In this document: in pieces, positions 1-43,034 of the stretch
How the letters are laid out: each line of letters opens with the position of its first letter
How positions within the stretch are numbered: the first letter of the stretch is position 1
NCBI GenBank assembly: GCA_030153385.1
Contig: JASKJN010000007.1
Span: 1-43,034 of the forward strand
DNA from: Archaeoglobaceae archaeon
GTDB lineage: Archaea; Halobacteriota; Archaeoglobi; Archaeoglobales; Archaeoglobaceae
Length of the DNA: 43,034 bases
Direction of reading: 5' to 3'
The notes under the pieces: model-generated
Databases searched by the model: none
Seen by the model: only the letters and a program-made list of their open reading frames with translations
What the model was told of the DNA's origin: nothing
Translations under genes and position numbers: made by a program

Positions 1-74
1 GCAAAGCTTCCATCTTTCACAGAAGTAACGATGTAGAGCCCGTAGCTGATCTTGTAAAGGGCTGAAAGGTTCAT
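1..74 (-). CDS. N-terminus of a flavin reductase-like domain protein (truncated by window edge)
   Basis: Minus strand reads MNLSALYKISYGLYIVTSVKDGSF..., typical of flavin reductase/flavoredoxin-like N-termini; ATG overlaps the ferritin stop (ATGA, 71-74). Confidence 0.5.
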   Translation of the reverse strand, partial: MNLSALYKISYGLYIVTSVKDGSF

Positions 75-580
75 TCTTCACCTCCAAATTTTCTTTGTCC
101 AAGTTCAGCATCGAGTAAAAATAGGGCACTTTTTTCATCCTTTAGCATCTTGAGCCTTTCAACAATCTCCCTGAAGGTTTTCTCCTCCTCAACCTGCTCG
201 CCAACAAACCACTGGAGCATGTTAAAAGTAGCATGGTCTTTTTCCACGATTGCAAGATCCACAAGCTCGTCTATGAGCTTTGTAACCTTCATTTCATGTT
301 CAAGTGCGTGTTCAAACGCACTCAGCGGAGATTCCCAGCTCTTTGGCGGTTCCTCAATTGCAAAAAGCTCAACTCTTCCGCCCCTGCTCGAGATATAGTC
401 GAAGAACTTCATTGCATGCATCAGCTCCTCATGCCACTGCGCTCTCATCCAGCCTGCAAACCCTTTAAGACCTATCGACTCAAAGTAGGCAGACATCGAA
501 AGATAGAGATATGCAGAGTAGATTTCCCGATTCAACTGCTGGTTCAGGGCTCTAACGACTTTATCCCCAATAACTGCCAT
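71..580 (-). CDS. Ferritin (24-mer type, non-heme)
   Basis: 169 aa; LNREIYSAYLYLSMSAYFE, EELMHAMKFFDYI, EEEKTFREIVE ferroxidase-like residues. Confidence 0.94.
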   Translation of the reverse strand: MAVIGDKVVRALNQQLNREIYSAYLYLSMSAYFESIGLKGFAGWMRAQWHEELMHAMKFFDYISSRGGRVELFAIEEPPKSWESPLSAFEHALEHEMKVTKLIDELVDLAIVEKDHATFNMLQWFVGEQVEEEKTFREIVERLKMLKDEKSALFLLDAELGQRKFGGEE

Positions 581-598
581 CTTCTCACCAATGATCTT

Positions 599-617
599 TT
601 AGGTTAAATCGATTTAA
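599..617. promoter_or_regulatory. Candidate metal-responsive operator/TATA region of the ferritin gene
   Basis: Perfect 14-bp palindrome TTAAATCGATTTAA (604-617), preceded by TTAGGTTA (599-606), which resembles a DtxR-box half-site; lies about 20-40 bp upstream of the ferritin ATG. Confidence 0.4.
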
Positions 618-637
618 ATCTTTCCCGGTTTAGACTG

Positions 638-919
638 CTATAGGCCAAACTCTTCGAGAAATTCCCTTATCTTTCTATATTTTTCAAGGAATTTAAATCC
701 CTTATCGGTTAGAGAGTAGTATTTCCTGCCCCTTTTGTCGTAGATCTCTCTTATGAATCCCTTTTTTATCAGCTCGTTAAGATATTCGTTGAAGTTCTGC
801 GAAGAGAGATTTGAGAAACGCAGAAGAGGAGTCGGGAGAATCGAGTTGTTGTGATCCAAAATGGTTTTAAGAATGTCGTGTATTATTTCAAGCCTATCCC
901 TCTTCTTCATGACCTTCAC
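638..919 (-). CDS. Winged-helix transcriptional regulator
   Basis: 93 aa; NEYLNELIKKGFIREIYDKRGRKYYSLTDKGFKFLEKY wHTH wing pattern; GTG start abuts upstream stop. Confidence 0.75.
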   Translation of the reverse strand: MKVMKKRDRLEIIHDILKTILDHNNSILPTPLLRFSNLSSQNFNEYLNELIKKGFIREIYDKRGRKYYSLTDKGFKFLEKYRKIREFLEEFGL

Positions 920-1606
920 CTAAGTAGTTCTCGAAACTCTATAAGCAATGTAGCCCACGAAGAATGCCGAAAGAGTGTATAATATAAGTCTAATCTCAAA
1001 ATGCATTCGAATAGTCAGCAAGACCACGTTTATAACCCAAAAAACAAAGATCAGGATGTAAATTGGATATATTCCAGCAAAGAAGGGTTTTTTCTTCTCA
1101 GCTTTTTGGTAGCTAAGGTATATAGAGGTCATTAGGATTGTAAAGAAAATGATCTGAGAAACCAAAAGGTAATTGGCTCCGAATAAAAGGGTAAGGAAAG
1201 CAACAAAAACTGCAAGTATGTGAACAATGGTTTCATGACTATGTTCCCCGAGTTTTCGCCAAATTAGGCTAAGAATGAGATACAGGATAGATAAGGAGCC
1301 GAAATAGGCTAAGAAGAACCCGCTGAAGAGGGCAACAATGCGGAGATCTGGGAAAAGCAAACGGGGAGGAACTTCGAAAATAACTCCCCAAGAGAGCAAA
1401 AGATAAAGAACAGATCTCGAGAGGTAGGCGATTCCGAGAAAGAGAAAAGAGAATCTGAAATATCTTATGCTTTTTTCGGATGTCAGCTCGTAGATCTCCT
1501 TTGTTTTGAAGTATATTAGGGTGCAGAAGATGAATAGTGAGATTGAATATAGGATCTCCGGGACCAAAAACTCGAATATGAAAGTTTGGGGTGGAATTGG
1601 TGGCAT
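920..1606 (-). CDS. Polytopic membrane protein of unknown function
   Basis: 228 aa with multiple hydrophobic helices; adjacent to the wHTH gene with no gap. Confidence 0.65.
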   Translation of the reverse strand: MPPIPPQTFIFEFLVPEILYSISLFIFCTLIYFKTKEIYELTSEKSIRYFRFSFLFLGIAYLSRSVLYLLLSWGVIFEVPPRLLFPDLRIVALFSGFFLAYFGSLSILYLILSLIWRKLGEHSHETIVHILAVFVAFLTLLFGANYLLVSQIIFFTILMTSIYLSYQKAEKKKPFFAGIYPIYILIFVFWVINVVLLTIRMHFEIRLILYTLSAFFVGYIAYRVSRTT

Positions 1607-1695
1607 GATCGGAATTTGCTTAAAACTATATAAGAAAAATGGATCTAATCTAAAGTGTATACTTTTATTTCAGTCGAAGACGACTATTTAACCCA

Positions 1696-2061
1696 CTAAT
1701 TTTTATTAACCATAGACTTCGCTTCAATTTGTTCTATGAGCTCCTTAAGTGTTTTTTTTGTGAAAGGTTTCTCTAATATTCCCTTTGCCCCTGCATTGAG
1801 GAGTTCTTTTCCCCTGCTCCTCGCAAATGCGGTTATTCCTACGATGATCGCATTCGGATCGAACCTGAGAATTTCCCTGGTAGTCTCCACCCCATCCATT
1901 CCGGGCATGCTTATGTCCATCAAAACGAGATCTGGCTTGATTTTCTTGTAAAGCTCTAAACCCTCAAGTCCGCTTGCCGCTTCAAAAACCTCATGTTCTT
2001 TTAGCATGATCTTTACAATTTCCCTTATGCTCTCATCATCATCGACAATCAAAATCTTCAT
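1696..2061 (-). CDS. CheY-like response regulator (stand-alone receiver)
   Basis: ILIVDDDESIRE, DLVLMDISMPGMDG, ITAFA, KPFTKKTL receiver motifs. Confidence 0.95.
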   Translation of the reverse strand: MKILIVDDDESIREIVKIMLKEHEVFEAASGLEGLELYKKIKPDLVLMDISMPGMDGVETTREILRFDPNAIIVGITAFARSRGKELLNAGAKGILEKPFTKKTLKELIEQIEAKSMVNKN

Positions 2062-2100
2062 GATAACAGCTGTAGTAGTAATCAGTATAATAACTTTTTC

Positions 2101-3300
2101 TTACACTTCTGAAACCCCGAACACCTTTCCCGCTCTCGACTGGCTCTGCAGAACCTCTTCACCCCTCAAATAGACCTGTACTGGAAAAACCGCCTTGAAT
2201 CCCTCATAAGGTGTCCAACCGCAGAGAGAGTGTAGATCCTCCGCCCTTATCTCCCTGACTTCTTTCAGATCAAAGACTGCAAAGTTAGCAAACTTTCCAA
2301 CCTCTATTTCTCCATAATCCCTAAAGCCAAAGACCTTCGCGGGATTTGTCGCTATCTTCTCAACCAGATCCCTGAAGCTAACAAAACCTCTTCTTGCAAG
2401 CTCAACAAATATAGGATAAGTTGTTTCCACACCCGGAAAACCTGCAGAGCCATTCTTTTTGTCCTCCAAGGTGTGAGGTGCGTGATCTGATGCAAGTATC
2501 TGTATTCTATTAAAATTCCTTAGAAGCCAGTCCGCATCACTTTTCTGCCTCAAAGGCGGATTCACGTTCACCAGATCTCCAAGTCTGTTGTAATCTTCAA
2601 CGCTTAAAAGAATATGATGGGGTGCAACCTCAAAGCTTCCCTTGCTCACTCTCTCCACAGCCTCCCTTGTTGAAAGATGGCAGAAGTGGAAATTTCCTAT
2701 TTTCTCACATTCCTCCACAGCAAAAATTTCTGCCTCTTTTTTTCTAAACAGAAAGTTTGGAAAACCTCTCTCAACAAACCTCGGATCTTCTGCGTGGATC
2801 GTGACCTTCGCATTCAAATTCAATTTTTTCAGCGTCTCATAACCAATTTCAAGCTCTTTTTTGTCGTTCTGGAGAAAAACCTCGCCTATAGCAGGCAGAA
2901 AATACTTTTTTCTTATTTTTTCTACCTCCTCTGCTATTCTTTCCGAGTTTTTATTTGTAAGGGCAAGATTCAGTGCGTAATCAACATAACTCCTTTTTTC
3001 CGCTATTTCCATTCTTCTGAAGTAAGTCTCCGCATTGTCCACCACTGGCCTTGTGTTGGGCTGATCGACAACGAGACAAATCCCGCCATGCAAAGCGGAG
3101 AGACTACCTGTCTCGATAGTCTCCTTCTCTCTCTCTTCAAAATCCCGAAAATGAACGTGCACGTCTATTCCCGCAGGCAAGATTATGCCATTCACCTTTC
3201 TGCCTTTAACGAGTTTACCGATCCTCTTTATCCTGCCCTCCTCCACTTCCACGCCCGCCTCGACAAACTCGCCCCTATAGAAGAGCTTACCGTATATCAT
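2101..3300 (-). CDS. pyrC: Dihydroorotase
   Basis: GIDVHVHFRD, HFCHLSTREAVE, ILASDHAPHT amidohydrolase motifs. Confidence 0.92.
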   Translation of the reverse strand: MIYGKLFYRGEFVEAGVEVEEGRIKRIGKLVKGRKVNGIILPAGIDVHVHFRDFEEREKETIETGSLSALHGGICLVVDQPNTRPVVDNAETYFRRMEIAEKRSYVDYALNLALTNKNSERIAEEVEKIRKKYFLPAIGEVFLQNDKKELEIGYETLKKLNLNAKVTIHAEDPRFVERGFPNFLFRKKEAEIFAVEECEKIGNFHFCHLSTREAVERVSKGSFEVAPHHILLSVEDYNRLGDLVNVNPPLRQKSDADWLLRNFNRIQILASDHAPHTLEDKKNGSAGFPGVETTYPIFVELARRGFVSFRDLVEKIATNPAKVFGFRDYGEIEVGKFANFAVFDLKEVREIRAEDLHSLCGWTPYEGFKAVFPVQVYLRGEEVLQSQSRAGKVFGVSEV

Positions 3301-3306
3301 AAAACC

Positions 3307-4023
3307 TCAGTCATGCAAAAATCCGCTGATCTCATGCCTCTTCAGAAGCTGTCTGAATCTTTCCACAGCAGATCTGACTCTTTCCCTGTTCTTACCCGAG
3401 AATTTCACAATCACATAGCCAAACTTCGGATATGAGCCTATTTCTACATCGGGAAACTCATCAACCACTTTGTTCAGCTCTTCAAGGATCCTCGATTCAT
3501 ATCCATCGACTCTAACCTGATCTTCGAAGTATTCAAGCTTTTCAAACCTGTTTAAGATTTTCTCGAATGTGTTCTTCATCTCCTCAGGCACTCCCGGCAT
3601 TACCGCGACATTCTCAACTATGTATGCGGGTGCAGCTCCCACATCGTTCCAGACGATCTCCGAACCTTCAGGCACCGAAGAAATCTTTCTTACCGCTAAT
3701 TCACTATCGCTCTTGATCTTGGTCTTAACACGTTCGTAAACTTCTTTATTTATCTTCAGTTCCCTTTTCAAAGCCTTTGCCACTCCCTCGCTTGTTACAT
3801 CGTCATGCGTTGCTCCAAGACCACCAGTAACAAATACGAAGTCAAAAAGTCTTGAAGCTTTTCCGATCTCATCTGCGATCTCCTCAACGCTGTCCGGGAT
3901 AACGAGAATTCTCTTAACTTCATGTCCGAGCTCCGTTAGCTTTTTGGCAATGTATGAAGCATTCGTATTTACAGTATCTCCCCTAAGCAACTCGTTTCCA
4001 ACGCTTATTATTGCGACTCTCAT
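3307..4023 (-). CDS. CinA/MoaB-like molybdopterin-binding domain protein
   Basis: [54 protein letters not shown]. Confidence 0.92.
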
Positions 4024-5201
4024 AATCTTTCCCTCTTTATTCTCTGAAACATCCTTCCCTGCAGTCCGTGGAATACTGCAAAGCCTTCTGCAAGCCTCTG
4101 GTCGATCGCCTTTGTGTCAAAGGAGACAAGCTGTTCAGAATACAGAGCATAATCCGAATACCTTGCGATCGGCATAACCGAACCCTTATAAAGCCTGAGT
4201 TTCACCCATCCCGTGACTCTTTCCTGTGTCTTGTCGATGAAAGCGTTTAGGTCTTCAAAGAGTGGATCATTTGTGAGTCCATAGTAAACGAGCTCCGCCC
4301 ATTCTTCCTCAATTATCTTCTTGAGCTTGAGTTCCCTTCTGCTAAGAACAAGTTTTTCAAGGTCTCTATGTGCTGTTATCAAAATCGTGGCAGCGGGATG
4401 CTCGTAGTTTTCCCTTGCCTTCAATCCAAGAACACGGTCTTCGATCATGTCTGTCCTACCAATTCCGTGCCTGCCACCAATCTCGTTTAGAAGCTTTACA
4501 AGCTCGAAACCTTCGAGCTTCTTGTCGTTCACAGCTACTGGAATTCCTTTTTCGAAATCGATCTTTATTATCTCCGGCTTGTCAGGCAAAGTTTCTGCCT
4601 TCGCAGTCCATTCGTAGATCTCCTCTGGTGGAATAAAGCTCGGATCTTCAAGCTTTCCACCTTCGATGCTCCTGCTCCATAAATTTTCGTCGACACTGAA
4701 AGGATTCTCCTTCGTCGCTGGGACCTCGATCCCGTGTTGCTTTGCGTACTCTATTTCCCACTCTCTCGTCAGATTCAGCTCCCTCACTGGTGCAACAACC
4801 CTGAAGTTGTACTGTCTGAAGACGTTCTCAAATCTGAGCTGGTCATTTCCCTTTCCCGTGCAACCGTGAGCTATCGCATCCGCTTTTTCCTTCAAAGCTA
4901 CTTCCACAACCTTCTCCGCGATTATTGGTCTTGCAATTGCTGTGCCGAGGACGTAGCCTTCATAATCCCCGTTCGCCTTTATCAGCCTGTATATCGCTTC
5001 AACAAATTCCTCTCTCGCGGGAACGGTGTAATGTCTGTCCGCATACTTCTCCCCTCTCTCCTCTGCCCTTTTAAGCTCTGATTCAGGCAGTCCGATATCG
5101 ACTGTGGCGGTAATGACCTCATCAAAACCATACTTTTCTCTCAGAAGGAAAATGCATACCGTGGTATCGAGTCCACCGGAGTAAGCAAGCACGACTTTCA
5201 T
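4020..5201 (-). CDS. argG: Argininosuccinate synthase
   Basis: [47 protein letters not shown]. Confidence 0.98.
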
Positions 5202-5287
5202 GCGTCATTTTAAACTTCAGGATATATAAGCTTGCGAGAGTGGTCTGAATTTTGAGAGAAAATCTTTTAAATCTCTATATAGAAATA

Positions 5288-5617
5288 ATGACAATGGAGT
5301 TCGCAAGAATGTTCATTGGAACCCAAGAGCTTTTGCTGATTATTATCGTCGTCCTCCTGCTTTTTGGAGCGAGTAAAATCCCCGAATTAGCGAGAAACCT
5401 CGGAAGAGGTGTTGCTGAATTCAAAAAAGCACAAAGAGAGGCGGAAATGGAGCTCAGGGAACTGGAGAGAGATCTGAAGATTTCCAAGGAAGAGAAAAGA
5501 AAAAAGCTTGAGAAAATAGCTCAAAGCCTTAACATAAATCCCGAAGGAAAAAGCGATGAGGAATTGCTCGAGGAAATAAACAGAGCTTTACCAAAAGCAG
5601 AGAAAGCGGAACCTTAA
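5288..5617 (+). CDS. tatA: Twin-arginine translocase subunit TatA/E family
   Basis: [43 protein letters not shown] at 5288 (or 5294) preferred over the track start at 5252. Confidence 0.9.
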
Positions 5618-5636
5618 GAGCAAAAATTTAAGTCTT

Positions 5637-6995
5637 TTACAAAAAGCTAATCTTTAAAGGCAGTCTGATCTCAAACCCCGCCCCCTGTGGTTTATTATCA
5701 AAGACAGAGATTGTTCCACCGAGATATTCGACGATTTTCTTAGAAAGCAAGAGCCCCAGACCACCACCTTTCCTCGTTGAAACTCTTGTCTTGAAGAGCT
5801 TTTCTTTGATCTCCGCAGGAATTCCAGCGCCGTTGTCAGTTATTCTCAGAACGCAGTAATCTCTATCTCTAAAAGCCTTCATTTCAACCGTTATTGGCTT
5901 AACCTTTCCGTGCTGTATGGAATTCCGAACTATGTTGTCAATAACGAATTCCGGAGCCTCATTCGCTGGGACTTCAATTTCTTCAACTTCTGCGTGGAAT
6001 TTCACATCCTGATCATTCGCATACTACTTCTCGATCACATTATTAACAACTTCGCGAATATTCACTGGCTTAAGCTCGCCAAGGGCAAGTTCAACGGATT
6101 TTGATGCTTCAAGCTTCTGAACTATTGAATCCAGTGATCCCAGAGCTTTTTCAAGCAGTTTCTCATCACCCAGCTCAATTGCCCCTCTGACAACTGTGAT
6201 CTCATTAAGAATATCATGCCTCAAAATACTTCCAAGGACAAGCAGAAAGTCATTCAGCTTTCTGAGCTTCTCATTTGCCTCATGCAGTCTTGTAACGTCT
6301 ATTGCTGTAACGTAGGATGTTGGTTTCCCGTTGAAAACTATTGGCCTTGCTCTTATCGAATGCCATCTCACGCCATGCTTTGTTAAAACCCTGAAATCGT
6401 ACTCTTCAGTCCCTCTGAGACCTGCCTGTCTTTCCATGTTTCTCCTGTAAACGAGATCTCTGTCCTCTGGGTGCACGAATTCGAAAGCATTTCTGCTCAT
6501 GAGCTCTTCAAGCGAGTAGCCACTAAGCTCTTCCATATACCTGTTCGCAAAGACGATCTTCTCCCCCTGGACGATATACATGGCTGCAAGTGCATCGTCT
6601 ATCAGGCTTCTGTAGAACCTCTCGCTTTATTCCAGCTCTTCGCGGAGCTTTTTCTGTCTCGTTATATCAATGAAGTTGATTATTCCGAATTTTCCGTGCT
6701 TTTTCAGAAAACCCCAGACCCATCTGACTTCTCCGTTCTTTTTCACATATCTAAATTCGGAGAAAAAATTTTTTCCAGCTCTCACATCTTCCAGTACTGA
6801 AAGAAGTCTTTCACGATCCTCTGGATGAGCCAGAAACGTGAGATGATGTTTTTCTATGATCTCTTCTTCTGAATAACCTGTTGCCTCTGAGAAGACCTTG
6901 TTTACGTAAAGATAGGCATAGGTATCAAGGTCAAAGATTGCTGTTCCTGCAAGCGATTCGTCAACAAATTCTTTCCACATCTCACCTACGATCAT
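5637..6995 (-). pseudogene. PAS-PAS-histidine kinase with two in-frame stop codons
   Basis: Three ORFs (6627-6995 PAS; 6024-6581 PAS + H-box LRHDILNE; 5637-6005 HATPase with N and G boxes) are all in the same minus frame, separated by TAA (6627-6629) and TAG (6024-6026), with homologous-looking sequence continuing through the gaps. Confidence 0.8.
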
Positions 6996-7144
6996 GATAA
7001 TAATTGTAGTTGTTTTTCTATTTATCTCTTACTCTTTTATCCAAACACTTAAGCTCATCGATGCTGTTCGCTTTTGCGAGAGAAGATACTTTCACCCCAA
7101 CAACTACTCATTTTGGCAGAAAGAACCGCCCATAGTCTATTGAG

Positions 7145-7239
7145 CGCCGGGGGTGGGATTTGAACCCACGCGGGCGATGCCCACACGCTCTCTGTTGCTA
7201 GAACTCCAGGCGTGCGCCTTGCCACTCGGCAACCCCGGC
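7145..7239 (-). tRNA. tRNA-Ser(GGA) with probable 14-nt intron at 37/38
   Basis: Acceptor GCCGGGG/CCCCGGC + G73; D-arm GCCGAGTGGCAAGGC; anticodon stem CACGC/GCGTG enclosing 21 nt (CTGGAG-TTCTAGCAACAGAG-A); variable arm GGGC-ATC-GCCC; T-arm GTGGGTTCAAATCCCAC. Confidence 0.85.
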
Positions 7240-7319
7240 TCAAAAGTTGTGAGCGAATTAAGATATATGCCTTTTGTTCCGGAGGGATAAGGTTTTATTA
7301 TATTCTTCAGAATTCCATC

Positions 7320-8330
7320 GTGGTAAAGGGTCTTGAAAGATACACCCAGATCAACCAGGGAGAAGCGGTTGCGAAATTCCAGATAGCGAAGAGAATTGAG
7401 GCAGAAAAGGTTGAAGGATTGGAAGAGCTTTTAAAAGTTCATTCCAAGCTAAAAAAAGATTTTAAGAAGATCCTACTTGAAGGTGACCTTGATATTCTCA
7501 AAGTAGAACCAAAGAGCTACTCCTTCCTGCATTTGAAGAGAGATCTTCTGAAAGAAATGCTGAAGGAATGCAAGTTCTGTGAGCGGAGATGTGGTGTGAA
7601 CAGATATGAGACCACTGGATTCTGTAAATGCTCTTCGAAGAGCTATTACAGCAGTGAGTTTCTGCATTTGGGTGAGGAGCCTGAGCTTGTGCCTTCACAC
7701 ACGATATTCTTCAACCGCTGCACATTTGCCTGTGTTTTCTGCCAGAATTATGACATAGTATACAGCGACGATATGCCTGTTAATCCTGAAGAGCTTGGAA
7801 TGCTCATAGACATTCGATACAGGCAGGGAAGCAGAAATGTGAACTTCGTTGGCGGGAATCCTGACCAGCACGCGCACACGATTGCAGAGATCTTGCTAAA
7901 TGTCAGATCCAATATTCCCGTTGTCTGGAACTCGAACATGTATCACAGCGAGGAACTTGCGGAGATAATAGAGGATTTCGTCGACGTCTGGCTTGGAGAC
8001 TTCAAGTACGGCAACAACAGCTGTGCATTGAGATATTCAAAGGCCCCGAGATATATGGAGGTCGTTAAAAGAAACTTTTTGAGGGCCAAGGAAAACGGAG
8101 ATCTTCTTATCAGACACCTTGTGATGCCAAACCACCTCCAGTGCTGTACGAAAAAAGTCATTGATTGGGTTGCAGAAAATCTCGGAGAGGGAGTTAGATT
8201 TAATCTGATGTTCCAGTACCGTCCAATGTTCAAGGCTAACGAATATCCGGAGATCTCAAGAATGCTTAAAACTGAAGAAATGAAGTTGGCCTACGAAATT
8301 GCTTCTCGAAAGTTGTCAAACCTCGTATGA
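7320..8330 (+). CDS. Radical SAM protein (PflA-like/COG1313-like)
   Basis: CxxxCxxC-type FFNRCTFACVFCQNYDI plus upstream CKFCERRCGVNR; GTG at 7320 preferred because the track start (7212) lies inside the tRNA. Confidence 0.87.
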   Translation: MVKGLERYTQINQGEAVAKFQIAKRIEAEKVEGLEELLKVHSKLKKDFKKILLEGDLDILKVEPKSYSFLHLKRDLLKEMLKECKFCERRCGVNRYETTGFCKCSSKSYYSSEFLHLGEEPELVPSHTIFFNRCTFACVFCQNYDIVYSDDMPVNPEELGMLIDIRYRQGSRNVNFVGGNPDQHAHTIAEILLNVRSNIPVVWNSNMYHSEELAEIIEDFVDVWLGDFKYGNNSCALRYSKAPRYMEVVKRNFLRAKENGDLLIRHLVMPNHLQCCTKKVIDWVAENLGEGVRFNLMFQYRPMFKANEYPEISRMLKTEEMKLAYEIASRKLSNLV

Positions 8331-9931
8331 ACCTTATTGAACTGCTGGATAAAATTGAAAAAGTAGCTGAGAGAAAAGTCCTTGAAAAAGAGATCTACGA
8401 CGCTGAAATTCTCGCGAGAAGAGGAGAGATTGCGATCATTCTCTCCTCCGGCATCATACCAGCGGGAAGTGTTGTGGCGTATTGTGATGAGGGGATAACT
8501 CCTTTTGGCTATGTGATTGATGTCAGAAGAGCAAAGAATGGATTTTTATTGGCAGTTAAGGAATTTGAAAGAATCGAGGGAGAAAGGATCGTCGAGGCGG
8601 AGAATTTGCTTAGCCTGGCTTTGAGAAAAGAGGTTGCAAGCAGAATGGATGATATCCTGGATTTCGATTATTGGAGCGGGCTAAAAAGAGTTTCCGCCCC
8701 TGACTGGCTCGACAAATGGCAGAAGGAGTGCTTTTCCGCTTCATGCTCTCTTGAAGATGGGGAAATTCTGCTCGTCATAGGCCCTCCCGGGACTGGAAAG
8801 ACGACTTTTATAGCAGAGTCAGCAAAAAAGCTTTCTGAAGAGGAAAGAGTGTGGATAACTTCCAACACGAACATTGCAGTAGATAATGTGCTGGAAAAGC
8901 TTGAAAAAGGTCTTAGAATTGGACATCCCTCAAAGCTGACTGAAGGAGCTAAAAGGCACAGCATTGAAGCGAGAATCCTTTCGCAGATAAGATTCAGCGA
9001 CTACGAGGAATTTGCAAAGAAGATCTCCTCCGCCTACAGAGAAATAGCAAGAGCTCAGGAAGAAATGATTGCGAACGGGAAAATAGCGGTTGGATCTACA
9101 ATTCTCAAAGGAGCGATGAGCGGTATTCGCAACTACGAATTCGACACCGTTTTCATTGATGAGGCGAGCAACACTTGCATCTCTACCGCGTTAATAGCTC
9201 TTGAAAAAGCAAAAAAGGCAGTTATCGTTGGCGATCCCTTCCAGCTACCCCCTGTTTACGAGATAAACGTTCCAAATGCTTACAAGTTTTCCGCTTTCAG
9301 CTTTTTATACGAGCTATACCGAAAGGCATTGTGGCTTAAGAGGCATTACAGGTGCAACTCAGAGATCATAGGTTTCTCAGCGAGAGAAGTTTACAGAGAT
9401 CTTGAAATCGATGAAAGATGCAAGAATGTCAAAATGCGGGAAGTAAAAACGAGCATTCCCGAAGTAGGAGATCCAGAGAAGCCTGTGCTTTTTATAGACT
9501 GTGGTGGAGAGGAAAAGAAGGTTGGAGCGTCGAAGGTAAACGAAACTGAAGCAGAATTGGCGTGTGAGATCTGCGAAGAGCTCGCTGATGCTATTGGTGA
9601 GGATGAAATCGGTATTGTAACACCATATGTGAAGCAGAGAGAGTTTATAAAGTCGATACTCGCTGATTTTGGAATTGGCTGTGAGGTTGCAACGGTTCAC
9701 AGCTACCAGGGAAGGGAAAAGGAGGTTGTGATCTACTCGATCACCGCCACAAACAACCTGTTCTTTGCTTCAGATAAGAAGATCTTCAACGTTGCAATTA
9801 CAAGGGCCAAGGCCAAGTTCATCGCCCTGGGAAATGCAAAAGTCTTGGAGGGCAGAAACTTTCTCCTCTCGAAGTTTTTAGATTATGCCAAGCAAAGAGG
9901 GGGCTTTGTCTCTGCAAGAAAATTATTTTAG
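8327..9931 (+). CDS. Superfamily 1 DNA/RNA helicase (Dna2/Upf1/IGHMBP2-like)
   Basis: [10 protein letters not shown] Walker [10 protein letters not shown] Walker [43 protein letters not shown]. Confidence 0.94.
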
Positions 9932-9975
9932 CCTTCAAGATTCAGCTGACACATGGCAGAAAAAGAGGTGTTGAA

Positions 9976-10701
9976 ATGATCGGGCGATTTATTGCAAATG
10001 GAAAGCTCTATGAAGGCAGATTCGAGATCTCAAAGGATAGAATTTTCTTCGATCCATTTGAGTTTCCATTATCTTCCGTAAAGTTCCTTCCACCGGTTGA
10101 GCCTACGAAGATCGTTGCGGTTGGGCTTAACTACATAGACCATGCGAATGAGCTAGGGATTCCAGTTCCCGAAGAGCCTGTAATATTTCTAAAGCCTCCA
10201 AGTGCTGTGATCGGTGACCTAGATCCGATAGTTCTGCCAAGGCTTTCTTCAAGGGTCGACTATGAGGGTGAGCTCGCAGTTGTGATCGGAAGAAGATGCA
10301 GGAATGTTCCAAAAGAGAAAGCCAAGGATGTTATTCTCGGATATACATGCTTTAACGATGTCACCGCAAGAGATCTGCAGAGAAAGGATGGTCAGTGGAC
10401 GAGGGCTAAGAGCTTTGACACCTTCGCTCCAGTCGGCCCATATATAGCGGAGATCGAGGATGCATCAGATCTGAGAATTGAAACGAGGGTTAATGGGGAA
10501 GTCAGACAGAGATCAAGCACTTCAAACATGATCTTCGACGTCTTCACTCTCGTGGAGTTCATATCCTCAATAATGACGCTTGAAAAGGGAGATTTAATCG
10601 CCACAGGAACCCCTGCGGGAATTGGAAAGCTGAAAGACAGGGATCTCGTGGAAGTCGAGATCGAAGGAATAGGTGTGCTCAGAAATCCAGTGATCAGTTA
10701 A
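9976..10701 (+). CDS. Fumarylacetoacetate hydrolase family protein
   Basis: [59 protein letters not shown]. Confidence 0.95.
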
Positions 10702-10802
10702 AAGCTCGATACGAAAAACTAATAAACAACGTAATTTAAAAAGGAACCAGGGAATTCGAGAGATTAAAAAACCTTTAAAATCTTCAAGTTAAAGAATTGG
10801 AA

Positions 10803-10877
10803 GGGTCCGTGGCTCAGCCTGGTTAGAGCGTTCGCCTGATAAGCGAAAGGTCCGGGGTTCAAACCCCCGCGGACCCA
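10803..10877 (+). tRNA. tRNA-Ile(GAT)
   Basis: GGGTCCG/CGGACCC acceptor, anticodon arm TTCGC-CTGATAA-GCGAA, T-loop GTTCAAAC; CCA not encoded. Confidence 0.96.
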
Positions 10878-10924
10878 TTTCTGTTCAGGAGAAAGATTAT
10901 ATATTATGCGAGCTTGGAATTATC

Positions 10925-11230
10925 ATGCTCTCTTTAAACCCCGCCCTTGTGGTCAGGGAGAAGGAGTTCACTAAGGAAGAGTTGATGGAAGCTTTAAGGC
11001 TTGCAATCTCCGCAGAACTTGATGCAATAAGCCTTTACGAACAATTGGCCAAATTCAGCCCTGACGAGAAATGCAGGAAAATGTTTTTGGATGTTGCAAA
11101 GGAAGAGAAAACACATGTTGGAGAATTCATGGCCCTTCTTCTAAGCCTTGACACTGAGCAGGTAAAAGAGCTTAAGGAAGGATTTAAAGAGGTTGAGGAG
11201 GAAACCGGGATTAAAATAAAGCTTGAATGA
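10925..11230 (+). CDS. Ferritin-like/demi-rubrerythrin domain protein (encapsulin-associated type)
   Basis: AISAELDAISLYEQLAKFSPDEKCRKMFLDVAKEEKTHVGEFMALL: E...EKxHxxEF di-iron pattern in about 100 aa. Confidence 0.85.
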   Translation: MLSLNPALVVREKEFTKEELMEALRLAISAELDAISLYEQLAKFSPDEKCRKMFLDVAKEEKTHVGEFMALLLSLDTEQVKELKEGFKEVEEETGIKIKLE

Positions 11231-11556
11231 CGGAAAAGCTCAATTTCGATCCGGAATTCATACAAAAGATCCTTGGCGGGAGCAAGAGGACAACTGTTAG
11301 GAGGGGAATAAAGAGCTACCCAGTGGGAAGGATCGTTGAGCTCACTGCCAATGAAAAGTCTTTTGCACTCGCAAAGATCAGGAAAGTGGTAGTAAAAAGG
11401 CTTTCTGAGATCAGCGAAGAAGATGCAAAGCTCGACGGATTCGAAAGCAGAGAAGAGCTGATCAAAAAGCTCAAAGAAATATACGGAGATATTAGCGACA
11501 AGGAATTTTTCACCGTTGTGCACTTCGAAGTCCTATCTCAATCGCCACAAACATAA
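11227..11556 (+). CDS. ASCH/PUA-like domain protein
   Basis: ILGGSKRTTVRRGIKSYPVGRIVELT... EEDAKLDGFESREELIKKLKEIYG; ATGA overlap with upstream gene. Confidence 0.8.
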   Translation: MTEKLNFDPEFIQKILGGSKRTTVRRGIKSYPVGRIVELTANEKSFALAKIRKVVVKRLSEISEEDAKLDGFESREELIKKLKEIYGDISDKEFFTVVHFEVLSQSPQT

Positions 11557-11591
11557 CTTGAAACTAAGGATAAGGGATCCGCTTTAAAAAT

Positions 11592-12995
11592 TTAGCCACT
11601 CTCTTTTCTGCTCTCCAAACCGCTTTTAATCTCCTCGAATTCCCTCAAGAGTCTATCCCTCTTGTAATGGTGATCTATGAAGTCCCATGGAAGTTCAATC
11701 TCAGGATCCAGAGGGTTCAGAAGGTATTTGAAGTCCCTATAGCTTTTACCATCAAATATGTCCCCCGCTCTTTCATCTCCTCTTGCGATGATCGTCTGCA
11801 AGACGAATTCCCTCAAGTTTGGCTGTGAAAACTCTATACCTGCCTTAACGCATTCAACTCTGAGCAGATTGATCTTCTTTTGCAGATCCTCCAGCTTATC
11901 AAATCCAAACCATTGCATTGGTGTATGGGGCTTTGGAACAAGTGGATTGACAGAGATCTCAACCCTTGGAATCAAACTTTTAAGCTCTTTTGCCTGCTCA
12001 ACTATTCCTCGAACATCCTCAATGCTTTCTCCGGGAATTCCAACCATGTAGTAGAGCTTCAGCTTCTCGAATTTTCCCGCGCAGATTTCGACAGCTTCTC
12101 TTAGGTCTTCAAAGCTTATTTCCTTTCTCAAGATCTCTGAAAGTTTTTCTGAAGATGTTTCTGGAGCAAGCGTTATGCTCTTAACATTTCCCGCCTTTAA
12201 CAGCTCAACCAACTCCTCATTTAAAGCATCCGCTCTCAAAGAGCTCGGAGAGACTTCTAATCCTCTCTCAACGAATGACTGCAGAATCTCCTTGAACCTC
12301 GGATGATCCGTTGGCGAAGGGGCGATAAGGGCTACCTTTCCCACATCTCTTACCTCCGGCAAATCCTCAACACGCCTCCATCTTGGAGGAGCATAGATCT
12401 GCCTGACAAGACAGAAACTGCATTTCCTGACACAGCCCCTTCCAAGCTCAATCAAAAAGCATCTTCCATAAGCTCCCTCTGCGATTATCTCCTTTTCGAG
12501 ATGCTTTCCAATCTTTGAAAAAACCCTCTTCACTCTATCTTCCCTTCCAGTCCATATTCCCTCAATTCCCGAAAGCTCGACCGCTTCTTTTACCGAGAGT
12601 ATTTCCCCAAGCTTTCCCTCCACTTCTCCAATAAAAAAGGCGTCGAAAAATCTTCGCAGTGGCCTTGGATTTTCCATGACGCATGGGCCACCAGCAATTT
12701 TTATGCCTTTAAAATTGCTTTTTCGCAGGATTTCAACAGCTTTGAAGCAATCATTTTCGTATTGGATGCTGAATAAGGCAAAGTCGAATTCTGAAAGCGG
12801 TGTTCCAGTTTCAACACTTCTAAGACCGTCAAAGACGTCCGCGTAGAACCTTTCGCATATTGCAAACTCGTTTATCTCCGCGTATATCTGCTGAAGCCCG
12901 ATGTTCGCCACACCTCCTGCGTAGCGGTTCGAATAAACAAGTGCAACCCTCTTCTCCCCTTTTCGGAATTTTCGCTGGAAAGGATTGAACTCCAT
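11592..12995 (-). CDS. B12-binding-type radical SAM protein
   Basis: ELGRGCVRKCSFCLVRQIYAPPRWR, APSPTDHPRF, MVGIPGES; internal ATG (MEFNPFQ) chosen as likely start. Confidence 0.88.
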   Translation of the reverse strand: MEFNPFQRKFRKGEKRVALVYSNRYAGGVANIGLQQIYAEINEFAICERFYADVFDGLRSVETGTPLSEFDFALFSIQYENDCFKAVEILRKSNFKGIKIAGGPCVMENPRPLRRFFDAFFIGEVEGKLGEILSVKEAVELSGIEGIWTGREDRVKRVFSKIGKHLEKEIIAEGAYGRCFLIELGRGCVRKCSFCLVRQIYAPPRWRRVEDLPEVRDVGKVALIAPSPTDHPRFKEILQSFVERGLEVSPSSLRADALNEELVELLKAGNVKSITLAPETSSEKLSEILRKEISFEDLREAVEICAGKFEKLKLYYMVGIPGESIEDVRGIVEQAKELKSLIPRVEISVNPLVPKPHTPMQWFGFDKLEDLQKKINLLRVECVKAGIEFSQPNLREFVLQTIIARGDERAGDIFDGKSYRDFKYLLNPLDPEIELPWDFIDHHYKRDRLLREFEEIKSGLESRKESG

Positions 12996-13049
12996 GTTCC
13001 TTTCTGAATAATGCAAAAAGATTTTAACTTTTCCCGCACTAATGTGAAT

Positions 13050-13970
13050 ATGAATATAATCGAAGCCTCGGACAACCTGTATCTCGTTGATCTCCCGCAG
13101 GAAATCGAGGGATTCAGGAAATTTATAAGCTGTTGGATAATAAAGAATGGATCTTCTGCAGTTCTTGTAGATATAGGTCCAAAAGCAACGATTCCAAAGC
13201 TAATCGAGGCTCTGAATTATCTTGGAATAAGAAAGGTCGAATTTGTTCTCCTCACACACATTCATCTCGATCATTCAGGTGGCATTGCTGAGCTACTTGA
13301 AAAGTTTCCAACCGCGAGAGTTGTTGCACATAAGAGTGCTAGAGAACACCTCGTTAATCCCGAAAAGCTTTGGAGAGCTTCAGTTGAAGCAATAGGAAGC
13401 ATTGCGGAGATTTATGGAAAGCCAAAGGGTATTGAAGTAGAAAAAATTTACGAAGGGAAGATCGATTTTGCTGGAGAAGAAATCAAGGTTATAGAAACCC
13501 CCGGCCATGCTTCGCACCACCAGAGCTATCTCTTCGGCGAGTTTCTCTTTATCGGAGAATGCGCAGGCGTTCACGTTCCGCTGAAAAACGACTACTATCT
13601 CCGCCCCGCAACTCCACCAAAATTCCACTATGAGTCCGCTATGAACTCCCTCGAGAAGCTTCTGAAACTGGGGAGCAAGAGAGTCTGCTTTGCTCATTTC
13701 GGATTCAAGAGAGATAGCGTTGAAATCGTTGAGAGAGCGATTAAACAGCTGAAGCTCTGGGTATCCACCGTCTACGATATAGCTTGCAGAAGGGATATAA
13801 GAGATGAGAGGGAGCTGAGCAGAATTGCAAAGGTAGAACTTCTCGAGAAAGATACAAAATTCTCGAACTACAAACTACTTGACGATGACATAAAGAAGAG
13901 AGAAGACTTCTTCATTGAAAGCACGCTCAAAGGGATTCAGGAATACGTTTACGAAACATACTGCCTCTGA
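13050..13970 (+). CDS. Metallo-beta-lactamase fold hydrolase
   Basis: LLTHIHLDHSGGIAEL, ETPGHASHHQSYLF; start MNIIEASDNLYLVDL. Confidence 0.92.
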   Translation: MNIIEASDNLYLVDLPQEIEGFRKFISCWIIKNGSSAVLVDIGPKATIPKLIEALNYLGIRKVEFVLLTHIHLDHSGGIAELLEKFPTARVVAHKSAREHLVNPEKLWRASVEAIGSIAEIYGKPKGIEVEKIYEGKIDFAGEEIKVIETPGHASHHQSYLFGEFLFIGECAGVHVPLKNDYYLRPATPPKFHYESAMNSLEKLLKLGSKRVCFAHFGFKRDSVEIVERAIKQLKLWVSTVYDIACRRDIRDERELSRIAKVELLEKDTKFSNYKLLDDDIKKREDFFIESTLKGIQEYVYETYCL

Positions 13971-13979
13971 GGTGCTGAT

Positions 13980-14813
13980 TTGGAGGCAAGAGATTGGGCA
14001 AGGATCTTGGTTGAGATAAGAAGAAATATCGTCAAAATTTTCGCCCTCTTAGCCATTGCGATATTCGTCTCCTTTCCCTTCACCCCAGCACTCATCAGTC
14101 TCGTCATTGAAGAGATGTATCCAAAGCCCTCACTCAGCGAAGAACAGATTCAGAAGATTTCTGAAGAGCTTAAAAGATCTGCGGAGAGATTAAAGAACTC
14201 GAGCGAGATTTCGGCACTCGAAGAGCTCAGAAACATCTCTAAGCTCGTGACCCCGTTCGCTGGCCCCGTTGTGCTGACTCCATTGGAATCTCTTGTGCTG
14301 AGCATAAAGATTTCGATAGCCATAGGTTTGGGAGCGACGCTCCCTTACCTGCTTATACTGGCGAGCAGGGCTTTAAGAACGAGTGGAATCATCAAAAAGT
14401 CTGCTAAAGCCTACGCTGTCTCCTCGCTTCTTCTTTTCATCTTCGGATTAGTATACGGATTTTTTATAATGAAATTTGTTATACACTTTCTTCACAGCAT
14501 TACTGTCTCACAGGGAGTAACCCCGCTTTACAGCCTTTCGGAATTCGTGAACTTTGTCATCCTCATGACCCTGATCTTCGGCTTCTTCTTCCAGATACCC
14601 ATTGTTATCGTTTTTCTCGTTAAAAACGGTGTTATAAAATACTCAACGATCAGATACTACCGCAGGCACATCTATGTGCTATTCTTTGCCATTTCCGCGC
14701 TTGTAACGCCCACGGTCGACATTTTCACCCAGACCATGCTTGCATTGCCGATGATCCTCTTATTCGAGATCGGATTGCTTTTTTCAAAAGTACTCAGTCC
14801 TGCTCGGTCTTGA
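13980..14813 (+). CDS. tatC: Divergent TatC, twin-arginine translocase subunit
   Basis: C-terminal SLSEFVNFVILMTLIFGFFFQIPIVIVFLVKNG...RYYRRHIYVLFFAISALVTPTVDIFTQTMLALPMILLFEIG matches the TatC pattern; TTG start. Confidence 0.85.
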   Translation: MEARDWARILVEIRRNIVKIFALLAIAIFVSFPFTPALISLVIEEMYPKPSLSEEQIQKISEELKRSAERLKNSSEISALEELRNISKLVTPFAGPVVLTPLESLVLSIKISIAIGLGATLPYLLILASRALRTSGIIKKSAKAYAVSSLLLFIFGLVYGFFIMKFVIHFLHSITVSQGVTPLYSLSEFVNFVILMTLIFGFFFQIPIVIVFLVKNGVIKYSTIRYYRRHIYVLFFAISALVTPTVDIFTQTMLALPMILLFEIGLLFSKVLSPARS

Positions 14814-15081
14814 CCGCTTCAACGATCTTCTTCCCCGCAACAACCTCGTCAATGCTGTGCACCACACCACCGAGTGCCTCGATCTCATTTTTTATTTCAT
14901 CGTAATCCAAGTTAGTGCCGACGATCGTGATCTTAACAGACTCCGTCTCCTGATCGATCTCTGAAAGCGTTATGTTAACTCCTTCAACATTCTCAAGTTC
15001 GCTGAGTTTAAGGGCAAAGGAAACATTGGATGGTTCGTGAGACTTGAGAACGTCAAGTACGATCCTCCTCAACCCCCCCAT
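14794..15081 (-). CDS. DUF211 family protein
   Basis: MGGLRRIVLDVLKSHEPSNVSFALKLSELENVEGVNITLSEIDQETESVKITIVG; DUF211-like. Confidence 0.88.
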   Translation of the reverse strand: MGGLRRIVLDVLKSHEPSNVSFALKLSELENVEGVNITLSEIDQETESVKITIVGTNLDYDEIKNEIEALGGVVHSIDEVVAGKKIVEAVKTEQD

Positions 15082-15120
15082 ACAAAAGGTTTTATTACCC
15101 CAAATATTTTAAAGGTTTTC

Positions 15121-15759
15121 ATGTTCGATCTGCACACTCATTCGATCTTCAGCGATGGTGAACTTATGCCGAGCGAAATGGTTAGGAGAATGGCTTCCAT
15201 TGGAAATGAAGGATTCGCCATCACCGACCATGCGGACTTTTCAAACATATCTCACGTTCTTTCAAATCTCCTAAAGCTAAGAGATTTTGATTACGAGATC
15301 GAATTTCTCGTCGGAGTTGAGATCACGCATGTTCCCCCAAAGCTGATAGGCAGGGCTGTGGAACTTGCTTGGAAAGAGGGTGCTGAAATTGTGGTTGTGC
15401 ACGGGGAGACGATCGCTGAACCTGTGGCTGAAGGAACGAATTCGAGTGCATTGGATGAGGAGATCAACATTCTGGCCCATCCCGGGCTGATCAAAGATGA
15501 AGATGCGGAAAAGGCAAGAGAGAACAAGATCTTCCTGGAGATCTCCGCAAGAAAAGGGCATTGCCTGGCAAATGGGCACGTTGCAAGAGTAGCGGAAAAA
15601 TTCTCATGCGATCTCGTGATCAACACGGACATGCATTCTCCAAGCGATATAATAAACTCTGAGGTGGCAAAAAAGATCCTTCTCGGCTCTGGAGTTAAAG
15701 AACCCGAAAAAGTGCTTAGGAATAACGAGACGCTATTTAGAAAGCTCAGGAATAGGTAA
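15121..15759 (+). CDS. PHP-domain phosphoesterase (histidinol-phosphatase-like)
   Basis: FDLHTHSIFSDGELMPSEMVRRM, FAITDHADFSN, INTDMHSPSDI; ATG at 15121 preferred over track start 15037. Confidence 0.92.
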   Translation: MFDLHTHSIFSDGELMPSEMVRRMASIGNEGFAITDHADFSNISHVLSNLLKLRDFDYEIEFLVGVEITHVPPKLIGRAVELAWKEGAEIVVVHGETIAEPVAEGTNSSALDEEINILAHPGLIKDEDAEKARENKIFLEISARKGHCLANGHVARVAEKFSCDLVINTDMHSPSDIINSEVAKKILLGSGVKEPEKVLRNNETLFRKLRNR

Positions 15760-16653
15760 TCTTTTTTCGAGCATTTCAAATGTCATTATATCCACGATCC
15801 TTTCAAGCTTCCTCTTTTCCTCACAACCTGGAAATGATGCCAAGTATTCCTTGCTTTTTTCTGCGAAAACAGATATTAGCCTGAGAATCTCCTTTATCGC
15901 CTTCTCTTTGCCGAATTTCTTCTCATAAAGCTGTGGCAGAGTCAGGGATTCGAGCTGGGATCTCTTTTCATCCAAAACTTCCAGATATTCGAGCAGATCA
16001 TCCACAAGCTGATAAGCTATTCCTAAGCTCAGCCCATAATTTTGAAGATTCTCCATAGCTTCGCTGTCTTTACAGACAATTTTACAAGCGATCTTTGCCG
16101 AGTATGCGAATGCATAAGCGGTTTTCTTTTCTATGCACTCAAAATACTCCTCTTCACCGAATTCGCTGGTTTTGCTGTAAATATCGATCAGCTCTCCCTC
16201 GCACATTTTCAATCCTGCAAATGCGGAATCTCTAATGACTTCTTCTCCATAAATTGAGAGTAGTTCGATTGCTTTCGAGATCAGCCAGTCCCCAAAAACT
16301 ATCGCAAATTCTTCACCATATTTCACGTGAATCGGCAAGGAATTACGTCGCAAGTTGGCTCTATCTATTAGATCATCGTGAACCAAGCTTGCGGTGTGAA
16401 GGAGCTCTCCCGCAATCGCAAAATTCATTAGCCTCTTATAACTACCGCCACAGAGTTTGCCCGAAATAAGCGCTATTATTGGTCTTATTCTCTTTCCACC
16501 CGCGGATAATATGTATTCCAGCGCCTCTCTTATCTTGGGGTGAGTATCAACATTTTTTAAAAACTTTCTGAGTTCTTCCTCGAAAATCCTGTACTCTTCC
16601 CAGCTCTCAATCACCAGTTTTGTATGATGATAGCAACATATAACCTTTTTCAT
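15733..16653 (-). CDS. Polyprenyl (geranylgeranyl-type) diphosphate synthase
   Basis: GGKRIRPIIALIS, LVHDDLIDRANLRR first Asp-rich motif, YQLVDDLLEYLE second motif. Confidence 0.93.
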   Translation of the reverse strand: MKKVICCYHHTKLVIESWEEYRIFEEELRKFLKNVDTHPKIREALEYILSAGGKRIRPIIALISGKLCGGSYKRLMNFAIAGELLHTASLVHDDLIDRANLRRNSLPIHVKYGEEFAIVFGDWLISKAIELLSIYGEEVIRDSAFAGLKMCEGELIDIYSKTSEFGEEEYFECIEKKTAYAFAYSAKIACKIVCKDSEAMENLQNYGLSLGIAYQLVDDLLEYLEVLDEKRSQLESLTLPQLYEKKFGKEKAIKEILRLISVFAEKSKEYLASFPGCEEKRKLERIVDIMTFEMLEKRLPIPELSK

Positions 16654-17444
16654 TCTCGCAATGAAATAGCTGTGCTTAAAATGATCAGAATCCCACCAAA
16701 AATTTGCTTGGAAGTAAGAATTTCCCCGAAGTAAATATATCCCACGACAATAGCGCTGAGAGGCTCGATCAATGCAATAATTGGGGCTCTATGAAGCTTA
16801 ACGTGCTTTATTCCATAAACAAGAAGAGTGAACGGAATTGCGGATGGGATCAGACCGAGCCCTATCGCCCATGGGATTGAGAAATCCGCAAAATTTAGCA
16901 CGAAATAGGGCAAGAGAAGAAGTGAGCCGAAAAGGATATTGAAGAATGTTATCTGGAAAGATGAAAATTCTTTTGCTTTCTTGGTTAAAGCGAAGACAAC
17001 TGCATAGCTAATCCCCGAAACTATTCCTGAAATCAGCCCAAGATTTAGTTCCGGATAAGGAGAAAGCATCAAATATAAGCCAAGGAGTCCGAGAAGAAGT
17101 GAAATAATAGACTTTCTTTCTATCCTTTCGCCCGTCAGAAAAGCAAATATTAACACATAGATCGGAGCAGTGTAGAGAAGCAGGGCTGCAGTTCCCGCTT
17201 CAACATGCTGTATTGCGCTGATGTAAGAAACGATCGTGAGCAGATTGAAGAATGCCAAGGCGAAGAGAAGTTTTGATATCCTCAGCTTCTCCCTTGTGAG
17301 CACGATTAAAGGAAGAAGGAATATCGTGGCAAAAAAGAGGCGGAGAAAGGTGACAGAAAGAGGGTCGCTACCTGTGTTGCGAACAAAGATCGATATCGTG
17401 CCCATTAAAATGGCAGAAAAAAGGATCGCTAACTCTCCTCTCAT
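16650..17444 (-). CDS. EamA/DMT-family transporter
   Basis: 264 aa with multiple TM helices; LIEPLSAIVVGYIYFGEILTSKQIFGGILIILS. Confidence 0.92.
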   Translation of the reverse strand: MRGELAILFSAILMGTISIFVRNTGSDPLSVTFLRLFFATIFLLPLIVLTREKLRISKLLFALAFFNLLTIVSYISAIQHVEAGTAALLLYTAPIYVLIFAFLTGERIERKSIISLLLGLLGLYLMLSPYPELNLGLISGIVSGISYAVVFALTKKAKEFSSFQITFFNILFGSLLLLPYFVLNFADFSIPWAIGLGLIPSAIPFTLLVYGIKHVKLHRAPIIALIEPLSAIVVGYIYFGEILTSKQIFGGILIILSTAISLRE

Positions 17445-18757
17445 TATGTATCTGGGAGTGTTCCCCTGAGATATTCTTCGTATGCTTTCAGATCGAAGTA
17501 ACCGTGACCGCTTAGGTTAAAGACTATCACCTTCTCCTCACCATTCTTCTTCGCTTCCAGAGCTTTGTCAATTGCCACCTTTATTGCGTGAGCACTTTCC
17601 GGAGCAGGAATTATTCCCTCAACCCTCGAGAATAAGACACCTGCTTCGAAGACTTCACGCTGTCCTAAAGCTATGGGCTTCACGATTCCGTTTTTCACTA
17701 AAATGCAGAGCGATGGGGCCATTCCGTGATATCGAAGCCCTCCTGCATGTATTGGTGGTGGGATGAAGTCGTGGCCGAGTGTATACATCATAAGCAGTGG
17801 TGTCAAGCCCGCGGTGTCTCCGAAGTCGTATCTGTATTCCCCGGAGGTCAGTGTTGGACAGGCTCTTGGCTCAACTGCGATCAGCTCAATGCCCTCATTA
17901 ACCGCATCTTTCACGAAGGGGTAAATGAATCCCGCGTAGTTGCTTCCGCCTCCAACACAGCCGATGAGGTAGTCTGGCTTAAGGTCGAGAAGTTCAAGCT
18001 GTTTCTTAACCTCAAGACCGATAATGGTCTGGTGCAAAAGAACATGATTCAGTACACTCCCAAGGCTATACTTCGCATTTCCACTCCTAACAGCGGTCTC
18101 AACCGCTTCGCTTATTGCAATTCCAAGACTTCCGGGACAATCTGGATCCTTTTCAAGGATTTTCCGCCCGCTTTCTGTAAGATTGCTTGGCGATGGAATA
18201 ACTTCCGCTTTCCAGGTTTCCATTAAAATTCTCCGATAGGGTTTCTGTTCATAACTCGCCTTCACCATGTAAACCCTGCACTTCAGACCGAAGAGATTGG
18301 TTGCGAAGGCCAGTGCTGAACCCCATTGCCCCGCACCAGTTTCAGTTGTGAGCATCTCCACTCCTTCCTTCATGTTGTAGTATGCCTGAGCTATCGCTGT
18401 ATTCGGCTTATGGCTCCCGGGAGGACTGACACCCTCGTATTTATAGAAGATCTTCGCCGGTGTCTTGAGAGTTTTTTCCAGTCTTTCCGCTCTCACAAGT
18501 GGAGTCGGTCTGTAGAGTCGATAGATCTCGAGAACTTCCTCTGGGATCCTGATCCATCTATCCTCACTCATTTCCTGCTTTATCAGAGACTTTGGAAAAA
18601 TTGGCTCAAGTTCGTGTGGCTTTATTGGTTCATTAGTTGCCGGATTCAGCGGTAGAGGAATCTTTTCTGGAAGATCTGGGATTATGTTGTACCATCTCCT
18701 TGGTAGATATTCCTCATCAAGAACGTATCTGCTCATACCTTCTGAGAATTTTCCCAC
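17444..18757 (-). CDS. trpB2: TrpB-like pyridoxal-phosphate enzyme (tryptophan synthase beta, TrpB2 type)
   Basis: [12 protein letters not shown]-like [55 protein letters not shown]. Confidence 0.95.
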
Positions 18758-18785
18758 TATATAAGCCTTTTCCTAAAAAAAGGGA

Positions 18786-19700
18786 TTAGTTGCTTAAAAA
18801 CGCGTAGACCTGTTCAACCGCATCTACAATTCTCGGACCGGGACGGGAGATAATATCCGCGTCTATGACGAAAACTTTTCCATTTTTAACCGCATTAACA
18901 CTCTTAAGCCTGCTATCCGATATAACCCACTCGTAAACCACGTCTTTCCCGCCCCCCATACCACTGCCACTGCTCACGATTATTACATCTGGATTTGCTC
19001 TGATCAGGTCTTCTACGCTCACGGTTCTCCAGCCCGAGAAGTTGAAAGCATTAACTCCTCCAGCTATTGAGATAGCCTCGTCTATGAAGGTCTCCTTACC
19101 GCTGACCCAAATCGGATCATTCCAGATTATGTGAACTACCTTCTTTCCGCTCCTCTCCTTTGCTTTTATTTTTGAAATTCTTTCCTCCATCTGCTCAACC
19201 AGTTTTTCAGCATTCTCATAATTCCCCACCGCTTTCCCTATTGCCAGAATCGTTCTCTCTACTCCCCTTATATCTTTTGGATCGAAGGCCAGGACGTTCG
19301 TAAACTTTCTGAGCGTTTCGATGGTTGCCAATCCGTTTCCATAGGAAGCTAAAACGAGATCCGGCTTCAAAGCCAGAACTCTCTCAATGTTGACTGTCGA
19401 ATAACCTCCAACTCTCTGAATCTCACCTTTTCTGACTTTTTCGATCACTTCTGGAGGATAATCGCAGTAGTCTGTAACGCCGACAACTCTGTCTCCCGCC
19501 CCGATGGCAAAGAGTATTTCAGTATTGCTTGGGGATAGTGAAACTATCCTCTTGGGATTTCCCGCTGTTATTTCATAGCCCGTGTCATCGACAGAGAGAT
19601 TAAAGGAATTTTCAGATTTTTTCTGCTCTTCGATCTCAGGTTGAACGCAGAGTGCGATGAGAATGCATATCAAGACGATCGGTGCAGTTCTTAACCTCAT
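18786..19700 (-). CDS. ABC transporter substrate-binding lipoprotein, BtuF/periplasmic-binding family
   Basis: Signal peptide with lipobox-like LIALC; RIVSLSPSNTEILFAIGAGDRVVGVTDYCDYPPE; KPDLVLAS. Confidence 0.93.
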   Translation of the reverse strand: MRLRTAPIVLICILIALCVQPEIEEQKKSENSFNLSVDDTGYEITAGNPKRIVSLSPSNTEILFAIGAGDRVVGVTDYCDYPPEVIEKVRKGEIQRVGGYSTVNIERVLALKPDLVLASYGNGLATIETLRKFTNVLAFDPKDIRGVERTILAIGKAVGNYENAEKLVEQMEERISKIKAKERSGKKVVHIIWNDPIWVSGKETFIDEAISIAGGVNAFNFSGWRTVSVEDLIRANPDVIIVSSGSGMGGGKDVVYEWVISDSRLKSVNAVKNGKVFVIDADIISRPGPRIVDAVEQVYAFLSN

Positions 19701-22366
19701 CTTCTCAGCCTATAGGTGACGAGTATCAAGAATGCGATGACCGCTATTATTGCGATAAACAGCTCAAAGCCTTCAGTTGTCTCTGCGCTTTCTTTAAATG
19801 GTTCAGGAGTTGTTGGAGTTTGCGTGATGAATGCGGTTGTTTCCAATGGTGTTGTGCTTTGAATTAGTGAGACATTCTTTTCCTCAACCAGTGCAAAGTA
19901 GCTGAAACTCGGAGTATACGCCTGATAATATCTGTAGCTTTCATCACAGCCCAAGAACTCAGTTTTAAGCCTTATCCAGTTATTTCCATCGAATTTCATC
20001 AAGATGTAGCTTTTTTCATCCTTTGGAACTGCGAATTTTATGTAACCGCTGACATTAGATGGCGTAAGATCGATTGAAAGATAAAGAACCGCATTATCGA
20101 GACTGATACCTTCCGGAACTTCCCTCAGCCTCTCTATTCTGAAGGTCAGATTTTCAACCCCCTCAGCTATTAAACTGAGCTCGTCAATGCCTGTTTCTGA
20201 GAAGATCTCAATTGGCATTGTAAGAGTTGTCCTGTTCTCCACTGTTAAGGTAGTAGTGTATACGGGTAAGCTTTTTATCGGATGGAATTTTCCGAGAAGA
20301 GCCATTACGGCAGATGCGGTCATATAGCCGGGATTTGAGACCTCGTAGGCAGTGTATTTGAAGTATCCTTCCTTGCTCTGAAGGCTGAGCAAATGGTCCA
20401 CAACGCTTAGATTGTTTCTCTTGAAGTTAATCGGATTCTCTCCGCCAGCTATTAAAGCCTGAATAGCCCACGAATCGCTTGCAGAATTGCTTGCGGATTC
20501 TCCAAAATACTTAATTCCACCATCTGGATTCTGACATGTCTTCAGATACTCAATGGCTCTATTCAAAGTCTGGTGCTCCTTAGCAATCGCCAGTAATTGA
20601 ATCGCAGCAGAAGTATCATCGCAGTCACTCTCCTCTCCCTCGATCCAGGGAAATCCACCGTCTGGATTCTGCACAGACTTCAGCCACTCTATCGACTTTG
20701 ACACATCCTCTCCTGCGGATTTCAATGCCAGAGCACCCCAGATCGTCGTGTAAACGTAGTCCCCTATTTGCCCGTTATCTTTTACTCTCTCCTTGAGCAT
20801 TTTTACCAAATCAAATCCCTCAAAATTCCTCGGATCTTCGCCAGCATAGACAATCGCAAGAATCGCCCTCGCTATATCCGCTGTACCCATCTTTCCAATT
20901 TCTTCTTTAATGTTCTCCCTTAGATAATCCACTGGGCTCTTTCCATCCTTTTTCCACTCCTCCAAGTTCTCGTTTGCAGAAACAATAGCCATAATAGCCC
21001 AGCATGTCGCTGAAAAAAGGCTTTTCTCCTCTCCAAAACCTCCATCATCTCTCTGCAAACTCCTCAGATACTCCAGTGCCTTTCTTATCCTCTCATCTTT
21101 CTCATCAAACGGAAAATCCTTCCAGGGAGTCAGGACTGCAAACTTGCCTATGGAAATGTTCGCCTTAAATTTCCCATCTTCCTCCTCAACACTCACCCAT
21201 CTGTCCTTGGCAAAATTAAATATCTCAAAGCTCTCATTGCTTTCAAGAACCGCTGATATCGATTCATTTGACCACAGACTGAAGCAGAGTTTCACATCGT
21301 GGTAGGGGAATCTGCAACTCTCATTTTTTAAGGAAACTATTGCTTTCTCCGCTCTGATCTTCAAAACACCAAATCCGAGATCGATAACTCTTTCCCCCTC
21401 TACAGTGAAATTTCCATGCTCTTCAGCTTTAGCTACCTTTATAAGCTTTACAACAGAATCGTGTAGACCTTCATCGTCGAAAACCGTGAGCTTGACTTCA
21501 TATTCTCCCTCCTTTTCGAATTTGTATACAATGACCTCTCCTCTTAGCTCCTTGCCCTCTATTTCCCAGAGGTATTCGACTATCTTCTTGCCACTTAAAG
21601 CGAAGGACTTTGAGGCATTGAAAACAACTTCCTGACCAGCATAGGGAACTGATGGACTGAAGTCGAAATCTGCAACAGGAGGGAGATTTGTTTCCCACTT
21701 CACATTCACAGTTATTTCATAGTTGGGGCCGAGATAGATTCTTAGGCTGTAAGGTGAATCCTCGGGCTTTTCATCCATGCTTCTCGAGAAATACCAGAGG
21801 ATCTCATCGTTTGGATAGACTTGATAATCTGTAGCAGGAATTCCGGGCATTGGCTTATTTGGATAGTTCACCCAATACATCCAGCCAGAAGTCTCTCCAA
21901 GGCTTCCTGTGCAGACATCACGAACGCAATCGACGAAGATCCCCCAATCCGTCAGTTTTGGTGTATAGGAGTATCCAAGAATTTCACATGCTTTTTTAAG
22001 TGCACCGTAAGCGGTTCTCCAGTTTATCTCTTTCCCCTGTTCGTCAAAGCTTCCAGCTGGGAGTATGTTAGCATAAATCTTGACACCTCCAGTTGCCATG
22101 CATTCTCGTATTCTTACAACCTTGCTTGCTTCTTCTTTTTCAGAAATTGCGGTGATCAGCAGTTCTCCAGTGATTTTGGGAACAAAGACCGCCTGGCCTT
22201 CAAATGTGCTTGTGTAAATTGGAACTCCGTAGTTCATTCTCAAAATCAGAAGGCTTGGCTCATCGGTGGAAATGAAAATTTTTTGATTAACGCAATCTCC
22301 AGAAACCTGAATGTTCAAAGCGAGTGCTGGAGTGATGAGAAGGATTAGTAGAAAAATCGACCTCAT
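19697..22366 (-). CDS. Secreted, membrane-anchored protein: DUF4430-like domain, PKD domain, terpenoid-cyclase-like alpha-toroid repeats, PGF-pre-PGF-like domain, C-terminal TM
   Basis: Signal peptide MRSIFLLILLITPALA; WRTAYGALKKACEILGYSYT...GWMYWVNYPNKPMPG...NDEILWYFSR (DUF4430-like); AGQEVVFNASKS...LWEIEGKE...YKFEKEGEYEVKLTVFDDEG (PKD); LRSLQRDDGGFG, LKSVQNPDGGFPW, LKTCQNPDGGIKYFG repeats; terminal IAIIAVIAFLILVTYRLRR. Confidence 0.88.
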   Translation of the reverse strand: MRSIFLLILLITPALALNIQVSGDCVNQKIFISTDEPSLLILRMNYGVPIYTSTFEGQAVFVPKITGELLITAISEKEEASKVVRIRECMATGGVKIYANILPAGSFDEQGKEINWRTAYGALKKACEILGYSYTPKLTDWGIFVDCVRDVCTGSLGETSGWMYWVNYPNKPMPGIPATDYQVYPNDEILWYFSRSMDEKPEDSPYSLRIYLGPNYEITVNVKWETNLPPVADFDFSPSVPYAGQEVVFNASKSFALSGKKIVEYLWEIEGKELRGEVIVYKFEKEGEYEVKLTVFDDEGLHDSVVKLIKVAKAEEHGNFTVEGERVIDLGFGVLKIRAEKAIVSLKNESCRFPYHDVKLCFSLWSNESISAVLESNESFEIFNFAKDRWVSVEEEDGKFKANISIGKFAVLTPWKDFPFDEKDERIRKALEYLRSLQRDDGGFGEEKSLFSATCWAIMAIVSANENLEEWKKDGKSPVDYLRENIKEEIGKMGTADIARAILAIVYAGEDPRNFEGFDLVKMLKERVKDNGQIGDYVYTTIWGALALKSAGEDVSKSIEWLKSVQNPDGGFPWIEGEESDCDDTSAAIQLLAIAKEHQTLNRAIEYLKTCQNPDGGIKYFGESASNSASDSWAIQALIAGGENPINFKRNNLSVVDHLLSLQSKEGYFKYTAYEVSNPGYMTASAVMALLGKFHPIKSLPVYTTTLTVENRTTLTMPIEIFSETGIDELSLIAEGVENLTFRIERLREVPEGISLDNAVLYLSIDLTPSNVSGYIKFAVPKDEKSYILMKFDGNNWIRLKTEFLGCDESYRYYQAYTPSFSYFALVEEKNVSLIQSTTPLETTAFITQTPTTPEPFKESAETTEGFELFIAIIAVIAFLILVTYRLRR

Positions 22367-24123
22367 CTTACCTCGACCTCTACTGGACCGAACCATGAGA
22401 TTAATTTCTCTGGATACTCCTCGAGCTTGTAAATTCCAGCGTAAAGCCTGTAAGTGCCCACCTTCACCTGCTGTGGAATCGCGATGAGCAATGGGACTCT
22501 GAGATCGCCATTCGCGTAAAAAGTCGCGATTCCTGCAAGACTGTCACCTTCTGAATTTACTCCGCTCAGGACAAGAGCATACCATCCTTCCTCAGCTGAA
22601 ACATTCACGAAAGCGGAGATATTTCCGCCTCTAACCCCCGGGTTCGCTGAAACGCTGTTTATTCCGGCTGGTTTTATTTCAACGTTTATCTTCAACATCG
22701 TAGTCGCATTATCTGGGGTTTCGAAGCCTGTTCCATAGATCAAATAAAGCGTATCTCCATTTTCCAGCTCCGTTTTATCCAATGCGGACCAAGGCATTTC
22801 ATCATTAACGTAAAAACTCCACCAAAGCTCATCCAAGCCCATTGCGGATTCTAAGAATAAACCATAGCTTGAATACCACGAGTCATTGAGTCTGTAGCTG
22901 AATCCGATTTCCGCTCCGTCAGCCTTTGCACCAATGCTCGCAAAGTGTAAAGCTCCTAAAGCGGAAGTTCTGCTGATCTCGTATTCTTTTCCATCAACCA
23001 TTTCCGTGTAGTTCCCGGGGTAGAGAGTAACGTTCAGCTCAATCGTTCCTGAGGAGTTGAAACAGTAAACATAACCAGAGTCGGAGCCTATGAAGAGTCT
23101 CCCCTCAGCAATTACTGGGGAAGACATTATATTGTAATAGCTATCCTCTGGAGGGATGAGGCTGTAAAACCATAGAAGCTTTCCATCGCTGAGATTCAGG
23201 GCATAAATTGTCCCATATTGCGTGTTTGTCGCGAAGTAAATTCTTCCGTTTTGAATTGCGGGAGTTGAATCCACCTTTCCCTCTGTCTTTCCCTCTCTTG
23301 GAAACTTCCACAATAATTCGCCATTCGTAGCGTTGAAGCATGAAAGGCTGTCTATACCACCGATACAAACCATTGAATCTGAAAGAACCGCATTGGATAT
23401 AGTTCCATTAAAAGCCTTACTCCAAAGGAGAGTTCCGTTTATATCGAGAGCATAAATGGAGCTCTGAGTTGCGAAGAAGACCCTTCCATCGCTGACAACT
23501 GGAGAATTCGTTATTTTTGAATCTGCGGTGAAATTCCACAACTCTCCTCCGTTTTCGTTTAAACAGAACAATCTGTTACCTGCAGAGAAGAAAATCTTGC
23601 TTTCGAATGCAAATGGACTTGCATATGGACTGCTCTCGACGTTTGCTGAGAAGTTCCATTTTAACGTCCCATCAGGTCTTAGGGCCCAAATTGTTGAGTT
23701 TGAGAACGTTTGAACGTAAATGGTTCCGTTGTGGTAAATGGGTGATGAAGCTATGCCATACCAAGAGGGGTTTTCTTCGAGCAAGATCTTTTTCTCAATC
23801 ACACCATTGGTTGCGTTCACGAAATAAAGATGCCCCGAGAGATTTCCAACCACCACTGTGTTTCCAACTACTATCGCCTTTCCCGCACCGCTTATTTCTT
23901 CATTTCTCCACTCGATCTCTCCAGTTGTTGCGTTCAGCTTGTATAATCCTGGTCTCCAGTCTGACCAGCCATACCAGTTTGTCACGTAAATGCTACCATT
24001 GTCGTAGCTCGGACTTGCGTCAACTAAACCAGTAAGCTCCGTTTTCCAGCAGAGAGATGGGATGATCTCTGCGGAAGCGATTCCAATTGATAGCAACAGT
24101 ATAAGCGAAAGTGCTGACCTCAT
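22363..24123 (-). CDS. Secreted PQQ-like beta-propeller protein with DUF4430-like domain
   Basis: Signal peptide MRSALSLILLLSIGIASA; repeated VVSDGRVFFATQSSIYALDINGTLLWSK-type blades; ISRTSALGALHFA...DELWWSFYVNDEMPWSALDKTELENGDTLYLIYG. Confidence 0.88.
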   Translation of the reverse strand: MRSALSLILLLSIGIASAEIIPSLCWKTELTGLVDASPSYDNGSIYVTNWYGWSDWRPGLYKLNATTGEIEWRNEEISGAGKAIVVGNTVVVGNLSGHLYFVNATNGVIEKKILLEENPSWYGIASSPIYHNGTIYVQTFSNSTIWALRPDGTLKWNFSANVESSPYASPFAFESKIFFSAGNRLFCLNENGGELWNFTADSKITNSPVVSDGRVFFATQSSIYALDINGTLLWSKAFNGTISNAVLSDSMVCIGGIDSLSCFNATNGELLWKFPREGKTEGKVDSTPAIQNGRIYFATNTQYGTIYALNLSDGKLLWFYSLIPPEDSYYNIMSSPVIAEGRLFIGSDSGYVYCFNSSGTIELNVTLYPGNYTEMVDGKEYEISRTSALGALHFASIGAKADGAEIGFSYRLNDSWYSSYGLFLESAMGLDELWWSFYVNDEMPWSALDKTELENGDTLYLIYGTGFETPDNATTMLKINVEIKPAGINSVSANPGVRGGNISAFVNVSAEEGWYALVLSGVNSEGDSLAGIATFYANGDLRVPLLIAIPQQVKVGTYRLYAGIYKLEEYPEKLISWFGPVEVEVR

Positions 24124-24250
24124 AATTTGCTTGAAGACTCTGGGTTTAAAAATCTATCTAATTTGCTTTATATGAAATCAAACAAACTTTGAAATATGCC
24201 CATAGATATTTAGATCGATACCCTTATCTTCAACTACAAAAACTTTTTCC

Positions 24251-24994
24251 ATGGACTTTGAGCGAATCGCAGAGCGAATCATCGATTTCATTCGAGAGCA
24301 GGTGAGATCCGCAAATGCCACAGGAGTCGTTTTAGGGTTGAGCGGTGGTCTTGACAGTGCTGTTGTTGCCTTTCTCTGCGTGAGAGCATTGGGCAAAGAT
24401 AAGGTGCTTGCAACGATAATGCCTGAGGAGGATGTTACGAGCAAGGAAGACGTGGAAGATGCCATAGAGATCGCCAAAATGCTTGGAATAGAGTTCAAAG
24501 TCATCGAGATCTCGAACATCGTTAAAATGCTGAGCGATAAGCTTGGTAAAGGTAGCAGGAGTGCGGAAATGAACCTGAAGCCACGAATTAGAATGCTAAT
24601 AAATTACTACTACGCCAACAGCCTTAACAGACTCGTGGCGGGCACTGGGAACAAGAGCGAAATCTCGATAGGTTATTTCACGAAGTACGGAGATGGCGGA
24701 GTGGATTTTCAGCCAATCGGAGACCTTTACAAGACAGAGATATTCGAATTTGCAAGATTTTTGGGCATTCCTGAGAAGATAATAAGGAAGAAGCCAACCG
24801 CTGGACTTTTTGTTGGACAGACTGATGAGGATGAAATCGGAATGAGCTATGCGGAGCTTGATGAAATACTGAAGCTGATTGAGAAAGGAATAAGAAGGGA
24901 AGATGAGAAATTTCAGAGAGTCTTAAAGCTCGTTGAAAGATCTGAGCACAAGAGAAGGTTGCCACCCAAACCATATCTGAGGGATCTGATTTGA
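24251..24994 (+). CDS. nadE: NH3-dependent NAD+ synthetase
   Basis: VLGLSGGLDSAVVAFL, VAGTGNKSEISIGYFTKYGDGGVDFQPIGDLYKTEI. Confidence 0.97.
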   Translation: MDFERIAERIIDFIREQVRSANATGVVLGLSGGLDSAVVAFLCVRALGKDKVLATIMPEEDVTSKEDVEDAIEIAKMLGIEFKVIEISNIVKMLSDKLGKGSRSAEMNLKPRIRMLINYYYANSLNRLVAGTGNKSEISIGYFTKYGDGGVDFQPIGDLYKTEIFEFARFLGIPEKIIRKKPTAGLFVGQTDEDEIGMSYAELDEILKLIEKGIRREDEKFQRVLKLVERSEHKRRLPPKPYLRDLI

Positions 24995-25626
24995 AACCGG
25001 CTATTTTTCTCTTGGTCCTAATTTTTGTCTCCACCACAGCAATTGCGGACGAGATCCATGGAAAGGTTTATCGCTGGGATACACTTGAACCCGTTAAAGC
25101 TGTTGTTAGCATAAAGAACGGGATAGAGCAGAAGATGGTTGCTGAAAACGGAAGTTACAGTTTCGAAGTTGAACCGGGCGAGTATACGATAATCGCAAGA
25201 AGCGGAAATCTTTTCGCAATTGAGAACGTTACTGTAAAAGGAAGGGTTACGTTCGACATCATAATCTTTCCGGAGCTCGAGATCGTTGAGCCACCTGAGA
25301 TGCCAGAGATTGAAGAATTAAGCGAAGAGGATTATAGCTGGCTTGCTGTTGGTTTAAGTTTAACAGGAATTTTGGTAATTTTTGCTTTGAAGAGAAAATT
25401 CAGAACTGAGAAAAGTGAGGAAATCGAGGTTCTACCTGAGGATCTCAGGAAGGTTCTCGAGCTGATCAAAGCAGAAGGTGGAAGAATAACTCAGAAAGAG
25501 CTAAGAAGAAAGCTCGGCTTCAGCGAAGCGAAGTTAAGCTTAATAATCGCTGATCTTGAGAGAAGGGGACTCATTGAAAAGGTTAAAAAGGGCAGAGGAA
25601 ATATTATATTCCTCAAAACTCCTTGA
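24991..25626 (+). CDS. Membrane-anchored wHTH protein with extracellular carboxypeptidase-regulatory-like beta-sandwich
   Basis: Signal peptide, EIHGKVYRWDTLEPVKAVVSIKNG...GSYSFEVEPGEYTIIARSG, single TM WLAVGLSLTGILVIFAL, C-terminal wHTH GRITQKELRRKLGFSEAKLSLIIADLERRGLIEKVKKGRGNIIFL. Confidence 0.82.
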   Translation: MKPAIFLLVLIFVSTTAIADEIHGKVYRWDTLEPVKAVVSIKNGIEQKMVAENGSYSFEVEPGEYTIIARSGNLFAIENVTVKGRVTFDIIIFPELEIVEPPEMPEIEELSEEDYSWLAVGLSLTGILVIFALKRKFRTEKSEEIEVLPEDLRKVLELIKAEGGRITQKELRRKLGFSEAKLSLIIADLERRGLIEKVKKGRGNIIFLKTP

Positions 25627-26374
25627 TCTCAAACTTCAGCCTTTCCTCAATTAAACTCCTGAGAAGATCGTTCAACCTATCCTCAGAACATACTGCAATC
25701 ACTCCACAGCCATGGTGGGCTGCTTCTATGCAAACTTCCTTAGCTCCGAAAAAGATCGGCTCTAAATTTATCTTTCTGCAGGCGATTAGCGCTTCCACAC
25801 CCATGGCAACGACGATACTCCTGCTCCTACTCTTCACGAGATTTTTGAGCTCTTCGAGTTTAACCTTTCTGCTTCCACCCTCTCCGACATTCGGGACTTT
25901 AACGACGACTATTTCTCCCTTATGCGGTGCTTCGAATATGCCGGTAGGCTTTATGAGCAGATCTTCTCCATCTTCTGCAGAAGTTAGGGCGATTCCGTTC
26001 CCTTCTGTGTCTTTTTTTGCAAATATGAATCCATCCTCGAACCAGTATTTAACAACGTCTCCCTCTTTCACGCTTCCCTTCGCAATCGTGACCAGAGTCT
26101 TTGAATAAACCCTCTTGAGCAATTCCTCACTAAAAACGTGCAGGTCGAGGAGATTTTTCGATAGCCATTCCTCTCCCTTTTCCGTTAGCTCATAGTACCC
26201 TCTATGGATAACCTTCACGAAATTTTCTGCTATGAGCTCCTTAAAGTGCTCGGAAATTGCCTGAGGAGTGAGATCGAGCTTCTTCGCAATGTCTCTCTGA
26301 TTGCACTGAGGATTAAGCAACAGCTCTGAAAGGATCAAAAGGCGAGTTACATCCCTCTTATTAATTAGTATCAT
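25613..26374 (-). CDS. HTH transcriptional regulator with C-terminal ligand-like domain
   Basis: NQRDIAKKLDLTPQAISEHFKELIAENFVKVIHRGYYELTEKGEEWL wHTH; long C-terminal domain of unknown function. Confidence 0.82.
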   Translation of the reverse strand: MILINKRDVTRLLILSELLLNPQCNQRDIAKKLDLTPQAISEHFKELIAENFVKVIHRGYYELTEKGEEWLSKNLLDLHVFSEELLKRVYSKTLVTIAKGSVKEGDVVKYWFEDGFIFAKKDTEGNGIALTSAEDGEDLLIKPTGIFEAPHKGEIVVVKVPNVGEGGSRKVKLEELKNLVKSRSRSIVVAMGVEALIACRKINLEPIFFGAKEVCIEAAHHGCGVIAVCSEDRLNDLLRSLIEERLKFEIKEF

Positions 26375-26533
26375 AGGTATAAAAGAAAAGGAGTGCGTTA
26401 TAAGTTTTTTTGCTCAACGAAGTATTTATAAAATTACAGCTGAAATAATGTTGAGGATTTTAGCTCCGCTCGATGATAATAATGAGAAAAGCTTAAATAA
26501 TGGTAGTGTTGATTATTATTATAGGTGGTTACG

Positions 26534-26731
26534 ATGACGAAGATCGTGCATGCCCAAACTGTATTGCCCGAAAATGTTTTGGAAGAATTGAAGAAGAAAA
26601 CGGGTGAGAGCGCAACAAAAGATGCGATTGCAAAGGCGATAGAGCACTACCTGATCTGCCCATATACTCATGAGGAGCCTCTGGAGAGAAGAATCGAGGA
26701 AGTGATAAAGAAGAAAAAGCAGAAAGAGTGA
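26534..26731 (+). CDS. DUF5371-like small protein
   Basis: MTKIVHAQTVLPENVLEELKKKTGESATKDAIAKAIEHYLICP. Confidence 0.75.
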   Translation: MTKIVHAQTVLPENVLEELKKKTGESATKDAIAKAIEHYLICPYTHEEPLERRIEEVIKKKKQKE

Positions 26732-26843
26732 AAGAGTGGAATAAAAATTTTGAAGTTTTGCCTAATTTTAACATTCTATTCTGCTTTTTGTGGGTTGGAG
26801 AAATAATATATACCCTCCAAAAGGCTCTTGCAGAGGTGATCGA

Positions 26844-27566
26844 ATGATCTCAAATGGTGATTTCGTTAAAATCAGCTATACCGCAAAACTGGAAACCGGA
26901 GAGGTTATAGATACTACAAGTGAAGAAGTTGCAAAGCGGAGCGGAATATTCAACGAGAACACAAAATATGGAGACATCTACGCTGTCGTCGGTGAGGGAC
27001 ACGTGCTCAAGGGACTTGACGAGGATCTCGTGGGCAAAGAAGTTGGATACAAGGGGGAAGTTAAAATTCCGCCAGCAAAGGCTTTTGGAGAATATGATCC
27101 GAGCAAGAAGGACAGCATCAGCATAACAAAATTCAGGGAAAAACCAGAAGTTGGGCAGAGAGTGAGGATCGGCGAAAAGTTTGGAACCGTTGAAAGGATA
27201 ATCGGACGCAGGGTGATAGTGGACTTCAACCATCCTCTCGCTGGTAAAAATATAATATTCGAGTATGAGATCAAAGAAAAGCTTGAGAGACTTGAAGAGA
27301 AGCTGAAGGCTCTATTTATGATTCATACCGGCATAGAGCTCAAGAATCTGAGTGTTGACGGGGAAAAGGCTATCGTCGAGGTTCCAAACGAGGCATACCT
27401 CAACGAGCTTTTCCTGATCGGTAGATACAGGGTAGTAAGAGATGCTTTCAGACTGCTAAACCTCAAAGAGATTCAGATCGTCGAAAAATTCGAAAAGAAG
27501 GCTGAAGAAGGGAAAGTCGAAAAAATCGCTGAAAGCGGAGAAGAAGATCAGAAGACCGAGTCGTAA
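26844..27566 (+). CDS. FKBP-type peptidyl-prolyl isomerase (long, SlyD-like archaeal)
   Basis: GDFVKISYTAKLETGEVIDTT...VLKGLDEDLVGKEVGYKGEVKIPPAKAFGEYD; ATG at 26844. Confidence 0.94.
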   Translation: MISNGDFVKISYTAKLETGEVIDTTSEEVAKRSGIFNENTKYGDIYAVVGEGHVLKGLDEDLVGKEVGYKGEVKIPPAKAFGEYDPSKKDSISITKFREKPEVGQRVRIGEKFGTVERIIGRRVIVDFNHPLAGKNIIFEYEIKEKLERLEEKLKALFMIHTGIELKNLSVDGEKAIVEVPNEAYLNELFLIGRYRVVRDAFRLLNLKEIQIVEKFEKKAEEGKVEKIAESGEEDQKTES

Positions 27567-28603
27567 AGGATTTCGATAAGATCAAGCACTTTTATCTCAG
27601 CTTTTTTAACTTTTGCAGAATCCTCGAGCATTATAAGGCAGAATGGGCATGAAACCGCGAGAAAATTCGCTCCAGTAAGCATAGCTTCTTTTATTCTCTC
27701 GACAGATGGTCTCCAAGCAAAGTCCCTCACGATCCCTCCACTGCCTCCTCCGCAACAGATTGAAAGCTCCTTATTTCTTTGCATTTCGGTGAATTCTACT
27801 CCAGGAACCGATTTTAACAGCTCTCTCGGTTCTGAGATCAGCCTGTTGTGTCTTGAGAGATAACAGGGGTCGTGATATGTGACAATACCCTCAAAAGGCT
27901 TTGAAAACTTTAACTCCGCTTTTTGAACTTTTCTCAGAAGGATCTCCGCAATGTGGTAGGTCTCAATCCCATAGTAGTTCTTTAATGCGTTGTAGCAGTG
28001 AGGAGAGATAGTAATAACCTTCTTTACACCAGCTCTCGAAAATCTGCTGATATTGTCTTCCCTGAGCATTTCAAAAAGTCCCTGTTCCCCCAAGGCTTTT
28101 ACGTCGTTTCCACAGCAGTTCTCTTCAGGGAGAATGGCAAAATCAACCCTTGCGGTCTTTAAAAGTTCAATGGCCTTCTCCGCGACCTTTTGAACCCTCT
28201 GATCGTATACGGAACATCCAAGAAAGAGCAGATACTCAAAATTTCCATTCTCTGCAATTTTTGCATCAAATTCTGGCTTTCTCAAAGCTCCAAAGGGATT
28301 TCGAAACTTCTGTATGTTCTCGAGCATATCCCTAAGCTCTCTCGGCAAAGAACCTTTTTCTATTACTTCGCTTCTTGAGCTAACAATGAAGTCAACGAGC
28401 TTTATACCTCTTGGACACCTTTGCTGGCAGATCAGGCAATTCGTGCAGTTCCAGAGCTCACCGCTCCAGAAGTCCTGTCTGCTCAGAAACCTTGCTATCG
28501 CCTTTCGCAAATTCATGTTGTGCCTCATACTGCATGAAGATGAGCAGATACCGCACTGGATGCAGGTTGAAAGAGATGAAAGCATGATTTTTCTTTGCAA
28601 CAA
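27548..28603 (-). CDS. HdrD/GlpC-like Fe-S and CCG-domain protein
   Basis: CIQCGICSSSC, CTNCLICQQRCPRG ferredoxin motifs; CCG motifs NCCGND and CCGGGSGG. Confidence 0.92.
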   Translation of the reverse strand: MLQRKIMLSSLSTCIQCGICSSSCSMRHNMNLRKAIARFLSRQDFWSGELWNCTNCLICQQRCPRGIKLVDFIVSSRSEVIEKGSLPRELRDMLENIQKFRNPFGALRKPEFDAKIAENGNFEYLLFLGCSVYDQRVQKVAEKAIELLKTARVDFAILPEENCCGNDVKALGEQGLFEMLREDNISRFSRAGVKKVITISPHCYNALKNYYGIETYHIAEILLRKVQKAELKFSKPFEGIVTYHDPCYLSRHNRLISEPRELLKSVPGVEFTEMQRNKELSICCGGGSGGIVRDFAWRPSVERIKEAMLTGANFLAVSCPFCLIMLEDSAKVKKAEIKVLDLIEILYDSVF

Positions 28604-28645
28604 AGGATAAAGATTTAACTATTTGATCCCTCTTGAATTAAAAAA

Positions 28646-28939
28646 TTAAAATCCAAAAGCGGACTTAAAAATCTCAAAAACGTTTATGCCATTCTGGGCA
28701 AGGATCAGGTTGAGCACCGCACCAACTATGGCCCCTGCAATCAGCCCAGCTATTGCTTTTATTTTTACAAATAGAATAACCGCCATCACCAAGAGCACAA
28801 CCGTTGAGACCGCACTTATGTTTCTAAGTGTCTCCTCGACCTCGATCAGAACGTTTCCCAAGAAGCCAAGAAGCGTTGTTATTGTGCTCATTCCAAAAAG
28901 AAAGCCTATTACGAATCCGACTGCGGTTGCCAGCTGCAT
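28646..28939 (-). CDS. Small membrane protein of unknown function
   Basis: 97 aa, three hydrophobic helices with Gly-rich segments. Confidence 0.65.
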   Translation of the reverse strand: MQLATAVGFVIGFLFGMSTITTLLGFLGNVLIEVEETLRNISAVSTVVLLVMAVILFVKIKAIAGLIAGAIVGAVLNLILAQNGINVFEIFKSAFGF

Positions 28940-29025
28940 ATTTTAAGCGCTCAAATGGAGATTTATATTTTTCTACATGTTATATTGTTTAAAAGTCCTG
29001 AACTGTCTCCATTAAAACTGCTACC

Positions 29026-29604
29026 TCAATCAAGATTCCTGAGCGTTACTGCGATTCTCTGAATGGTTGTGATGAAGCCCAGAATTATCAAAAGCCACAA
29101 GGATAGTAAAATTCCTCCAAAATTGCTGAAAAGAAGTCCAAGCATTATGATCAGAATTCTCGTGTCTCTCCCAGCAATTCCCACTTTGCAAGTCAACCCC
29201 TCTTTTTCAGCCATGAGCCTCGCCATCGAGACGCTGAGCGTCGCAAATAGAGCGAAGAAACCTTCAATCCATAACTTCGAATATGCGGAAATTGAGAAGA
29301 TGAGTGCAAAGTCAACGAATCGGTCGAAGAGTCTGTCAAGATACGCTCCTCTGGCTGAAGTTTTACCGCTTATCCTTGCTAAATCTCCATCGACACAGTC
29401 AAGAATTTGAGAAATAAAGATGAGAACAACCGATAAAACAATATTATAAAAAATGGTTATTGCAGATGTTAAACCAACTATAAACGCTAAGATCGTTACA
29501 AAATTCGGAGAAATCTGCCTTTTACTCATTCTCTTCGCTATAGGCACAGAAATTCTCCTATAGACGAGATTTGTCAAAAGATATTCCCAATTTATATTCA
29601 ACAC
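29026..29604 (-). CDS. CDP-alcohol phosphatidyltransferase family protein
   Basis: DCVDGDLARISGKTSARGAYLDRLFDRFVD matches DGxxARx8GxxxDxxxD. Confidence 0.94.
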   Translation of the reverse strand: MLNINWEYLLTNLVYRRISVPIAKRMSKRQISPNFVTILAFIVGLTSAITIFYNIVLSVVLIFISQILDCVDGDLARISGKTSARGAYLDRLFDRFVDFALIFSISAYSKLWIEGFFALFATLSVSMARLMAEKEGLTCKVGIAGRDTRILIIMLGLLFSNFGGILLSLWLLIILGFITTIQRIAVTLRNLD

Positions 29605-29649
29605 CTCCCGGCAAAAAAATTTTAAATATCAGGGAATTTAAGTATTTCT

Positions 29650-30390
29650 ATGCAGGCAGTAATTCTCGCCGCTGGGAGGGGGAGCAGATTGGGGCATCAT
29701 ACAGCGGATATTCCAAAGTGTATGCTTAGAGTTGGCAGAAAAACAATAATAGAGCATGCTATCGAAACTCTATCAAGCAAGGGAGTTAGAAGGTTTGTCA
29801 TCGTTACCGGACACAAGGGGAGAAAGCTTCGGGAGTTCTTGTTGCAAAGGTTCGATCTCGACATTACTTTTGTTCATAACCACGTTTATCGTGAGACTAA
29901 CAACATATACAGTTTTTATCTCGGAATAAAGGATGTTTATGACGACATTTACCTTCTGAATTCCGACGTTTTCTTCCATCCGGAGATATTCGAGAGTCTG
30001 CATAGCTCCGGTGATAACTTTTTGCTCGTGGTCGATGACTACAAGCAGTTGGGCGAGGAGGGAATGAAGGTCATTGCAGAAGGCTCAAGGGTTTTAAGGA
30101 TCAGCAAGAGAATTCCACCTGAAAAGGCAGATGGAGAATACATCGGAATTGCGAAGATCCCTAAGAATGCACTTGAAATGCTTAAAGATTGCACGGAAGA
30201 GGTTATTGAGGAAAAGGGTGGAGGAGTTTTCTACGAGGATGCAATCCAGAGAATGATCGACCATGGTCATGAAATTTCCTACGTCTCAACCAAGGGACTG
30301 CCATGGGTGGAGGTCGACTTTCCGCACGAGCTATTGATTGCTAAAAGAATTTACAGAAGCTTCAGGAGGCTACATTATAACCATAGGTAG
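29650..30390 (+). CDS. Sugar/polyol-phosphate nucleotidyltransferase
   Basis: MQAVILAAGRGSRLGHHTADIPKCMLRVGRKTIIEHAIETL; LLNSDVFFHPE. Confidence 0.92.
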   Translation: MQAVILAAGRGSRLGHHTADIPKCMLRVGRKTIIEHAIETLSSKGVRRFVIVTGHKGRKLREFLLQRFDLDITFVHNHVYRETNNIYSFYLGIKDVYDDIYLLNSDVFFHPEIFESLHSSGDNFLLVVDDYKQLGEEGMKVIAEGSRVLRISKRIPPEKADGEYIGIAKIPKNALEMLKDCTEEVIEEKGGGVFYEDAIQRMIDHGHEISYVSTKGLPWVEVDFPHELLIAKRIYRSFRRLHYNHR

Positions 30391-30397
30391 AAAAAAA

Positions 30398-31102
30398 TTA
30401 AAGAGACTTTATAACTCCCTCTCCTTTAACGTTCACATCACCTACCCATCCCTTTTCCGTCTTTTTGAAAGTTGGCAGAAGTTCGAAGCTTCCCTTGATC
30501 CTTATCTCACCGCCACGCATGTCTCCGCCGACGAAACCACAAGAACCATGAATTTCTATTACACCCGCTCGCATCTCTGTGCCCACGAAGTCTCCAGCAT
30601 TGCCCTTGATCACGATTTCGCCTCCATTCATTTTCTCTCCAATGTAGTTTCCAGCATTTCCCTCGATCAGAATCTTCCCAGCGGTCATTCCGACCGCATC
30701 TCCGTAGTAAGCACAACCTACGAGATTTCCCGCGTTGCCCTTCACGATTATCTCTCCACCGGCCATCTCTATGCCGAGCCAGTCATCCGCGTTGCCCTCA
30801 ACAATTATTCTGCCCCCCTTCATGAATGCTCCGCAGTTTGCTCCGACGCTCCCTTTTACGAGTATTTCTCCATCAACCATCCTTGCTCCAATCCACTTAA
30901 CTCTGCTGAAATCACCATCAAGGACTAGTTTCTTCTCTTCGCCAATCTTTTCAACTTCAAAAAGCTCTCCAAGCTCAACAACGCGATTGCCATAGTAAAT
31001 CTTGAACTTCTTCACTTCTTCGACACTTTTGGTGGCAAGCTCAGGCGTCAGCTCCGCCTCAACGCATACCTCGAAATACTTTTTTGGCTTTATCACTATC
31101 AT
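30398..31102 (-). CDS. fwdC: Formylmethanofuran dehydrogenase subunit C
   Basis: Gly-rich beta-helix repeats GGEIIVKGNAGNLVG, GGEIVIKGNAGDFVG; true start MIVIKPKKYFEV overlaps fwdA stop. Confidence 0.95.
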   Translation of the reverse strand: MIVIKPKKYFEVCVEAELTPELATKSVEEVKKFKIYYGNRVVELGELFEVEKIGEEKKLVLDGDFSRVKWIGARMVDGEILVKGSVGANCGAFMKGGRIIVEGNADDWLGIEMAGGEIIVKGNAGNLVGCAYYGDAVGMTAGKILIEGNAGNYIGEKMNGGEIVIKGNAGDFVGTEMRAGVIEIHGSCGFVGGDMRGGEIRIKGSFELLPTFKKTEKGWVGDVNVKGEGVIKSL

Positions 31103-32781
31103 CAGACCACCTCCAGCCTTTCTGGTTTCCTTATCCATCTTTCCTCAACACCATAATTTCCAAGCTGGACGCTGTAGTACTGGAAGTAGTCCTTTACGTC
31201 TTTCATCACCGCTTCTATGTCTGCTTTCTTCCTCGCATCAACCCAGAACGTTCTGCCGAAGACCTCATTAACGATCTCTCCATTCTTAGAAATGATTTCT
31301 CCCGCTTTGATCGTGTACTCTGCAACCTTAAACGCCTTGTAGACTTTCTCGAAATCCCTTGAAGTGTCAGTTTCCAGAGGATTCAGGTTGTATATCGCTA
31401 TATCCGCATCAGCACCTATGCCGAGATGCCCTTTATTTTCGAGCCCGAGAATCCTTGCTGGAAGACTTCTGGTCATGTGTATTACTTCGTAAAGCGTCTT
31501 TTCCACATCTATGCTTGCCAGGCCTGTAGCCTTCTGCACATAAGCATTAACCCTGCTCAGCTCTCCCTCCCTCATTTTCTTGCTCATCAGCATTGCCATC
31601 ACGTAGGGATACTCAGTAAATGGCCCGCCGTTCGGATAATCCGTTGTCAAGGCGACTTTATTGCTGTCCACAAGCAGGCCGAGTTCAAGACCAATTGCCC
31701 ACTGCAAGGCGTGGACTGGATTGTTTGGCAAGTAGACGAGGGGCACTATGCCCGCTCCCGTCTCAACTTCCGTGTCCTTGTTGCTCCACCTCGCACCCGT
31801 TAGCTTGTGCAAGGTGAACTGGAATGGTGCATCGCCGGTCATCGCGGTCGCATGGCCGAAGATCGGTTGACCCATATCGATAGTCACGTTGTCCATCGAA
31901 TTAACGACTTTGGCAATCTCAGCAGCACCGCTTGCAGCGTCTCTCCAGCTACTACCCGCGTATGCATTGAACTGCACATGCGTCACGTGAAGGACCTGCC
32001 TCTTACTGTTGCTGAATCCCTTCGCAAGCTTTATTGACTCAATCGTAGTCTGGAAATTGCCAGGAACACCGAGATTGTTGCAGTGCAGGTGCACAGAATG
32101 AGGCAGACCGAGTTCTTCGTTCGCCTTTATAAGCATCGTTATTATCTCTCTCGGAGTGACATTGAATCCCGGAACCTGATCATCGAGGCTTTTAACATTC
32201 CCGCCATACATCCAAGCTTCAACACCGCCGGGGTTAACAACCTTCACACCAAAACCTTTAGTTCTCTCAATTGCCCATGCAATCAAAGCCTTCAGCTTCT
32301 CTATGTTCTTCTCCTCAATGCATTTGAAGACAAGATGCCAGTTGCCGAAAACAGGCAACGCTCCCTTGTCGATCATTGGAATCGCGTCCAACTCTTCATG
32401 TGTGTGCAGGGCTCCAACTGGAGGCTGTGCAGCCTCAAAACTCGTTGTATAGCCCATCTTCGCATATTCGTAGCCAATGGCTGGAGCTGTAAGCAGGACT
32501 CTGCCTACTGTTGCTCTGAATTTTCCAGCGATGTTCCTTACAACCCTCATCTCCTCAGGTCTCATCGTTCTGCCAGTGTTGATCTTGCTTCCAGCAATGT
32601 GAGCGTGCATGTCGACTCCGCCAGCCACGACAAGTTTACCACTTGCGTCGATAACCTTGCACTCTTCCTTCTTCACTTCCTTTTCGGAAACAATTTTGCC
32701 GTTCTTGACAAATATGTCCATCTTTTCCGCTTTGATCTTGTTTTTAGGATCTACAACAATTCCGTTCTTTATCCAGAGCAT
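31102..32781 (-). CDS. fwdA: Formylmethanofuran dehydrogenase subunit A
   Basis: AGGVDMHAHIAGSKINTGRTMRPEE, TTSFEAAQPPV, LTTDYPNGGPFTEYP. Confidence 0.98.
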   Translation of the reverse strand: MLWIKNGIVVDPKNKIKAEKMDIFVKNGKIVSEKEVKKEECKVIDASGKLVVAGGVDMHAHIAGSKINTGRTMRPEEMRVVRNIAGKFRATVGRVLLTAPAIGYEYAKMGYTTSFEAAQPPVGALHTHEELDAIPMIDKGALPVFGNWHLVFKCIEEKNIEKLKALIAWAIERTKGFGVKVVNPGGVEAWMYGGNVKSLDDQVPGFNVTPREIITMLIKANEELGLPHSVHLHCNNLGVPGNFQTTIESIKLAKGFSNSKRQVLHVTHVQFNAYAGSSWRDAASGAAEIAKVVNSMDNVTIDMGQPIFGHATAMTGDAPFQFTLHKLTGARWSNKDTEVETGAGIVPLVYLPNNPVHALQWAIGLELGLLVDSNKVALTTDYPNGGPFTEYPYVMAMLMSKKMREGELSRVNAYVQKATGLASIDVEKTLYEVIHMTRSLPARILGLENKGHLGIGADADIAIYNLNPLETDTSRDFEKVYKAFKVAEYTIKAGEIISKNGEIVNEVFGRTFWVDARKKADIEAVMKDVKDYFQYYSVQLGNYGVEERWIRKPERLEVV

Positions 32782-32785
32782 TCTT

Positions 32786-34051
32786 TCACCCCTTCAGCTT
32801 TTCAACTCTCTTTAAAAGTTCCTCAAGAATCTTCTCGTCTGTCCAGTAGTTGGTTTCAAGGATCTTCTTTAGCCTGAGCGGTATGCCATCCATTCTATAA
32901 GCAGTTCCCTCAGCTTCAATTCCATAGACTGCTGACGGAATAACGACTTTTGCAAGCAATGTTGTCATGTTCGGGAATGGATCGATCTGGATCACGGGAA
33001 TCTGCTTGAGATGTTTCACTGCAACCGCCGGGAAATGCGCAGCTGGATCTGAGGCAACGATCAATGCTGCATCGCAGTCTTTTCTCTTCAGAACCTCCAC
33101 AGCTGAAAACTCTGCGGGAGAGAACCTCGGATACCCCCTGCTGAAGTCTATCGCATACTGATATCCTGCTTCCCAGGCGGGAACTTCTCCAGCACCAACT
33201 ACGTTGTAGTGGCCCCTCATCGGCCAGATGACCCAGCGATTTGTTCTGTTTAGCAGTTGGATAAGCTTTATCGCATTCTCAATATTCCTGTCCCTTCCCC
33301 TTGACTGAGTGACGCCCAAGCCATATAAGATCGCGCCATACCTTGCACTCTTCATGAGCTCTGCAAGTTCTATGAGCTTCTCCTTTGGCACACCACCAAC
33401 TTCTGAGGGCAATACATCTGCATTTCCGCTTATTATGGCCCTCAATGCTGAAATAACCGCATAATCGTATCCCGGCTTAATTTGAACGAAAAGATCCGCC
33501 ATCTTCGCGGTCTTTGTTGGACGGACGTCAACTACGACTACCTTTCTTTGTTTTCTATCCTTTACAAGCAACCCTTTAGCTGAGATGCTGTATCTCAGCC
33601 CATGTCTTGGGTGTGCTTCTGCTGGATTTGCCCCCCAGAAGATCACAACATCCGCCCTATTTTTTATAGAACCGAGAGTTGCTCCAGGTAATCCCTCTTC
33701 GATCACAGCCAGTGTGCCCGGCGCATGGCAGACACTTGCACACTGATCGTATACACCCCCAAGCTTTTCCGCAAGTATAACTCCAAGCCTTATAGCTTCA
33801 TTTGCTGTTGAAGCCCAGCCGTAGAGCAAAGGTCTTTTTGCATTCGCAAGAATTTCCGCAGCCTTCTCTATTGCGGTCTCGTAGCTCACTTCCTTTCCGT
33901 CAACCATCGGAGCCTTTATTCTCTCCTTCTCTGAAAACTTACTGCTCCCGAGTCTGCAAAATTTCTTCACTTTTTTCTTTTCAACGTCGAATTCACCATC
34001 ATCACAAACGCTCCCGCAGAATGTGCAAACTACATCCTGAACTACTTGCAT
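32786..34051 (-). CDS. fwdB: Formylmethanofuran dehydrogenase subunit B (Cys, not Sec, at metal-ligand site)
   Basis: VCTFCGSVCDD, DQCASVCHAPGTLAVIEEGLPG, VIFWGANPAEAHPRH. Confidence 0.97.
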   Translation of the reverse strand: MQVVQDVVCTFCGSVCDDGEFDVEKKKVKKFCRLGSSKFSEKERIKAPMVDGKEVSYETAIEKAAEILANAKRPLLYGWASTANEAIRLGVILAEKLGGVYDQCASVCHAPGTLAVIEEGLPGATLGSIKNRADVVIFWGANPAEAHPRHGLRYSISAKGLLVKDRKQRKVVVVDVRPTKTAKMADLFVQIKPGYDYAVISALRAIISGNADVLPSEVGGVPKEKLIELAELMKSARYGAILYGLGVTQSRGRDRNIENAIKLIQLLNRTNRWVIWPMRGHYNVVGAGEVPAWEAGYQYAIDFSRGYPRFSPAEFSAVEVLKRKDCDAALIVASDPAAHFPAVAVKHLKQIPVIQIDPFPNMTTLLAKVVIPSAVYGIEAEGTAYRMDGIPLRLKKILETNYWTDEKILEELLKRVEKLKG

Positions 34052-34420
34052 TTAAATCGCCTCCAGAAGTTCTTTAACCGTCTTAACCTTCTCATCCGTC
34101 TTTTCGATTTTTGCCTTTACTCCCTTAAACTGGGGCATTCCAGTGCCGTCAGTTGCTGGATCGATCACAGCATTCGCATAGGGACCCATTGGGATGAATG
34201 CCATCCCTTTGGGAAGTTCACCCTTCTTAGCAAAAACAACGACTTCGCCGAAGTCTGTAGAAACCCTAACAGCATCTCCTTCTTTTAGTCCAAGCGATTT
34301 GAAGTCTTCCTCGCTAAGCCCCACATAATTCACAGCCCTAAAATACTCCTCGCTCAATTTCTCTTCGACCGTTGCACCCTGATCAAGAGTCCTGCCTGAG
34401 ATCAGCTCAACCACTATCAT
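34052..34420 (-). CDS. fwdD: Formylmethanofuran dehydrogenase subunit D
   Basis: MIVVELISGRTLDQGATVEEK... GLKEGDAVRVSTDFGEVVV... MGPYANAVID; internal ATG at 34420 preferred. Confidence 0.93.
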   Translation of the reverse strand: MIVVELISGRTLDQGATVEEKLSEEYFRAVNYVGLSEEDFKSLGLKEGDAVRVSTDFGEVVVFAKKGELPKGMAFIPMGPYANAVIDPATDGTGMPQFKGVKAKIEKTDEKVKTVKELLEAI

Positions 34421-34427
34421 AGCACCA

Positions 34428-34440
34428 CCAAAATTTTTGG
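34428..34440. promoter_or_regulatory. Palindrome CCAAAATTTTTGG in fwd operon leader
   Basis: 6-bp arms around one central base, 8 nt upstream of the fwdD ATG and downstream of a TATA-like TTATATATAC. Confidence 0.35.
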
Positions 34441-34522
34441 ACAGCGTATGCAAAGGTATATATAAGTGTATCTTTTTTTGTTAGATTGGTGCATGGTGGA
34501 AATCTTTAAATAGTAGAATTTA

Positions 34523-34538
34523 TATGATAATTATCATA
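34523..34538. promoter_or_regulatory. Perfect 16-bp palindrome TATGATAATTATCATA upstream of minD
   Basis: TATGATAA/TTATCATA, downstream of TATA-like CTTTAAATAG, ending about 10 nt before the ATG at 34549. Confidence 0.5.
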
Positions 34539-34548
34539 AGGTGAGCAA

Positions 34549-35337
34549 ATGGCGAGGACGATAACAGTTGCATCCGGAAAGGGTGGGACTGGAAAAACTA
34601 CAATAACAGCTAATCTCGGTATAGCGTTGACGCAATTGGGCTACGATGTAACGATTGTCGATGCAGATATAACAATGGCAAATTTGGAGCTGATGCTCGG
34701 AATGGAGGGTCTTCCTGTCACGCTACAGAACGTTCTTGCGGGAGAGGCGAAGATCGAGGAGGCGGTCTATGTTGGCCCTGGAGGAGTTAAGGTGATTCCC
34801 GCTGGTGTTAGCTTAGAAGGGCTCAGAAAAGCGAATCCAGAAAAACTTGAGGAGGTCCTTACAAGGATAATAGGAAGCACAGACATTCTAATTCTCGACG
34901 CACCCGCAGGACTTGAAAGAAGTGCGATAATCGCCATAGCAGCAGCTCAGGAGCTCCTTCTGATAGTAAATCCAGAAATAGCCTCCATTACAGATGGGCT
35001 AAAAACGAAGATCGTTGCAGAAAGACTTGGCACGAAAACTCTCGGAGCGGTCATAAATAGGCTTACTGGCTGGGGAATTGATATGGCAAAAAGCGAAATC
35101 GAGGCAATTCTCGAAACGAAGGTTATCGGGATCATACCCGAGGATCCAGAGGTCAGAAAGTCTGCAGCATTCGGAAAGCCAGTTCTTCTCAGCGCACCAA
35201 ACTCGCCAGCATCAATAGCAATAAGAGAGCTTGCTTACGCAGTAGCGGGTAAGAAAAAGGAGCTTGCGGCACAGTCTAAAGCCAAAAAAGAGAGTGCTAT
35301 TTCAAAAATGCTTAAGGTATTCAGAAGGAAGAGGTGA
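34549..35337 (+). CDS. minD: MinD-family ATPase with C-terminal basic amphipathic tail
   Basis: [20 protein letters not shown] deviant Walker [26 protein letters not shown]-terminus [12 protein letters not shown]. Confidence 0.94.
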
Positions 35338-35534
35338 AAGGAATGCTGGATAATCTGATCGGGGTTGGCTTATTAATTCTTCTCGTTATTAGTTTAATAC
35401 TCAACGTAATCCAGCTTGTGAAGATCAGGAATCTGAACAGAGAGCTAAAGGATGTCGGTGCAAGGGTTAGCGTCACCAAAGATGAACTCGCACAGATCAG
35501 GAGAAGACTGGAAAGAATGAAGGGAGAGATTTAG
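35334..35534 (+). CDS. Single-TM coiled-coil microprotein
   Basis: 66 aa; [24 protein letters not shown], then charged coiled coil [32 protein letters not shown]; overlaps the minD stop. Confidence 0.75.
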
Positions 35535-35608
35535 CTCAAAAGCTGAAATTACAAATTTTTAGCAAAAGGTTTTTCTACTAAAAGCTATAAATTAATTTAG
35601 GTGGTTGT

Positions 35609-35764
35609 ATGAGGCGATTTGACTGGAGGAGATTTAAAAAAAAGGGTCTGAAGAAGGTCTTGAGCAAGGATGAAAAAATGCTTGAAGAAAACGTTAATGA
35701 GCTCAAACCCGAAAAGGGTAAAAGCATAAAGGAAATCTCGAAGGAGGTTTTGCCTGAGGAATGA
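35609..35764 (+). CDS. 51-aa Lys/Glu-rich protein (not in the ORF track)
   Basis: ATG at 35609 reads MRRFDWRRFKKKGLKKVLSKDEKMLEENVNELKPEKGKSIKEISKEVLPEE*; stop overlaps next ATG (ATGA at 35761-35764); GGTGG upstream. Confidence 0.6.
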   Translation: MRRFDWRRFKKKGLKKVLSKDEKMLEENVNELKPEKGKSIKEISKEVLPEE

Positions 35765-35967
35765 AGCTCAAGATAATTTTTATTGGTTTTGGGAAGAAAG
35801 AAGAAGAACTGGAGGTCGAGAAAGGAAAAAGATACTTGGAGATACTGGAAGATTTAAAAATAAACCCTGAAACTGTGGTTCTTTTGAGGGGCTCAACTCC
35901 AGTTCCTGTGGATGAATTTGCAGAAGAGGGAGAGATAACGGTGATAAAAGTGATCTCGGGAGGTTAG
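35761..35967 (+). CDS. MoaD/ThiS/SAMP-like beta-grasp protein with C-terminal Gly-Gly
   Basis: 68 aa ending VDEFAEEGEITVIKVISGG. Confidence 0.88.
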   Translation: MKLKIIFIGFGKKEEELEVEKGKRYLEILEDLKINPETVVLLRGSTPVPVDEFAEEGEITVIKVISGG

Positions 35968-36064
35968 AAAATAACGATTTATTCTTATGTAAATTAATTA
36001 AACATGTAAAAATTTTTCGAAGATGAGGGAAAAGTTTTTATAGATACTATTCTAATAGATAGTG

Positions 36065-36340
36065 ATGCAAAAAGAAGAAGTGCTTGTACTGCATTTGGTG
36101 CTCTTTAACATTAAGAGAATTTTAGAGAATGCGGGTTTGACAAACGGGCATTTTAAAGCCTATGATGCCCTTGGAATAACTCCGGTGCAGGTAAACAGAA
36201 GCAAATCAGACCACAAGAAGGCAGTTTTACTCCTATGTAAGGGAATTTCAGAGGTTTTAAACACAAACAACTCAGAAAAGCTCTTACAGAACCTGAAGCT
36301 GAGAGAAGCATTAGAAACCGCAAAGATCATTGCTCATTGA
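36065..36340 (+). CDS. UPF0058 family protein
   Basis: MQKEEVLVLHLVLFNIKRILE...FKAYDALGITPVQVNRSKSDHKKAVLLLCKGIS. Confidence 0.85.
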   Translation: MQKEEVLVLHLVLFNIKRILENAGLTNGHFKAYDALGITPVQVNRSKSDHKKAVLLLCKGISEVLNTNNSEKLLQNLKLREALETAKIIAH

Positions 36341-36773
36341 ACCTGAGCACCATGTAATAAGCATCTTCGCCATCGCTGTAGTAGTTTGGAATAGTTTCGA
36401 CTATCTTGAATCCAAGCTTCTCGTAAAGCCTCTGGGCAATCGTATTTGAGACCCTAACTTCGAGGGCAATCTCTTTCTTCCCCTTCTCCCTGAGTCTCTC
36501 GATCGCCCTTCTCATCAGATATTCACCAATACCACTACCCCTGAACTCTTTTTTTACAGCAATCGATACGATCTTTCCTCTGAGCGGATCCAAATCCATG
36601 GTTACAACGTATCCGACGATCCTTCTTCCAATATCCGCGACAAAAATATCACTCCCATACGTCAGATAGACATACATGTCGAAAGAGGGATTTCTCGGAT
36701 TGAAGGCCTCTCGGTCTATTTCAAGGACTTCTTTAAAGTCACTCATCGAGTATTCTCTAATTATCACCTGCAC
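36327..36773 (-). CDS. rimI: GNAT N-acetyltransferase, RimI/Ard1-like
   Basis: IVSIAVKKEFRGSGIGEYLMRRAIERL, LEVRVSNTIAQRLYEKLGFKIVETIPNYY. Confidence 0.93.
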   Translation of the reverse strand: MQVIIREYSMSDFKEVLEIDREAFNPRNPSFDMYVYLTYGSDIFVADIGRRIVGYVVTMDLDPLRGKIVSIAVKKEFRGSGIGEYLMRRAIERLREKGKKEIALEVRVSNTIAQRLYEKLGFKIVETIPNYYSDGEDAYYMVLRFNEQ

Positions 36774-36807
36774 AAAAGCTTATACTGTGTAAGAGAATAT
36801 TAAGATA

Positions 36808-37182
36808 ATGCTCCGTCTTGCAGAGTATATTGCTGAGAGATACAAGAAGGTTGCAGAGATCGGTATCGGAAATTACACCGCAGTAGCGGAGTACCTCGCC
36901 TCCAGAGGCTTAAGAGTAATCGCCACGGATGTCAAGGAAGTGCGATCAAAGGTCGATTTTTTCATAGATGACATAAGAAATCCAAAAATACAGCTGTATA
37001 ACGGCGTGGAGCTTTTGTATTCCATACGACCTCCTCCAGAACTTTTTAAATACATTATAGGGCTTGCGGATCGATTGAAAGCTGACTGCATCATCAAACC
37101 GCTATTCGGAGACCATGCTGACGGGAAGCTTGTGAACTACAAGGGTCTGGGATTCTATATATGGAAGAAAAACAGTTTCTAA
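36808..37182 (+). CDS. UPF0146 family protein
   Basis: AEIGIGNYTAVAEYLASRGLRVIATDVKE...DDIRNP...YSIRPPPEL. Confidence 0.88.
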   Translation: MLRLAEYIAERYKKVAEIGIGNYTAVAEYLASRGLRVIATDVKEVRSKVDFFIDDIRNPKIQLYNGVELLYSIRPPPELFKYIIGLADRLKADCIIKPLFGDHADGKLVNYKGLGFYIWKKNSF

Positions 37183-38111
37183 TGAAAAAGTTTCTCGAAT
37201 ACTATCGAAAGGCGGATATCGAGATGCCAAAGGAGTTTGAGAAGAGAGAGTTCGCATTCGTCCCATTCGAAGCTCTACCAGAATTTTTCATGCACAGACA
37301 CATTTCTTTCCTCTCAAAGGAAGATTTCAGGAACTATGCAATCAAAAATGTTCCCGCACATGTCTACTACTCCTCTGCGTATTACGAAAACCCCGGAAAG
37401 GAAAATATGGAAGAAAAGGGCTGGATTGGTGCGGATCTAATATTCGACATCGACGCGGATCACCTACCCTTAAAAACAAGCTCGGTTGAGAGAGCGCTTG
37501 AAGCTGCAAAAAGAGAGGTTGAGAAGCTGTTGAAGGTGCTCAAATTGGACTTTGGAGTCAAGGATGTGGAAGTTTACTTCTCTGGTAGCCGTGGATACCA
37601 TGTTCATGTGCTTGATGAAGAGTTTATAACGCTGGAGTCACCGGAAAGAAGGGAAATAATCGACTATTTAACGCTTAACAATCCAAAAATTATTCAAAAA
37701 AGAAAGCTCTTGGATTCGACCATCGCTATAAGGGTTTCAAAATACCTGGAGAAAAAAAAATTAGAGAGAAAAGAAATTTTAAAGGTTCTGAAAAAGCCAG
37801 AAGAAGTTCTCGAAAAGTTCAGAATTTACATCGATGCCCCGGTAACTGCAGACGTTAAAAGGCTCATAAGGATGCCTGGAACCCTTCACGGCAAAACTGG
37901 GCTGAAAGTTGTGAAGGTCGAAGACCTCGAATCCTTTGATCCTTTGAGTGATGCAATTGCATTTGGAGAAGAAAAGATCAAGCTCAGGATTCTTAAAAGG
38001 GTGAAAATTACCATTGGTGGAGAAAAGTTAGATCTGAACGCTGGAGAAAAAGCTGAAGTGCCACTCTTCGCTGGAATCTACTTGCTATGTAGGGGTATCG
38101 CGACACTTTGA
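37161..38111 (+). CDS. priS: DNA primase small (catalytic) subunit
   Basis: REFAFVPF, DLIFDIDADHL (DxD), VEVYFSGSRGYHVHV, RLIRMPGTLHGKTGLKV. Confidence 0.95.
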   Translation: MEEKQFLMKKFLEYYRKADIEMPKEFEKREFAFVPFEALPEFFMHRHISFLSKEDFRNYAIKNVPAHVYYSSAYYENPGKENMEEKGWIGADLIFDIDADHLPLKTSSVERALEAAKREVEKLLKVLKLDFGVKDVEVYFSGSRGYHVHVLDEEFITLESPERREIIDYLTLNNPKIIQKRKLLDSTIAIRVSKYLEKKKLERKEILKVLKKPEEVLEKFRIYIDAPVTADVKRLIRMPGTLHGKTGLKVVKVEDLESFDPLSDAIAFGEEKIKLRILKRVKITIGGEKLDLNAGEKAEVPLFAGIYLLCRGIATL

Positions 38112-39116
38112 TTCCAGGAGCTTGAGCACTCTATCATTTTCTTCCCTCTTCCCAATTGTCATTCTGATAAAATTGCCCTCAAGACCTATTAGATTGTTCA
38201 GATTTCTTACCACAATTCCCTGACGGAGCAATTCTTCAAATAGCTCCCTATCAGCCTTGAAAAGGATGAAATTCGCTTCAGAAGGATAAACCTCAAATCC
38301 AAGTCTCACAAGCTCTTTCGATACTCTTTCCCGCTCTTCAACAATCTTTTTCCTCACTTCGAGATAGTAGTCAAGCGATCTTATCGCAGAGACTGCACTT
38401 GCAACCCCCGGCGTGGGAATTGCAAAGGGAAGTCTGACCTTCTCCAATGCCTCCACTATCTCCTTTCTTGCAATTGCATAGCCTATACGCAATCCTGCAA
38501 GGCCAAAGAACTTCGAAAAGCTCCTTAAAATTATCACGTTATCGAACTCCCACACCAGATCGATAAGGCTTCTACCAGCAAACTCCACATATGCTTCATC
38601 GATCAAAACATATTCTGAATTTTCAGCGATCTTCTCTGCAACTCTCCTTTCAACTGTATTGCCCGTTGGATTGTTTGGGGAGCAAATGATCGACAGCTTG
38701 GGCTTCTCTTCCTCAAAGATTTCCGGAGTGATATTGTAGCGATCGTAGACTGGAAGCAGAAGAGATGCATCTCTAAGCATAGCGTATGTGAGATAAAGCG
38801 AATACGATGGCATTGGAATCGCGACCTTGTCCAATTCCTCAACGATGATGTCGCAGACTCTTGAAATGAGTTCCGAAGACCCGCACCCTAGTGCCAAGTT
38901 TTCAACTTCTACACCCAAGTATTCAGAAATGGCTTTTTTGAGCATTGGATAATTAGCATCCGGATACCTGTTAATTCTGCTTATAGATTCTATATACGCC
39001 CTCTTAACATCTTCACTCGGCTCGTATGGATTTTCGTTCGAGTTAAGGAATATTACATCCCCCTCTGGAAATACACCAGCATCGTAGGGGTTTATAATCC
39101 TAACAACACTTCGCAT
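38085..39116 (-). CDS. hisC: Histidinol-phosphate aminotransferase
   Basis: NENPYEPSEDV, CSPNNPTGN, IDEAYVEF, LRSFSKFFGLAGLRIGY. Confidence 0.95.
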   Translation of the reverse strand: MRSVVRIINPYDAGVFPEGDVIFLNSNENPYEPSEDVKRAYIESISRINRYPDANYPMLKKAISEYLGVEVENLALGCGSSELISRVCDIIVEELDKVAIPMPSYSLYLTYAMLRDASLLLPVYDRYNITPEIFEEEKPKLSIICSPNNPTGNTVERRVAEKIAENSEYVLIDEAYVEFAGRSLIDLVWEFDNVIILRSFSKFFGLAGLRIGYAIARKEIVEALEKVRLPFAIPTPGVASAVSAIRSLDYYLEVRKKIVEERERVSKELVRLGFEVYPSEANFILFKADRELFEELLRQGIVVRNLNNLIGLEGNFIRMTIGKREENDRVLKLLESKCRDTPT

Positions 39117-39154
39117 GATTTTGTAAAAACTTCGTGGTTTTAAAGGCTTCCATG

Positions 39155-39637
39155 CTACCAGTCGAGGAGTTTTTCAATTTTGTTTGCCTTCACCTCCTTG
39201 TTTTCTATCTTGGGTCTGTAACCAAGTTTATCGCCGTAAAGCTCGAAGAGGTATTTTGCGGACAGCCTTGCTATTTCGTGTATTCTCATGTCCGCTATTT
39301 CTTGTCTTCTTTTCTCTTTTCTCCTGTCAACATAGTAAACGCAGAAAAGACAGCGATACTTGGATAGCTTCTTCGGTTCAGCATCAGAAAATATGTCTTC
39401 CAGGGCTTCAAGCGAGCAGTAATTTCCGTCGCTGAACTTGCAGTTTTTGATCTTCTCTAAAGCTATCTCGTTTACAGCGTTCAAAAACTCCCGCAGTTCC
39501 GAAGATTCGCTTTTCTTTTTGCTGAAATACCACTCTATTAGCTTGTAAACGAACTCCTCTGGTTTTATATTTGCCTGTTCTGCTTTTTCGATCAAGAGAT
39601 CCTCCAGCTCAGGTGGAAGCTCAATCACGAGTCTCAT
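39155..39637 (-). CDS. Ribbon-helix-helix-like protein with C-x7-C-x21-C-x2-C motif
   Basis: N-terminus MRLVIELPPELEDLLIEKAEQANIKPEEFVYKLIEWYF is RHH-like; CKFSDGNYC...CLFC; ATGA overlap with the actin-like gene. Confidence 0.72.
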   Translation of the reverse strand: MRLVIELPPELEDLLIEKAEQANIKPEEFVYKLIEWYFSKKKSESSELREFLNAVNEIALEKIKNCKFSDGNYCSLEALEDIFSDAEPKKLSKYRCLFCVYYVDRRKEKRRQEIADMRIHEIARLSAKYLFELYGDKLGYRPKIENKEVKANKIEKLLDW

Positions 39638-40629
39638 GTTCTCTTTCTCTTATCCTTCTTGTCCTCCTTCACCTCTTCAAATTTCACCTCTTCTGTAGTT
39701 TCCTCTTTCAATCCTAAAAAGGTTTTTGCAAGAATATAATAACCAACTGCATTGCTTGCTATTGGGTCATCTGGCTTTTTAATTTCTCCGATATCGCTAA
39801 AGCCTTCTTTCAGGGTTTCAAATACTCCTGGAAGCAAAACTCCGCCACCAGTGACGACGAAGTTATCGAGCAAAGTCGTCGATAACCCTTCAAGCAAGCT
39901 CTTTGTCTTGTTCACGATCCTGTCTACCCAGCTCTTCATTAGCCTTTCGTAATCCGCAATAACCTCTTCTCTTCTGATAGCAACTTTCTTTCCGCTTCTG
40001 ATTCGGCCTATCGAGTAGTTTTCATTTAAAAGCATTTTTGTGATCTCTTCAGGTAAAACCGTTATCCCCGCCTTATCTCTGATCAAAACCTCCAGACTCT
40101 CATAAAGTTTGTCAACTCCCGAAAGCATTGTGTCTCCTCTCAGGTATTCCATTTCAGAGAGAACAAGAATATCCGTTGTGCCAAAACCTATGTCAATACA
40201 AACGCCTGTATCTACACCCATAGAAGCCAAAGTTCCTACAGGCTCTGGAAACACGAGAACTTTCCCTTTAAGCTCCTTTTCAAGTTGAGATTTCAGCTCT
40301 TCTCTTTCTTTCTTTGAAGATTTCACTGGAAGCCCTGTTGCTACTACTTCTGGTTCAACTGAAAGTCTCCTTAGTCCATACTTCGCAAGTTCTATGAAGG
40401 AAGAATGTATAACTCTCCCGTCCTGAATCGGCCTGTAGACCTCGACTCCTTCACTGGCTTTAATAAGGGATAAAGCTTCATCCCCAACATAAACTCCCCC
40501 TTTCTCTCCCTTCAGAGACCAGTCCTTTTCTTCGCCAAAAGCGACGACGGATGGATACAATAAAACATTCTTGCCATCTGCTGTTATCTTAGTGTAATTC
40601 GTTCCTATGTCAAGTCCTACGATTCCCAT
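39634..40629 (-). CDS. Actin/ParM-like ATPase
   Basis: GLDIGTNYTKI (phosphate 1), VCIDIGFGTTDILVL (phosphate 2), VVTGGGVLLPGV (adenosine); start MGIVGLDIG at 40629, track start too early. Confidence 0.88.
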   Translation of the reverse strand: MGIVGLDIGTNYTKITADGKNVLLYPSVVAFGEEKDWSLKGEKGGVYVGDEALSLIKASEGVEVYRPIQDGRVIHSSFIELAKYGLRRLSVEPEVVATGLPVKSSKKEREELKSQLEKELKGKVLVFPEPVGTLASMGVDTGVCIDIGFGTTDILVLSEMEYLRGDTMLSGVDKLYESLEVLIRDKAGITVLPEEITKMLLNENYSIGRIRSGKKVAIRREEVIADYERLMKSWVDRIVNKTKSLLEGLSTTLLDNFVVTGGGVLLPGVFETLKEGFSDIGEIKKPDDPIASNAVGYYILAKTFLGLKEETTEEVKFEEVKEDKKDKRKRT

Positions 40630-40682
40630 GATTAATCCCCATCTGTGGAATATAAAAAAATTTTGAGCTACACCTAAGCAAC

Positions 40683-40711
40683 TTACCGGAAAATGTAATA
40701 TATTCCCGTAA
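40683..40711. promoter_or_regulatory. Imperfect inverted repeat TTACCGGAA-N11-TTCCCGTAA between divergent genes
   Basis: 8 of 9 bases match between arm 1 and the reverse complement of arm 2 (TTACGGGAA). Confidence 0.45.
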
Positions 40712-40723
40712 AGATCTGCTATG

Positions 40724-40975
40724 ATGCTCGGATTTGAAGAGCTCGTCTTCATCGCGATCATAGCACTAATTATCCTTAGCCCAGAAAAGTTGGTGGAATT
40801 CGCAAGAGAACTTGGGAAGATCTATGCAGAATACAAGAAGGCAAAGAGACTTGTGGAGCTCGAAGTTCTTTACGGTGTTTCAAGTGAGGAACTAAAAGAA
40901 GAAATGGAGAAGAGATACAGAGAACTGAAGATAGAGCTTGAAAGCTTCAAAGACGGGAGATCTCCTCCTCAGTGA
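40724..40975 (+). CDS. TatA/TatB-like protein
   Basis: MLGFEELVFIAIIALIILSPEKLVEFARELGKIYAEYKKAKR: short TM, hinge, amphipathic helix. Confidence 0.82.
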   Translation: MLGFEELVFIAIIALIILSPEKLVEFARELGKIYAEYKKAKRLVELEVLYGVSSEELKEEMEKRYRELKIELESFKDGRSPPQ

Positions 40976-41525
40976 ATCCGGTGAGTTCGATCACAGTCAG
41001 GCCAGTTTTCAGATCTTTTGCTTCCCATTCAGAAAGTCTCTCTTTAAAACTCTCTTCCGAAAGAATCAGACTGTTGCCGAATGGGTCTTCGAGTACGATC
41101 GTCAGCTCCCCATCACCCTCGATCACGTTCTGAATTCTCTCCAATATCCACTCGCACCTCTTTACTTTCTCCCCATCATTTTCATTCCACTTCATCGCAG
41201 TTCTGACTATTTCCTCAACCCTTCTAAGAACGCCTTCAAGATTTGTTATGAATGCCTGACTCGCAGGTCCGGGTTCTATGGAGACTCCGAGTTCGGGGAT
41301 CCTTATCGTGCCGGATGTTGATCTTATCACCTTCGTGAATAGATTGCTCCTCTTTGCTTTTATTGTATACCTCGAAGGTTCCTTTTCTCCCAAAACTATC
41401 GAATCCGCATGCTTAAATCCGCACTCACAGGAAATCGAAGTTAGAAGAATTTTATCAAAAAAGGGGACTTCGTAGGTATTAACAAATAACCTTAGCTCTC
41501 TTCCGCATATTGGGCAGGGAATCAT
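40947..41525 (-). CDS. ZPR1-family zinc finger protein
   Basis: CPICGREL..., SCECGFKHAD, GTIRIPELGVSIEPGPASQAFITNLEGVL. Confidence 0.94.
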   Translation of the reverse strand: MIPCPICGRELRLFVNTYEVPFFDKILLTSISCECGFKHADSIVLGEKEPSRYTIKAKRSNLFTKVIRSTSGTIRIPELGVSIEPGPASQAFITNLEGVLRRVEEIVRTAMKWNENDGEKVKRCEWILERIQNVIEGDGELTIVLEDPFGNSLILSEESFKERLSEWEAKDLKTGLTVIELTGFTEEEISRL

Positions 41526-41884
41526 TTGCCTCCTCGGATCTTGTTTCTGTCCACTTTTATGCCTGTAGGTGTTACAAGGATGTATTCCTCACCAAGACCG
41601 ACGATATCGCCATTGATCTCATCCGCAAGCTGTTTTAAATCCTTCAAGATTCTGTCGAGAGTTAGCTTGTCGTGCCTAATGAATGCTATGTCCGCAACTA
41701 TTATGTTGCCATCATAAATTTCCTTTTTTATCCTAGGGATTTCATTTAAACCTGTAATCTCAGCTACTTTGATGAAAACAGAAGCTTTCTCGCCTATCTC
41801 TGCCTCGTATTCTCCCAAATCCAACTCCTCGTAATCTTCTATTACAACTTTCTCCTTTGTCTTAAACTTATCAAGTATCCCCAT
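41522..41884 (-). CDS. sepF: SepF, cell division protein
   Basis: N-terminal amphipathic MGILDKFK; VFIKVAEITGLNEIPRIKKEIYDGNIIVADI...ADEINGDIVGLGEEYILVTPTGIKV. Confidence 0.92.
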   Translation of the reverse strand: MGILDKFKTKEKVVIEDYEELDLGEYEAEIGEKASVFIKVAEITGLNEIPRIKKEIYDGNIIVADIAFIRHDKLTLDRILKDLKQLADEINGDIVGLGEEYILVTPTGIKVDRNKIRGGK

Positions 41885-41924
41885 GAGACCACCTTGAAAA
41901 TAAAAGGTTAGAAAGTATTTAATC

Positions 41925-43034
41925 TTAACGCTTGTTCCTTAAAAGTCCCAAGACGAAGAAGTAGCTTTTCACGATCTCCCGTCTGTGGAGATATAGTGAA
42001 GGTAATGCAACAATTATGTAAAGTATACTGAGTAAATAGCGCATTTCAACGCTCTGATAAACGAATTGAGCCAGGAATAATCCCAAAAGAGCCAATGCCT
42101 CGTAAATGCTAAATTTCAAATTTATTATTACCGCAACACCAAGTAAAGACTGCGCTGCTGTGAGCAGGAACTCTTCTCTTTGCCTGTAATCGAGGGGAAG
42201 AGCGCTTGGTTTTGTTAAAGAGATGCTGTAGATGAGAGCCAAACAGCCAACGAGCAATGTCCACTGATTTACCTTCGAAGATACGAGAGTATTGAAGCTC
42301 GCTGTCGTGCGAAGCTTTCTCACAAAGTAGATCGCAACTATAAACTCTGGAGCCTCGCTTGCAAGCGGTGCAATCCACTGGACCATCAAAAACTCATCAA
42401 TGCCAAAGATTCTCGCCGATTCAACGAGTCCTTCTGCAAAAGCTTCAACGCTTATCAGTATTACAAAGGCTGAGAATAGGAGAAGAAGAACAACTGACGC
42501 CCTTCTCTTCTTTGTCGGAAAACAGCAGAGATACGCAGGAACGCCTACCGCTGTGAATTCCACCCTTTCAGTCTTCATAGCAAGATATATGTAAAGAAGG
42601 AACATTGTGGCGAGGATTGCGGTATCAAAGAGCGATATTTCACCCTTGATCGGGATTAGAAAACAATAGAGAGAGGCTAAAAGAAGTATGAAGAATTCAA
42701 GTCTTATTCCCTCGTCGAGCTCGACTTCTTTTTTCCCAGTCTTCAGCATTGCAACAATCGCCACAAGACTCCAGCCAATTCCCAAGAGAAGCCTATTCGC
42801 TCCCGTCATGTTCGCTGCAGCGTAGTGAATGTATTCTTCGCCAACTTTACCCGCCATCCACGTGAAATACATGTCAACCGAATACTCTGGAAGCACCGCG
42901 ATCAGAGCAACGATTGCAAGGCTCAGTGATCTTGGCAGATCTTTTTCAGCAGTTTCAGCACCCCATGAAAGAAGGAAAGCTGCAGAGATGACTGCAATTC
43001 CAGAAAGAAGTGCTTCAATTGGTGCGTAGTAGTG
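41925..43034 (-). CDS. Sodium/calcium exchanger (CaCA) family protein, 5' end beyond window
   Basis: Frame stays open upstream of the track start (42896): HYYAPIEALLSGIAVISAAFLLSWGAETAEKDLPRSLSLAIVALIAVLPEYSVDMYFTWMAG..., with alpha-repeats (GAE...LPEY; APLASEAPEF). Confidence 0.92.
   Translation of the reverse strand, partial: HYYAPIEALLSGIAVISAAFLLSWGAETAEKDLPRSLSLAIVALIAVLPEYSVDMYFTWMAGKVGEEYIHYAAANMTGANRLLLGIGWSLVAIVAMLKTGKKEVELDEGIRLEFFILLLASLYCFLIPIKGEISLFDTAILATMFLLYIYLAMKTERVEFTAVGVPAYLCCFPTKKRRASVVLLLLFSAFVILISVEAFAEGLVESARIFGIDEFLMVQWIAPLASEAPEFIVAIYFVRKLRTTASFNTLVSSKVNQWTLLVGCLALIYSISLTKPSALPLDYRQREEFLLTAAQSLLGVAVIINLKFSIYEALALLGLFLAQFVYQSVEMRYLLSILYIIVALPSLYLHRREIVKSYFFVLGLLRNKR

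Follow-up and report, generated by a model that had tools for sequence, protein, structure and literature searches.

A three-gene operon of an Archaeoglobaceae archaeon is likely to encode the extracellular half of a corrinoid (cobamide or cobinamide) uptake system, in which the second protein would act as a surface clamp and hand its ligand to a BtuF-like protein and the BtuCD importer. The operon was found in the stretch of DNA that was analysed as a whole and is called the window (43,034 nucleotides, contig JASKJN010000007.1). The original prediction of a cell-surface corrinoid capture relay which feeds an ABC importer is supported by the fold of a DUF4430 domain, by the toroid barrel next to it, by the genes btuC, btuD and cbiZ next to its orthologs, and by fusions of the toroid to BtuF.

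Three translationally coupled genes for surface proteins

All three ORFs are encoded on the minus strand, in the order propeller, toroid, BtuF, and are joined by ATGA start/stop overlaps, which had been predicted and were found at exactly the expected positions (Table 1). The overlaps are not attributed to chance, as a spacing of exactly -4 bases between toroid and BtuF genes recurs in 17 of the 28 Archaeoglobales loci for which it was measured. A scan against Rfam did not detect a cobalamin riboswitch and had two tRNAs as its sole matches.

The gene 1 product is composed of an N-terminal signal sequence, a beta-propeller of the PQQ/BamB type, a DUF4430 domain and a C-terminal beta domain, in agreement with the predicted secreted protein with propeller and DUF4430. 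With 40.6 bits it does not reach the cut-off of the NCBIfam PQQ dehydrogenase model TIGR03075 (480), and a C-terminal PGF tail is absent from this protein and from its orthologs. Only two matches to DUF4430 occur in the host genome (an assembly of 1.40 Mb in 79 contigs, 95% complete), one in gene 1 and the other in gene 2.

The composition predicted for the gene 2 product, with DUF4430, PKD and alpha-toroid domains and a membrane anchor, was recovered by Pfam searches, by AlphaFold2 models and by comparison of the C-terminal tails. Alignments show the toroid and DUF4430 to be its best-conserved parts, and the PKD domain to be dispensable. Among 32 orthologs, 25 end in an anchor of the PGF-CTERM type; the window copy reads EGFE.

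Gene 3 codes for a BtuF-like lipoprotein, again as predicted. It matches Peripla_BP_2 (PF01497) with 142.6 bits (E=1.7e-41, cut-off 27.5), and its lipobox cysteine is conserved among orthologs. Its score of 112.9 bits against the NCBIfam BtuF equivalog NF002894 is below the cut-off of 234. The three operon-linked proteins closest to it share 66-85% identity with it.

Table 1 Features of the operon, with positions in the window.
Feature	Position	Strand	Evidence
Gene 1, secreted propeller-DUF4430 protein, 586 aa	22363..24123	-	ORF, Pfam
Gene 1 beta-propeller, residues about 23-360	23044..24057	-	PF13360 E=3.5e-34
Gene 1 DUF4430	22732..22866	-	Pfam 24.3 bits (cut-off 23.8); 27.2 bits in six-frame search
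ATGA start/stop overlap, gene 1 to gene 2	22363..22366	-	sequence
Gene 2, secreted membrane-anchored protein, 889 aa (DUF4430, PKD, toroid, PGF-pre-PGF, C-terminal anchor)	19697..22366	-	
Gene 2 DUF4430 / transcobalamin beta-domain fold (modelled), residues 96-215	21722..22081	-	AlphaFold2, Foldseek, profile
Gene 2 PKD, residues 228-304, missing in many orthologs	21455..21685	-	Pfam E=1.5e-9; alignment
Gene 2 alpha6/alpha6 toroid, residues 405-702, with DxDDT	20261..21154	-	AlphaFold2, Foldseek; Pfam PF13243 E=2.7e-17
Gene 2 PGF-pre-PGF match, residues 784-827	19886..20017	-	TIGR04213 33.3 bits (cut-off 28)
Gene 2 C-terminal hydrophobic anchor, EGFE in the window copy	19700..19774	-	comparison of tail with orthologs
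ATGA start/stop overlap, gene 2 to gene 3	19697..19700	-	sequence
Gene 3, BtuF-like substrate-binding lipoprotein, 304 aa	18786..19700	-	ORF, Pfam

A transcobalamin-type beta domain and a toroid in one protein

The DUF4430 assignment for gene 2 is borderline at the level of Pfam, with 22.7 bits in the protein scan, just below the cut-off of 23.8, and 26.6 bits, above the cut-off, in the six-frame search. An AlphaFold2 model computed from an alignment of 25 sequences has a mean pLDDT of 90.4 and a pTM of 0.83. When this model was compared with 350,542 PDB chains by Foldseek, the top 16 matches were all to transcobalamin (human, rat, bovine) or human intrinsic factor, with probabilities of 0.97-1.00, followed by a drop to 0.21 for match 17. 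The corresponding E-values are modest (0.0018 at best) because the domain is small and sequence identity is about 20%. A profile search against 177,635 PDB sequences had transcobalamin-1 (haptocorrin) as its best match (E=0.0029), spanning the motif W-G-x-x-[VI]-x-C-I-x-G-x-C, with intrinsic factor next (E about 1.3). The model consists of hairpin, helix, hairpin and strands, and this is the order published for the transcobalamin beta domain (PMC11107200). Thus, the comparison with transcobalamin and intrinsic factor bears out the DUF4430 assignment, and the modelled domain has the same fold as the beta domain of these animal carriers.

The predicted alpha/alpha-toroid is likewise a real alpha6/alpha6 barrel with 12 helices (AlphaFold2, pLDDT 93.4), as also indicated by Foldseek. 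Its nearest solved folds are type II terpene cyclases, including squalene-hopene cyclase and single-domain enzymes, and the beta subunits of prenyltransferases. Transcobalamin is neither among its sequence-profile matches nor among its Foldseek top 50. According to the models, the gene 2 product combines a toroid and a beta domain as transcobalamin does, with the toroid resembling that of transcobalamin at the level of the fold.

These relationships raise the question whether the toroid is a catalytic enzyme of the cell surface, similar to class II terpene cyclases and with a lipid or the side chain of a cofactor as its substrate, which is merely encoded together with a corrinoid transporter. 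Besides the nearest folds, the DxDDT motif points in this direction, as it resembles the acid motif of class II terpene cyclases and is kept in all 50 of the 50 toroids listed. The scores against cyclase equivalogs are below their cut-offs (50.4 bits for TIGR01507, cut-off 431.1; 58.3 bits for TIGR01787, cut-off 322.7). However, the toroid is paired with a domain of transcobalamin beta-domain fold, and the signal sequence, the surface anchor and the fusion to BtuF in 14 distant loci fit the hand-over of a ligand better than the cyclisation of a lipid. In view of the fusions to BtuF and of the fold of DUF4430, we have set aside the enzymatic reading as the main one and keep it as an improbable alternative.

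Corrinoid genes next to orthologous operons and in the host genome

Matches to gene 2 are found in 48 of 57 Archaeoglobales genomes, a count that includes matches to the PKD domain or the anchor only, and the toroid itself in 64 genomes out of a sample of 295 from the phylum. Gene order and coupling are conserved in about 30 genomes. Among the 33 Archaeoglobales loci with a toroid, a propeller gene is at most four genes away in 31 and a BtuF gene at most three genes away in 30, while a FecCD permease and CbiZ (adenosylcobinamide amidohydrolase) are found within seven genes in 19 and 12 cases, respectively. In twelve of these loci, genes for a FecCD permease, an ABC ATPase of the corrinoid type and CbiZ are attached; in its complete form the cluster runs permease, ATPase, CbiZ, propeller-DUF4430, DUF4430-toroid, BtuF. 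The operon-linked ATPase has 'corrinoid ABC transporter ATPase' as its best NCBIfam model, with a score below the cut-off, and the operon-linked CbiZ scores above the Pfam cut-off.

BtuF is missing in three of the 33 loci. One locus (L041) is truncated by a contig end and in another (L044) none was found. In the third (L056), from a complete Archaeoglobales genome of 2,178,400 bases, BtuF (7876-8810, minus strand) is split into two ORFs of 215 and 96 aa, which correspond to residues 8-185 and 210-298 of the gene 3 product. This is probably due to a frameshift or a sequencing error.

In the host genome the cluster is split: the orthologous genes btuC, btuD and cbiZ are on another contig (C61), apart from the operon in the window. 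CbiZ is single-copy and located there beside BtuC and BtuD. The C61 proteins are up to 72% (BtuC) and up to 62% (BtuD) identical to operon-linked ones, compared to about 36-46% for the paralogs on contigs C14 and C2. The genetic linkage between BtuF and the corrinoid BtuCD is thus seen in orthologs, while the importer of the host has its copy on C61. On contig C2 of the host (L039, 859-6068) there is another set of BtuF, FecCD permease and ATPase, which is followed by a CobN-like gene.

Since CbiC and CbiB are also encoded in the host genome, this archaeon can probably make corrinoids and does not depend on their uptake. The presence of CbiC therefore suggests that uptake is probably a synthesis-sparing salvage rather than the rescue of an auxotroph. 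Several proteins with a B12-binding domain are encoded, and the host thus has use for the cofactor.

In other archaea, the orthologs adjoin btuC, a corrinoid-type btuD and cbiZ, as expected, and not the iron or heme genes which would have spoken against the prediction. With the machinery unchanged, the ligand might be a metal tetrapyrrole other than a corrinoid, or a siderophore (heme, F430, an iron complex), given that PF01497/FecCD transporters also serve heme and siderophores, that gene 3 scores below the BtuF equivalog cut-off and that the paralogous BtuF-FecCD-ATPase set of the host adjoins CobN. We regard this as improbable too, for CbiZ, which is specific for adenosylcobinamide, lies inside the conserved cluster, the best model for the ATPase is that of corrinoid ATPases, the DUF4430 fold matches B12 carriers only, and family searches did not identify heme or siderophore genes at conserved positions. 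F430 in particular was set aside because of CbiZ in the cluster.

Outside of Archaeoglobales, the same proteins occur in other arrangements. In MAGs of the ANME type (Methanosarcinales, Methanophagales), two consecutive genes encode DUF4430 and toroid separately, with BtuF and BtuC following. Toroid and BtuF share one ORF, with the toroid being N-terminal, in 14 of 20 loci from more distant relatives. A few relatives (L136, L151, L152) have no BtuF nearby, which speaks against the proposed function. In some relatives, fusion of propeller and DUF4430 gives proteins 1258 to 1736 residues long, one of them with four DUF4430 domains, and the genes for these giant proteins adjoin those for the toroid-BtuF fusions. 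Fusions thus occur at both gene junctions, which argues for a joint action of the three products.

PKD and propeller domains are frequent in archaeal S-layer proteins, and with PKD being optional the products of genes 1 and 2 might be structural surface proteins which are encoded next to btuF incidentally; this is very improbable, as gene order and coupling are widely kept, fusions affect both junctions, and the most conserved parts are toroid and DUF4430 while PKD is dispensable.

Some further loci deserve mention. In L151, a CobN/Mg-chelatase domain is fused to a PQQ-type propeller (623-6058, minus strand, 1811 aa) beside genes for propeller, toroid and DUF4430, and this locus could possibly be a second, chelatase-linked version of the surface system. 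In several methanogen-side loci, the toroid-BtuF fusion is followed by a gene for a WD40-like propeller (L143, 10625-11725, plus strand; L141, 10925-12109, plus strand), which may be another surface component. The genes of L104 (DYFG01000055.1) are nearest to ANME-type (Methanophagales) relatives; the public name of this entry, Candidatus Nitrosotalea, looks wrong. The same gene layout is found in a contig (G219:C65) which is placed in the phylum of the window.

Proposed function and comparison with known corrinoid carriers

The gene 2 product would be a corrinoid clamp anchored at the cell surface, in which the two folds known from transcobalamin and intrinsic factor are combined. For transcobalamin, it has been reported that the beta domain alone binds cobalamin and cobinamide, and that the domains, when expressed apart, assemble on cobalamin and associate only with ligand bound (PMC5599065). 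The beta domain binds cobalamin first and the toroid closes afterwards (PMC11107200). Similarly, the DUF4430 domain of gene 2 may contact the corrinoid first, with the toroid closing over the ligand. The gene 1 product may be an auxiliary secreted capture module which adds binding sites at the cell surface. From the clamp, the ligand would pass to the BtuF-like lipoprotein, which would feed the BtuCD importer, in the host presumably the one encoded on C61 with CbiZ; a fusion of toroid and BtuF would make this transfer intramolecular. Within the cell, CbiZ would turn imported adenosylcobinamide into adenosylcobyric acid, and the corrinoid would be re-used through CbiZ and CbiB. Corrinoid binding, the order of hand-over and any preference between cobamide and cobinamide are what we infer from these comparisons.

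The literature already gives DUF4430 as the domain at the C-terminus of transcobalamins from animals (PMC4350170). Transcobalamin, intrinsic factor and haptocorrin share with the archaeal system the extracellular location and the pairing of an alpha6/alpha6 toroid and a beta domain of ubiquitin-like fold (DUF4430). However, the animal carriers have the toroid first, followed by a linker and the beta domain, whereas the order is reversed in gene 2 (beta domain, PKD, toroid). In addition, the archaeal toroid is closest to terpene cyclases and has kept DxDDT. The archaeal system is anchored at the surface and linked or fused to the binding protein of an ABC importer, whereas the animal carriers enter by receptor endocytosis. 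By analogy, the operon would work like transcobalamin, but it is not counted in that family because the domain order differs and neither the profile search nor the Foldseek top 50 linked its toroid to transcobalamin.

With the vitamin B12 ABC importer BtuCDF of E. coli, the system has in common a BtuF-like binding protein, a FecCD permease and an ATPase. It differs in being archaeal, in its BtuF being a lipoprotein, in the presence of CbiZ, in the extra propeller and clamp proteins, and in the toroid-BtuF fusion of methanogen-side relatives. For gene 1, a role comparable to that of BtuG from Bacteroides is suggested by analogy; BtuG is a beta-propeller of the cell surface which is encoded with B12 transport genes and captures B12 (PMC6143338). 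BtuG partners BtuB of the outer membrane, whereas gene 1 combines a PQQ/BamB-type propeller with DUF4430 and there is no outer membrane. CbrU and CbrV, described as parts of an ECF transporter, were dropped as precedents. Archaeal cobinamide salvage by CbiZ is similar in having CbiZ and BtuCD in one cluster and in re-using imported adenosylcobinamide, but as described it comes without secreted capture proteins (PMC3541065). The operon is classed as a variant of BtuCDF-type corrinoid uptake with added clamp and propeller proteins. A description of DUF4430/transcobalamin-like proteins in prokaryotes, of such an operon, or of the capture of scarce corrinoids outside the cell by archaea was not found in the open-access literature that was searched.

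We lean slightly towards the view that a corrinoid clamp of the transcobalamin type, independent or ancestral, exists in archaea and is directly coupled, in some cases by fusion, to the BtuF protein of an ABC importer. If this is true, the B12 carrier of animals with its two folds has an equivalent in prokaryotes, made from a repurposed terpene-cyclase toroid and DUF4430. The operon is a testable prokaryotic system with the odd pairing of toroid and ubiquitin-like domain known from the animal carriers, here linked through gene order and fusions with a known route of B12 import and with salvage by CbiZ, and it bears on the origin of these carriers. A function is suggested as well for several groups of surface proteins from archaea that are currently labelled as DUF4430, PQQ repeat or squalene-cyclase-like.
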